Of a stretch of DNA of 64,000 nucleotides, positions 1 through 64,000 are shown in pieces. The notes beneath the pieces were generated by a model that saw nothing but the letters and a program-made list of their open reading frames with translations, made no database searches and had not been told where the DNA came from. A program made the translations under genes and the position numbers. This DNA is from Cryoendolithus antarcticus (taxonomy: Eukaryota; Ascomycota; Dothideomycetes; Cladosporiales; Cladosporiaceae). Location of the stretch: positions 682,001 to 746,000 of the forward strand of contig NAJO01000010.1 of NCBI GenBank assembly GCA_002077065.1, written 5' to 3'. The number at the start of each line of letters is the position of its first letter. Within the stretch, counting starts at the first letter, position 1.

Positions 1-1431
1 CCGGAGGATCTGCATGACGAGCACGCGCTGCCTACGACCGAAGAGCTCGGCACAGAGAATACAGGAACGCTACTTGACTACAGTGTGGCGAATCCAGCCG
101 TGGAGAACCCCTTTGCAGATCCTGTGCAATCGATACCGGAAGACGCAGAACCTAAAGCCATCCACCTCGCAATGCCAGAAGCGTTCTCACCGGTGCAGAC
201 GCCGATGGAGGATCCAATCGTTGAGACTGCGCGAGAGATGCGCATGTCCTTCACCAGCACACCTCCAATGTCGCCCATCAGGAGTCGAGATATGGTGCTC
301 GCCATGTCTCCGCTGGGTGTTGAGAGGAGGAATGAGAGGACGACTTCACTCCCAGAACCACCACCAATCCCCGCAAGCCTACAAGAACGACGAACGTCCG
401 ATCAAAGCCAGCGAAGAGCAGGGGCCTGGGCTACCTTCTTCCGTCGTGGAGGTACAAACCTCAAGAAATCAGACGACGCCAGATCCTCGACTTCCGGAAG
501 CTCGTTCAAGAACACCTCACGTGACTCCGCGTCTCGAGGTCCTATCCCAGCTCATCTCCTCGGAAACGAGCCATCGCCCTTCCAACGCCGCAAATCGGGC
601 ACGCCGACGCGCACCCAAAGCAGATTTAGGGAAGACCTGCCCGAGATGCCGATGTCGCCGCCAGACTCACGCGTGCAGTCACCTGAGGTCCCGGACATGC
701 CTGCCGGCGCCGCCGCAATTGCAGCCGCACGCAAGCGACTCGAAGGCGGCAAGCCGTCGAATGTTAGCGACTCCATCCGCACTGAGTCCGATCACGAGCC
801 CTCCGCAGCAGCTCGCTACGACACGCCGGTTGGTCCGTCACGAATCCCTATGTCCGCTTCGCTTGCATCAGTTGACTCGGAAGGCTCATGGCTCGCGAGC
901 GGCGGGTCGCTGAAGCGATCATCCGATCAGTCACGTCTAAGCAGGGATATGGGCTCCCTCAGCAAACGCCGTCCTGACTTCACAGCTTCTTACGAAGAGC
1001 TAGGCATGGATAAAGACGCCGAGTACGTGCGCCGCGGTAAGACGCCCTCGCCCGCTGCATCCCGTTCCGTCCTGAGCGCTCGACGACCATCCGCCCCCAC
1101 AGCTCCCGGCGCTGAAGTCATCGACACTCCCAAGATCGGCGATACCGTCCACCGCACTCCCACGCTCGTTCAACGTGATAACGTCAACAGGTCTCGCGAA
1201 GGCCTGCTGACGGAGTTCACGGACACGAAGAGTGAAGTCGGCGAGGACGAGATTGAGCCAGATAGCCCTGTGGGCGATTTGGCGGAGTTGCAGAGCGCGA
1301 GGAGTGTGCAGTACGGAGGTGGGAAGGGCGGACACGCAAGACATGTAAGCGCAGGAAGTGCGAAGTTGCTGGATGTTGTGCCGTCAAGAAGGGCGAGTCT
1401 GAGTCCGGCCGGGAGGGAGAGGGAGGCCTAA
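1..1431 (+). CDS. C-terminal part of a large disordered protein (5' end outside window)
   Basis: The frame is open from the first base of the window to a TAA at the end, giving about 476 residues without a start that looks real, so the gene begins upstream. The visible protein is rich in Ser, Pro, Arg and Glu, with many SP/TP sites and no hydrophobic segment, cysteine pattern or catalytic motif. It looks like a long disordered, heavily phosphorylated tail. I do not recognise the family. The tail could belong to a membrane or cytoskeletal scaffold protein, but nothing in the window decides this. Confidence 0.75.
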   Translation, partial: PEDLHDEHALPTTEELGTENTGTLLDYSVANPAVENPFADPVQSIPEDAEPKAIHLAMPEAFSPVQTPMEDPIVETAREMRMSFTSTPPMSPIRSRDMVLAMSPLGVERRNERTTSLPEPPPIPASLQERRTSDQSQRRAGAWATFFRRGGTNLKKSDDARSSTSGSSFKNTSRDSASRGPIPAHLLGNEPSPFQRRKSGTPTRTQSRFREDLPEMPMSPPDSRVQSPEVPDMPAGAAAIAAARKRLEGGKPSNVSDSIRTESDHEPSAAARYDTPVGPSRIPMSASLASVDSEGSWLASGGSLKRSSDQSRLSRDMGSLSKRRPDFTASYEELGMDKDAEYVRRGKTPSPAASRSVLSARRPSAPTAPGAEVIDTPKIGDTVHRTPTLVQRDNVNRSREGLLTEFTDTKSEVGEDEIEPDSPVGDLAELQSARSVQYGGGKGGHARHVSAGSAKLLDVVPSRRASLSPAGREREA

Positions 1432-2103
1432 GCGGGCTGTGGGTATAGGGAGTGAAAAGGAAAAGGAAAAGTTACGATTCTGACGACGAGATTACGATCT
1501 GTGTATTTGCTGCCTGCGCGCTTGCGCAAAATCGCCACGTAGCATGGCTGTACACATACCGCTGTGCCCTGCTTGATGTAGGCGCTGCGGTGAGCTTGTA
1601 CAAGATAACCCCAGAATAGCAAGCTGGCTTGCTGCAGACAGACAAACCGTACAACCGAAAATACAAGGCAATGCTACTTCTCATGCCAATCAACTTCGTT
1701 CCCTATGATGCTAAGTATCTGCGTCACGTCGTGCTTCGCCAAGCGGTTTGTCTCAAGCCTCCATCATTCTCGCGAAGTCGGCGGCCTATTGCTCTCGAAT
1801 GGGCTTAGCGTGGGTTGCTTCGCATATGAGCTGCAAAACAACAGGTACCGAAGTTGCCTCGTGACAGGATTGGCGCTGCGAGCAACCATTGAGCAATGCG
1901 AGGTAAAGCAGGTGCCTTGCAGGATTGTGTGGAAGTGAAGTCATAGCATGGGGGATGTTCCTGGGGCTGAGTTACGCATAGGCTTAAGCGACAGCTATGG
2001 AAGTATATATGCTTCTCCATGAATCCCTAAACCATCCTCTGGTCTTCTAGTCATCACCCTCTCAGCATTGACCGCTCAGATCACACCCACGAGAATCGCT
2101 AGT
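1432..2103. other. Intergenic region upstream of the beta-lactamase-like gene
   Basis: No convincing gene is seen on either strand. A TATATAT element at 2004-2010 lies about 95 bases before the next start codon and could be its TATA box. Confidence 0.5.
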
Positions 2104-3921
2104 ATGCCCTTCAGCACACCGACTCTGGGTGCTCTTACCCTCCTTGTCCTTCCACACGCTCTAGCAGACTTCCTCACACCCACCTATCCCTATCCTTCAG
2201 ACCTCACCAGCAACACCTCTCTCGTTCGCGCCGCCTGGACCAACGCCACCGAGACCTTCGACGCGTACTTCAAAGACGGCCTGAATACCACCGCAACAGC
2301 CGGCATTCTCGGCACAGAAAACGTGACCTTCTCCTTCGGTCTCTTCTCTCTCGAGGATCCACTCGCGGCATCCGACTTGCAATACCATCGTGCTGGTCCG
2401 CAGACTATCGCTGCGCTCAATGGAACAACGACCGTGGATGGCGATAGCATCTACCGCATTGCCAGTGTCTCGAAGCTCATCACCACCTTTGCCGGCCAGA
2501 TCGCCCTAAACAACACCGTATGGTATCAGCCCATCACCGAGATCCTCCCAGGGTTCGCTATCGTCAATGCCAACCGGAGTGTCACCGCGCCAGACTGGTC
2601 GACCATCACGCCGCATGATCTGGCGAGCCACTTGAGCGGAATCGAAGCCACGGGGCCGCTTGAGGATATCTTGCTGTCAGTCTTCACCGACTCGCAGGCA
2701 AAGAACATCAGTGTCTACGACGTCGCCGCTGAGGCTGGGCTAGATCCCGACTATGACCCAGTAGCCCTTGCGCAGGCCACGCTGGGTCTGAACCTCAGCG
2801 CGACTCCAGAGGAGATCGCTGCTGCAATCGGGTCTGCGCCGCCAGTGTTCTTGTCGAAGACTACCCCAGCATACTCAAACTTGGGTTTCATGCTCCTAGG
2901 ACTAGTCGTGCAGCGGATCAGCGGAAAGGACCTAGGGGTCGTGTACAGTGACTTGGTGTTCACGCCTCTCGGGATGAACGACTCCTTCGTCAACGCGCCG
3001 TTGGCAAGCCCGTACCTCGAGAGATCTGTGATCGTAGGACCATTGGCCGCTTCATGGGCATACCCAGTGGATGCGTACACTATTCCTTCCGGCGGCCTAC
3101 TGTCTACCATCAATGACTTGAACAAGCTTGGTGTCGGGCTTATGAACTCGACTCTGCTGCCACGAGACCAGACACGCGGTTGGATGAAGCCCGTCGCTTC
3201 TCTCGCCAGCTTGAGCTATAATATCGGCGCGCCTTGGGAGATCGTCCGATATGTCCACAATAATACTGGCAAGGTGACAGACATTTACACCAAGCTTGGC
3301 GATTCTGGATCCTACGGCGGAATGCTCGCACTCATTCCAGACTACAACGCCGGCTTCAGCTTCTTGAATGGACAGTATGAGCCATTGACAGGTCCGCAAA
3401 CACGCGGCAAATCAGCGTTGAAGCTCATCGACCACATTGCTGCGGCAATTATACCCGCACTTGAGGCACAAGCAGCTGCCGAAGCCGTAAAGAAGATCGC
3501 CGGTCGATACACCTCCAGCACCGTGAATTCCACTCTCGAGATCGGCTTCAACGAGACCACAATCCCAAACACCAGCCCAAGCCTCAACATCAACAGCTGG
3601 ATCTCGAATGGCACTGACATGCTCGCTCTGTATTACGAGTCCGAAAAGCCAAGACTGCTGGTGTCCATTCCCAAATTCGAAGCTGGTTGCGGCGAGATCG
3701 TGTTCCAGATCGCCCAGCAAGAGCAGTTCCCGACGTACCAGGCTGCTGGGTCCGGGCCTTTCAGTGGGATATATTACTCAACCTTCGACTGGGCGACCTT
3801 TGATGGAGACAGATTTCTTGGGGGCAGTCTAAGAACCTGGAGGACGCATGTGGACGAGCAGGGATTTGCTACCCAGATTTCGAATGACGGCACCAGAGCT
3901 ACCTTGGTCAAGGAGGTGTGA
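2104..3921 (+). CDS. Secreted beta-lactamase-like serine hydrolase
   Basis: This is a single-exon gene of 605 residues in the class C beta-lactamase / penicillin-binding-protein superfamily. The catalytic SxxK motif is SVSK at about residue 121, and the Tyr-x-Asn motif is YSN at about residue 257 in a typical PAYSNLGF context. A Gly-rich GDSGSYGG segment near residue 405 probably corresponds to the third active-site motif. An in-frame ATG lies 12 codons upstream, but the chosen start puts a clean signal peptide (a hydrophobic run ending ALA) at the very N-terminus. Secreted fungal relatives exist whose natural substrates are unknown, so amidase, esterase or peptidase activity is all possible. 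Many N-glycosylation sites agree with secretion. Confidence 0.9.
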   Translation: MPFSTPTLGALTLLVLPHALADFLTPTYPYPSDLTSNTSLVRAAWTNATETFDAYFKDGLNTTATAGILGTENVTFSFGLFSLEDPLAASDLQYHRAGPQTIAALNGTTTVDGDSIYRIASVSKLITTFAGQIALNNTVWYQPITEILPGFAIVNANRSVTAPDWSTITPHDLASHLSGIEATGPLEDILLSVFTDSQAKNISVYDVAAEAGLDPDYDPVALAQATLGLNLSATPEEIAAAIGSAPPVFLSKTTPAYSNLGFMLLGLVVQRISGKDLGVVYSDLVFTPLGMNDSFVNAPLASPYLERSVIVGPLAASWAYPVDAYTIPSGGLLSTINDLNKLGVGLMNSTLLPRDQTRGWMKPVASLASLSYNIGAPWEIVRYVHNNTGKVTDIYTKLGDSGSYGGMLALIPDYNAGFSFLNGQYEPLTGPQTRGKSALKLIDHIAAAIIPALEAQAAAEAVKKIAGRYTSSTVNSTLEIGFNETTIPNTSPSLNINSWISNGTDMLALYYESEKPRLLVSIPKFEAGCGEIVFQIAQQEQFPTYQAAGSGPFSGIYYSTFDWATFDGDRFLGGSLRTWRTHVDEQGFATQISNDGTRATLVKEV

Positions 3922-5006
3922 GGGCATGCAAGTTGAGCTTTTATAGCACGTAAGACATGCCTTGGGGTCCAGCCCAGTAATTTTCGATGTAGCCGTGTTT
4001 GCAGATACCATTGTAATGCAGCTGATCCCGCCTCTCACCGTGACTCCTCCGAAAATGTGAGTTGTAGACATTGCTCCCCTCAGCCTAGCTGCGGTGGTAA
4101 ATCGTTGTGGCACTATGTCCGTGAGATGCTGAAGTTGTTCATGATTCGACAATGTAAGCTGAAACGCACACAATCTCGCGATACTGCGAGTTACCGTAGT
4201 CTGAAGTCACAGATGCGTGTGCTGGATGTACGGAATCGTCCAAGTCTTCCCAGAGACAAACGTAGTTCGCGTCGTGCAAATCGATAGCGAGTGAAGAGAA
4301 ATCAGCCAATATGGGACTAGTCCTTCGGGCGATCGTATTCTGTAAGAGAATCCGATCGAGCAATACCACACGCCTCACAGCTTCGTCAACGTAGATCGCG
4401 TGTTCGTATCGCCGAAGACATAGCCAGTTGCTACCGGACTGAACGCAGCAGAGCCCGGTACTGCGAAAGGAGGCCTTCGCCAAGCTTCGGTAAAGAACAC
4501 TGGGTGCATCGTGGCTGGGTTGTAGACCGTCGTTGTCGGGATGATTGAGGAGCGGACGGGATGGGCATTGGGTGGCATGGCTTCCATCTGAGTCTGCGGT
4601 CTCGAGGAGCTGGGCGCCAAACCGAGAGACGCCGTCGTTCGGGTCTGCTGATAGGATGGGCTTTTTCTAACGGGCTGACCTTGAGCCTGATGAGGTGTGA
4701 GCGAGCGCTGGGATGGTATTACAGAGACGTATCTACCTGCGGACGCTTCGGCTGCAAAGCTGGGAACATCACGCTGTTCGCTGTCAGTCAAGTCTCCAAC
4801 AAGCCCGAAATGATCCAGGGTACGGTATTGACATAGCGCGGATGACTATCGTTGCAGCGCAAGAGACGTTTGTTGTTTCCTGCTCCGCACCAACGTCAGA
4901 CCGCGGCTCTGGCATGGAGCTTGGGCTCGAGTCATGATCAAGGCCATTGGTTCGCGGGCACCATTCACAATGTATCCTACGAGTAATTTGACGTGGCAGT
5001 GGAGCG
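3922..5006. other. Intergenic region, about 1.1 kb
   Basis: The only long open stretch is on the minus strand at 4375-4791. It lacks an ATG near its 5' end, its composition is low in complexity and it resembles nothing I know, so I do not call it a gene. Confidence 0.4.
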
Positions 5007-6917
5007 ATGCTGAGCGGCCGTCGAGCCTGGCTGCCAGTATGGAAGACCATCCCGTTCTGTAGGCACTCTTCCACAAAGCCGTTGATCCAAATCGACAACG
5101 CAACCTTCTACAGGAACTACCCATCCTCAACGGACCTCCACAATCCTCCTTTGTTCGCTGGCCTGGAATTCGTTTTAGCTCATGGCACTGCGAAACAACA
5201 CCGGTCCGTGATCTCGCCTTCGTCGGTCGCCCGTACCACGCTTCTCCAAATCCTCGCAGGCCAGCACATCTGCCAGCCACCCACGGCCCGCCGCTACCCT
5301 TACTTGTCTGACATCGGTACTTCGCTCCACCATGGGATCAAGTATGTTGGCTTCGACGCTGAGCGAGGCAATAATGTGGGAGGTACGAGTGTGCGTGGAG
5401 CGTACCTCAGTGCTCGCTATGAGAGTCGGAGGGAGGAGACGGACTTCACGGTGCGGGATTACTTGACTGGCCATACTGAGCTCAATGCTTTGAATAGAGT
5501 GGAGGATGCTGTGGATCAGGCTGCATTGGCTAGAGTAACGGAGCAGTTGGATCTGGGGAGGCTGATGGGTATGCCCGTCGCGAACCTGAGTAATGGGCAG
5601 ACTAGACGGGCACGAATCGCAAAAGCATTGATCGATCGGCCTCATGTCCTGCTACTGGATGGACCATTCATGGGCCTTGACCCGAATACACTTGCCAGGC
5701 TGTCGGAAGTGCTGAGAGAACTTGCTGAAAGTGGGCAGCCTAAGGTAGTCATCAGTCTTCGCCCTGAGGACAGTGTACCGCATTGGATCAACTATACTGT
5801 GATGGTCGACGAGGGTCTGCGAGTCGTCAAACAGGGCGAGAAGAACGTCATCCAGCAATCTGGTACCAGTACTCCCTCGACAGCGCAGCAACTCAGCCGC
5901 GATGGCCTTTCCCAGCAGCTTCCCTCGCCTCCGCCCGGAGAAGCTGTGATTGAGATGACGGGCGTCCGGGTCTCCTACGGTTCGAAGACCGTCCTAGGAG
6001 ACTGGCACAAGCCCGAGTTCCCTAGTCCGGGCCTCCACTGGTCTCTCCACCGCGGCCAGAGAGCCGGGATCTTCGGCCCGAACGGCAGCGGCAAGACGAC
6101 AATGCTCAGTTTGATCACCTCCGATCACCCGCAGGCCTATAGCTTACCTGTCAAGCTCTTCGGACGCTCGAGATTGCCGGAGAAGGGCGAGAAGGGCATC
6201 AGTGTTTTTGATCTACAGCAGAGAATGGGACACTCGAGTCCGGAGGTACATGCTTTCTTTCCTCGTCAAATCACAGTCAGACGAGCTTTGGAGTCTGCAT
6301 GGGCTGATGCGCCACTCGCGAAGCCGAAGCTCAGCGAGGAGGCGAAGCAGAGGGTGGCGGCGACCCTGAGGTGGTTTGCAAGGGAGCTTAGTCCGAAGGC
6401 AGACGATGCACCTTTGATTGAGAAGCTAGAGCGCTCGTCAGTCGTGGCAGCGGAGACACTGCTCGAATCTGCGCATGTAGACGAGAGTGACCTCGCATGG
6501 GCCAAAGAGACACGTTTTGGCGAGCTTCCGTTCTCCAGCCAACGTCTTCTGCTCTTCCTTCGCGCCATCGTCGCCGATCCTGAGCTCGTCATTCTTGACG
6601 AAGCCTTCAGCGGCATGGACGAGATCGTACGCGATAAAGCGCTGCTCTTTCTATCTCGAGGTGAGAAAGTAAGCGAAGTCACAGATGGCACTGCACACGA
6701 GAGCATGCTTAGCAAGCTTGGAAAGGTCACAATGACAGGCTTGACCGATCAACAGGCGCTGCTGGTGATCAGTCACGCGAAGGAAGACGTGCCCGGCTGT
6801 GTAAGGGAGTGGATCTGTCTGCCTGAGCCTGGTGAGGGGATGGAACCAAGAACTGGCACGCTGGCTGGGCCCCTTGAGCTGAATCCGAAGGGATGGGACG
6901 AGATATGGGGACGCTGA
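5007..6917 (+). CDS. Tandem ABC ATPase, ModF/PhrA-like (yeast YDR061W type)
   Basis: This soluble protein of 636 residues has two ABC nucleotide-binding domains and no membrane segments, as in yeast YDR061W and bacterial ModF. Domain 1 has a clear signature (NLSNGQ) followed by Walker B (VLLLDGP) and a D-loop. Its P-loop, ISPSSVARTT, has lost the normal Gly-Lys pair. Domain 2 has an intact Walker A (GPNGSGKTT near residue 355) and Walker B (LVILDEAFSGMD). The N-terminus is rich in Arg, Ser and Thr and poor in acidic residues, which suggests mitochondrial import. No substrate is known for this family. There are no introns. Confidence 0.88.
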   Translation: MLSGRRAWLPVWKTIPFCRHSSTKPLIQIDNATFYRNYPSSTDLHNPPLFAGLEFVLAHGTAKQHRSVISPSSVARTTLLQILAGQHICQPPTARRYPYLSDIGTSLHHGIKYVGFDAERGNNVGGTSVRGAYLSARYESRREETDFTVRDYLTGHTELNALNRVEDAVDQAALARVTEQLDLGRLMGMPVANLSNGQTRRARIAKALIDRPHVLLLDGPFMGLDPNTLARLSEVLRELAESGQPKVVISLRPEDSVPHWINYTVMVDEGLRVVKQGEKNVIQQSGTSTPSTAQQLSRDGLSQQLPSPPPGEAVIEMTGVRVSYGSKTVLGDWHKPEFPSPGLHWSLHRGQRAGIFGPNGSGKTTMLSLITSDHPQAYSLPVKLFGRSRLPEKGEKGISVFDLQQRMGHSSPEVHAFFPRQITVRRALESAWADAPLAKPKLSEEAKQRVAATLRWFARELSPKADDAPLIEKLERSSVVAAETLLESAHVDESDLAWAKETRFGELPFSSQRLLLFLRAIVADPELVILDEAFSGMDEIVRDKALLFLSRGEKVSEVTDGTAHESMLSKLGKVTMTGLTDQQALLVISHAKEDVPGCVREWICLPEPGEGMEPRTGTLAGPLELNPKGWDEIWGR

Positions 6918-7328
6918 TACATGTACACCATACACTGCACATGCAAAATGCTCATAGTAAAGCCCTTCGACCCATGTCACCGTCTTCAATTGTCACGTGC
7001 CCTGTGTAGCGAGTCATGCGCACCTTCCGTTATCTGACTCCACGCGCGGAGGAGATTGCGGGCGGCTGAAGCAAAAGCTCCGCACTGCAGAGCTCGCAGG
7101 ATACCAACACCCTCGGCAGTGCTACGTCCGGCAATCCGTCAGGCACGCTCGCCCTACGTAGCAGCTCGGTGCGGGTAGCTTCGTTTCATTGTGATGGTGA
7201 GCTCCATTCGCGTTGTATCATTCCAACACGATTATCGGCGAGTTTCTGGGTTCGATTTTTCATCTCAATCTCTACTTGTAATCTGGGATTGCTAACGAGC
7301 GGCTGGGCACACGACATAGCTCACCAAG
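6918..7328. other. Intergenic region before HIBADH
   Basis: No gene is seen. It presumably holds the terminator of the ABC gene and the promoter of the dehydrogenase gene. Confidence 0.4.
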
Positions 7329-8603
7329 ATGAGGGCGGCAGTTGTGTTTCGTAGGCACGCGAGCGGTGCTCTGGCAGCACCGGCGGCTTGTCGAAGAGGC
7401 TTCGCGACAGGAAGCAAACTGCAGGCTAGTTATGGGTTTATTGGACTGGGGCGGATGGGTATGAAGACTACCCGATCGACATCAAGACCTAATAGCTGAC
7501 GACTGCAGGCTACCCAATGGCCAAGAATCTCCGAACGAAGATTCCGGAGTCGGACACCATGATCATACACGATGTCAACGAGGCCAGCACAGCGAAATTC
7601 GCGAAAGAGGTGGGCAATGTGACAATAGCAAAGAACGTGCGGGAAGTCGCTGAGAAGTCGGTACGTACACTCCCACGATCTCCCCGAGTCGCAAGACCAT
7701 TCCATGATGATCTGTATAATTTTCCTTTATAACTATGATCTAAGTTGCAGCGCAAGCTGTCTATTTGATTACTCAATACAAAGCCAATCCTCTGATACGG
7801 ACACTCAAGCTTTAAGCCGGCCACAATACCTGCTCCGAGCAACCCGCTGACAGAAATCACTGCAGACAACGATCATAACCGTCCTCCCCGAACCCTCGCA
7901 CGTCCAATCAGTCTTCGGCCAAGTCCTGCAACCTCCCACCCTCCTCACGGAAGCCCCGAACCACCACAAACGCCTCTTCATAGACTGCAGCACGATAGAT
8001 CCCAAGACGTCCTCGGAGGTCGCCGAAGCCGCGCACGCCTCAGGCCAAGGCCGCTTCATAGACGCACCCATGTCTGGCGGTGTCGTGGGTGCCGCGGCAG
8101 GGAAGTTGACGTTCATGATCGGCGCGTCTGACTCAGTATTGGAAAGAGCGACGGAGGTGCTGATGATGATGGGGAAGCGAGTCATACATCTAGGTCCGCA
8201 AGGGAGCGGGTTGAAAGGGAAGCTGGCGAACAACTACCTTCTTGCACTGAACAATGTGGCGACGTGCGAGGCGATGAACATGGGTGTTAAATGGGGACTG
8301 GATCCGCATAAGTTGGCGGACATGATTAATACTGCTACGGGAAAATGTTGGCCGAGCGAGGTCAACAACCCAGTCCCAGGCGTTGTCGAGGGTTCACCTG
8401 CGAGCAAGGGCTATGAGGGTGGCTTCGGCACAGCGTTGATGCTGAAGGACTTGAAGCTCGCGCTTAAGGCTGGCCAGGAAGCTGGTATCGAGCCACAGCT
8501 TGGTTCGTATGCAAAAGACATCTACGCCGCGGTCGAGAAGGATGAGAGCTGCAAGGGTAAAGACTTCTCGGTGGTGTACAGATTTATTGGAGGCAAAGAG
8601 TAA
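7329..8603 (+). CDS. 3-hydroxyisobutyrate dehydrogenase, mitochondrial
   Basis: The enzyme oxidises 3-hydroxyisobutyrate to methylmalonate semialdehyde with NAD in valine breakdown. Three exons (7329-7458, 7509-7660, 7866-8603) give 339 residues. An Arg/Ala-rich leader of about 30 residues looks like a mitochondrial targeting peptide. The dinucleotide fold GFIGLGRMGYPMAKNL is assembled across intron 1. The substrate-binding motif DAPMSGG and the catalytic-Lys segment GLKGKLANN follow, and the C-terminal helical domain is complete. Intron 1 is 51 bases. Intron 2 is 205 bases, far longer than the others in the window, and the join KS|TTIITVLP is exactly what the family predicts. Confidence 0.93.
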
Positions 8604-9154
8604 ATGCCTCTTGCATTTGAGCTTCTAGCCGTCTCGCCCACGAGGACTGGACATAATGCGCACACTTACGAGTCGTCGCACGCACACGAATAGATGATAG
8701 ATTTACCCTCACGCCAAAACGGTTTCAAGGACACGTTCCATCATCTCATCTCCATGAATCGCGATCCTCAGCACGTACTCTGCGCGTGACGAGACGAGAA
8801 ATTGCCATTGACGTGACGACTTTCTAGCGCATCGATCCTCTCCAGCCACTGCCATCTCCCCTGCCCGCCTCCACACTTCAGAGCGCCCTGCGAGATTCCC
8901 GTCCCCAAGCTTCCTCGATCGCATCGCATCCTTGTCTCAGTCTGACTTCACACGTTTCTTCACTACCGTACTGTATCACATGCAATAGTAATTCACTTCT
9001 TACGTCGTTCATATACCGAAAGAGGAGAGTGTGGTCAATCGCGTGGCATCGCGTCGAGTCTACATCAGCCACACTTGCGCCGAGGAAGAGGTCGCGACAC
9101 TTCGCGCATTCGACTAGGATAACACTACACGGTCGCGCATATACTTACAGCGCA
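8604..9154. other. Intergenic region before the Bqt4-like gene
   Basis: No supported gene is seen. The sequence is rich in short C/T tracts close to the downstream start codon, as is common in fungal promoters and leaders. Confidence 0.4.
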
Positions 9155-10644
9155 ATGGCAGATACTCGCCGCGTCCCTCTGCCGGAGGACAAGAACCCTA
9201 TGCTCATCGAAGAGCGCGCGCCAAATCGTACGTCCTCGACCCTGTACACGCATCGGCGCACTGCAGCTTCGCGCAAGACCTACCTATATGAACCCATCCA
9301 TGCTAACGGTAGTTGCGCATCACAGATGAGATCCTCGTCGAGCGCCGTTGCCTTGGGCAGACTGAGCTGAAGGTCAAACCCGGCCAGGTGAACACTAGCA
9401 ATGCGACCAAACCCGATAATCTCGGTGTGTTGGACTACGCACACCTGCGTGTACCGCTACCAAGCGATTTGAGCTCGAGTGGGATATTCGCGAAGGGGAG
9501 CAATAGGAAGTACCCGGATGCGTACTTTTTGATGGTACGTTGCGCGCGACAAGAGGGGAGGCAGAGATGAGGAGAAGGCTAACACGGTGATGCAACAGAG
9601 GCGGTCTTCAGATGGCTATATTAGCGCCACGGGCATGTTTAAGGCTGCATTCCCCTACGCGTCTACAGATGAGGAGCTCGCAGAAAAAGACTTCGTCAAA
9701 GGGCTGCCAGAGTCGAGCAGTGAAGAAGTAGCTGGGAACGTGTGGATCCACCCGAATCAAGGTCAGTCGCTCTTGCCTTCACTCACTGCTGTTTTGTTCG
9801 TTCGTGCTGACACACATCTCAGCACTCTCTCTTGGCGAAGAATACGGCATCAAACTCTGGGTCGCCGCACTCCTAGACCCCGAACCCATCACCCACGGCA
9901 CCTCAGACCCCAAGAAAGCCATCAAATCTCCGCCCGCCTTCCGCTTCAAAGGCGACACTGTGAACGGCTTAGGCCGCTCGCCAGACAAACTGGATACCGG
10001 AAGGCGCTCGACGCGCGGCTCGCGCAGCATCCGCTCTGCTTCGCCTTCGAAAACACCGGCGCGCAAGATCGCCACACCCAGGAAAGCACGCAAGGGTCGC
10101 GGCGGGTTGTCGAAGGTAGATGAGGACGGCGCGTCGGTGGCTGATAGTGAAGCGCACAGCGTGAACGGAGACATCCCATCCCGCCCGACGTCTTCGCGCG
10201 ATACAGTGAAGGTTGAGGTTGAGAAGACGACGCAGACTTCGCCCGACGACCCGGACGAGGAGCTAGAATCCACACGTGTGAACGTCGAGTTGCCCGTGGG
10301 ATATCCAGAGATGAAGCTACCCTCTGACCCGCAGGAAATGCTTGTCATGGCACGGGATATGGTTGACAAGGCTGGTGAAGTCTCAAGCGGGAAGGGCAAG
10401 AGGAAGGCGGAGGAAATGGAGGAGGATGACGATGAGGATGTCGAGGAGGCGCCGAAACGCGTCAAGGCTGTCCATGTTGAGTTGAGGAAGGAGAAAATTC
10501 GAAGGAGGGCGTTGACGGGCATAGTTGCTGGGCTTGCATTTGGGTATGTTTTGATGTCATTATCATTATGACTTGTGAGCTGCGCTGACGTGAAACCACA
10601 GCACTCTGATTCCTAGCCTCATGACGGCGTTCCCTTGGTCGTAG
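9155..10644 (+). CDS. Bqt4-like inner nuclear membrane protein with APSES/KilA-N domain
   Basis: Five exons (9155-9227, 9326-9534, 9599-9761, 9823-10543, 10602-10644) encode 402 residues. Residues about 25-170 form an APSES/KilA-N-type domain (features: LDYAHLRVPLP, RRSSDGYISATGMFKAAFP, GIKLWVAALL). A long charged, Ser-rich linker with basic patches follows. The last 30 residues are a hydrophobic tail anchor (LTGIVAGLAFGTLIPSLM) that is completed only by splicing the fourth intron. This is the layout of fission yeast Bqt4, which tethers telomeres to the inner nuclear membrane. An APSES transcription factor is the alternative reading, but those normally lack a C-terminal anchor. The role here is inferred from architecture. 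Confidence 0.8.
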
Positions 10645-11311
10645 TCCGGAGGTGCAGGGGAGGGCGATGGGCTGAGGAAATCGAAAGGCCCGAGTGTAAT
10701 ACTGCAGTGCTTGCCTTCACAAGATACCACCTTACTGCTTTTCATTGGTCCTGTTGAAGCGAAGGGCGGGATTGAGGCTGGCGTTACACTGCAATTGGCT
10801 GTGCATGTTGGATACTGCCCGTGGCCAACATTGGGCGGCCATTGCTGCAGCACTGAAACACAGCTTCATCGAGACTTGCTAGTCTTCTACCTGCAAGTGC
10901 GCAACCGGTCTATCCTGTCAAGCTTGCTAGCCAGCAGCCCGCCGATACCAGCATGCCTGCAAGGTAGACTCACGCTGCCTTGTCTAGCCTATGACGCTGT
11001 ACCGTGATTATTCATCTCTCATATGGGCAATGACTGGCTCGGCGACTCAATATATACACTGCTCCAGGAGCCTACAGGATGCGTAGTATGAGATTATGAA
11101 CAAGTCATCGAAGCTGCTCATTGTGTATTCATGTCTGTCTATCACACTGTTCCACCGCTCTACAAATGGCATGCTCCTCACACGTTTTGCCGTGGTTCCC
11201 TTCAAACCCCTTGCGCCCATTGCTGCGCAACATTGGCACCCTTCTCAAACAGTACCTTCCCACTGCGACGTGCTTGAGATTCAGAGCGACATTGGTATAC
11301 TTCGCCCCACT
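10645..11311. other. Convergent intergenic region
   Basis: This lies between the 3' ends of the Bqt4-like and thioredoxin genes. I see no gene or repeat in it. Confidence 0.4.
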
Positions 11312-11917
11312 CTACGCAGCGACATTCTGCTTGATCGCAGCCTCAAGGGCTGTGGGGTTCGCACCAACGACTTCACCGACTTTCTGTCCGTCTTTGAAGA
11401 TGATGAAGGTAGGCATGGCGCGGACGGAGAGCTCTTGCGCGACGTCGGGAATCTCGTCGACGTCGAGCTTGTAGAAGCGGGTATCGGTGTAGGTGTTTGA
11501 GAATCTGCGCGGTGGTGAGTCAGTACGTATGGGCGAAGTGGAAAGGACTCAGAGGGGTGGGCTTACTTGACGACTTGAGGCGCGATGACCTTGCAAGGAC
11601 CGCACCAGGTTGCGAAGCAGTCTAGTACCATAAGACCTGGCTCGCCGAGGGCGGAGTCAAAGTCGGCTTTGCTGGAGGTGTTGTCAGTACCTTGATCTTG
11701 GTGATAGGTGCAGGATCGCGACTTACGAGGCAAGGTTGTGGACACCCTCTTTACCCATTGTGGCGGAAAAGAAGCGTTTGCTTGATGTGTTCTGTGTGAT
11801 AGCTGGTTGCGCGATGCGACTCGAGTGTCTAGTGTTGATGAAGCTGGCTGATGCGGTTGTGGGTCTAATGCGAATACTGGTGAGTGCTGCTCTTCTGATG
11901 ATTGTGCGTGCGGACAT
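11312..11917 (-). CDS. Thioredoxin with mitochondrial leader
   Basis: Three exons on the minus strand (11917-11727, 11671-11567, 11504-11312) give 162 residues. The thioredoxin fold carries the redox motif WCGPC in [14 protein letters not shown] and the cis-proline segment AMPTFIIF. The first 53 residues are Arg/Ser/Thr-rich with no acidic residue, a good mitochondrial presequence. Methionine 54 begins MGKEGVHNL, which is how cytosolic fungal thioredoxins start. One gene could therefore supply both compartments through alternative start or transcript use. Introns of 55 and 62 bases have standard GT-AG ends. Confidence 0.93.
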
Positions 11918-12611
11918 TCAAGTAGAGGTGAAGAGAGGTATATGTATGAGTGATATTGGGAAGGCGAAAGGAATGATGCGGCGCCGATGGACTGGATGCT
12001 TCGTTGCTTGATTGCATAAGATATGCCAATGATGGTTGATTTCTAAGACCCGGCGCCTCGGAGGACCCTCGGCTAGGGCGGAATGGGGCTACTTTGGGTG
12101 GTGTTGCTGCGACGAAGGCTGTGCTGTGTATGACACGAGAGAGGTTACTGACCTTGATTGCTTGCGATGCCAGATATGATATGAAATACTTGAGGATGTT
12201 GAGTGTACTCGCCACTGTGCTTCGTAAGGCGCGCTCCGATTTAGACAAAGCCGATGACGTGCGTGAGCAGCCCACCACCCGACAGTTTGGGTCAACCCTC
12301 ACGTCTGATTCCACATCTTCTCACTGCATGCACCATTGACAAGCGGGTCTTACATTGTAGGTCTGGTCTACAAGTTCATTTCGCGACGGCCACAGGTGGT
12401 GTCACATATTGTGATCTGCGAAACGACAGCCAAGCAAGTCTGCTCTATGGAACGCTCTCCTACGACCATGCTGCCCTGTCACCATCATGCTTCTCTGCCA
12501 CCTCAGCACAGTATCTGCCCAGTCCCTGTTAAGATCTGTATACTCTCACTCTCGCGTCTTATCATTGCTGCACGACAGAAGTTCTCTCCATCTTCATTTT
12601 CCTTGCCTTTG
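11918..12611. other. Intergenic region between thioredoxin and the downstream minus-strand gene
   Basis: It contains the thioredoxin promoter and the 3' flank of the gene at 12612-13707. No additional gene could be supported. Confidence 0.4.
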
Positions 12612-13707
12612 TCAATTTCGCGCTTCATCATCCTGGAAGGACCCACCGCGATTACACATCTGCTCGAAGGCGCGCAAATCAGCCCCGACTTCGCTATCGT
12701 CCGAGTCTCCTTGATCGTCTGAAGCGGGCAGTGTAGTCTCGGACGCCGAACTGGAGCGTTCATGCTGGCCCTGCGCGATACCTGACACTAGGGTGGTGGC
12801 TTTCTGGCGCAATGTTGCAGGCCGTCTGCCAGGCGTCGATGTGCCCAAGCTGAACAAGGAAATAGATGGCAGTGGCTGAAAAGCACGTGCGGCTGCTGGC
12901 CGGATCCAGGCCGGTCGCGGCCATTCTTATCACGTACATCCTCAGTTTGGCCAGCATTGGCCTTTCGGCCTCTGACGCGTGGAGGGGGTCGTTTCTTCCG
13001 TAAGTGAGAGTGCTTCTCTTTCGCCACCTCGATGTCCCACCTGTGCTCGGATCAGCTTCACGACGTGCCTTGCAATGACTCCGGAACACATTCATGCAGA
13101 CCACCTACCTCTGGGAGATCTTCGTAGCTGCGTAGCGGCACGGATCAGCGATGAGCTCCGGCATGGCCTTCCCCAAAATCACATCATGCCTGACATGTGC
13201 AAGGGTCTCCATTGCCTGGACGATCTCTTGAAGTCGGCCGACGCAATTGAGTGACAGATCAGGGGGGAACCGCACGCCACTACGGCGTACATCTGCGCGA
13301 CCGTCAGCCGTAACGCCGTGTGTCTGAACCACGTCATGAAACAGGATGGTAGCTCGGGCTTGTAGAAGATCTGCTTGTTGATCATGAGACAACATATTCC
13401 GGATCCTGTCGGCGTGATTAGTCTCCCACTGATCCCACTCAGGCTGAAGTTCGATTGCCCAGTCCTTCGGCATCGCTAGCGGGGACATGCGAGCGTTGAA
13501 CGTGCGCATGATTCTGGCGACCCATTCGCGAGAATTGGCCATGGCTTCGGTCCTGTCGTCGATCTGCTGCTGCAGAGGCATGACTGGACTGATGACATCT
13601 AAAGCTGCGCTCTTGGTGAAGTCACGATGGACATCAGTACTATACTGCTCCGACGGAGATTGTACAGCTGAGCGAAGAAAGTCTTTCGATGGGTTTGAAT
13701 CAGACAT
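12612..13707 (-). CDS. Hypothetical protein
   Basis: Three exons (13707-13109, 13040-12938, 12875-12612) give 321 residues. The donor sites GTAGGT and GTACGT, the acceptors CACAG and TTCAG and the phase agreement support the model. The N-terminal 200 residues look helical and contain a Trp-rich segment (WAIELQPEWDQWETNHADR). The remainder is basic, then Ser/Asp-rich and acidic (DDQGDSDDSEVGAD). There is no signal peptide or membrane segment and I do not recognise a family. The start was chosen at the Met before SDSNPSKD because the upstream extension is hydrophobic and unlike the rest. It could be a lineage-restricted gene. Confidence 0.6.
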
Positions 13708-14356
13708 CGCGAAACCAATATGGATAGGAGTACAGAGAGGACGAAGATTCACGAGGAGGCTGCATGCCTTGTACTCTGAGGTAAAGTGAATGAGCAACAC
13801 TTATGATCTGGAGCCACGTAGATGCATGTAGCGCAGTCTGGGAAAGTAGTGAAACCATATTCGAGCTTGCTGATTGATGAGCTAGGTAAGTCATCATTTT
13901 TGGAGGATCGAAGATGCAGGGCATGCTGAGCCCGAGAGAGTGCGTAGATTAGAAGAATTGCGACAAGCCTGATTCTGGGACCGCATCTGGACCATGGGCT
14001 TGTTGGTAACGCGCACCTGTGAGGATCTTGGCGAGTCCCGCAGCGGTTGAGTGATGCTGCAACTAAGAGTCTACAAATACGATAGGCAGTAATCCGTGCT
14101 CCTGTGTAGCAGGTCAACTGCTGTCGGTGACCGAAAGATTATCCATTCTCGCTATATCTTCACTACCATGCAACCATGCTCGAGACGCGTACAGGGGTGC
14201 GCAGCGGACCCCTGCGTCTGCGGGGATTAGCGGGCGATCATGCACGATCGGCTCTGCTAACAAATTTCTTGAGCTCGCCAGACACCTTTGACTTCATATA
14301 TACACCATGAACTAAGTTGATTCTCCACTGCTGGCCATAGCAGAACCCACTCCAGC
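13708..14356. other. Divergent promoter region of URA2 and the hypothetical gene
   Basis: No gene is seen. A TATATA element at about 14297-14302, some 55 bases before the URA2 start, is the likely TATA box. A GC-rich imperfect palindrome lies at about 14190-14223. Confidence 0.5.
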
Positions 14357-17300
14357 ATGGCCACCGCACAATCTTCGAGCCTCATGGCTCTCGAGGTGCA
14401 AGACGGCGATCGTGCTGTCCGGTTTTGCGAGGGCACGAGCTTTGGCGCTGACCGCAGTGTCGCTGGCGAGCTCGTCTTCCAGACCGGCATGGTCGGCTAC
14501 CCAGAGTCCATCACTGACCCTTCATATCGCGGGCAAATCCTGGTCATCACGTTCCCTCTAATCGGCAACTATGGCGTCCCCTCAAGGGTGGACAGAGACG
14601 CGATCCTCAAGGATCTTCCAGCTCACTTTGAGGCCGCAGAAATCCACATTGCTGGTCTCATTGTAGCGTCATACTCTGGCGAGGAATACTCACATCATCT
14701 CGCTACCTCATCATTAGGGACATGGCTGAAAGAGCAGAATGTGCCCGCAGTGTACGGTGTCGACACTCGTGCTCTGACGAAGAGAATCCGGGAACAAGGC
14801 AGCATGCTGGGACGTCTGCTCAAGCAGACCGGAACGAGGAAGATGCTAGCGCTGAATGGTGCAGTCACACCAAGTGGCGCAGCAACGCCGACAGGCTCCG
14901 CGACACCTGCTGTGCTGAACGGCCACACCAATGGCCTAGCGGCACCGAACGGTCCTAATGGCTACTTCGGCAGCAAGACAAAGGATGTGCCAGTTTTCGA
15001 GGAGATCGACTGGTACAATCCGAATATCAGAAACCTGGTGGCTGATGGTGAGCAAGCTGCAGCCGTCTTACATAGCAGATCACGTCTGATCATGGTCAAT
15101 AGTGTCAACATCGAAACCAAAGGTTTACTCTCCCGATGCGTCCATTGCGTTGCATCATTCGTCAGGTAGACCCGTGCGTGTCGTATGTGTTGATGTCGGT
15201 CTCAAATACAACCAGCTTCGATGCCTCGTGAAGCGCGGTGTCGAGGTCGAAGTCGTACCCTGGGACTACGACTTCCCGAGGCTGTCCGGAAAGGAGTACG
15301 ATGGTCTCTTCATTTCCAACGGACCAGGCGACCCTGCCTTGATGAAGGACACTGTCGAGCACATCCGCACTACGATGGACGAGGCTCGGATACCTATCTT
15401 CGGCATCTGTCTTGGGCATCAGTTACTTGCACGAGCTGCTGGCGCAGACACACTCAAGATGAAGTTCGGCAACCGAGGTCACAATATCCCTTGCACTAAT
15501 CTGCTTTCTGGCAAGTGCTACATCACGTCTCAGAACCACGGGTTCGCTGTGGATGCAGATACTCTGCCAAATGACTGGAGCGAGCTCTTCGTCAACGCCA
15601 ACGACCACAGCAATGAAGGCATTAGGCACAAGGATCGCCCGTACTTCAGTGTGCAATTCCATCCAGAGAGTGCGCCTGGTCCACGGGACACCGAATTCTT
15701 GTTCGATGTCTTCATCAACACTATCACAGACGTCATCAAAGACTCCAGCAAGATGCGAATACCTGTCAAGTTCCCCGGAGGCGACGCTGCCGCAAACGCA
15801 GCTGCGAAGCCCAGAGTCAGTGTCAAGAAAGTCCTCGTCCTCGGTAGCGGCGGTCTTAGCATCGGTCAGGCGGGCGAGTTCGACTACTCTGGCAGCCAGG
15901 CGATCAAGGCCCTCAAAGAGGAGGGGATCTACACCATTTTGATCAATCCGAACATTGCCACCATCCAGACATCGAAAGGCTTGGCAGATAAAGTGTACTT
16001 CCTGCCTGTCAACGCAGACTTCGTGCGCAAAGTCATTAAGCTTGAGCGTCCTGATGCCATCTACTGTACATTTGGTGGACAGACGGCTCTATCAGTCGGC
16101 ATCAAGCTCAAGGACGAATTTGAAGAGCTGGGTGTCAAGGTACTCGGCACGCCCATCGACACCATCATCACGACCGAAGATCGTGAGTTATTCGCCAGGT
16201 CCATGGAGTCTATCGGTGCACCTTGCGCCAAGTCGAAGTCTGCCAACAACCTCGAAGAAGCACTAGAGGCTGTAGAGACCATCGGCTATCCTGTCATCAT
16301 CCGCGCTGCATACGCGCTCGGCGGTCTCGGAAGCGGCTTCGCGGACAATAAGGAGCAGTTGATCGATCTGTGCAACAAGGCATTCGCGGCTAGTCCGCAG
16401 ATATTGATCGAGCGAAGTATGAAGGGATGGAAGGAAGTCGAGTACGAAGTCGTTCGTGATGCTCAAGACAACTGCATCACGGTGTGCAACATGGAGAACT
16501 TCGATCCGCTTGGGATTCACACTGGAGATTCGATCGTCGTAGCACCATCGCAGACGCTGTCTGATGAGGACTACAATATGCTACGCACCACGGCGACACG
16601 GGTGATCAGACATCTCGGCGTCGTCGGAGAGTGCAACATTCAGTACGCACTAAATCCTGATAGCCGGGAGTACTGCATCATCGAAGTTAACGCTCGTCTT
16701 TCGCGGTCGTCTGCACTCGCGTCGAAGGCTACGGGCTATCCACTGGCGTTCATCGCAGCCAAGCTCGGCCTGAACATCCCGTTGAATGAGATAAAGAACA
16801 CGGTCACGAAGGTCACGTGCGCCTGCTTCGAACCCTCGCTCGACTACGTGGTCGTTAAGATCCCTCGCTGGGATTTGAAGAAGTTCACTCGGGTCTCTAC
16901 ACTCCTTGGCTCCTCAATGAAGAGCGTAGGCGAAGTGATGAGCATCGGCAGGACCTTCGAGGAAGCGATCCAGAAAGCCATTCGAGCTGTCGATCCCAGC
17001 AACTTGGGGTTCAATGAGACCGAGGCGCTCATGTCCATCGACATTGACACCGAACTTCAGACGCCATCCGATCAACGTATGTTCGCCTTGGCAAATGCCA
17101 TGAGCAACGGCTACTCTGTGGAGAAGATCTGGCAGATGACCAAGATCGACAAGTGGTTCTTGAGCCGCCTCAAGGGTCTAAGCGATTTCAGTAAGCACAT
17201 GTCAACCTTCAACATCGACAACATCACGTCTAGCTTGTTCCGCACTGCCAAAGAGAAGGGCTTCTCTGACAAGCAGCTGGCGAATTTCTGGAGCAGTAAC

Positions 17301-20124
17301 GAGAAGCATGTCCGACGTGCACGACTGGACGCTGGCATCACGCCATTTGTGAAGCAGATTGACACTGTGGCTGCGGAGTTCCCGGCCTATACTAATTACT
17401 TGTACTTGACTTACAACGGAACGGAGCATGACATCAGCTTTGACGACAGGGGTGTGATGGTGCTGGGAAGCGGTGTTTACCGTATTGGTAGCTCCGTCGA
17501 GTTCGATTGGTGCTCGGTGAGAGCTGTGCGCACTCTGAGGGACAGTGGGTACAAGACGGTGATGGTCAACTACAAGTACGTTCCCACAGGCTTGCCGAAT
17601 ATGACTGTCGAGAGCTGACACTTTGTTACAGTCCAGAAACAGTGAGTACAGATTACGATGAGGCAGACCGACTGTACTTCGAGAACATCACCCTCGAGAC
17701 GGTGCTCGACATCTACCACCTCGAGCGCTCCAGCGGCGTGATCCTCTCCATGGGCGGGCAGACACCGAACAACATCTCCCTACCACTCTACCGCTCCAAC
17801 GTCAAGATCCTCGGCACGTCACCAGAGATGATCGACACAGCAGAGAACCGTTACAAGTTTTCCCGCATGCTTGACAGACTCGGAGTTGATCAACCACAGT
17901 GGAAGGAGCTGACCAGCATCGAAGAGGCGAAGATCTTCTGCAATAAGGTCAAGTATCCAGTGCTAGTACGACCATCGTACGTGCTGTCCGGAGCGGCAAT
18001 GAACACGGTGTACTCCGAACACGATTTGCGAATGTACCTCAATCAGGCGGCCGATGTTTCGAAGGACCATCCCGTGGTCATCACTAAGTACATTGAGGGC
18101 GCGAAGGAGATCGAGATGGACGCTGTGGCTCGTAACGGCATCATGATCGGTCACTTCATTTCCGAGCATGTCGAGAACGCCGGCGTGCACTCCGGAGATG
18201 CTACACTGATACTGCCACCGCAAGATCTGGACCCAGAGACCGTCCGCAGGATTGAGGACGCTACACGCAAGATTGGTGATGCACTCAATGTAACGGGACC
18301 CTACAACATCCAGTTCATCGCCAAGGACAACGAGATCAAGGTCATCGAGTGTAACGTCCGAGCATCTCGATCCTTCCCATTCGTGTCGAAAGTCATGGGT
18401 GTGGACATGATCGCGTTGGCAACAAAAGCGATGGCTGGTCTGCCACTGCAAGAATATCCGCCTCTGAACATCCCGCCTGACTACGTCGGTGTCAAGGTCC
18501 CTCAGTTCTCCTTCTCACGTCTCTCTGGTGCAGATCCGGTCATGGGTGTTGAGATGGCCTCCACTGGCGAGGTGGCTTGCTTCGGTCGGAATAAGTACGA
18601 AGCGTACCTCAAGGGTCTGATAGCAACAGGATTCAAGCTGCCGAAGAAGAACATTCTCTTCTCGATCGGAGCATATAAGGACAAGCTGGAGATGCTGGAG
18701 TCGATCAAGAAGCTTTACAAGCTAGGCTACAAGCTCTTCGCCACGGCAGGCACCGCTGACTTTCTAGCTGAGCACGAGATCGAAGTACAGTTCCTCGAAG
18801 CGCTTCAGGATGATCAGCAGCGCAACGAATACTCGCTTACCCACGCCCTCGCCAATAATCTCATCGATCTATACATCAACCTCCCCTCATCCAACCGGTT
18901 CCGTCGCCCCGCAAATTACATGAGTAAAGGCTACCGCACCCGCCGTATGGCAGTTGACTATCAAACGCCTCTCGTCACCAATGTCAAGAATGCCAAGATA
19001 CTTATCGAAGCTATCGCTCAGCACTACGACTTGAGCATCGGACGCATCGACTGCCAGACTTTCGCCGAAGTACCTACTATTCCACTGTCACCACCGAAGC
19101 CGGAAGTGCTACCTACGCTGACCGAGCTGCTGAAGAGCTCACCGTTCAAGGGCAAAGACATCATTTCCGTGAAACAGTTCTCTAAGGAGGAGCTGCATCT
19201 TCTTTTCACGGTTGCGGCGGAGATGCGCCTTGGCGTTGAGCGAGATGGGTGTCTCGACACTTTGAAGGGGCGAGTGCTGTGCTTGATGTTCTTCGAGCCC
19301 TCGACCCGGACTTCTTCGTCTTTCGATGCGGCGATGAAGAGGCTTGGCGGACAGACACTGATGATCAATGAGTCTCACTCTAGTACGCAGAAGGGTGAGA
19401 GTTTGGCCGACACAATTCGCACGCTGGATCAGTACGGTGACGCGATCGTGCTCCGTCATCCGGATAACGACAGTGCTGAGCGCGCCGCCAAAGCTGCCCA
19501 TGGACCGATAATAAACGCTGGCAACGGCTCTCGCGAGCACCCAACGCAAGGTCTTCTGGATCTCTTCACCATGCGTGAGGAACTCGGCACAGTCAACGGC
19601 CTGACCATTACCTTCGTCGGCGACTTGAAATACGGTCGGACAGTACACTCCCTCGTCGAGCTCCTCCGCCACTACAACGTCCAAATTCAGCTCGCCTCCC
19701 CTGCCGCACTGTCAATCCCGGCGAAGGTGCGCGCCGTCATGCAAGCCCGCGGTCAGCTGGCCATCGAGTCCGATCGTTTGACGCCGGAGATGGTAGCCAA
19801 GACCGATGTGCTCTATGTCACCCGCCTACAGAAGGAGCGATTTGAAGACCCGAGCTTGTACGAAGAGGTGAAGGATACCTTTGTCGTTGATGGCAAGACG
19901 CTGAAGGATGCAAAGGCGAACATGATCGTTATGCACCCGCTGCCGAGAAACTTGGAGCTGAGTGAGGAGGTGGATGACGATCCGAGGGCGGCGTACTTTA
20001 GACAGGTGAGCACTGATCCCTTCTTTGCTACAGTCATATTAGGTCACAGGAGCTAACGCAATTACAGATGAGATACGGGATGTTCGTGCGCATGGCGCTG
20101 CTTGCTCTCGTCATGGCACCTTAG
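14357..20124 (+). CDS. URA2: Ura2-type carbamoyl-phosphate synthetase / aspartate carbamoyltransferase, without the dihydroorotase-like domain
   Basis: This multifunctional enzyme catalyses the first two steps of UMP synthesis. Four exons (14357-15047, 15103-17575, 17632-20005, 20068-20124) give 1,864 residues. The glutamine amidotransferase domain comes first, with catalytic Cys in FGICLGHQ and a HPESAPGP motif. Two CPSase synthetase halves follow (about 470-1380), then an MGS-like regulatory domain (about 1390-1525). After a linker of only about 35 residues comes a complete ATCase (about 1560-1864) with the carbamoyl-phosphate loop [12 protein letters not shown] and MHPLPR. Fungal Ura2 proteins are usually near 2,200 residues with an inactive dihydroorotase-like domain between MGS and ATCase. 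That domain is absent here. True dihydroorotase is a separate enzyme in fungi, so the pathway should still work. Confidence 0.96.
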
Positions 20125-20375
20125 GAGGGTGTTCCACGTACGAAAGCGAGCAGAGGCCATGGCAAGGATGCATAGTACTGGCGTTGTGGTTAAGTTGACT
20201 GGTCAGATCGAGAGTGCGGCAGAACGGCTTCACGTGGGGGAACGGTGGACAAAAGCATGACATAAATAGACTGGTGGCTGTAAATCAGACAGATCGTATT
20301 GAAGTTGCTACACAAATGCACATGTCCTTCTCTAGCCACCTCATCAACTTTGTACCTCCAGGATATCAAGCACGT

Positions 20376-22307
20376 TTACACCTCCTCCTCGACAATCCCC
20401 TCCTCCGTCACATAGATCCCTCCATCTCCTCTCTTCGGACTAAACGGACTCTCGCCCTCCTCCAACTTCTGCTCCGGCGCAGCCATCTCGCTCCTTCGTC
20501 TATGCGGCAGCACGCCAGCCAAATCTAGCCCGGTGGCGATAACGCTCAGACTGCCCATTCTGCGCTTCCTAGGACTGTCACTGCCGGCTCCAACCGGGAT
20601 CACAGATTTGTCGTTGCCCACAGCACTAGCGTTGTACGGGTACGAAGACGAGGAGTCACTGGCTGAATTTGGGGCGGAGGGGTCGGCGCCAGTATAAGAG
20701 TTGTGTTGACCAGAATAGGTGTGGCGTTTGTAAGATGCCGGGATGACAGGTATGCTCGAGTCGGAGCTAGGGCTGAGATCTGATAACGGGGAGTCATGGC
20801 CAGCGAGCATATTCTGCACGACGTAAATCTTTTGCAGCGGCGAGACGCCCTCAGGCACGTAGGAGCGGCGACGGGCTTCCCATTCCCGGCCGCGCATCTC
20901 TGTCTTCTTGGCGTTTAGTCGAGAGAGGTCGACTAGCCCGCCTAAGACGTTGTGAGGGATGTTTCGCTCGGATTCCGAGGAGATGTTCTCGGGGCTGGAG
21001 ACGGAGTCGAAGGTCTTGCCCGGAATGATGTCGCCTTTGCCGTAGGGATGGTGTTTGGACCAGGCCAGACCGAATTGGGATCTGGTGCTACTTGCCGAAA
21101 GTGGGTTGCTGTTACTCAGGCGATCCGGGGTCGGAGAAAGGGCTTCATTGCCGCTGTTGAAGGAGGGCTGAAAAGCGCCTTGTAGCGCAACGCCTTTGCC
21201 GCCTTTCAGGGACCAGGAGTCTTTTGTGGAACGGCGGTAGGGAAACATCCCTGCTTCGGGAGAAGCAGCTTGTGGCGAGCCTGCATCGGATGATCGCCAG
21301 GTGCTGAAGCTAGGAATGCGCTCTCCACCGCCTTCGATGGGGCTGATGTCTGACAGCGACTGCCGGTCACGGCCAAATGGGTCCTGTTCCGAGTCGCTAC
21401 GGCTCGGCTTACTTGGAGTCGTGGAACTGCCCCGTACGTAGCTGATAACACTGACCGCGGTACTGTAAGCCCAACTGGCTATTTTGGCAGTAGGTGACCG
21501 CTGGTTATTCAGACGTTCCCAGTGGTTCAGCCACTGACCAGCCCATCGCCCTTCTGGGTATCCACCAAGTGTGGCCTCACGTGCAAGCTCATGGTATCGT
21601 CTTGCTCTGTCGTTACTCGGGATCTTCGGATCATCGTTGTGGGCGATCGCGATATAGTACTGACAGCGTGCCTCCAGTGCTGTGGTGCCTTTGCATTTAG
21701 TAACAAATGTCCGAGTCTCTGCTGCGATGCGTGTTGCCTCGTTTCGATCATGTGCAGTCTGATTAGTCTTGGTCAAGAAGTGTACGGCAGACAGTAGCCG
21801 AAGCTTGACTTCGATGTTCATCATGATCGTCCTCGGCGTGCCCGGTGGATTCAGAAACGTCACTGCCTCCTCGCCGCTATCGACTCGGTCGTGCTTGACA
21901 CTCGTCTCCGCACGCGCGCGCGGCGTGCTACTGTCAGCTTCTGAGCCACTTTCACCATCATCAGATATCGGTGGTGTTCCAATGTCCCGAACGGCCATGC
22001 CTCTGGCTATCGCGCGTGCTCGACCTTCCGCTGCCTTCTTCCTCTCCGCTTCATAATCAAAGCCAGCCATCAACTTCTCCCTGCGCTTCGCGGATGCCAG
22101 TCTCTCCGCCTCCCATGAGGCGAAGTCTTGCAGCTCACGACGACTTTCCGGCTCATGCACCGGCTGCAGGCCTGGCGTTCTGGGCACGCCGTAGCTATCG
22201 TAGATGTTGTCTATCGTGGAGTCCGTGGTCGCCGAGCCTGGCTCGCCGAAAGGGATGGCCATCTTCGTTGACATTTCTGTGCGCGTACGATGCCTTCGAA
22301 TTGGCAC
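20376..22307 (-). CDS. Conserved-looking hypothetical protein, largely disordered
   Basis: A single exon encodes up to 643 residues. In-frame Mets 11 and 15 codons later are equally good starts. Residues about 65-100 form a charged Ala/Arg/Lys helix, likely coiled coil. A folded helical region lies at about 170-270 (pattern NIEVKLRLLSAVHFLTKT, then ALEARCQYYIAIAHNDDP), resembling the helical repeats of TPR/Sel1 proteins in spacing only. The C-terminal half is Ser/Pro/Gly-rich and disordered, ending in an acidic tail (EEGIVEEEV). No signal peptide or membrane segment is visible. I cannot assign a function. Confidence 0.75.
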   Translation of the reverse strand: MPIRRHRTRTEMSTKMAIPFGEPGSATTDSTIDNIYDSYGVPRTPGLQPVHEPESRRELQDFASWEAERLASAKRREKLMAGFDYEAERKKAAEGRARAIARGMAVRDIGTPPISDDGESGSEADSSTPRARAETSVKHDRVDSGEEAVTFLNPPGTPRTIMMNIEVKLRLLSAVHFLTKTNQTAHDRNEATRIAAETRTFVTKCKGTTALEARCQYYIAIAHNDDPKIPSNDRARRYHELAREATLGGYPEGRWAGQWLNHWERLNNQRSPTAKIASWAYSTAVSVISYVRGSSTTPSKPSRSDSEQDPFGRDRQSLSDISPIEGGGERIPSFSTWRSSDAGSPQAASPEAGMFPYRRSTKDSWSLKGGKGVALQGAFQPSFNSGNEALSPTPDRLSNSNPLSASSTRSQFGLAWSKHHPYGKGDIIPGKTFDSVSSPENISSESERNIPHNVLGGLVDLSRLNAKKTEMRGREWEARRRSYVPEGVSPLQKIYVVQNMLAGHDSPLSDLSPSSDSSIPVIPASYKRHTYSGQHNSYTGADPSAPNSASDSSSSYPYNASAVGNDKSVIPVGAGSDSPRKRRMGSLSVIATGLDLAGVLPHRRRSEMAAPEQKLEEGESPFSPKRGDGGIYVTEEGIVEEEV

Positions 22308-23210
22308 AGGTGTGTACGCGCATGCCAGCGAAGGCGTAGATAATTTGGTGTCGCCATCTCCCTGTTATTCCTTCGTTCGTGGCGATGGAGGTCGACGGAA
22401 GCAGCACCATTGTGTAGATGTGATGATAGGAAGACAAAGGGAAGTCAGACATGGTAGAGGTGGCAAGTCAATGCTTGACACGACTGAGAGAGAACAAAGG
22501 AGATCGAGCTAGCACATGCAAATCTAGGACCAACTCGTTGCATAGCATACGATGAGGCCAACAGCCTCAGACTCACTGTCAGGATCATGGTGCAAACGTT
22601 TGTGCCGTTAAGGATGGATGTACAAGTGAGACAGATAGTGGTCCAGCATGCGGGAACAGCGTTTGGTCAGCGCAGTAATCTGTGTGGTTTATGTATTAGA
22701 AATCTGATGCCAAGCCTCAAGCTGTGATGGCTCAATGGGCGGAATTTCCTCTCGCCTCCACCTTCCCTTCACAATCCCAAGGGCGTGTGTCCAGTTCGAA
22801 CTTTGTGGTGGCCGTCCACTCGCTTCGGTAACGAGCGATTGCTGCGCACGGCCTTAAGCTGCTGCAACAAACTTCAGCCGAGCAATCGGGCAGAGAGTTG
22901 CAGGCCATGGAGTGGCGGTGTTGGGTTACACACGTCTTTGGCGGGAACGGATGGGGGCGGTTGATGGGGTGTGTGACGCTTTTTGCCATATCATTGCTAT
23001 GCACGTACATTGTTTTGCCTAGTCTAGGATGGGGTTGGGCATATTGCAACTCGGGCGTGGATCATTGCGTCTGGACATACGAGAGTGCATCTATGGAGAC
23101 GGTGCTGGCCTTGAAGACATGGATTCTGCTGACGATGATTCTGCTTTCCTGTAGTCAAGCGTACTCGACAATCACCTATGTACACCCTCGCTTCAATGCC
23201 ACATCGCTCA
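22308..23210. other. Intergenic region, about 0.9 kb
   Basis: It contains the promoter of the upstream minus-strand gene and the 3' flank of the carrier gene. A hydrophobic plus-strand open frame at 22898-23269 overlaps the carrier 3' end and has no family resemblance, so I do not call it. Confidence 0.4.
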
Positions 23211-24425
23211 CTATATCCCGAACCATATTTTCGTCCGCTCATAAACAAAGAAGCTCGTCGCAACCATAGGCACGACCTTCACGTATCCAATGCTAAGCCC
23301 CACGTAGAAACCCCTAAACCCTTTGTCCCTGTATATTGTGCTCGCGACTTCGGGTATAGTCAATCGATGTCCATCGCCCACCACACCGCCGACCTGCATT
23401 CGTCGTCGAATCACCTCGAGAGGATATGAGATCGTCTGGCTGACAAGCCCTGCCAGTGCGCCCGTCGTAAGCTCAGCCCATGCTCGTAGTGGCGGTGGTT
23501 TGTTGGGCGCGAGCTGCTTCGCCGAGCGCTCTGAGAGAGGGAGGATAGCGTAGGGTGCGAGAGCTGGCAAGCGCATGACGTCGCCTGCTAGGTCGTGGGT
23601 GAGGAATGAGGCGCCGGCGTATGGGATCATGCCTAGCAGGGTTGGTGTGAAACCGCGGAAGAAGTTGGCGTAGCCGCTTCGGGGCGTAGCGGCGCTGACC
23701 GCTGCTGAGGATGCTGCGAGTGCTGCTGCTGCCGGGCGGGGCATGTGAGGCTCGAGAGCTGAGGCTGGGAGCGTTGCGGCCGGTGGTCGTTCGTTGTATA
23801 TCGTTGTGCAGATCTCGCGGAAGGATATGCGGCGGCGGGTCTTCGTTTCGAAGGCTAGCCGGACGCGGATGACTTCCAGCGGGTATGTAGCAAAGACTGA
23901 AAGACAGCCTGCTGCTGAGCCAGCAAGGAAACGTCGCCCTGGGGTCTCTTTGGATCGCGTGGGGATGACCACTGCGCGCACCTGCTCATATGCCAGAAAT
24001 TTGATGCCTCCGTAGGGGAAGATCCGCAGCAGCGTCGCTGAGTGGCCGCGAAACAATCCTCGTATTCCTTCACCAGAGTACACATGGCTCATAGCCTGCA
24101 TCGCGCCACTCCATGAGCCTGTGTATTTTGCAAATTGCGGGTTGCTGGCCTGGAAGAGGATTTTGACTCTATCCAAGGGTGCAACTATTGTCTTTGCCGC
24201 GCATGATGCTATCCCTCCTGCTACGCCGCTGCGGGCAACATACTGCCAGCTTTGCTTGGGTATACTGCGTTCTTCTGGCCGCCGGTTCGGTATGATCGTG
24301 TCTGTGTCCGAGGCGTATGTTGAAGGGCCAACAGGACCGCCCTCTCGTTGACTTCCCTTCATCTCTCGTGGTCCGTCGGCATGTGTGCTGCCATGGCTGG
24401 GTTGCCCTTCAGCCAGGCTGGTCAT
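23211..24425 (-). CDS. LEU5: Mitochondrial carrier, Leu5/SLC25A16 type (coenzyme A transport)
   Basis: This intronless 404-residue protein has the threefold mitochondrial carrier repeat. The signature PX[DE]XX[KR] is present in all three repeats, as PLDRVK, PLEVIR and PLEVIR. The sequence around the first repeat (GGIASCAAKTIVAPLDRVKILFQ) and the Gly-rich segment LLRIFPYGGIKF are typical of the Leu5/Graves-disease carrier group, which is needed to accumulate CoA in the mitochondrial matrix. The N-terminal 65 residues are a hydrophilic extension. An Ala/Pro-rich loop of about 45 residues is inserted in the second repeat, as in other filamentous fungi. Assignment to the family is secure. The substrate is inferred from the subgroup. 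Confidence 0.9.
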   Translation of the reverse strand: MTSLAEGQPSHGSTHADGPREMKGSQREGGPVGPSTYASDTDTIIPNRRPEERSIPKQSWQYVARSGVAGGIASCAAKTIVAPLDRVKILFQASNPQFAKYTGSWSGAMQAMSHVYSGEGIRGLFRGHSATLLRIFPYGGIKFLAYEQVRAVVIPTRSKETPGRRFLAGSAAGCLSVFATYPLEVIRVRLAFETKTRRRISFREICTTIYNERPPAATLPASALEPHMPRPAAAALAASSAAVSAATPRSGYANFFRGFTPTLLGMIPYAGASFLTHDLAGDVMRLPALAPYAILPLSERSAKQLAPNKPPPLRAWAELTTGALAGLVSQTISYPLEVIRRRMQVGGVVGDGHRLTIPEVASTIYRDKGFRGFYVGLSIGYVKVVPMVATSFFVYERTKIWFGI

Positions 24426-24938
24426 CGAGCGGTGCTGGTGATGTAGGCGTGTCGATGCTCGCGTGCTGTGGCGGACATCGGAGAGCGCAGTCGAGGGCTA
24501 CTTTTCAGACCTAGTCCTCCAGTCCTTCTTCCGAGGCCACCACCGAGAATTATCGATTTCTCATCTCCATCATGCTCAAGGAGGCATCTCGTCTGCACAT
24601 GTTTACACTTTCGTCATTGCCGGTCCCGAGGCTTTTGGCTCCCGGAAGCCGATTCCAGCCGAACGGATTTCAATGGCACATCGCTCCTTCATTAACAAAC
24701 ACACTGTCACATCAGGATTATTCAACCTTGCTAGGTGGGGAACAGAGGGCATTGCGAAGCTCCGAAGTCACGTCGATTTCCAACGGCGTTGCGCGTCTCA
24801 TATGCTGAAGGCGACTCGTAAGACTTGACGCGAGATAAATACTCAGGTAGGCAAGGTGGTGCATCTCTCGTTCCAAGCTTCCTCCTTCATCTCGTCTATG
24901 CACATATCTCCGCTCTTGTGTCGATTTCTCAGCTATCG
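24426..24938. other. Divergent promoter between the LEU5-type and METTL4-type genes
   Basis: No gene is seen. Open frames here are short and overlap each other in several phases. Confidence 0.4.
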
Positions 24939-26249
24939 ATGATGATGGAGCAGGGTCCTTCATCTATTCTGTGGCGGAGTGAAGACCATACTGTCACAGT
25001 GATCGACACTCCGTGGTCCATTGCAGCCGCTCAGGGTACTCCAGAGCACCCGTGCCACGACGAGATCGCATCCACGGAACCCATTACCACACCATACGCG
25101 ATCAACGAGCCGAAGTCTGAAATGGCAAAGCAGGCTCTTGCTGGACAGGCAGTTGATAGCGAGCTCCATCATGAGTATGAGGCGCTGCTTGCGCAAGCCC
25201 TGGATCAAGTCCGATTCCATCACTCTGGGCCATGGCACCTACCTCGCTACATCTTTAAGAAGGCTCAACATGTAGCGAAGAAGCGCAAGTTGGACGCCGT
25301 AGATGAGTCTGCCGCATCGTCGCTCGGTTCTCCTGCCAGCGGCCTCGCCGACAGCGCACATGTAGCCGGCTCCCCAGATGAAGTTCCGTCTGCAGTATCG
25401 AAGACTGGGCTGAGCGCTTTCGACGGCATGCCCATGGACGCTACCGAAACGTACATCTTCGGCAGTCCGTATGGAATGCAGTCCCCCAGCCAGCTCACAG
25501 TCCGCAATTCGACAGGCGAACCCAATGTCAGCTTTCGCATACCACAGAAGTCATCGTTCTATCTGTGTGACTGCGCTAACCTGACAGACTTCCACGCTGC
25601 CATTCGGGCTCAAGCTGAGCATCTCGATACACGACGCAAGTTCGACTTCATTCTTCTCGATCCACCATGGCCGAACAGATCTGTCAAGCGCACCCACAAG
25701 ACCGCCGACTCCACTTACGCCATCGTCAGCTCGCTCAACTCTGTATACGATCTGGTTATGGGCATGGATCTTGACATGCTGATGGAGACTGACTGCCTGG
25801 TGGGTATCTGGATCACGAACAAGGCGCAAGTCCGTGAGCTGGTACTTGGCAAGGACGGCATCTTCGCTTGCTGGGGCGTCGAGCTTGTTGAAGAATGGGT
25901 CTGGCTCAAGACTACCGCTGTAGGAGAGCCAGTGACGGCTATTGATGCTGTCTGGCGGAAGCCGTACGAGGTGCTACTGCTTGGGCGCAGGCGTGTCAGC
26001 TATGAGCCGGCTGCAGCGACACAGACCAAGGACAAGGTCACCAGACGTGTGATCTTGGGAGTGCCGGATCTGCACTCGCGAAAGCCGTGCTTGAAGGAGC
26101 TCATCGAGCCATTGATGCCAGATGCGATTAATTACAGGGCGCTCGAGGGTTTCGCTCGACATCTGGTAGCTGGTTGGTGGAGTGTCGGAGACCAATGCAT
26201 CAAGTACAACTGGGAGGGCTACTGGAGACCTACGCAGACGATTGAGTGA
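24939..26249 (+). CDS. MT-A70 family N6-adenosine methyltransferase, METTL4-like
   Basis: A single exon encodes 436 residues. The catalytic DPPW motif lies at about residue 240 in FDFILLDPPWPNRSVKR. It is followed by the conserved segments LVGIWITNK, EEWVWLKTTAVGEP and WRKPYEVLLLGRR that separate the METTL4 branch from METTL3/Ime4. The start chosen is the first of three consecutive Met codons, because the upstream in-frame extension is hydrophobic and atypical. Human METTL4 makes N6,2'-O-dimethyladenosine at an internal U2 snRNA position. Other reports propose DNA 6mA activity, so the substrate in fungi is open. A U2 snRNA gene lies in the same window at about 60 kb. Confidence 0.9.
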   Translation: MMMEQGPSSILWRSEDHTVTVIDTPWSIAAAQGTPEHPCHDEIASTEPITTPYAINEPKSEMAKQALAGQAVDSELHHEYEALLAQALDQVRFHHSGPWHLPRYIFKKAQHVAKKRKLDAVDESAASSLGSPASGLADSAHVAGSPDEVPSAVSKTGLSAFDGMPMDATETYIFGSPYGMQSPSQLTVRNSTGEPNVSFRIPQKSSFYLCDCANLTDFHAAIRAQAEHLDTRRKFDFILLDPPWPNRSVKRTHKTADSTYAIVSSLNSVYDLVMGMDLDMLMETDCLVGIWITNKAQVRELVLGKDGIFACWGVELVEEWVWLKTTAVGEPVTAIDAVWRKPYEVLLLGRRRVSYEPAAATQTKDKVTRRVILGVPDLHSRKPCLKELIEPLMPDAINYRALEGFARHLVAGWWSVGDQCIKYNWEGYWRPTQTIE

Positions 26250-26320
26250 TCGACTGAGCGCCCTTGTATTGCTACGAGATCAAGAGTTGTATATATCTAT
26301 GGCAACCGACAGTGCCTAAT

Positions 26321-27132
26321 CTAGTACACAGCTGGCCCCGAGCGCTTCAACGCACCCAGCGCCTGCTCGATTGTGATCACATTCGCCGGCAGCTTCGGCA
26401 GGACGCCCTCCAAGATCGCAGCATTGATGCCCGGTGTGTCTGGCGGCGTCTCGATGGTGTTGTTCGCGATAACGTAGCTATCAGGAGGGTCAGCACATGT
26501 CCTCGGCCGATTATACTGTCATGATCCACTTACACTTTGTAGTCCAGATCAAATAGCCTGTACGCCGTGCTCAAAATCACCCCAGACGTCCGGATCCCAC
26601 TAAGCACCACGGTATCAATCCCCTGGCTCTCCAGAATCTGCTCCAGCGCATTTCCGGCACCGGCGTAGTACCTGGTCTTCTGCAGCGTCAAATCACCAGC
26701 CGCTGCATCTACGGTGAAAGCTGGGTAGACCATTGAGCCCGTGGAATTAGCACCGACCAGCGCATTCCCAGTACTCGCAGCGACTGTTGCGAATCCGCCG
26801 TTCGGGTTCACCTCCGGCTTACGAGCATTCGCGAAGTAAATTCGTGTGAAGATCTGCAGAGGGGGAGGGTTGAGAGCGTGCGCAGCGTTGATGAAGGTCG
26901 CGGTGTTGTTGATGAAGGCTTGGCCCGCAGGCGAAGGGGCGACGGAGCCGACGAGGGCATTGATCAGGTCGAGATTGAGGAGGGCATAGTGTCGGCCGAA
27001 GGTGAAGTTGGAGTTGGCAGGGAGGGTTGAAGCAATGGCGGTGGGATAGTTGTCGTAGCCTGGAGTTGTGGAGGCGTTCTGCGCGAGGGCTGTGCTGGTT
27101 AGGCTAGCGAGGAGGAGAGTTGAGGGACGCAT
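26321..27132 (-). CDS. Secreted isochorismatase-like hydrolase family protein
   Basis: Two exons (27132-26534, 26477-26321) give 251 residues. An N-terminal signal peptide (hydrophobic run ending ALAQ) precedes the isochorismatase fold. The Asp segment is LLNLDLINALV, the Lys segment is LQKTRYYAGAGN, and the third segment is VVLSGIRTSGVILST. The position that holds the catalytic Cys in nicotinamidase-type members is Gly here, as in true isochorismatases and several fungal relatives. The donor GTAAGT and the 56-base intron give the smooth join DYKV|YVIANNTIETPPD. The substrate is unknown. Secretion and N-glycosylation sites suggest an extracellular role. Confidence 0.82.
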
Positions 27133-27541
27133 CTTGGACAGTTCAGTAAAGTGATATTGCAGAATTGGAGATGGTAGAGTCGGATCTGATTCGGGAACAG
27201 ACTTCAAGAGGAAGGAAGGTACTTATTATCCGACCTCATCAGCGTCGATCCTCTGACGTGCGCAAGTCTCTAGCGTCCGTGTCACTAGGCGTCCTTTATT
27301 TCAAATGGCGTCTGCGATGGACCCGATGCACTGTTGAAAGTGTTTCGGACTTTCGAGACCCGGAAAGCCAAAGTGACGTGCTTCACTTCATCAAAGACAA
27401 GGATCGGCACGGAAAGCTTATTCCATCTGCCGGCGCACTCAGGTACACCTCCCGAATCCTGCAGTGCTGCATACAGCGAGTGACGGTCCAAGGCGAAATA
27501 TTGTTACATGGGACAGTCTAAATCACGTATTAATATTGCAA
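27133..27541. other. Intergenic region between the isochorismatase-like and Lon genes
   Basis: No gene is visible. It holds the promoter of the secreted protein gene and the 3' flank of the Lon gene. Confidence 0.4.
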
Positions 27542-30361
27542 CTATAGTCTACTCTCTACTCCGCTCCACCCTCTTTGACCCGGCCACTCCATACCAGGCC
27601 AGACATGCGGCAGTGCCTCCCAGATGTGTCCCACGAGCACAATCTCCATGCCCTCCTTGACCTCGTCGGGTAGATCCTTGACATCCTTCGCATTCTGCTT
27701 AGGCAACAGCACCTTCTTGACTCCAGCCCTCAAAGCACCAATCAACTTCTCCTTAATGCCTCCGACTGGCATGACCTTGCCGCGCAGCGAGAATTCGCCT
27801 GTCATGGCCAGTGTGGTCGGGATAGCCTTGTTGCTGAACAGAGAGATGAGCGCGACGGTATGTGCGAGACCAGCAGAGGGACCATCCTTAGGTACAGCAC
27901 CGGATGGGCAGTGCACGTGAATGCTGCGCGCCTTCATTATATCCTCGTTCGGGTCATTAGTGAGAGCCAGCTCATACGCATGGCTCTTGACCCAAGTAAG
28001 CGCCACTTCTACACTCTCCTTCAGCACATCTCCCAGCTTGCCCGTTAGCTGGACGCGCCCTGAGCCAGGCATGTCCGCGACCTCGATGAAGAGAATACTG
28101 CCCTGCATGCCGCTGCTGTAAGCCACTAGTCCGGTCACGACGCCAGGCTGCGATGATCGCGCAGTGAGCTCTTCCTCGAAGCGTTCAGGGCCGAGGATGT
28201 CTTCTAGGTCCTCCGAAGCCACGGCGGGAGAGTACGCGGGCAGGGTGTTGGTGTCTCTGCACTCAGCGTACTGCACTGCTTTCGAACGGCAGACACTACC
28301 GAGCTCGCGCTCGAGATTGCGCACCCCAGATTCGCGGGTGTAGGACGTGATGACTTTGTCGAGGACATCAGCAGGTAGGCTCACATTCTGCTGTTGCAAG
28401 CCATTGGTGGTGATCTGCTTTGGCAGTAGGTGGCGGGTAGCTATGTGTCGTTTCTCTAGCGTTGTGTAGCCGGAAAGCTGTATCGTCTCCATGCGATCCA
28501 GAAGCGGAGCAGGAATCGTGTCGAGCGTGTTTGCAGTGGCGATGAAGAGCACTTTGCTCAGGTCTATGGGAATATTGACATAGTGGTCGACGAAGCTATG
28601 GTTTTGCTCGGGGTCGAGGACTTCGAGCATTGCTGCTGAGGGGTCGCCATGGTGAGATGAGGTGCCGACTTTGTCGATTTCGTCGAGAAGGATGACTGGG
28701 TTTGCTACACCGACTTTCTTGAGACCGCTCACGATGAGACCGGGCATGGCTGCGACGTATGTTCGGCGATGTCCTCGAATCTCAGCCTCGTCTCGCACGC
28801 CACCAAGGGAGATGCGGTGGAATTGGCGACCTAGTGCGGTTGCCACAGACTTGGCTAGTGATGTCTTGCCTGTGCCTGGTGGACCCACCAGCAGTAGTAT
28901 AGGAGACTTGTCGACCATCTTCTTATGTTGAAGCAACTTGAGCTCATCAGGTGTCTGTAATCTTGGTGGTCGCTCGATCTTCGCGACTTGAGATGTGGGC
29001 GCGACATCTTGCTCCTCCTCGCTCTGCTCAGCAGCCTCGGCTTGCGGCTCACTTGCTGTAGCAATTGCTTGTATCTGCTTATCTAGATCTGTGTTGACTG
29101 CCTGCTTGAGCTTGAGCACCGCCAGGTACTCCAGTAGTCTCTTCTTGATCTTCTCTAGCCCGTAATGATCGTCGTCCAGCTGCTTACGCGCATTGGCTAG
29201 CGTGGCAGCGTCCAAGCGGTCCTCCGTCATCTTCGTCCACGGTATCTCAGCAAGATTCTCGAGATAGTTCCGTATCACCTGATGCTCGGCCTGATTCGGG
29301 TTCATTTTTGCGAACCGCTTCAGCTCTCGATCAGCCACCTTCTGCGCCTCAGGACTCAGCTTGGCGTCCTCAAGTCGCTTCTTGAGTTCGTCTGTCTCGT
29401 TCGCTTCCTCATCCGCTTGCTGACCGCCGCCACCACCGCCGAAGCCAGGTGGCAAGCTCATCCCGCCTGGCATCTGACCGTTGCCAATGTTCCGCATTCT
29501 GGGGTCCTGCCGCAGCTTTTTGAGCATGTCTGGATCGATCATGCCATCTTGAGGCACGGTAGTCGTGATTGAAATGATGCGACTGCTTCCGTGTATACCC
29601 TTGATCTGCCTCTGCAGCATCTCGATCACTCGCTCTAGCCGTTCTTGTACAGGTAGTGCAGCGAGCACGCGCAGCTTCTCCTCGTGCGTACCCTCAATGA
29701 TGTTGGTCATGAAGTCTGCCAACACTCCCGCATCAGAGAGGTCCTTCTTGGCGATGTACAGCTCCAGTCGACGTGCCAATAGAGGCGAGAGTGACAGGCT
29801 CGGTCCTCGCGGGAGCAAAGGAGACAACCTGATGAGTGCAATGAGTTCCCGAGACAGCTGCTTAAGCTGAGTGAACAAGTCCGCGACCTCGAAGTTGTCT
29901 TGCCGGATAACCTGATCCTCGTGTGTGATGACCCGTGCCTCGAAGAACGGCCGATCCTTGAGTATCCTGTCTACCGTAAATCGACTGACACCCTCGACGA
30001 TCAGAGTGAGCTCGCCCTGCCGCCGTCCTTGCACTCCAGTGACCTTGCCCACAGTACCATAGCTGAACAGATCTGTCCTCTTAGCCTGAGCCGGGTCAAC
30101 CAGTAACTTTGGGCCGATATTCGGCTTGCCATCATCGATCAACTGCTTGCCATCCGCGGACAGGAACGGGCTATTGAGTGGTACACATCCAATGGTGACA
30201 CTATTCGCCTCGACCGTAGGCGTCGAAGCCTTGCTGTAGATGTTCGCTAGTATTGCGGCGATATCGGCACGATTGGTGAGAGGGATTCGAGCGACTATGC
30301 CAGGAAGGAGCACCGTCGACTGCGGAAGAGGAACAAGGGGAAGGATACGTGACTTAGCCAT
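27542..30361 (-). CDS. Peroxisomal Lon protease with C-terminal PTS1
   Basis: This intronless gene encodes 939 residues with the complete Lon layout. It has an N-terminal substrate-binding domain, an AAA+ module (Walker [10 protein letters not shown], Walker [10 protein letters not shown]) and a C-terminal protease domain. The catalytic Ser is in PKDGPSAG and the Lys in VGGIKEK. There is no mitochondrial presequence. The protein ends in Ser-Arg-Leu, a canonical peroxisome targeting signal, so this is the peroxisomal Lon (LonP2/Pln type) that degrades damaged matrix proteins, not mitochondrial Pim1. A Gly-rich insert (GFGGGGGGQ) lies before the AAA+ module. It is head-to-head with TRM2, 238 bases apart. 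Confidence 0.94.
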
Positions 30362-30599
30362 GATGGTGATGTTGCTCTACAAGAAGAGAAGGAGGATAAG
30401 ACTGGGATGTGACATTACCATCTACTCGTGGCGCGATGTGAGAGTGATGATGTCCGGCTCGCGATCGCCGAGGTTCGATGACCGTTCCGGACATGACCAC
30501 GTGATTGTTATACAACCGTTGACCATTGATTGCCGGCAGGTGCAATGGCTGACATGTGAAGACGGACCTTTCCTAGCTGTTAGCTACCCAGCTTCGTCA
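30362..30599. promoter_or_regulatory. Shared divergent promoter of peroxisomal Lon and TRM2
   Basis: The two start codons are separated by 238 bases on opposite strands, so both promoters must lie here. No TATA box is obvious. Confidence 0.5.
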
Positions 30600-32366
30600 A
30601 TGTTCACCCTCTCCTCTACGATACTGCGCCGGATTTCACCTCGTATTCGACACACAGCTGTTCCCTTGTGCAAGATGGCGCAAAAACGCGCTTTCAACGA
30701 AGGCAAACGGCACTTCAAGAAGAACAAGAAGCAGAAGACTTCGACTGTCAATGAGGGCACAAACGAAGAAGTGCTGCTTGCCGACGTGCGGAATCTCCTG
30801 AAGCAGTGCAGTCTGTCCGGGGCAGCAGCAGAAACAAAGGCGCCGGAAGAGCAGACCGCGGTGGACGTAGACATAATAGAGCTCTCCTCAACCGGCGATG
30901 GACTCGCCCACAAAGATGGTCAAGTATACGTTGTTCCCTTTGCCGTTCCTGGCGACACTGTGACTGCGAAAGTGTACAGACATGACGCTGCCGAGTCGTA
31001 CGCTCTGGCGGACTTTGTAAAGGTAGTCAAGCCTTCAGAGCATCGTACTGAGAAGCCACCCTGCCCGTACTTCACCAAGTGTTCCGGGTGCCAATTCCAA
31101 CATCTGCCGTACTCGTACCAGCTTCAGCATAAGCGGAGCATAGTCGAGCGAGCGTATCAGAACTTCTCGAAACTACCAGCTTCTGCCGTGCCAGTTGTCG
31201 GCGACACAATTGGCTCGCCACTACAGTATGGCTACCGTACAAAGCTCACGCCACACTTCGACGGACCTCAGGGTGGTCGCAGAGACAAGAGGAAGGGCCT
31301 GAAGGTGACATGGCCTGAAGTGCCGCCTATCGGGTTCATGTTGAAGGGTACACGGAAGACAATGGACATCGAAGATTGCCCGATTGGGACAGATGCTGTG
31401 CGGAAGGGCATGAAGAAGGAGCGCGTCAGGGTCGCTGCAGATATTAACAAGTACCAGCGTGGTGCAACGTTACTGCTCCGAGAGCACACGAAAAAGGTGG
31501 AGAAGGGCGGCAAGTCAGAGGAGATTCCAGAGGATGTCGTCGTCGAGGACCAGGACGACTTTACCCTGCTCAAAACGTGCATCACTGACCCCAACGGCAC
31601 CTCCTCTGAATATATCGACGGCTTTCGCTTCGACAACCCAGCTGGCGCGTTCTTCCAAAACAACAACTCAATCCTTCCCCTAATAACGCAATATATCCGC
31701 GACAATATACTCGAATCCTCGGTCTCGGATTCCCCTCCACCCATCAGAAATCTCATAGACGCCTATTGTGGCTCTGGATTCTTCACGGTCACGCTCTCGC
31801 AGACTTTCACCCGCAGCATAGGCATTGACATCTCGCCGTCTTCCATCACGGCCGCAACTCGTAATGCCACTCGCAACAACCTCCCTTCGTCATCTGTAAA
31901 CTTCCTAGCGGGGGACGCAAACTCACTCTTCGCTTCTATTCCGGCTGCCGACTTCCCGCCGAATGAGACGGCAGTGATTATTGACCCACCAAGGAAGGGT
32001 TGCGATGAGGGTTTCATCAGCCAATTGATGGACTACGGACCGAGAAGGATTTGCTATGTGAGTTGTAATGTGCATACGCAGGCTAGGGATGTTGGATGGC
32101 TTGTGGATGGGCTGGCGGAGAGGGATGGAATGTACGAGGTTGAGAGTTTGAGGGGATTTGATTTCTTCCCGCAGACATCGCACGTGGAGGGTGTTGCGAT
32201 CTTGAGGAGGAAGCAGGGTGTGTCAGACATGGGAGAGAAGTCGGGTCTAGAGCAGTCAGTGGCAACTTCAGAGGGAGACGCGAAGCTTGAGTATTTCACC
32301 AATGACGGAGACGCCGTGAGAAAGGCGAGTCCGGGCGCTGATGCAGCAAACGATGGTGGTAAGTAG
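30600..32366 (+). CDS. TRM2: tRNA (uracil-54-C5)-methyltransferase
   Basis: This enzyme makes 5-methyluridine at position 54 of tRNA. A single exon gives 588 residues from the first plausible Met. A TRAM-like RNA-binding domain comes first (about 95-170), then a Cys cluster (CPYFTKCSGCQF). The S-adenosylmethionine motif is DAYCGSGFFTVTL, the catalytic Cys is in CYVSCNVHTQARD, and IDPPRKGCDEGF precedes it. The first 25 residues are rich in Arg, Ser and Thr and look like a mitochondrial presequence. A second Met at residue 26 (base 30675) begins a lysine-rich nuclear-type N-terminus, suggesting alternative starts for mitochondrial and cytosolic/nuclear forms. The acidic, Gly-rich C-terminal tail is extra. 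Confidence 0.93.
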   Translation: MFTLSSTILRRISPRIRHTAVPLCKMAQKRAFNEGKRHFKKNKKQKTSTVNEGTNEEVLLADVRNLLKQCSLSGAAAETKAPEEQTAVDVDIIELSSTGDGLAHKDGQVYVVPFAVPGDTVTAKVYRHDAAESYALADFVKVVKPSEHRTEKPPCPYFTKCSGCQFQHLPYSYQLQHKRSIVERAYQNFSKLPASAVPVVGDTIGSPLQYGYRTKLTPHFDGPQGGRRDKRKGLKVTWPEVPPIGFMLKGTRKTMDIEDCPIGTDAVRKGMKKERVRVAADINKYQRGATLLLREHTKKVEKGGKSEEIPEDVVVEDQDDFTLLKTCITDPNGTSSEYIDGFRFDNPAGAFFQNNNSILPLITQYIRDNILESSVSDSPPPIRNLIDAYCGSGFFTVTLSQTFTRSIGIDISPSSITAATRNATRNNLPSSSVNFLAGDANSLFASIPAADFPPNETAVIIDPPRKGCDEGFISQLMDYGPRRICYVSCNVHTQARDVGWLVDGLAERDGMYEVESLRGFDFFPQTSHVEGVAILRRKQGVSDMGEKSGLEQSVATSEGDAKLEYFTNDGDAVRKASPGADAANDGGK

Positions 32367-32585
32367 CATGCTACGGGGAAAGTGTGTGGACAGATCTTAA
32401 CAGTGACAACAACCCTGTTATTGCATTATATTTGTGTACACAACAGGAGCCGATTCGCCCGTGGCTGAGCTGCGTCGTAGTATGTGCCGTGCATGCGTAC
32501 CTGCAGATAGCAGACTGACTAAGCAGACGTATATCAGTACAAGCAAAGCGGCTGAAACAGTTCACCTTAATACATTCCTTTTACC

Positions 32586-33660
32586 ATGGACAGGCTACAC
32601 GATGTAGTGCACAAGATCCGGCATGCCCGGAGCGCCCACGCAATAGATCCTACTGGCGACGACAGCGAAGAAGTCCAAGCAAGACGTAGAGAACAGGTCT
32701 ACCAAGCTCAGAAGTAAGCACGAAGCTTATCTCGGAACGCACGTAGCACGCAATGCGGACTGATATAACTTCACAGACGCCATCGCAATCGCAAGGCAGA
32801 GTACCTGCAGACACTTGAGGCTGAGGTCATTCGGCTACAGCACGACGATGCTCAAACATCCGCAGAGAAGACTAAACTCGCGCGCGAAAATGCTGAGCTC
32901 CGCGCACTCTTGGAGTCTTGCAGTACTGATGTACGACCACCACTGGCCCAGGAAGTGACTGTGGATCCAAGGGTGACGCAATTGCATGATGTCGATATGG
33001 CGGATGTCGACATTCACTTCGACCCCATCATGCACGCCGAGAGGACCTTCGTCGCCTTCCCGGCTACTCAACACTCGACCGCATCGTCAATCAGCACTGC
33101 GCCATCAGTTCCAACGCCGGAGCCGGACTCTTGGGTTGCTCTAGACTTCATCCTCGCGCTCGAGCATCCCTGCCGCGGTCACATCCAACACCCAGGCATA
33201 GCGCCAGATGCACACCGGCACGAAGCCTGCGAGATCATAGGGATTCAAGGTCATGCGTTGACAACTACCAGTGCTGTGTTGGCGAGTGCGCAGTCAAGTA
33301 GCGAGATCAACGACCTTCCGAATCATTGCGAGCTGAAAGCGGACGTGAAGGAGAGGTGGCGAATCCCGTACGCTGAGGTCGAGAAGTGAGTTGACGAGCA
33401 TGTACTCTGCATTGTACGGCTGCTGACAAAGGACTAGGCTTGTGGCGCTTAGCGAAAAGCTCGAGCTGGACGACGAGATGTTGACACCAGCGCAGGCCTA
33501 TGCTGCGGTTCGACGGGTTTTGCCCAGTGAGAGAGCACTGCAGCCGGTGCTTGAGCGCTTGAAAGAATTGTTGGCCAAGGTCGTCGAGTGCTGTGGACTC
33601 GGGACCGTGATAAAGACGGAGGTCTTCCAACAGCACTTGAATAGCGTTCTGAAGACATGA
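32586..33660 (+). CDS. bZIP transcription factor (fungal subgroup lacking the invariant Asn)
   Basis: Three exons (32586-32713, 32777-33385, 33438-33660) give 319 residues. The basic region, QVYQAQKRHRNRKAEY, followed by the heptad Leu/Val pattern LQTLEAEVIRLQ is completed only after intron 1 is removed. The position normally held by the invariant Asn of bZIP proteins is Val, as in a large group of fungal bZIPs with an AQ-x-x-HR core. The rest has a mid-protein acidic and Ser/Pro-rich stretch and a C-terminal helical region (LVALSEKLELDDEMLTPAQA). Target genes are unknown. Splice donors GTAAGC and GTGAGT are standard. Confidence 0.85.
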
Positions 33661-33879
33661 GATTGAGCCCTTGAGGTCCGCGTGCTATTGCCCTGTCATT
33701 GCATGCAGTCTCTGTCATCATGATTCCGTCACTATGATATGCTCAATCTTCAGTTCGTAACGTACGATCCGCGGTCGACCCGTCGTTCAGCAATGTCTCA
33801 TGCCTGCAGTGAACCGTCATGCCGAACGCCTTGCTAATGTCATTCCCGCCTGACCTGTTTGACCGAGCCATACACACAC

Positions 33880-34342
33880 TCATACTACGCCGCAGTCAGC
33901 AAAGCCAAGTGCAGCAGCGAAGGAAACGCACTATCAAGGTAGTCCGAAGCCATCAGCAGCTCCAAGCAGAGCTCTGGCGGAATGTCCATGTCTGGCACGT
34001 CTTTACCATCCCGATGCTTCTCGTTGTAGTACATGTATTCGCAGACTTTCTCGAGCACCATACCGCTATTCATCGTCAGTCAGCGTCAAAGTGCTAAATC
34101 TTCTAGGCAGCGGAAAGATACTGACCTGATGTTCTCGAAATGGCAAGTGTTCGTTCGCGCTTCCACGAAGCCGTCTGGAAAGGTCAGCATACTGTCTGGT
34201 AGCGTGATGGGTAAAGTGCATAAGTACAGGCAGGGTCTAGCATTCGCCTAATGACTCCGCTGAGGCATGCAGCCGAACGGAGGACGATGAAGGAGAAGTC
34301 ATCTGAGGAGATAAGCGTGACGTACTGGCTCAGTGTCGCCAT
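33880..34342 (-). CDS. Elongin C
   Basis: This Skp1-fold adaptor of elongin-cullin ubiquitin ligases is also part of elongin in transcription. Exons 34342-34228, 34174-34126, 34065-33932 and 33884-33880 give 100 residues, the usual size. Recognisable segments are YVTLISSDDFSFIVLRSAA, TNTCHFENI and the highly conserved run around EYMYYNEK...DVPDMDIPPELCLELLMASDYLD. The last intron (47 bases, GTGCGT donor, GCTGAC branch site, GCGTAG acceptor) leaves only an Ile codon and the stop in the final exon. Without that splice the protein would gain a 12-residue tail ending at 33885, which no family member has as far as I know. Confidence 0.88.
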
Positions 34343-34614
34343 CGCTTGGAGTATTGCTTTACGAGAGTAGCGAGGTGTATCACGCAATGTTGACTTTGAT
34401 GCTACGTGAAGATGGGATGCGGAGAGAGTGCAGTCGCGTGAAGCGACGCGCCAAGACGCGATTCATTTGCCACCTCAATTACGTGCTTCGACGAGTAGAC
34501 GTTGAGTCACAGTGAATGGCTTGTGAGCGCTGGGTGAACTGTTTGACCTACTGTACTACGAAGCAGACCTGCACCCCAGCCCCTATCGCCTGCCAGACCC
34601 CCATGTCAACCCGC

Positions 34615-36467
34615 TTAGGCACCAACCTTAGCCGTGTGCCAACCCTGGTAGTTATTCTCCAGCGACTTGGCCAGACTCTCAGTGTACTCCACCATACCGC
34701 CGGCCCAATTGAGAGGCTCAACACGCTTGCCTGGGATGTTGGCACCAGAGTACCAGGACTTCGCCTTCGGAAACAGAGTGATATCCCACTTCTCGTTCAT
34801 GCGCTTGACCCAGTCGTTCTCAGCCTCATCAGTGGCTTCAAATCGCGTGATGCCGTCCTTGACAACGCGTCGCATAGCTTCCTCGACGAATTCGGCTTGG
34901 AACTGGGTACAGGATGGGCCGTTGGAGAAGGCAGTCGGCGCTTGAGGACCGTACAAGAAGAACTGTGAGGTTATGTCAGCATTAGACCGTGAGCGAATGG
35001 CCGTGATCGTCTAGCATACCATGTTTGGGAAGCCTGGAATGGCGATACCCATTGAAGTTTGCAGGCGGTCCTTCCAGTGATCTGCGATAGTACCACCGCG
35101 TGTGCTTTGGATGTCAAGCTGTGCGAGCGAGCCGGTGACGGAGTCAAATCCAGTGGCGAGAATGAGCACATCAAGCTCGATGAAGCCTTTGTCAGTCCTG
35201 ACGCCCGTCTCGGTGACCTCAGTGATGGGGTGCTTGCCGATGTCGATGATGTCCACATGGTCCTGGTCGACGACCTCGTAAAAACGTTGCTCTAGCGATG
35301 GGCGCTTCGTTCCCCATGGATGAGGTGCTACATCGGGTGCCAGGAGCTCCTGCTTCTCTGGGTTCTTCACTCGCTTACGGACCTGTCGCTTCCAGAAGTC
35401 GTACGCCTGGTCGTTAGCCTTCTGGTCGAACAACATATCATCATAAGTGTTAAGCCAGAATCGGAAACCGCCTTGCTCGTTGAAGAGGTTGTTGTAGAAT
35501 TTCTCGCGTTCCTCCGGGGTGTCATCGAAGGTGTTCTTCCCGATGAAATCGTATCGGAAGCCTGAGAATGTGTGGCGAGTGTCCTCAAATGCCTTCTCGT
35601 AGTCGCCATTCTTCTTCTTACGATCTTCTTCTTCAGGGTCGAGCTTTTGCTGATTCATGGGTAGCGCAAAATTGGGCGTTCCTGCAAACTTGTCAATGCC
35701 AATTCATCGTTGATGACACAGGATGATCGTACGCTGGAAGACTGTAAGATGCTTCGCTTTGTCGCCAATCTCTTGGATGACCTGAATACCCGAAGCGCCG
35801 GTACCTATTGTCGCTATCCTCTTGTTCTTGAGATTCACGCCATGCTGCGGCCATACAGCGGTGTGGTAGGTGTCACCCTTGAAGTTGCTGAGTCCGGGAA
35901 CTGGTGGCGTGTATCGCCGGGCGGCAAAGCCAATGCAGGGCATGAACCATCTGCACCGGTACTGTGAGCCATCGGAAGTCTCGACGTGCCACTCATGTGT
36001 CTTCTCGTTGAAGTGAGCGCCATCAACATGCTTGTCGAAGTCGATGTACTCCTTCAAGTTCCACTTCTTCTCCACGTGATCGAAGTAGCGGCGAAGCTCT
36101 TTGCCGCCCGCATATCGCTCGGTGAAGGTGAAGTCCTCCTGTAGTGCAGTTAGCAGAGGCTCTCAATGTCGGGAAACGCGAGTGGAAGCTTACGTATAGC
36201 TCTTTGTCGAAGAGCTGGTAGATCGGTGCGTCGCTGTCAACGCGTGCGCCGGGATAGCAGTTCCAATACCAGATACCGCCACTCTTTGAGCCCTTCTCGA
36301 GGATCTTGACGTCGATCTTCTGCTTGCGCAATCTGGAATAGTCAGCGAGCACTCTCCGTCCACGGTGCGGGGAATGCACACCTGTTGAGGATTGTGAAAG
36401 ATGCGAATCCGGCTCCAACCAAGATGACCTCGGTGTATGGAACCTCTGGCTCTCCCATTGAACCCAT
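34615..36467 (-). CDS. Flavin-containing monooxygenase, Baeyer-Villiger type
   Basis: Five exons (36467-36382, 36332-36194, 36138-35733, 35681-35020, 34962-34615) give 546 residues. The FAD-binding fold begins VILVGAGFAS, with Ser where the last Gly of GxGxxG usually stands. The Baeyer-Villiger fingerprint FKGDTYHTAVWP lies at about residue 160, followed by the NADPH fold IATIGTGASG. The substrate is unknown. Such enzymes oxidise ketones to esters in catabolism or secondary metabolism, but no biosynthetic cluster surrounds this one. All four introns are 45-65 bases with GT-AG ends. Confidence 0.9.
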
Positions 36468-37303
36468 GATTGTGGCCTAAGTGTTGGCTATGTATGTTAT
36501 CCGATGATGCAGACTGCAAAACAAGAAGGATTCTGTAGAAGATGAAGCCGCAAACTGGCTTTACCTCTCCATCAGGGACATCATCAGAGACATATAGCCC
36601 CTCGCCCTGTGGGCCACATGGAGGGGTACAATGCCTCCGAGCGACGGCCAGACGGAGATCGTCAACACACGCCACCGTCGAGATCTACGGCTACGCGAGA
36701 GTGGTAGCGAATCAGACCCTTTCATTCTGGGAATACCATGGAGCCTAGTCGCAATCACCTCCCCGTGGGGAACATCTCGCTCTCTCAACCCCGCCTTGAA
36801 CCCTATCGCCATAAGTCGAGATCTCTATGGCCAGAGTGGACGGGCCAGGTCATCGGACCGGTGGGATTAGGACTTTCGCTTCGCTCCTGTGGAGTCGGAA
36901 CGGAAAGAGCTCCAGAACATCACTATTCCCGAAGAGTTGGGCACTTGCATGCTTGGGTGACGACCGCGTACTCTCGAGTTGTGCAGCGCGAAGTGACGGG
37001 TGAAGTCAGCAGTGCGGGGTGACGGCGATGAACATGGCAGGTTAGGCGGTGGCTTGGTGAGACTTCCACTGAGCGGTCCTCTTCCGCAGTGACAGCGAGC
37101 GGAGGGGTCAAACAGCCCGCGCGATCAGTCTGGGAATAAGATGCGCTCTGCGACGAACCGGAGCAGTTGTAAGCGCCGAGTGGTATTTGATATGCTAACA
37201 CAACAGAGACAACTTTGAATAGGCACAATCGCTGAACCGAAGAGGTAGTGAACCACCAGAAAACGCCACCAACACCTCGCTAAGATTCAAGCAAACACCA
37301 TCT
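36468..37303. other. Intergenic region, about 0.8 kb
   Basis: Between the monooxygenase promoter and the apyrase 3' end I see no supported gene. Several mutually overlapping open frames lack starts, composition or similarity. Confidence 0.4.
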
Positions 37304-39439
37304 TCAGTCAACGTTGCCCTTAAATGGCAAAGGACTTCTTCTTGGGCTGCCAGCTCGACTTCGAGCGGTTTTCGACGGCGCTGGCGCAAGTGTGAGGCGC
37401 TCCTTGCTCTCAGTCCTCGCACCTAGACCACTCCGCTCGAATGCACTAATACCAAGTCCATTTGGAATGCTCATGTGCGACGCCATTGCAGAAGCATTGT
37501 CAACGTATGACTTGCTTTTGGGACTTGAGCGCGACTGATCGGGCGACAAACCTCGATGCGCCGGTGTTGCCCATCCAGAAGTGCGGCCACTCCGCGGTGC
37601 ACCGGGCTCACCACTTGTGCCATCGAGGCTTGACACCGAGGCAAGCTCGAACTCGTCCTCTGGATTGCCATCTTCCATCACGCGTTCATAGGCGGGACCG
37701 GGCTGGCCGAAGAGCTTGCTGCTGAGCGTACCAGGCTGCTTTCGTCGCTTTGGCCCATTATTCGGGCTCGAGCGGCCAAGAAAGCTGAAGCGGCGTTCAC
37801 GGCCAAAGAGCAAGTACACAGCGAGCGCCAAGATGATGAGGAAGATTAGTATGCCCGGCACACGTCTAGTATAGCTGCTGCTAAGCAGTCGATCGTGCCA
37901 GTCCTGACCCTCCGCTTCCGTGATGGCGGTGCCGTTGCCCATCTTGGGCAGTACCGAGGACGGGAATTGAAAGTCCTTTGGCATTGCGACGCCAGGCTCG
38001 TTACTCCCGAAACCCACTGCGAGTGCGCTAGCCGCAGCAGGCATCTGCGAGGAAGCGTACAGTACCATCTTGCCAAGTGTCCAGCTCACTTCCGTGCCAT
38101 CGATCTTGTCGACAGCCTGAAAGGGGTCGAGAAAGCCGCGATCTTTGGCACCGTCTACGACAGCCTTTGTCTTGTTCGCATGCTTCTCGCTCCCGGCACC
38201 GCCTGTCTCGATGCCTACGCGTGGTACGCCGATACCGTCGTGTAACATGTTGATGAGCCAACTAGCCTTGAAGCACACTTCCTCAACGGTACGCTCGTCC
38301 ACTTTGTTGCCCCATTTATCACTCGCAACGTCTTTCTGGATGTCCGTCCATTGCCGTGAGCACAGATCCGTCACTTGCTTCTGATATGTCGTGAAGTCAT
38401 ACGCCTTGTCCTTATGTGCCATAGCGAACAGCTCATGAGTGGTGTGCCAGTACTCAGACACTCCGACGAAGTGGTTCACGTCGAAGTCAATTGCTGGGGT
38501 GTGGACGCCGTTCAGTAGGCACGGCTGGTCATCACATGGCGCGTCCTTCTCCAGTAAAGGATTCGTACGCTTCAGGCATTCTGTGAACTTCCCCGTGCCG
38601 ACCAGAGAGGATTCCACCACAGCTCCCTGGGCTATCTCAGCTCCAGTCGCGTCCACCCGCAGTCCCACAGGTAGACACGGGTCCGGTAGCTCTCCCATCT
38701 TCGGATAAGATTCTTGCAATGCCTCAACGTATCTTCTTCGTGCCTCGTTCGCTCCGAAACCCAGCCAGGTGGTCACGAACACTTTGTACTCCAGTGCCTC
38801 CCCACCGACCTTCCGCAACCGCAGCAGTTTCAGATCATTCGCGTGTCGCTCGGTCTCTGTCGCATTCGGCGCAAACGCGATCTGCGCTGATGCGCCGCCC
38901 ATGTCCAAAAATCCATACGTGCTGTGCCCCTTGCCATGATCATGTGCCTCTGGCGCGTCGAATCCTCCAAGCAGATAGTTCGCCGCGATCCAGCCGTACA
39001 GACCCTCCGTCTCACCCGGTATGACTTGCACATGGAGTCCGCAGTCGGGCAGCAGAAACTTCGTCTCCTTCTGGAAGTAGCCACAGATACTCGCCAGTAC
39101 TGTCTCCCGCTGATGATCCGGAAGCAGTCGCATCCCTGCCGTTGCCAGCAAGAAGATGGGCGTGTTTGCGACCTCATCCTTCGGCACGACATCCTGCGCG
39201 AACTCGATCAATGGCTTGAGATGCTCGCCACCTATGTCCTCCGGCTTCTCGCCGTAGGTCGACACGCCCGGATGCACCTTCTTCCTCCATTTCTTCTTCG
39301 TCTTGATTTCCGGGAGATGTGAAAGTGCCTCCTGCGATGCGCCGGCACGCGCGTGAGCAGCTTTCAGCCAGCGGTAGACGTACACTCGTGTTCCCGACGA
39401 GCCGGCATCAAGCACAACGCCGTAGCTGTGTTTGCCCAT
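37304..39439 (-). CDS. YND1: Golgi apyrase (GDA1/CD39 family nucleoside di/triphosphatase), Ynd1-like
   Basis: The intronless gene gives 711 residues. An in-frame ATG at 39496 would add 19, but the start chosen places the first apyrase region near the N-terminus, as in Ynd1. The apyrase conserved regions are visible: VVLDAGSSGTRVYVYRW, ATAGMR, ETEGLYGWIAANY and FLDMGGASAQIAF. One membrane segment (ILIFLIILALAVYLLFG) near residue 560 is followed by a cytosolic Ser/Arg-rich tail. Ynd1 hydrolyses nucleoside di- and triphosphates left by glycosyl transfer in the Golgi. There is no N-terminal signal anchor, as in yeast Ynd1. Confidence 0.92.
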   Translation of the reverse strand: MGKHSYGVVLDAGSSGTRVYVYRWLKAAHARAGASQEALSHLPEIKTKKKWRKKVHPGVSTYGEKPEDIGGEHLKPLIEFAQDVVPKDEVANTPIFLLATAGMRLLPDHQRETVLASICGYFQKETKFLLPDCGLHVQVIPGETEGLYGWIAANYLLGGFDAPEAHDHGKGHSTYGFLDMGGASAQIAFAPNATETERHANDLKLLRLRKVGGEALEYKVFVTTWLGFGANEARRRYVEALQESYPKMGELPDPCLPVGLRVDATGAEIAQGAVVESSLVGTGKFTECLKRTNPLLEKDAPCDDQPCLLNGVHTPAIDFDVNHFVGVSEYWHTTHELFAMAHKDKAYDFTTYQKQVTDLCSRQWTDIQKDVASDKWGNKVDERTVEEVCFKASWLINMLHDGIGVPRVGIETGGAGSEKHANKTKAVVDGAKDRGFLDPFQAVDKIDGTEVSWTLGKMVLYASSQMPAAASALAVGFGSNEPGVAMPKDFQFPSSVLPKMGNGTAITEAEGQDWHDRLLSSSYTRRVPGILIFLIILALAVYLLFGRERRFSFLGRSSPNNGPKRRKQPGTLSSKLFGQPGPAYERVMEDGNPEDEFELASVSSLDGTSGEPGAPRSGRTSGWATPAHRGLSPDQSRSSPKSKSYVDNASAMASHMSIPNGLGISAFERSGLGARTESKERLTLAPAPSKTARSRAGSPRRSPLPFKGNVD

Positions 39440-39911
39440 TGGAACTGGCGCGAGAGTGTCGAGGGTTCGTCGCGTTCGTCGCATTGAGCACGGCACCGCG
39501 CATACATCCTCGAGAGGGTTGCAACTTAAGCCAGTGGGTCCCGCGGTAGGTTTGGTGGGATTAGGACACTATTACAACAACTCACGTGGCCGGAGCGCAC
39601 GGAAGATATATTTGAGAGGAAAGTCAGCGGGCAGGGGTACGCAATCAACAGATGTTTATGTAAATTTAGAGTTACCTAGGTACTTATACAAGACCCTGCA
39701 GGTAATGGTGCAGCAACATAATGTCGCCGAGGCTCAAATGTTTGCAATCGTTGAACGGGCAAAGCAAGGAAGGGGGCTCGAATCGAAGGAAGTGCGCCAG
39801 GAATACTGTCATCATATCGAAGGCTGCGTTGGGGCTGCTTGTTAATAAGGGAGTAATGTATGAGGTCTCGTCACATCTATTATCTATCGTTCGTCGCCCA
39901 ACATCACCACC
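39440..39911. other. Intergenic region between apyrase and amidotransferase genes
   Basis: It carries the apyrase promoter and the downstream gene's 3' flank. No gene is seen. Confidence 0.4.
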
Positions 39912-40814
39912 TCAGGCGCTCCTCAATCTTTCAAGCAGAAAGCGAATGAAAGCCGCACCCACGGCAATGCCATCGTGAGGCTGTCGTACTCTCTTCATAC
40001 CATCCTCGTACATTGCATCGTCAAAGATCCCCCTCTCATGTCGCGAGTCGAGCAGCTCCGCCACAATGTCGCCAGTGAATTCAGGATGCCCTTGCACAGT
40101 GATCAAGCGATGCTTAATGTACATGCCCTGCACGTCGCAACGAGGCGAGTGGCCGAGTGACTCGACGCCCTTCGGAAATTCGTACACGATGTCGCGGTGC
40201 ATTTGATGTATTGCCTTGCGCAAGTTTGTTAGCTAGGGCTCAAAGCTTGACCCGCGACATGACTTACCAGCTCGTCCACCTTGAAGAGATCCTTGCCCTT
40301 CGCTGTCAACTGGACTGGCGTGACGCTGACTTCCCATCCGCGATCACTTAGAGCGACCTTCACGCCCATTGCCCTCCCAATGATTTGATGGCCGAAGCAC
40401 ACCCCTATCAACAGCACTCTCTGCTGTGACAGCACCATCTTCGTGAATTCCACAAGCTTCAAGATCCAGGGATCATTGTCATACGAATTGTAGCCTACAT
40501 CACTCAAGAAGACCTACCATCAGCGATCTCTGATCAGCCTTGACCTTCGCCTGTATTGTAAGGGTCGACTCACGACTACCAGTCAACAGCACCGCGTCTA
40601 TGTTTTCGAGATCAGGGTAGACCTCGTGCTTGACAACATCGTACTTTGTCACGTCCAGGCCGAGCTCGACATCGTCATCCTGCTCGGCGACTCTCTTCGC
40701 GCCATTATTGAGTAGCTCTTTGAAGAGGTTCCCATAGCCACCGTACTTCTCTTTCGTGCGGCCGATGGGCTCGTCACATTCAAGGACTGCGATGCGAAGC
40801 GAGGGCTTTATCAT
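39912..40814 (-). CDS. Class I glutamine amidotransferase-like protein
   Basis: Three exons (40814-40574, 40494-40268, 40214-39912) encode 256 residues. This stand-alone GATase1 domain has the nucleophile elbow LLIGVCFGHQIIG and the His-Glu pair in VQGHPEFT. It resembles the GMP-synthase-like amidotransferases of fungi (yeast YLR126C type), some of which hydrolyse gamma-glutamyl compounds. No synthetase domain is attached. The substrate is not predictable. The join LLTGSR|YNSYDNDPWI across intron 1 is typical of the family. Confidence 0.88.
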
Positions 40815-41379
40815 CTTGGTAGTAGAAGACGCGCGGTCGACGGCGGGGAGAGAAGATGGATTTATCTGGCACTGCACAAGTAAGATCGTTCTGGCACACG
40901 AGTAATTGCATCCATCTCGTTATCTACACTTCGATGTTCGTGTCATCGGAGTTGAGCGTCCGAACGCTCGAGCCATCCAATCTTTGGCCACACTGCACTG
41001 GAATCCCCTTTCGCCAAGCGTAATATAAATTCATGCTTGACCTTCGTACAGGTGGACATGATGTTACATGGTCTCTGCAACGCTTTCGAGTACATGCTGT
41101 GGCGCCAACGAGAGCTGGCGGTCTACACTCCTGCAAGGCAAAGTCCTTTGTGAACTCCCATGATGGCCGCCCACGACCAAAGCCATGAATGCGAATACAC
41201 CCTACCATCGCCTGTACTCAAAACAGCCCAGAGCCTGGCGCAGAGAACCCGCGGATCTGCTCCCTGGCACATTACATCGTAACCTCATAAATCAATCGTA
41301 ACACATGAACAATTGCAGCAGCTCAAACTGCTACACCGCCTCCGAGACGGTCACCTTATGACCTAGCAGGCTGGACAAC
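40815..41379. other. Intergenic region between amidotransferase and PPS1
   Basis: No gene is visible. It covers the amidotransferase promoter and the PPS1 3' flank. Confidence 0.4.
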
Positions 41380-43693
41380 CTACCCTTGCCGGGAGTATGG
41401 CTTATTCATAGCCGCGATCTCACGAGCAATGGTCGCCCATTCCAGCTCGCGCTTCATGGGCTTGCCGCGCTTCTCGCACTGGAGTTCTTCCCACTTGAGC
41501 AGCTCATACCTGCGATCTTGTCAGCTCACGCCAGGAGAGCAACTCGGTAAGGTTGCGAGACACACGTGAATCTCAAATGAGGCTGGATGATCACGTTTAG
41601 TCGTCTCGCCCGCACGAAGCAGTATGCTCGAGGAAATGACAAGCCCAGCTCGTTCATCACCTCGGCGATGCATATCGTTGCAGACCGCGAGACGCCAACA
41701 CGACAATGCACTAACGTTGCAGTACCGTTGCGGCGACCCTTTTCTGTGCAGTAGTCAGTATGCTGTCAGAAAGCAACACTTCGAGCAAGCGCACTGACCG
41801 ATGAAATCCAGACACCGAGAGAACTCGCTCCAAAGAGGATCGACTCCATTGTCCTGTACTTTATCGACAAACAGCATCTTCTCCGGCAGCCACTCGCCAG
41901 TTGCGTTCTCCTCCCAGCTGAGTGGCTCGCCCACGCTTAGCACCTGGCCGATCCCAAGCTCTTTAAGAAGGCCTGGGTTGTTAGCGTGCCCAAGATTGCC
42001 CAAATACATGTATGGCATGATCCGACTCGGCAGGCTTCCATCCATTCTCTCAAGCCACCCGGGTGCTGGCGGACACAGCTGCGTGATCTTTCCGGTATGC
42101 TTGGGCGATGCTTGCAGGAGTCGCGGTTGTATGGCTTTCAGCAACGCAACGTCAGAGCTGTAAGCGAAGAAATTCCGCTTCTTTTCCATGTGCAGTTTCA
42201 GCCACGCATCATGTACAGGCAGACATTCAGCGTACATGAAGTACGCCAGGGCGAGCAGTGAGGACTCCGTGTAGCCATCTGTGCAGTGTATGAGGATCTT
42301 CCGGCCCTCGGTCTCCGAGCTATCATCCAAGTGCATCGCGCTGTCACCGTCTGAGTCGACCTCTGCACCCAACGACATCTTACTGTCTCGTCGCTTGCGG
42401 TCATCTACAACGCCGTTTGCTTGTCGATATATCCAGCTACAGGCCTCCACCAGCCCATCGACCTCATTCTGCGACCAAGTCGGAGGCATGATCGCACCAG
42501 ATCCTGGGAACTCGAGTTGAGGCACTGCACCGTCGGCCATCTCGATCTGCGTACGACCTTCCAAAAGATCTTCTAGTACATCATATGTCCGCGAATCCGG
42601 GATCTGAGCGATGTCACTAGCCTCGATCATGATGTCGAACGATGGTACGTTGTCTTTCCGCAAGACCTCATGCCCTGCTATACTTGGATCTGGCGTCGGT
42701 CCCAGCCAGACGTTCGAAGCGATCTCAGCTGGAGCCGACATGGCGCACATTTCAAGCCGCTCCCAGTGGAAGAAGTCCATCACCTTACTGGTCATGCAGC
42801 CTTCCGAATCGAGTGCGATGAGATCCGCATGATCGGTCTCAAGGTAGCTGTACGGATCTATTCAAGTCAGCTATTGTTTGCAACGGGAGGAAACTGCATC
42901 ACTCACCTGTCACGACAAATGTATTGTACGGACGCTCCGTATTGTTCGGACCCTCAAGTCGTCTTTGCCATGCCCTCTGTGCCTTCGAGATTTTTCCCGC
43001 CAACCTCTCCACCTCGCCTGCAGGTGTCCCTGCGTCCCCATACACAACGATGTCGCTCACGGTCGCCATCTTACAGGCCTGAATCTGGAAATTGCGCACG
43101 CTGAAGCCTTCTCTTGGATCACACTCCAGGAAGGACTCCTCAGTCCTATCTCTCAATGTGCTCGGCCCTTGTAGGATCTCTTCCGGTGCAATCGCGCCCT
43201 TGAGCTTACTGTGCGTCAGGTCGCCTCCGGCTTTGACAATCGTGATGCCGCGCAGTCCGCGCGGTGTCCGCCGAAGAGACTTTTTCCGGGCGATGAAGAA
43301 GGCAAGTTGAAGCTGGTTGTCGGCGTGCAAGCCATGCAGCCAGGGGAAGACATGTTTCGCAGATGGAAGCGGCTGAGATGCGAGATGATCGAAAGCCTGT
43401 GCTAGCTGTGCGCCAGACAGAGCGTAGACTGGGACATCTGACACGCTTGCCTTCTTGTAGCCAGTCGGAGGGTACAGCAGCGAGGTCGTCTCTGCGCCCG
43501 GTGTCGCTGACGGCGGAGACGTTGGGGAGCTGATAAGTCGACTCGCTGGTCGCGGTCCCGGTGAACAATGAGGTATGTGCTTATTTGGAATCGCAGCTGG
43601 CGTTCCTCGCTGCGAAGTGTTGAGGCTCAAGTGGCCAGGTGGAGGCGTGCTTCGTCCTGGCAGAGTCGCCGGCCGGGCTAAGATAGTGGCCAT
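41380..43693 (-). CDS. PPS1: Dual-specificity protein phosphatase Pps1
   Basis: Four exons (43693-42907, 42857-41799, 41743-41566, 41509-41380) give 717 residues. A preceding ATG at 43696 would add one Met. The C-terminal catalytic domain carries LVHCRVGVSRSA, the Cys-x5-Arg active site, at about residue 625. A first phosphatase-like domain in the middle has LIHCTDGYTESS, which keeps the Cys but not the usual loop Arg, as in yeast Pps1. The N-terminal third contains a conserved unknown region. Pps1 is linked to S-phase checkpoint control in yeast. The active-site exon is joined by phase-matched GT-AG introns. Confidence 0.92.
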
Positions 43694-43696
43694 CAC

Positions 43697-45170
43697 ATTG
43701 GCCTAGGGTCGTGATCACCGGTGAGTTTGATGTTGATGTTCTGACTCGCGTCGAGTTTGCTGAGGCACGCGACACTCTCGCTGTCTCCGTTCAATGCCTC
43801 TATATCGTGTTATGGCCTTCTCACGATAAGCCCCGCGAATGTTTCGTGCGCGCTCACAATCTGGCACAGCGGAATGTAGCTCCGCGATATCGTACAGCGT
43901 TAGTAAGTCACAGAACTCCCAATAGATACCGAAACTATTCACACAATCGCCGTCGGAACGACTTTTCGAATTTTACAAGCACAGAACGTAGTACAGTGGA
44001 TTGATCGAAGAGTGAAGGGGAGGACTCGAACCGCATGGCCATCTGGAACAGTTGCGACACACCCAATCCAAAGCACGCTAGCGACAGCAATCGCGGGGCA
44101 CAGAGTGGGGCGCGATAGCGGACAAGAGCCAATCATGAATCTTGCCGCAAGGGCTGAAACGGGCCCTAGATGCTTGTAGGGACCGCAATCCTCCGTTTGG
44201 AAGACATGAACGTCGAAGGATCAATGCTGGAGGCCTGCATGGGTGGCCTTGAGTACGGCTCGCTGACCCGAGGACATCGCGGTGATTTCTGACGTTCACT
44301 GATGAGGCGACGGTCAATGGCGACTCGACAGCGTTCGCATGCGCGTGCAGCGCCAATACATGCAGCGAACCCATGCCGCAGCGCCTCACCCGCTGCTGTG
44401 CGGTTCAGAAACGCTGATCGATCGAGCCGCAGGCGTCGCCGAAACAATGCTGTGTGTAAGGTTGACAGCAAAGGCAGCGCTAGTCTCACTCACTGGACGC
44501 ACACATGCATAGAGTACTTCTCGACTTCGACCGATCGCTGCTGAAGGCATCACAGACGGCCGGTGACACTTGTGTATGGCTCAATCGCAGAATCACGCGT
44601 GCCGTAGTACCGCGTACCTGTACCTATCTTTGCACTGCGTATATCGGCGATGATGACAGAAGTGAGCTTCTGTAATCAACCTTCCTTGTCGATAGCAGTG
44701 CAGCTCTTGCTCCCACTGGGCCGAGTGTTCGTGAGTGAACGAGATGCCAATGGTCGATCTCGTCCCTCTGCTCCAGCACAGAAACGGCAGCCTGGACTCG
44801 CTCAATGCTACCATCGATCGTACTTCAATTCAGAATACACTCGCAACCGATCGTACTCACGATGACATCGATGCCTAGGCGTCTAGCCCTACCATCCGAC
44901 GACAGCTTGCCCATGGCCTGGAGCCGCACGCGGGACGCAAACTTTCGCTCGGAGAAGTGTGCTATGCAGTAGCCTGAACCTTGCGTTTGTCTGGACCTCA
45001 GTCGTTTGGAGCGGCCAGTCTGCGGCCGTGTTGGCTGGGCCTTGAGGGCCGCAAATGTCCCATGGCGACTTCACGGCAGCAGCTGGAGTAATCTGTGCAC
45101 CGAGCAATATAAGATTACAACAAATGTGGTATTTGCTTCGCGTACAGGGCATGCAGTGTATGTCGGCATT
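43697..45170. other. Longest intergenic region of the window, about 1.5 kb
   Basis: It holds the PPS1 promoter and the TYW4 3' flank. Short open frames on both strands (up to about 107 codons) show no conserved pattern. An isolated tRNA B-box-like string at about 44021-44033 has no pairing stem. I see nothing I can name. Confidence 0.4.
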
Positions 45171-48100
45171 CTATAGCCCACTTAGCTCCCTCATCTCTTG
45201 TACCAATCTCTCCAAATAGAACTTCCTCACATCCTCAGGCAAGCATTCAAAGCCCTTCACAATACCCTTCACATCTCTCCGTCCCTTCTCATAGGCAGCC
45301 AAGTCTCGATTCCCATATACATCCCTCCCAGCCGCATAACCCTTGTCCAGGCTCCTGAAGAACACATTGACGGCCACACTCACCCCTTCTGTAGGCGTAG
45401 CAGTGTGCAACCAAAGTGGTGGTATGTACAGTATCTCGCCTGGTGCGAGGAGAACTTCGTGCGGGTGCGTGAAGGCTAGTTGAGGATGTGTAGTTGATGT
45501 GGCTGTGAAGACGTCTATAGACGAGCTTGACGCGCCCGGCGGGATGCCGAAAGCCGAGACGTCAAAGGGTGGGTATAGGAGAAGGCGTTTGGTAGCGCGG
45601 ATCTGACAGAGGATGTTGGCCATCACGTCGTAGTGAAGCCACATAGTCACTGGCCCGGAGATTCGTAGCGGAGAGCTGTGCTGATGTTCGGTGATGAAAG
45701 AGAGGGCTTCAGGGAGGATGAAGTCTGGAGCGATGCCAGGGAAGTCGGTCCTAATGTTGGTAGGTGCCTCGCTGGGCGATCTGGTGGACAGGGCACGAAG
45801 ATACAGCTTCGAGCCTGCCGATACAGCATTGAGGAAGGGTCCGAAGCGCTGGGTCTCGTAGGTGAAGTTCTTCGTCTGGAAGTCCATCTTACTCTCCGGT
45901 GAGACGTGCACGACAATGTCTCTGTCATGACCGATGCTGTTCTTTAGGTACTCGTTGGTCCACTTGGTCGTGCAGGAGCCGATATCACAGCCTGTGAGTA
46001 TGACAGGTTTGCCAGCGTCGAGAACGCTTCGAAACGCAGCTTCGTCTGCAAGGTTTACGCGAGGTACGGTCTCGAGTGCGGCAGTCAACCCCAACGCTCC
46101 AGCATCTCCATGTGTCACTGCGCTGACAGGCTGACCTTCAGTGCTCAGCTTGCTGTGTGGGATGTCCGCGTGAGCAAGACGCCATGGCCTCGTAGCACGC
46201 TGCTTTAGCATGTCGTCGAAGCTCAAAAGACAGCTTTGGCTCCAGTGCGTGCCGAACGAGAAGCATGTTGCACCGCCCCCAAGCACTAGCCGATCAACAA
46301 GTGAGTGGCCAACGAGTAACGGCCGGTGTCCCACAATGCGGAATTCTGTGGAATCGTCCAGATCCATGATCTCCGTATCGCGCGCAAGCATACCACGACC
46401 GGTGATGCCGCCGACAATAAGCACACCGAGTCCATCGATAGACCTGGGGCCGGAGAAGCAGATCTGGGCTCCAAAGCGAGAGATCTTGTGACGTAACAGT
46501 CCGTCTGCAAGTGATACAAGTGATACGTTACCCTCGTCGTAACGTATGCGGCCATCGTCTTCCATCGACCAAGACCAAATGTCATTCAGGATCACACCTT
46601 CATCCGACATTCCCCCAAATATCTGGCCAAGCACATAGGGCGACTGAGGGGTGATATTCGCACCAAACCGTGCAGGTGGGAGGCGTCCGTCAGACCGCAG
46701 AGTCACCCAGCCTCGAATTTCCGTCCATAGAAGCGAGTCTGCCAGAACGCGGCCATCACTTGTCTTGCCACCAATAACGAGTACGCCGGAGTCCATTGCG
46801 CCAGCTCGCGTGTACGGACCTACCTGAATCGCCGCGTGACGGTATCTGCCTTCTGGGAGCGAAGTAACCTGCGACCAGTGACCATCTCGTCGGAGCCAGC
46901 ATGCAGAACTTGCGGCGTTGGGCGACATTCGACCACCAACGAGTAGACAATCTGTACCATCGCCGAACGCAGTGATAGTGTGACACATAAGTCCATGCGA
47001 CAGAGGAGGGCCGAAGAGCGGAAGTACCTCGTCGGCAGGCGTGTATGTATCTGCTGTGCTGAGACGCTCCTTAGTGCCTAGTCCCGCAAGTAGTCCAGCG
47101 CTCTCAGATTGACGGTTATCCGTAGGAAATGCGGCGGCGAACCGCCGCGGAAAGTGTGGACCACTTAGTGCGATGGCAGTGACGAGAGTGACGTGATCCT
47201 CTGACGATGTGCTGGAATCGTCTTCATCATCTGACTTGAGACGTGCTGACGTTGGTATCTTGACGTGAGTGGGATCAGCTGTCGGTCGAGAAGAGAGATC
47301 TGACTGGACGTCAGACGGATCCTCATCGGTCTTTCGAGCCACCAGCAGGAAGTAGTGCGAGCCAAAGAGCGCAAACTCTTCCCACTCATCAAATGGCTCG
47401 ATCTTGTCAAGCGCGCGTCTCTGATCTGCGGTCAAGAAGTCGGGGTCTGACCAGAGATCCCACAGAGGCTTGATATCCACTTTCCGCGCCAGCCAGCCTG
47501 CATTCATGAATCTTTGCTTCATTTCATCCATTGTACCGATAGCATGCAAAGGCGTATGCAGCTTCTCGAAGTGGCGTAGCATCGTCTGTGCGAACGGATG
47601 ATCGGCGCCATCCGGCAAATGCTGTTCTAGCAGACAGAAACGTACGTCAGAATACCGTGCTGCCCATTCCAAGACTGCTTGCGAGGCATCGCGTGTCATG
47701 TATGCGACTGAAACCTCGGCGACGAACAGTATCGCCACCGAGCAGTCCTCTATCTGCAGGTGATTTTGCAGGACAAGGGTCAGGAGGTCTAGATTCCGCA
47801 AGTCGCATCCAATGGCGGCATAGTTGGTGCTGTGAGCCAGGAGTCCGTGGTCTCTGCCCGTGAGCTTCAGTCCCGGGAGAAGCACTTTCAATTGCTCGGT
47901 ACGATCGATGACCTCGCACTTGCGCTCCATGAGCTGGGCGTAGTCGACGTCGACGAATGTAGCATTGTTACATAGATGTGGTAGTTTGCCCAGGAATAGC
48001 CATGGTAGAGGGTCGCTGTCAATCGCGTCAGTATTTAGCCCTTAATCAGAGCGCATTCCCTTTCATTCGACATACATACTACCCACAACCTAGATTGACC

Positions 48101-48345
48101 ACGACCTTCCGTTTCGTCGTCGGCTCCTCAAGAAACCGCTGGACGGTATGTTCGATAGCACGCATTCGAAGCCAGTAACCTCGATTAATCAACGGTGATC
48201 GTCGCTTGAACTTATTGACGAAATACCGAAAGTACTCGGGCTGGCCAGCATAGTAAAGCTTCTCGACTGACCGCTTCGAGACGATGCTGGAATTGTTCGT
48301 GTCCATAATAAAGTCATCCTTGGTACTGGTTGCCATACTGGACAT
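45171..48345 (-). CDS. TYW4: tRNA wybutosine-synthesising protein 4 (methyltransferase, Kelch, JmjC fusion)
   Basis: Two exons (48345-48083, 48015-45171) encode 1,035 residues. The N-terminal leucine-carboxyl-methyltransferase-like domain starts with NNSSIVSKRSVEKLYY, and its SAM motif VVVNLGCG|DPLPW is split by the 67-base intron. A Kelch-type beta-propeller occupies the middle (repeated VGGRMS, VIGGKTSDG, FGGMSDEG, VGGITGRG). A JmjC domain closes the protein, with HYD metal ligands in MWLHYDVMANIL and a second His in LWLHTATP. The enzyme performs the last methylation and methoxycarbonylation of wybutosine at position 37 of tRNA-Phe. Met codons at 48345 and 48336 are both possible starts. 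Confidence 0.94.
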
Positions 48346-48775
48346 ATTTGGCTCGTGGGTTCGCTTCGGAGTGGCACGCTGGAAGGCGTGGATCGAGTCA
48401 TTCTCGAACATCGTCGCGATGCCTCTCTCAGCGTGGAGACATTGACGAAAGGTACATCTCCAGATGGCTACACGGCACTGTGGCCGATGATCGATAGGAA
48501 AGACTTGAGGGTTAATGCGTGTCTGAGTCGACTAGAAATGCTTGACTGATTGAGTTGCGATTAAGGTCTACCCGTCAGCCGTCCCGTTCGATGCGAACCC
48601 TGTCAAGCCTGTCGATCACGAAGCTCAGTCGGCAGCTCTGGGATTTATGTCCAGACAACATCGAACCATCTCATGTCCTCAAGAGACTGGGAGTCGCTGT
48701 TAACGCAAATCACTGTCTTAGAGCCCGTGAAAGCGCACTGAACCGCCAGCGAATTCCGACACCTGCGACGGCGGC
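48346..48775. promoter_or_regulatory. Divergent promoter between TYW4 and ATG18
   Basis: This stretch of 430 bases separates two start codons on opposite strands. No gene is seen, and no clear TATA box. Confidence 0.45.
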
Positions 48776-50186
48776 ATGGCCGGCCTAAACTATGTGGCCT
48801 TCAACCAGGACCACAGCCAGCTCGCAGTCGGTAAGGTCAGTGAAGCGCTGGCTCAGCCTGGCACATACTGACGATGATTAGCCACAACTCGAGGACTACG
48901 AGTATACCAGACCGATCCTTTCGAGCTCCAGCAACAGACATATGAGGAAGACATCTCGCTCGTGGAGCAGCTCTTCTCAACATCACTCGTTGCCTTGATC
49001 CTCACACCTCGCCTGCTTCGCATCGTCAACACGAAGCGGAAATCGACGATATGTGAGCTCACGTTTCATGGAATGGTAGTGTCGCTCAAGATGAACCGGA
49101 AGAGGCTGGTGATTGTGCTGGAGGAGACGGTGTTCATTTACGACCTGAGCAATATGAAGATGCTGCACTCACAACTCACGCCGCTGAACCCTGCTGGGAT
49201 CTGCGCAGTCAGTCCGAACTCAGAGAACAACTATCTCGCTCTCCCACACTACCAGAAGTCTCAACCCGGTCGACCCTCGCAACCTGCCCATGTTCCGAGC
49301 GCGATCGTCAAGGAGACCATCAGTGGCGATGTCTTACTCTACGAACTCAATAAGATGGAGGAAGTTACAGTAATACCTGCCCACCAAACGCCAGTTTCCT
49401 GCATAGCTTTAAACAACGACGGCACGCTCATGGCAACCTCATCCGAGAAAGGTACGATCATCCGCATCTTCGCCATCCCCACAGGCAAGAAGCTGTTCCA
49501 ATTCCGTCGAGGCAGCATGCCGGCCAGAATATACAGCATGAGCTTTAACTCCACCAGCACACTACTCTGCGTCTCATCAGCGACAGAGACCGTCCACATC
49601 TTCAAGCTCGCTGCTCCGTCCTCGCAAACACCTCATAACGGCTCCTCAGCCTCGCCGCCTGGATCACCTACTATTACCTCGTCCCGCGCACGCGAACGGA
49701 GCACTAGTCCCTCAGCATCTGAAACGACATCCGAGTCGCCCATCCCCGACTACCCCGACCCGTTACCAGCTTCGACCACCCGGCCGCCAAACTTCATGTC
49801 CATGATCCGCCGCACATCCCAAAACGTCAGCACTGGCTTTGTCTCGCGCGCTGCTGGGTATTTGCCTTCCAGCGTGACGGAGATGTGGGAGCCGCAGCGG
49901 GACTTCGCTTGGGTGCGAATACCTCGCGTGGTGGGTGGCAGTGGCGCCCCGGTGAAGAGTGTGGTCGCTATGGGGAGTCATGCGCCGAGTGTTATGGTTG
50001 CTACGAGTGAGGGTGGATTCTATGTCTTTGGGATTGATCTTGAGAAGGGTGGAGAAGGGACGTTGGTTAGGAGATTTGAGTAAGTTGCATCTGGAGAGCG
50101 GTACGGCTTGGAGGGAGAGAGCTGACTAGCATTGCAGTGATATCCACGGCATCAAGCACCTGAAAGGGCAAGACATTGACGAATGA
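48776..50186 (+). CDS. ATG18: PROPPIN WD-repeat protein Atg18
   Basis: Three exons (48776-48830, 48882-50079, 50138-50186) give 433 residues. The phosphoinositide-binding FRRG motif is seen in LFQFRRGSMPARI. Flanking blades are typical: N-terminal LNYVAFNQDHSQLAV, LVALILTPRLLRIVNTKRKSTICEL and SCIALNNDGTLMATSSEKG. A Ser/Pro-rich loop of about 90 residues is inserted near the C-terminal blades, as in filamentous fungal Atg18. The protein binds PI3P and PI(3,5)P2 and works in autophagosome formation and vacuole membrane traffic. The tiny first and last exons are needed for the conserved ends. Confidence 0.93.
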
Positions 50187-50381
50187 GACGACGTGAGGAG
50201 CTGCTTTAGTGCGATGAGCGATTTAGCGACTGGACGGAGTTCGGAATGTGTTTCATTCGGGACTTCATGACTTTCATGATTGGCAAGAGCCATGCGTACG
50301 AACTGTGGGTGCGCCTTGATGCTCATGGTGGATCAAACGCCCGTGAATGCAAACGCTCCAGGAGATGCAATCCAGCTCCAA

Positions 50382-51216
50382 TCATTCTTTCCAGTCCTTC
50401 TTGATGTCGAATGACCACTTGAACATGAGGTAGTCGTGCTTGTCGTCGTCCACGAATCGTGAAATAGCTTCGTAGTGACCTCGTCCGAGCATGCCGGAAG
50501 GTGCTGTTTCGGGCTCAACTGAATGAAGTCAGTAGTCGCCCTTGCGTCAGACAATAGTGGCTGAACTCACACTTCTTCTCGTACTCTGGCTTGTCAGTCG
50601 TGTTTGGCGAGTAAGAACCCTGGCATGGGGTTAGTAATTACAGCAAAACAAGGGTCCAGATCAAGCCATACGATCATCTCCTGCATCTTCTGCTTCACCC
50701 CCATCCTCGACACGACCTGCACATACTTCATCCCGCTCAGGATCTCATGCTGCACGCGGAATTTTGCCTTCATCCGGAACGTCGCGCCTTCCTTGATCGT
50801 GAAGGGTTTCTTCGCGAGACTGTCGAGAGCGCCTTTTTGGGTCAGGTCGATGATGATGTCGCTGCGGCCGTCCACTTCGAGGCCGAGGGAGATGAGGATC
50901 ACTTTGCGAGGGTCTGAAGGGTCTGAAATAGGCGTTCCGGTGCCGAGACCGAGCGACTGCTTCCATTTGCGGAGGGAGGCGTCGTTCTCGTCTGGAGGTC
51001 AAATTAGTAAATGGAGAAATCCTAAATGCGTGGCAACATTGAGTTCATCCTGGGATCTCCAAGGAGAATCGGTCATGGCAGACAGAGAGCCTTCTGCTTC
51101 CGGTCGGTGCGAAGTGAACTACCTAGCTTCTGGTACTCGTCAATCGTCTTCTTCTCGCCAACCTTGAACCCCTCGGTTCCCTCGGGCTCCAGCTCTTCGG
51201 GCTGTGGCGTTGCCAT
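50382..51216 (-). CDS. RDI1: Rho GDP-dissociation inhibitor
   Basis: Four exons (51216-51123, 50991-50672, 50619-50571, 50518-50382) give 199 residues. The N-terminal regulatory arm (KVGEKKTIDEYQKLDENDASLRKWKQSLG) and the immunoglobulin-like domain (KKPFTIKEGATFRMK, VQHEILSGMKYVQVV, FKWSFDIKKDW) match RhoGDI throughout. The protein extracts prenylated Rho GTPases from membranes. Intron 1 is 131 bases with a weak GTAGTT donor. The others are 52 bases with standard ends. The third donor GTGAGT is fixed by phase (K-K-F-E-P). Confidence 0.94.
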
Positions 51217-51555
51217 GATGCTGAATCGCAGTTCTAATCAAACCTGACTGACGTAACGCTCGTATATGAAGCTTGCAGGGAGATGAGTGGTCGTAGGGAG
51301 ATACCGCGAGATGCTCAAGCGAAAGGTGCTGGTTCGTGTCTCGTTGTCAACGCGCGGTATGTGTTTCACTGAGGTGGGGCACTTTCTAACTTCCAGGGTT
51401 CACCGCCGTCCCGCAACCTTAGATAAGCCTTGTCGGCGCGTGCCCTGCCGCTGCATGGGGAATCGCAGTCGAAACTGACCTCATCACACGTGCCAGCCGA
51501 CAGTCGTAAACTTAAGAGGCTCGCGTTAGACATTTGGACATATTACCGGCTAAGC
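51217..51555. promoter_or_regulatory. Divergent promoter between RDI1 and the CHM7 gene
   Basis: There are 339 bases between opposite start codons and no gene is seen. Confidence 0.45.
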
Positions 51556-53044
51556 ATGTCTGAGCTCCTCGAGTTCCTCCGAACACACGAGGAGGCATTC
51601 CGTAGGTGAACATTACTGTTTCTTGTATCTCCCTTGCCCTTCCCTAACACATCTCCAGTCGCGCCAGGCTTGCTTCCCTCTACTCAGATTTTCGCTTCCA
51701 GAAGAGGAGCAACCCAGATGGATATGAGGCGAACGCCTTCACATGGCTCCGAGCGCTCTCTGCAGCCGCAAAGACTGGTCTGATACCCGCACAAAACACT
51801 ACACATGATCGTTTCTCGATACGAACGGGCGAGGAGCTGGCGAGAGCCCTGACAACGCCCGAACATGGCCGACCACTTGCACTCGGTGCAGTGATAGAGG
51901 ATGCTGTAGCCAAGAGAGAACTCATTCCATTGCGGACGTTTCTGGACGCGAAGATGACCATCTATGCAAAAAGTTGGGTGCCTTCACCATGGCAGGTCAT
52001 ACAGTGGGGGCTGAGGCAGCTAGGAGCAGGCAGTGGAGACTTGGGTGAGGACAAGCTTGTAGCTGGCAACTTTGTTGCGGTGGCGAATGTCGAGGTAAGT
52101 TGGTCTACAAACGAGCAGAATATGCACGTACTGATGTGAGACAGGCCGCCGCCAAAGCAGTACTAGACGAAGCGTCGAAGACCGTAACCTCGAACATGTC
52201 CCGCATCTTCTCCCGCGATCTCTTTCAGCAGACATTTGCACCTCCTCTTGGCCTCTCATCAATCAGCGAGAACGACATGGCGATCCTACTCACCCACCTC
52301 GCCCGTGATAGATCAGCACTTTCCTACTCCCCCGAATCCGCCACAATAAAGTTCGCCTCCACCTCAGCACTCCCTACCCCCATCACAGATGTTGACACCA
52401 ACATCGCCTCCGTCCGCACGCTCATAGCCTCACTCGAGACACAGATTCCCCATCTCCAGACCCAGATATCCACCCTCACCCAAACCGCCAAAGACGCAAT
52501 CTCCTCACAGCAACCCCTCATGGCCAAATCCGCACTTCGCTCAAGGAAGCTCGCTACGGCCAAACTCGAACAACGCATAGCTACGCTTACGCAACTCGAA
52601 GAAGTTTACGACAAGATTGAGCAAGCCTCTGATCAAGTCGAGATGGTGCGCGTGATGGAGGCTTCTGGACAGGCGTTGAGGGAGCTGAACAAGCAGACTG
52701 GAGACGTGGAGAGGGTACAGGATGTCATGGAGGGATTGAGGGAGGAGATGATGGATGTGGATGAGATTGGAAGAGTTGTTGCGGAGGTTGGGACGGAAGG
52801 CATTGACGAGGGAGAAGTCGATGGCGAACTGGAGGAGATGGAGAGAGCTGAGCGTGAGAAGAGGGAGGCGGCTGACAAGGTTGAGCGAGAGAGTAAGGAG
52901 CAGGCTGAGAAGGTGGAGCGGGAGAAGAGAGAGGCTTATGCGGCCGAGAGCACGAGACTGAAGCTGGCAGAGCTTGGTCAGATTGGTGTTGGCACTGCTC
53001 CTGCTGAGCACGCAGCGGAGAAGGCAGCGGAGCCGACGACTTGA
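51556..53044 (+). CDS. CHM7: ESCRT-III-related protein Chm7 (CHMP7)
   Basis: Three exons (51556-51605, 51659-52094, 52145-53044) give 461 residues. The N-terminal half is a winged-helix-like region (ASLYSDFRFQKRSNPDGYEAN, SPWQVIQWGLRQLG). The C-terminal half is a Snf7-type coiled coil (residues about 230-400) with heptads around KSALRSRKLATAKLEQRIATLTQLEE, a hallmark of ESCRT-III proteins. A charged Glu/Lys/Arg repeat tail follows. Chm7 works with LEM-domain proteins in nuclear envelope surveillance and sealing. The initial exon encodes only 17 residues, supported by frame and the AG|T join. Confidence 0.85.
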
Positions 53045-53169
53045 AGCATGACTTTGTACGTCTACTGCACAGCGCCACGCCTGCTGATCTCTTCAAAGTC
53101 TTGCCAACGCTCGTCTTGTGATGCAACCTCGTCCACCAATGTCAAGCGCATCGCCCCCGAACGCTGCTC

Positions 53170-53836
53170 CTACTGATACTCCGGGCAGAGGTACACATCC
53201 GCGCAGCTGGCCGGTGTGGTGTGGTTGTAGTACTTCAGCCTAAAGAATAGCTGTGGCTCTGAGTGCCTGTCCGCATCGTCAGCACGCAAGTCTTGACTCC
53301 CTCGACCAGCTAGAAACTTGCCACCAATCGCACACCATCCACCCCGCGAAGCTGTTGGTCTCTTCAGTCGTAGAGCTACTCCACTGCAACCCGGTGCCGT
53401 TGATGGAGAAGCCGTCGCCCCAGCCTCTCGCGGAGATGCCGCCTTCCCCAGCATCGATGCGGACGGGCTCCCAGGCTGCGTAGGTCGCTGTGTTGAGAGC
53501 CATGAGCATGGACCAGGGAAACTAGTGGATGTGTTTAGCTACGATATCGCACTTTGACATAGTCATGGGAAGACTTGCTGTCGTGCCCAGATTGAAGCCT
53601 TGGATTGTGCCGTTCAGGGAGCCTACGATACCGTCCGCTGGGTCTTTCGAATAGAAGACTGCGTCATTGAGGCCTGCGCCTGTGTGGTAGGAGGAAAGAT
53701 ACACGCCATCGTAGGCTATCTTGTCGGGTTGGCCAGGCTTGAGATCCGCTCTCAGCTTGTATGTTGGAGAGGTAGCGTTTTGGGCGAAGATGCTGGGGAG
53801 AGCAGCGAGGACGGGGAGTATGGAGTGGAGATGCAT
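53170..53836 (-). CDS. Small secreted protein of unknown function with two GC-AG introns
   Basis: Exons 53836-53579, 53521-53322 and 53266-53170 give 184 residues. The signal peptide is at residues 1-19 (hydrophobic run ending IFAQ), followed by several N-glycosylation sites. Motifs that recur in related fungal secreted proteins as I remember them are YHTGAGLNDAVF, LNGTIQGFNLG, TYAAWEPV and CDWW. No GT donor gives an open, conserved frame at either junction. GC donors with the strong GCAAGT sequence do, leaving introns of 57 and 55 bases with CTAAAC and GCTGAC branch sites and CACTAG and GGACAG acceptors. No enzymatic motif is visible. Confidence 0.78.
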
Positions 53837-54524
53837 GACTGGGATGTGTGAGATGCTGATTTTGGTATTCGGATCGAGGACAATAATGAATCTTGATGTC
53901 GTCGATAAGGCGGGAGTTGTTGAGCGATGACATGCAGATACTGGATGTTACTCAGGGTTCGAAGTGAGAATGCACCTACGTGTTTGATGCGATCATGCAG
54001 GGAGCCAGAGCAGTCAGGGCAGGAGCATCTGTGCTACGATGGCCATGACCACCCAGCTCGCAAACAAAGGGAAGCAGCAAGGGGATCGGTCTCAAGGTGT
54101 TGTACAGTCGGCCGGCCGCGCTCGAGCACCGTCACCGACCCCGTGAGAGCTCGTATCCGTAGCATCGTATGACCTACTTGGCTTGGTAAATGGTTGTCTC
54201 GCATGACATTTTCGTTGATTCACGGAGCCATTGATCAGGTCGCCGTCCATGAGCATGCACAGAAGGCCCCTGGGGAAGTCACAGGCAGCAATCATGCAGG
54301 TGCATGTGACTGAATTTGAGCGGCAACGAGTTACTACGTACTCCAACTGCATTGGGCCGTATGTTGCTGCACGATGAGTCTAAGCTGCCCGTATATCAAT
54401 TGGGAGGAAGGAGCAGTCGCGTAAGAAGTGAACTCGCCCGGGAAATCGCGACTCCGACGCGTAAAGTGGTCTTCAAACCTCACATCCTCCAACTCATATA
54501 CCACAGCACCATCTCACCGCACTT
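53837..54524. other. Divergent promoter region between the secreted protein gene and RAD18
   Basis: No supported gene is seen in these 688 bases. Confidence 0.4.
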
Positions 54525-55982
54525 ATGGACCCAATACCCGATTCTACGGACTGGCTGAACACTCCTCTGTCCGGAATAGCAGATGTCGAGAACGCCCTCC
54601 ACTGCCAGATCTGCAAGGAATTCTACGACACGCCCATGATCACTTCATGCCATCATACGTTCTGCTCGAAATGTATACGGACCTCGTTGTCGGCAGACGG
54701 GCGATGCCCAGCTTGTCGAGCTTCCGATCAGGCTAGCAAGTTGAGGAATAACTGGGCGATCCAGGAAGTTGTGACAACGTTCATTGCGGCGAGACCGGCG
54801 ACCCTGAAAGTGGCGAGGGAGGAGAGGGAGGCGGCGCACGGGACGAAACGAGGAAAGCGGAAGCGAGCAGTGCTGGACTCTGATGATGTTGCGGATGTGG
54901 CAGAGGAAGGCAGGACGACACGGAGGAAAAGCAGGCGGTTGGCAGCATCACAAACATCGCACCCAGATTCGATCACGGTTGACGACAGTGAGGAGGATGG
55001 ACATTTTGAGCCCGAGGTGCCACCGGACGATGGGCTCGTGGAGTGTCCGCTAGGCTGTGGGAAGCGCATGAAAATTGACGCCGTGGACCCTCATTTAGAC
55101 AGATGTGAGGATGAGCAGCAAGAAGAACGGAAGGCGAAGCTACGACCGCCCACTCGCTCCGCTCCACGAACAGCGCCGAAGGCTCAAGATCGAATATCAG
55201 AGCCTAACTACTCGATGCTGAACGACCTGGCTATGCGAAGGAAGCTCAAAGATGCCGGACTATCCAATACTGGTGTCAAGCAGCTTATGATCAAGCGGTA
55301 TACCGAGTGGGTGAACTTGTGGAACGCCAATTGCGATTCGAGCGACCCAAGATCGAGGAGAGAGCTCATGCGCGATCTTGAAACTTGGGAGCGGACGCAA
55401 GGTGGCAAGGCACATGTGCCTGCTGTGAGCAGCTCGGTGATGAGGAAGGACTTTGATGGAGCAGGTTGGGCGAACAGCAACAAGGACGACTTCAGCCGAC
55501 TGATTGCCGATGCGAGGAAGAAACGGGCGAGTCCCGCGAGTGGGGCTGCGACTCCGGAACCGTCAACTGGACCAGCAGAGGTAGCGATCGATGGGCCAGC
55601 TTCGACCAACGCAGTAGATTCGGCGCAGCCCTCCAGTCAGTCTGCTGAGCAAATCAATGGCAATCAGGCACATGCACCTGATCCGCCACATCAACCGGAA
55701 AGCGAGCGATCGCGGGAGCAGACCACCACCGACACTGCAGTATCTGTACAGTCGCCACCAGGGGGTTTCGAGGAGAGGTCGCCATCAGCACAAGACGATC
55801 CAAATCACGACGTCGATGCAGCGCATATTACGCGGAGTGACGTCTCGGCGGAACCTCAGCCTGCATGCGCACCACAGCTCTCGGCTCAGTCGAGTCCGAG
55901 TGGTAAGAAACCACCAATTTTCGCGATCTCTGCGGAGCTAGAAATGCAACATCGTGGAGGGACAGCTATGGAGATCGGATGA
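54525..55982 (+). CDS. RAD18: Postreplication repair E3 ubiquitin ligase Rad18
   Basis: This intronless 485-residue protein has the three expected modules in order. The RING finger (C3HC4) at about 27-65 reads CQICKEFYDTP...CHHTFCSKCI...CPACR. A UBZ4 zinc finger lies at about 172-194 (CPLGCGKRM...HLDRC). A SAP-type DNA-binding helix pair is at about 226-262 (LAMRRKLKDAGLSNTGVKQL). With Rad6 it monoubiquitinates PCNA at stalled forks. A nuclear-type basic patch (RGKRKR) follows the RING, and a disordered Ser/Pro tail of about 150 residues closes the protein. Confidence 0.95.
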   Translation: MDPIPDSTDWLNTPLSGIADVENALHCQICKEFYDTPMITSCHHTFCSKCIRTSLSADGRCPACRASDQASKLRNNWAIQEVVTTFIAARPATLKVAREEREAAHGTKRGKRKRAVLDSDDVADVAEEGRTTRRKSRRLAASQTSHPDSITVDDSEEDGHFEPEVPPDDGLVECPLGCGKRMKIDAVDPHLDRCEDEQQEERKAKLRPPTRSAPRTAPKAQDRISEPNYSMLNDLAMRRKLKDAGLSNTGVKQLMIKRYTEWVNLWNANCDSSDPRSRRELMRDLETWERTQGGKAHVPAVSSSVMRKDFDGAGWANSNKDDFSRLIADARKKRASPASGAATPEPSTGPAEVAIDGPASTNAVDSAQPSSQSAEQINGNQAHAPDPPHQPESERSREQTTTDTAVSVQSPPGGFEERSPSAQDDPNHDVDAAHITRSDVSAEPQPACAPQLSAQSSPSGKKPPIFAISAELEMQHRGGTAMEIG

Positions 55983-56593
55983 TCGCTCGAGGACGAAGTA
56001 GGAGGCATTGACGCAAGGCATTTGCTGGTGGTCGTGCACCTACTACTGGCAGCTGAGAATGCAGATCCCCAGCCCCCTTATCAGTCCCATTCGTCTCACA
56101 ACTCGTTGACTCCTGTCAGGGTAATGGCTGAGGCGGCATGCCTTACTTCAGCTGCAGCGATCGAAATCAGTGAGAGCACTCAGCGGGTCAGAGCTGGCAT
56201 CTCATAGTACACGATAACGTCAAGGTGAGCATTGTAGGTCGTACTTTCCTCAGCTGCTTACCCTCAACACTGGTGGACCTCACGTAGACTCCCACGGTAG
56301 GGATTGTGCGGCACCATGGAGGTGCCGGCACTTACTCATTCACGTTCGACTCCTTCTCCCTCGCTGCACATGAGCGACTGATCGAGACTTCACTACGATA
56401 CTCACTGCTTTCCTTCACGTGCCTTCCGTCCCTGTCAACATGACGCATCCTCGAACCACGTGCGAATGCACGTCCCTCAACAGTCTCTCAGCGGCAGTAC
56501 AAGAAAGATCTGCTCTTGTTTGACTTCCTCTACCACTCCACATCCAACCTCACACAATCCTTCCAGCAGCAACACCACTCACAACAACCCACC
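55983..56593. other. Intergenic region before the NIS1-like gene
   Basis: No gene is seen. Pyrimidine-rich tracts just upstream of the next ATG are typical of a fungal 5' leader. Confidence 0.4.
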
Positions 56594-57155
56594 ATGCGCT
56601 TCTCCACCCTCCTCTCCGCCCTCGCAGGCGCCTCTCTCACCACCGCCCGCATCGTCGGCTTCTACGCCCCCGACTACATCCACGTTCACAACCCCGTTAC
56701 CTTCTGCCTCGAGGGCGTCGGCTACATCCAGAAAGTCGAGGACGTCACCATGACTTTCGGCATCTACGATTACTTGCAGGAGAAGTATTTGGGGTCTGTG
56801 TTTGATGTTGTCGAATTGGGCGAGGGTGAGTTTGCTGCCGTCACTGAGCCTGATTAGGGCTCTGAGGGTGTGAAGCTGATAGATGGTATAGGGAAGAGCA
56901 ACATCGTCGGCAACATCTCCGTCTCCGTCAGCGTGCCGCAGATCTACGAGGGGGATGTGACGATCACTGCGGCGTTGCTGAGTTTGTATGGGGTTAGCAA
57001 GCTGCCGGTTACGACTTACTTCTACACCAATGTGACTGTAAGTCTACTCCATGCTTTTCTCCGCATGGGATGTAATAAGCTAACACATATACTTGCAGAT
57101 CGGAGCCTTCACTTCTGATGTCTACGTCGGGTCGGAGTATGAGGGAACCGACTAA
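56594..57155 (+). CDS. NIS1-like small secreted protein (putative effector)
   Basis: Three exons (56594-56825, 56883-57037, 57099-57155) give 147 residues. The signal peptide is residues 1-18. The mature protein shows the beta-strand pattern of the NIS1 family: an early ARIVGF, a middle FGIYDYLQEKYLGSVFDVV, then NISVSVSVP, ITAALLSLYGVSKLPVT and a C-terminal YTNVTIG. NIS1 homologues are widespread in ascomycetes and basidiomycetes, and in plant pathogens they are described as suppressing pattern-triggered immunity. Intron 1 (57 bases) is a multiple of three and contains an in-frame TAG, so retention would truncate the protein. The match is from pattern memory. Confidence 0.7.
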
Positions 57156-57714
57156 ACGTGTTGTTACTCTGTGCGGTAGAAGTCAGGTAGAAGCGGAAAT
57201 GGAGCAGCGGCCGTGACGGCGTGATGGAGCCGCGGCACTGCCTCACGGCAACTACCTTCAAGTCTGCTCTAGCACGACGGTCAACCGATGCCAAGAGATA
57301 CGTGAAGGGGTCTAGAGGTGTATCAGTCAACTGCTTCCATTAAATGGCTGTCAGACTGAAAGCCAATGTTTCCAAGGCACTGCGGACCTTGATGCGTACG
57401 AGTGAGTCGAGTGAAGAAAGCAGACAAAGCCAAGTGGCTTTCCGTGAAAGTATCTCTGCTTGATGCCGTGTATCCTGACCTGCATGCTGCACATTCTGGG
57501 TATCGTAAGTCATTCGGTCCTCCATATCCCGTATCCCAACGCCATCGCTAAGCCCAATCTTTCCCTCAAATCAGTTTTATGGCCTCGTATGCATTCCGCC
57601 GCCGTCCCGGATTCACACTCCCCATTTCCTTTCCCTTCCGCCCTACCACGCCCCCTGACAGAACCCCTTCATATGTCCCCCATTCCTCTTCCCCCTGACC
57701 GGATTCGCAGCCTT
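57156..57714. other. Convergent intergenic region
   Basis: It lies between the 3' ends of the NIS1-like and TOA2 genes. No gene is seen. Confidence 0.4.
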
Positions 57715-58106
57715 CTAAGCCTTCTCCTTACTCTGACACGCCACAATCTTGACCCGTTCCGCCAGCACCGTCGTCGTCTGATCGCACTTGAAATTCACGT
57801 CCTTGATGATGAAAGTCCACACCTCGTCGCAGAACCTATAGGTGTCGAGGTGGCCTTTGAATTGCAGGCGGGCTTTGACTTTGTCGCCTATGACCGAGGC
57901 CATGGCTTGGTCGAAGTTTTGGAGGACGCGCATGGCGAGTTGGGGCTCGATGCGGCGTTGGGAGATGAGGGTGTCGAGGGAGTCGGCGAGGGCGTTGCCT
58001 ATGCTGCGGATGTTGTCAGTCATGTGGAAAGGACGTAGTCCATGGTGAAGGTGGCTTACGATGTTGCGCGGTAGAGCTCGTAGTAAGTCTGATTGGCGGC
58101 AGCCAT
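57715..58106 (-). CDS. TOA2: Transcription factor IIA gamma (small) subunit
   Basis: Two exons (58106-58060, 58003-57715) encode 111 residues, the usual length. The four-helix part ([35 protein letters not shown]) and the beta-barrel part ([29 protein letters not shown]) are both complete. With the large TFIIA subunit it stabilises TBP on promoters. The 56-base intron falls after the first helix, and the split Ser codon (TC|C) restores the conserved SIG. It is head-to-head with VMA16, about 265 bases apart. Confidence 0.95.
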
Positions 58107-58371
58107 GCTGGGCGGAGAGTGATGATTCGGACCTTATTAGCGATTCAGTAGTGGTAGCGAGGTGATGACTTTGCTTCCTCTTGCACAACGAGGTATGACG
58201 CAAAGTAGTGTTCGTCAACTGAGGCACATGTAGTGGGTCACCTTGAGAGCTGAGTCAGGGAAGGAGCGCCTGACTCGTAGCCGCGCCACAAGCAACATCA
58301 ACCGCTCTACATCATCGGCTGGAAGCTCATCAGGATACGTCTGGACCTCAGGAACAATAATTGACGCAACT
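58107..58371. promoter_or_regulatory. Divergent promoter between TOA2 and VMA16
   Basis: Two housekeeping start codons on opposite strands are 265 bases apart, so both promoters lie here. Confidence 0.45.
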
Positions 58372-59230
58372 ATGGGCGGACTCGCATACGGCAGCTATGG
58401 CGCCGGCACTGCGCTACTCATTGTGGGACTATGTACGTGGGGAGGCGAAGAGCATGGACGAGACGGACTGGGCTAATGTATATGGGTAGACATGCTGTTC
58501 AATGGCGAGGGGGAGGCATTCAACGTAAGGACATGACTTGGGAGACTGGACGAGGAGCAGAGTCACAAGCAGGAGCACGGCTGACGGACAAATGATTAGG
58601 TCGGCGCCTTCATCGAATCCATATCCCCTTACGCCTGGGCCTCGACCGGCATAGCAATGTGCATCGGCTTCTCCGTCGTCGGCGCAGCATGGTATGCATG
58701 ATCTTCAAACAATGGGCACCGCAGAGCGAACACTTATCACATCACGCAGGGGCATCTTCATCACCGGCTCCTCCATCATAGGCGGCGGCGTCAAAGCCCC
58801 ACGAATCCGCACCAAGAACCTCATCTCCATCATCTTCTGCGAGGTCGTCGCAATTTACGGCGTCATCATGAGCATCGTCTTCAGCTCCAAGCTCAGTCAA
58901 GTAGGAGGAGATGCAGGGTACTCAGGGAGCAACTATTACACTGGCTATGCGTTGTTCTGGAGTGGCGTGTTGGTTGGGATGTGCAATCTGATCTGTGGGG
59001 TGAGCGTGGGGATCAATGGGAGTAGTGCTGCATTGGCGGATGCGGCAGATCCTAGTTTGTGAGTGCACGCGTCTGAAGCAGGTGAAGAACGTGAGGGAAG
59101 AGGATTTATGTACTGACTTGCGGTCAGGTTTGTGAAGATCTTGGTGATTGAAATCTTCTCGTCAGTGCTCGGGCTATTCGGTCTAATCATTGGACTCTTA
59201 CTGAGTGGAAGCGCGAACGACTTCAAATGA
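58372..59230 (+). CDS. VMA16: V-type ATPase membrane subunit c''
   Basis: Five exons (58372-58432, 58490-58524, 58600-58691, 58750-59058, 59128-59230) give 199 residues. The four or five membrane helices of a proteolipid are clear, with the proton-carrying Glu in [11 protein letters not shown]. Conserved loops [28 protein letters not shown] and [26 protein letters not shown] match the c'' subunit and not c or c'. It is part of the V0 rotor that acidifies vacuoles. An upstream in-frame ATG (58243) would add a Ser-rich extension of 43 residues, so the proximal start was preferred. Confidence 0.93.
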
Positions 59231-59950
59231 GGCAACGTGGAGGATGAGGCGTGGAGCAGAGGATTGGAGATCTATCATTTCTGGCGTTCACGGCATGGGC
59301 TGAAGCATGGCGCCAAGGTGCCTTTTGTATAGATACTCGAATGTAAAGATGCGCCATCTCAAGCTGATTGTACGCCGGCTTTGCTCTCTACCCATCAGCG
59401 CATGCGCCCATCGAGTATGGCGGTGCCTCTTGTCGTGGAACAAGGGCCCATAGCGATGTCCTTACTGCAAGCTTGCCCTCCAGTCTACGCACTGCTCTTC
59501 AATGTCTCCATGGATCTAGCTGCCTCTCTCTGATGTTCTTCGATAGCTCGTGATCGTGGCGAAAGGCGTCGAGCTGCAGTGATGTTCGCTCGTGCCTGCC
59601 TGGCCGTCGTTGCAGGCGTCGCTTCGTCGATCCTGCATATGGTCATCAATGAGCCACGCTCTGCCTCCATTGCCAGCAGCAATCAAAGTCTGAAACAATG
59701 CTGCGCCCGTGGAGAAGTCGATGGCTATTCTGTAGTGCTCACTGTCAGCCGGCGAGCAGCTTCGAGACTGCAATGCAGTGTAACAACCATACCGAGAACG
59801 TGATAGGCCAGCATGCCGCCGTCGTACTCGTACTCGTATGCCCGCCGCCACTACCACCTCAGCTTCTTCTTCTTCTCCAAGCCCCTGCGCCGAAGCACAG
59901 CAGCACTGATGAAAAAGTGTATTTGCGTCACAAGGCGGTAGTGTAAGGCC
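59231..59950. other. Convergent intergenic region between VMA16 and U2 snRNA
   Basis: No coding gene is supported. A short CTT repeat lies near 59862-59878. A long minus-strand open frame here runs into the U2 gene and is rejected. Confidence 0.4.
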
Positions 59951-60161
59951 AAGGACACGGTGCGAGGATACTGTGAGCAAGCTCAGGGAGCACCTCGCAT
60001 TTGCGAAAAATAAGGATAATCGTAAATCGACCGTAGTCGAGTTTCAGCGATTAAACTGAACTGTGATGGTTGTCAGTACGTGGCTTAGATCAGGTGTACC
60101 ATCGGAGACTCACAAGAACAGATACTACACTTGATCTAAGCCAAAAGGCAAAGCTGTGAAT
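59951..60161 (-). ncRNA. U2 spliceosomal snRNA, interrupted by a 53-base intron
   Basis: The minus strand reads GCCTTTTGGCTTAGATCAAG then TGTAGTATCTGTTCTT, the invariant 5' part of U2 with stem I and the branch-site-recognition sequence GTAGTA (60128-60123). The conserved sequence then breaks at 60113 and resumes at 60060 with TTCAGTTTAATCGCTGAAA. The 53 bases between have a GTGAGT donor, a TACTGAC branch site and a CACAG acceptor. Joining the flanks gives an exact stem-loop IIa (TTTCAG/CTGAAA). Stem IIb (TCGAC/GTCGA), an Sm site ATTTTTCG (60011-60004) and a 3' stem-loop GCGAGG/CCTCGC follow. The 5' end is set by analogy with other fungal U2 RNAs and the 3' end is approximate. Threonine synthase diverges about 290 bases away. 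Confidence 0.92.
60061..60113 (-). other. Spliceosomal-type intron inside the U2 snRNA gene
   Basis: This 53-base insert has a consensus donor (GTGAGT), a branch site (TACTGAC, 12 bases before the acceptor) and an acceptor (CACAG). The size and signals match the mRNA introns around it. It sits between the first and second base of the 5' strand of stem IIa. Confidence 0.88.
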
Positions 60162-60450
60162 GGTATTAGTGATTGTTCTGAAGGGTATGGGGGGATTGGG
60201 CTTAACGTGCAGAGCTGTTTCGGTGGAGCAGGTTGGATAATTGGGATTGCAAGTGTACTCTGCGGAGGAGGCCCATGCGCTGCTGACAAAGGATTCAGTG
60301 TTCAGGCTGTCAGACATCTGCAGCTGCCGATCTCGGCACGTGTCAATGGGAAAAGTTGTGGAGTGAAGCTGGGAAGACTCACATGCCATTCGGATAAAAT
60401 ACCAAAAGATAAAATCCAAACAGAACGCTTCGTTCAAGTACGTTGCAAGC
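60162..60450. promoter_or_regulatory. Divergent promoter between U2 snRNA and THR4
   Basis: About 290 bases separate the U2 5' end from the THR4 start codon. No clear TATA box or proximal snRNA element is recognisable by eye. Confidence 0.4.
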
Positions 60451-62235
60451 ATGCCCTCCCACTCGCCCTCCCAGCGCTACCTCAGCACTCGTGGCGGCTC
60501 CTACGACGTGAGTCTCTCTATCCCACTTTAACATCAACCTCAGAAGCTCACGCTGAAACCCCAGGCTTCCAGCTTTCTTTCGAAACGGTAGTGCTCAAAG
60601 GTCTAGCCCCAGATGGCGGCTTGTTTATCCCCGAAGAGATTCCCTCGCTACCCTCCGACTGGCAGTCGAAATGGTCGTCCTACTCTTTCCAAGAGCTTGC
60701 ATTCGAGATCTTCAGCCTGTACATCTCGCCTGAAGAGATTCCGGCACAGGACTTGAAGGAGATTGTGCGAAAGAGCTACTCTACGTTTCGTGACGAGAAT
60801 ATCACGCCTCTGGTCACGCTCGACGAGAGCAAGAAGCTCCACCTGCTTGAGCTCTTCCATGGACCGACCTTCGCTTTCAAAGACGTTGCACTGCAATTCT
60901 TAGGGAATCTGTTCGAGTATTTCCTCGTGCGGCGGAATCAAGGCAGGGAAGGCGTCAAAGAGCGGGAGCACCTCACAGTAATAGGCGCGACGAGTGGAGA
61001 CACAGGGTCGGCTGCTATCTATGGCTTGAGGGGGAAGAAGGATGTCAGTGTGTTCATCATGCATCCGAAGGGGAAAGTCAGTCCGGTGCAGGAGGCGCAG
61101 ATGACGACTGTGCTGGATGCAAATGTGCATAATCTGGCGGTGGAGGGGACGTTTGATGATTGTCAGGTAGGTCGTAAGCTGAAGAAGGGCGATAGAAGAG
61201 AAGACTGACAACGCGCAGGACATCGTGAAAGCACTGTTCGCGGACCCGGAGATCAACAAGACGCATAAGCTGGCAGCGGTGAACAGTATCAACTGGGCAC
61301 GCATATTGGCGCAGATCACGTACTACTTCCACGCCTACTTCTCCCTGGTCCGACAGACTGGCAACTCAAAGCCTGCAATTCGGTTCGTAGTACCCACCGG
61401 CAACTTCGGGGACATCTTGGCAGGTTACTTCGCAACACGCATGGGTTTGCCTGCGGACAAGCTTGTGATCGCGACCAATGAGAATGACATCCTGCATCGC
61501 TTTTGGAAGACAGGCCACTACGAGAAGCAGCCTGTCCATGGTCGGGAAGCGGAAGGCGGGTTTGAAGAGGATGGTGTCAAAGCACATGAAGCAGGAGTCA
61601 AGGAGACTCTCGCCCCAGCGATGGACATCCTCGTCTCCTCAAACTTCGAGCGCCTACTTTGGTTCCTCGCCTACCAGACCAGCAGCAGCGAGGAGACGAA
61701 TCACCGACGAATGCAAGCCGGCGAGCAGGTCAAGAACTGGCTAGCTGAGCTCAAATCCTCAGGCGGCTTTGGCGTCAAGCCCGAGATCCTCGAGGCAGCG
61801 AAGAAGAACTTCCTTTCCGAGCGCGTGAGCGACAAGCAGACGATAGATGCTATCACGGAGATGTACACTTCGCCTCTTCCCGAAAGCTCCTCAGTCGTCA
61901 AGACCCAGCAAGCCACTGCCGGCACACACATCTCTGGCCACTACATCCTCGATCCACACACAGCGATTGGTATTGCTGCATCATTGCGGTCGATCTCTGC
62001 CGCACCAGAGGTACAGCACATCAGCTTGGCTACGGCGCATCCAGCGAAGTTCAGCAACGCTGTTGAGCTGGCCTTGAAAGATGAAGAGGGATTTGCGTTC
62101 GATGCCGTGCTACCTGAGGAATTCATAGGACTCGATAAGCTGGAGCGAAGGGTCGTGGGTTGTGGAAAGGAGTGGGAGGAGGTCAGGGAGATCGTGGTGA
62201 ACGAGGTGGAGAAGGAGTTGGGTTTAAGTGACTGA
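60451..62235 (+). CDS. THR4: Threonine synthase
   Basis: This PLP enzyme makes threonine from O-phosphohomoserine. Three exons (60451-60507, 60573-61166, 61219-62235) give 555 residues. The N-terminal motif RYLSTRGGSYD|LSFETVVLKGLAPDGGLFIPEE is created by intron 1. The PLP-binding Lys lies in GPTFAFKDVALQFLGN (about residue 125). Phosphate-binding and substrate segments are GATSGDTGSAAIYG, NSINWARILAQITYYFHAY and VPTGNFGDILAGY. There is no organelle signal. The chosen ATG is the first in frame with the conserved N-terminus. Confidence 0.95.
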
Positions 62236-62877
62236 GAGATGCGAGCGCTCAAGGTTGCGCGAGCGTGCCATCAAGGTGCAGGTCCTCCTTACACAAGAGC
62301 ACACGTAGTGGAGCACCGGTAGTACGAGCCAAGCTCGATGGAAGGATAGGTGCCTCCTTCGATGGCTACTGATGCGGGTGCGCAACGAGGTATTGGAACG
62401 GCAAGCGTGTCACATGCAGCGACCACATAGACTTGAAGCAGGTTCTCTGCCACGGTGCGATGGTGCATGCAGCTTCTGACCCTGGTGCATGCCATATGCC
62501 AGCACATAAAACTGCTGTTCTGCTGTAGCTCTTGCCTCGAGTAGATGGGGCAACACGCTTCCAGTACTATTCAACCGCTCAGCTACGAATATGCGATATT
62601 CGACGCATCTTGTCTTGTCACAGCTGTGGAAGGAGTTCAAACCAAATCGCCCCCCACTCGATCCCTTCGGAACCGATTCCTCTTCTTGCTATTGCCAAGC
62701 CTTCTCGACGTCGCCCAAGTCCACCATCACATGTCGTGAAGTTGAGCTTGACTCGTTACTGGCTATCACTCACTCAACACACGCCACAGGAAGTGAAGCT
62801 ACAGGACCAGGTGAAGGGCAGGAAGGAGCAAGTGAAGGAGCAATAAGTGAAGTTGCGCCGCGATCAACACAGCAAAC
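62236..62877. other. Intergenic region before TAF10
   Basis: No supported gene is seen. Confidence 0.4.
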
Positions 62878-63627
62878 ATGGCCGACGCCGACCTTCCCAC
62901 CGAGAGCGCATTGCCGACCACCACGACTGAAGGGGACGACACAGAACAACGTCAACAACCACCCACCTCAGATCCCGACACCGCGCTACGGGACACCACT
63001 CAGCCAGATCCTCCCTCTCAACCTCCTCTCGCCCTCGACGGCGCAGCCGAACCCCCATCTCTAAACCCCCCACCCTCACAACCTCAAACCACGCAGCCAA
63101 CTCGATCCGACGCAATGGACACGACTGCTTCCCTCCCCGCCGTCCTCCCACCCTCACAACCCGATCACCCACCCTCAACAACCGCCCACAAAAAGAACCT
63201 CACCCTCGCCTCCCTCCTCTCCCCGCTCTCCCAGTCAACCCCTCTAATCCCCGACGCCGTAACAGCCCACTACCTCACCCTCGCCGGCCTGCCCCCACCG
63301 CCAGAAACGCCGCTCCCACTAGCGCGTCTCCTCGCCCTCGCGACGCAGAAGTTCATCGCCGATATCGCGGCCGACGCTTATCAGTACTCACGGATCCGAA
63401 GCGGGAGTGTCACATCAAACAACCCGCTTGGTGGATTGGGAGGCGTGGCGGCGGCGGGCGTGAGAGATGAGGGTGGGAAGGGAGGAGGGAAGGTAGGAGG
63501 GGTGAGGGCTGGGTTCGGAGGTGGGGGCGGGGGTGGAGCGGGGAGGACGGTCTTGACGATGGAGGATTTGGGGATGGCTGTGGGGGAGTACGGGGTCAGT
63601 GTTAGGAGGGGGGAGTTTTATCGATGA
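62878..63627 (+). CDS. TAF10: Transcription initiation factor TFIID / SAGA subunit TAF10
   Basis: A single exon encodes 249 residues. The first 100 are a Pro/Thr/Gln-rich disordered arm. The histone fold follows: TLASLLSPLSQSTPLIPDAVTAHYLTLAGL, then LARLLALATQKFIADIAADAYQYSRIR. A Gly-rich insert of about 50 residues (ending GGGGGGGAGRT) precedes the last helix, VLTMEDLGMAVGEYGVSVRRGEFYR. This split fold with a loop before the final helix is typical of fungal TAF10. It serves in both TFIID and SAGA. Confidence 0.93.
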   Translation: MADADLPTESALPTTTTEGDDTEQRQQPPTSDPDTALRDTTQPDPPSQPPLALDGAAEPPSLNPPPSQPQTTQPTRSDAMDTTASLPAVLPPSQPDHPPSTTAHKKNLTLASLLSPLSQSTPLIPDAVTAHYLTLAGLPPPPETPLPLARLLALATQKFIADIAADAYQYSRIRSGSVTSNNPLGGLGGVAAAGVRDEGGKGGGKVGGVRAGFGGGGGGGAGRTVLTMEDLGMAVGEYGVSVRRGEFYR

Positions 63628-64000
63628 GCTTGATATGACCGGGGAGAAATTAGGGAGAGGAAAGGCTTTAATGAGACGACGGGGGGCGGTGCTTAAGCTT
63701 CACAAGGCTGGCGTTCGGGTCGGGCATATCACGGGTGACAGGCTGGGTTGGATCACGGCGTGGAGCAATGGGCAATCCTGGCCGAGCTGAAATGGCGAGG
63801 AAGGGCCATGGGATATCACTTCAGGGTAAGCTACATATGCATACTGTATCATGAACACTGTACCATCGATCTCACATTCTGCGCCTCGCTTTAGCAAGTT
63901 CGTCGTACACACTTGGCCCTGTCGTCACTGCAGCAAGCTTCGTGCTTAGCAAAAGTCAAAGCCCAGTAGGAGGCTCATCGCCGCCCACTTCTGCCAGTGC
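63628..64000. other. 3' flank of TAF10 to the end of the window
   Basis: No gene is recognisable. Open frames are short and without motifs. Confidence 0.4.

Follow-up and report, generated by a model that had tools for sequence, protein, structure and literature searches.

A U2 snRNA gene lies at 60218-59922 (-) of the window, the whole stretch of 64,000 nucleotides analysed here, short first exon included. It is very probably a working gene, one of at least ten in a duplicated Rachicladosporium-like genome, with a transcript from which the major spliceosome would remove two introns. This reading draws on what can be taken directly from sequence: the identity of the gene, the boundaries of its downstream intron (pC), the constraint on its exons, the existence of paralogs that have or lack each intron, and introns elsewhere in other snRNA genes. 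The features of the locus are as follows, in the order of transcription.

60271-60280 (-): weak upstream-element-like sequence GCGCATGGGC, 51 nt before the first exon (compare TAGCGCCTTGGCT)
60211-60218 (-): first exon of U2, ACAGCTCT, with a presumed, unmapped 5' end; its junction with 60153 reads ACAGCTCTCTTTGCC, a sequence shared with copies C106 and C64
60154-60210 (-): predicted intron p0, 57 nt, GC-AG, GCACGT ... CACTAAT ... CACAG; a homologous intron is present in homeolog C60
60114-60153 (-): second exon, with stem I, the U2/U6-pairing region and the GUAGUA branch-pairing sequence, from the Rfam alignment
60126-60143 (-): exon arm TGGCTTAGATCAAGTGTA, able to pair with intron pC at 17 of 18 positions
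60061-60113 (-): intron pC, 53 nt, GTGAGT ... TACTGAC ... CACAG; missing from all nine other U2 matches
60081-60098 (-): intron arm TACACCTGATCTAAGCCA, an inverted copy of the exon arm, from complementarity and folding
60072-60078 (-): predicted pC branch site TACTGAC, 12 nt from its A to the intron end
59922-60060 (-): third exon, with stems IIa, IIb, III and IV; mature 3' end approximate
60043-60060 (-): stem-loop IIa, TTCAGTTTAATCGCTGAA, restored once pC is removed; three of its pairs are changed on both sides in C13 and C46
60004-60011 (-): Sm-site-like AUUUUUCG, from the Rfam and paralog alignments
59871-59915 (-): 3' element TTTTCATCA-N-GGAGAAGA, an exact pattern match and, by eye, a possible hairpin

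Infernal matched the whole U2 model (RF00004, positions 1-192) to 60160-59917 (-), insert included, at 100.8 bits (E 2.5e-20; gathering score 46), which places the locus in the U2 family. When the intron is removed in silico, the GUAGUA branch-pairing sequence, stem IIa, the Sm-like site and stem IV are all present, as expected of an RF00004 member. The window also holds a fungal SRP RNA at 22719-22984 (+) (RF01502, 111.3 bits) and, divergent from U2, a gene at 60452-62235 (+) that appears to resemble threonine synthase and whose first coding intron, by eye, seemingly starts with GTGAGT as well. A search of the 46.97 Mb genome (149 contigs) with RF00004, in which 46 of 336 candidates were scored, gave at least ten matches above the cut-off. 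Each copy is named here by its contig, the window copy being C2, and comparison of flanks sorts them into five homeologous pairs. Loci paired at mostly 70-88% DNA identity indicate a duplicated or hybrid genome. A single window protein, Lon, is 98% identical to that of Rachicladosporium sp. CCFEE 5018, which like R. antarcticum is a psychrophilic, endolithic fungus (PMC11412873).

The 5' domain of U2, read on the minus strand, halts after ...GTATCTGTTCTT (60114) and restarts at TTCAGTTTAATCGCTGAA (60060-60043). The insert measures exactly 53 nt and allows a single parse, as neither end slides by one base. All nine other U2 matches are unbroken at this site: TTCTT runs into TTCAG in six copies (C60, C66, C64, C76, C86 and C106), GTCTT into TTCAG in the degenerate C73, and TTCTT into CCAAG in C13 and C46. 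Because the paralogs are unbroken there, insertion at this site can be taken as proven. Exact excision restores the paralog sequence, and in the RF00004 alignment stem IIa, which has to accommodate the insert, contains non-standard pairs. Both pC and p0 have the hallmarks of major (U2-type) introns, namely a GT or GC donor, CTRAY 10-13 nt before a YAG end and a length usual in fungi, and donor, branch site and acceptor of pC came together in 0 of 20,000 shuffles of the insert. Minor (U12-type) introns carry an RTATCCTTT donor and a TCCTTAAC branch site; the donors in the window are GTGAGT and GCACGT, and a search for U12 snRNA gave no match in this genome, nor in any control genome, which makes the lack of a match here uninformative. 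The proposal of the initial annotation, a U2 gene interrupted by 53 nt bearing GTGAGT, TACTGAC and CACAG, with stem IIa regenerated by excision and an Sm site downstream, is thereby borne out by the Infernal match, the paralogs and the shuffles. The sequence evidence supports the presence, in a filamentous ascomycete, of an mRNA-type intron within a U2 gene that is under constraint. In collections of viral and genome contigs, nothing identifiable as the U2 of a related fungus was found. Five U2-like matches in four stretches of MAG contigs show by eye no insert at the pC site, one of them ending with its contig and another leaving U2 soon after the site, and the single viral-contig match shares, by eye, little past a 20-mer.

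The locus had been described as a U2 gene with one intron; pC stands, but a second intron, p0, is predicted just upstream. The 57-nt stretch 60210-60154 ends in CACTAATACCATTCACAG and is preceded by ACAGCTCT and followed by CTTTGCC, and its removal gives ACAGCTCTCTTTGCC, which C106 and C64 also have. A homologous intron sits at this site in the homeolog C60 (core z 4.9). The p0 donors, GCACGT and GCTAGT, are weak and the first exon has just about 8 nt, and p0 is a less certain prediction than pC. The upstream sequences bear on the position of the 5' end. The genome holds nine copies of a 13-mer, TAGCGCCTTGGCT, against zero for the reversed control. Eight of these lie 51-59 nt before presumed 5' ends of U1 or U2, at the ninth (C148) Rfam gave nothing even when E values of up to 1 were allowed, and the exact 13-mer is missing from the other 14 of 22 genes examined. 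In the U1 gene on C73 the exact element lies 53 nt before a short first exon and 117 nt before the second exon, and because of the former spacing the short exon can be argued to be the true start. C60 has a similar sequence (score 10.9), placed 52 nt ahead of ACAGCTCT and 118 nt ahead of CTTTGCC. In the window copy the element is weak, scoring 7.0 against 22.6 for an exact one, and a stretch within the U2 exon itself scores as high.

Downstream, the pattern TTTTCATCA-N15-40-GGAGAAGA has 29 exact matches in the genome, the window gene included, against zero for the reversed control. The same 3' element accompanies several candidate RNA genes for which Rfam gave nothing at E values of 0.05 or below. 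Three of them, L036 and L043 (C1:868983, C62:1060656) and L048 (C70:55942), show by eye both AATTTTTG-like Sm sites and TATA-like boxes. Two more, L042 and L049 (C57, C71), show by eye TGATGATG or TGATGAGG ... GTCTGATC, motifs from which we presume that they may be U3 or another box C/D RNA.

Introns of the mRNA type interrupt eight of the ten U2 genes found, at four positions overall. Position A, after GGCTTAG, is occupied in C86, C106, C64 and C76. Position B, within the branch-pairing sequence, is occupied by GC-AG introns in C60 and C66 (after GTGTAG) and C73 (after GTGTA). Intron p0 is common to C2 and C60, so that these homeologs are p0 plus pC and p0 plus pB, respectively. C13 and C46 have no intron in U2. 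When the genome was searched for the GGCTTAG...TTCTT block in uninterrupted form, three mismatches being allowed, C2, C13 and C46 alone matched, and C13 and C46 are the sole copies seen to read unbroken from the whole 5' domain into stem IIa. The further statement that U2 would be required to mature its own precursor is unsupported as made: since C13 and C46 are uninterrupted, another U2 could do it, and U2 need not be strictly self-dependent. Of the condition that had been named as pointing to a divergent U2 or a pseudogene, an intact intronless U2 elsewhere with the window copy silent, only one half holds: intronless copies do exist, but there is no indication of silence of the window copy.

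The uninterrupted pair could itself be the main U2, the intron-bearing genes being minor or conditional, a reading with a real but minor chance of being right. In its favor, besides their unbroken state, C13 and C46 keep the 5' domain, retain stem IIa through paired changes, and are 94.8% identical to one another over the mature region, compared with 82-87% in the flanks. Against it, they share only 70.6-73.0% identity with the canonical copies in local alignments and score 92.1 (C46) and 81.9 bits with RF00004, compared with 100.8-112.7 for the five best copies, though C60 (86.9) and C66 (84.4), whose scores are low because introns break the match, also fall below C46. The upstream element was not found at either locus (best score 3.0), and the seven intact intron-bearing copies are identical over mature columns 7-66. 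In both homeologs an intron-bearing U1 is found some 5 kb away from the variant U2 (C13:243309-248857, L027/L016; C46:815169-820862, L028/L013).

That the window copy is instead a decaying pseudogene with an insertion, the cell using other U2 genes, is improbable. Ten copies do provide redundancy, C73 is visibly degenerate (65.5 bits, with altered stem I and UAUCUGUUC region) and the upstream element of C2 is weak. However, C2 reaches its full-length score even with the insert in place, its 3' element is intact, and its first 66 mature nucleotides are those of C60 and of the four position-A copies. All canonical U2 genes found carry an intron, so that equating intron with pseudogene would spare only the divergent C13 and C46. 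The first 66 mature nucleotides are identical in four of the five homeolog pairs (the exception, C66/C73, matches at 59 of 65), while in the flanks identity over aligned letters is 77-88% for the five pairs, gap columns numbering up to 362, and 84-85% for C2 and C60. After splicing, the letters of the second exon are the same in C60, C66, C64, C76, C86 and C106, and also in C13 and C46 save for the stem-I loop; C73 differs. Helices are maintained as well: double changes that keep a pair fill nine cells against 3.2 in shuffled alignments (0 of 500 shuffles), three such pairs lying in stem IIa of C13/C46, and 92.2% of helix cells are paired against 89.9% (1 of 500). Other measures are weak, with five pairs showing a double change against 2.9 (49 of 500) and further pair types at 161 of 500. 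Stem III is imperfect in some copies (80% of cells paired), and some stem IIb pairs of C13/C46 score as broken because they are misaligned in the U2 alignment, A1. Exon identity could also stem partly from gene conversion rather than selection.

The window gene itself may hold traces of conversion. C2 and C60 differ in eight columns of A1 over the mature region. At columns 97, 98, 110, 152 and 172, C2 has the letter of all four position-A copies, and at 111, 112, 152 and 172, C60 has that of both C66 and C73, columns 111-112 distinguishing C2. The flanks and p0 of C2 match C60. A simple reading of these few sites is that the body of C2 was overwritten from a position-A-type copy, which would have removed intron B, and that pC was gained afterwards.

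The window gene had been presented as a single odd U2 gene. Its intron pC is real, yet the picture was incomplete, as 18 introns are predicted over U1, U2, U4 and U6. For U1, U4, U5 and U6 only the best candidates were scored, and copy numbers are lower bounds. Of at least 12 U1 matches, three (C13, C46 and C73) have their intron after ATACTTAC or ATACTTACC, within what we take to be the sequence recognising 5' splice sites; seven are unbroken there, and the divergent C90 and C124 align only from model position 12. Both U4 copies found are interrupted, at differing sites in the two homeologs, with an additional 105-nt intron near the 5' end of C106. Both U6 copies found (C62, C1) have one intron, and neither of the two U5 matches, weak and just over the cut-off, is interrupted. 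As both U4 and both U6 copies found are interrupted, self-dependence may be stricter for these RNAs. Both U6 introns (L018 on C62, L019 on C1) start with GTGAGTTCGAACCCC, which contains a sequence similar to an RNA polymerase III B box. The U6 intron of S. pombe doubles as a promoter, and by analogy the U6 intron here may do so too.

The predicted introns are rather uniform, 17 of the 18 being 51-58 nt long. Donor, CTRAY branch site and YAG end are all present in 15 of 18, and the end lies 10-13 nt after the branch A in 16. The three shortfalls are C106 with CTCAT, U6 on C1 with TTGAC and C64 ending in GAG; CTCAT and TTGAC are among the branch motifs given for Fusarium (PMC5677156). GC donors account for seven of 18, an excess over the roughly 1% GC-AG of Fusarium core genes (PMC5677156) that is judged against those genes and U3 introns only and in which homeologous introns are non-independent. 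Coding introns of the window were set aside as a baseline for this rarity, as the open-frame script kept 31 of 71 non-overlapping candidates, a noisy set with six of 31 GC. Among 153 pairwise comparisons of intron cores, the top similarity across positions was that of U2_C2_p0 and U6_C1 (z 3.4, 0 of 200 shuffles). The 5' introns of U1 resemble the p0 introns of U2, both being C-rich with CTAAC or CTAAT plus CACAG, and a common origin is not claimed for them, as core z among the pairs listed is only 1.9-2.5. Homology of pC to the position-B intron of C60 was likewise rejected: the pair is outside the best 22 of 153, with 33 of 43 letters alike and 25 gap columns. The U1 intron of C73 is missing from its homeolog C117, and the C73 gene and intron resemble those of the non-homeologous C46 (93% over 213 nt; 84% over a 67-nt intron query), a sign of gene conversion that would have carried the intron. 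It is highly improbable that an introner-like mobile family invaded the snRNA genes too, since, although such elements are reported in Dothideomycetes (PMC4457414) and introns at several positions suggest repeated gain, the many near-identical copies expected of a family were absent for the two of 18 introns searched genome-wide, pC finding only itself and its own exon arm and the U1 intron only U1 on C46 and C73, and similarity across positions went no higher than the z given above.

Within pC, TACACCTGATCTAAGCCA is an inverted copy, at 17 of 18 positions, of the exon sequence TGGCTTAGATCAAGTGTA. Of 17 introns tested (the 105-nt U4 intron lay outside the test), pC alone topped all 300 of its own shuffles in ungapped complementarity, and self-complementarity was rejected as a general feature of these introns; its duplex energy was reached by four of 300 shuffles. 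The predicted fold of the unspliced window RNA (279 nt) holds the arm helix, with z -4.5 and a mean probability of 0.997 for the inner 11 pairs. Of the three precursors folded, the other two have no such fold (C60 position B, z -0.05; C86 position A, z -0.43). The U2/U6-pairing region lies within the predicted helix, as does part of the branch-pairing sequence. The donor GU is left in the apical loop, the bases after it fall in a short stem, also predicted, and just beyond the long helix comes the branch site. This masking helix may have a function or may be a relic of the intron's origin, and it might slow splicing rather than help it.

For the working, twice-interrupted gene, the following course of events is the most likely. 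The primary transcript would carry two introns: p0 would begin 6-8 nucleotides into the RNA, counted from the presumed 5' end, and pC would stand immediately ahead of stem IIa. In the unspliced RNA the pC arm would pair with U2 nucleotides needed for pairing with U6 and the branch site, and such RNA would be doubly inactive, lacking stem IIa and having its 5' domain masked. The major (U2-dependent) spliceosome would splice the transcript twice, using existing U2 from any copy, including the uninterrupted C13 and C46, which eases the paradox of a U2 needed for its own maturation. We infer that the gene is transcribed from the proposed 5' end and spliced, and that the product is then processed and assembled into an ordinary U2 snRNP. 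A broader proposal would make this lineage's snRNA genes a hot spot of new introns, inserted by reverse splicing and then spread or erased by conversion, with pC a recent gain from an inverted U2 copy that locks unspliced U2 in a hairpin until it is spliced and so ties U2 output to splicing capacity; this is speculative and rather unlikely to hold as a whole.

Several of these features have counterparts in other fungi. Rhodotorula hasegawae is a basidiomycete yeast in which the U1 and U5 genes carry introns, so that there, too, more than one snRNA is interrupted in one species; here U4 is interrupted as well and the two U5 matches are unbroken. Its U2 gene has an mRNA-type intron (Takahashi et al. 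1993, as cited in PMC2586383) and is thus, like the gene described here, a fungal U2 gene with a spliceosomal intron. The present case differs in being an ascomycete, in the eight of ten U2 genes interrupted at four positions, in homeologs that differ and in the inverted exon copy inside an intron. U6 introns, such as that of S. pombe (PMC10581693), are established in fungi (PMC5832005), and U6 is likewise interrupted here, in both copies found. According to the same source, frequent interruption of a small structured RNA is known for U3 and U6 only. The fungal U3 introns it describes (Canzler et al. 2017, PMC5832005) are likewise spliceosomal and lie close to the start of a small RNA that is capped, with paralogs with and without them, Dothideomycetes included, as here. 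In contrast, U3 is not part of the spliceosome, and U3 introns are GT-AG in 136 of 138 cases (PMC5832005), whereas seven of 18 here are GC-AG. Among the matches listed in the literature on snRNA introns, a set with subscription papers mostly outside it, there is no report of an intron in an ascomycete U1, U2 or U4, which agrees with the earlier remark that none was known in the U2 of a filamentous ascomycete.

Taken together, introns in the catalytic RNAs of the spliceosome would make the machine depend on itself. It is an old idea that snRNA introns arise by reverse splicing inside the spliceosome, and the introns of this genome bear on it. Homeologous U2 pairs, and likewise U1 and U4 pairs, that differ in their introns amount to natural experiments, and the cycle could be set going by the uninterrupted U2 pair. 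Within a few hundred bases, the gain and loss of introns can be read here, and conversion as well.
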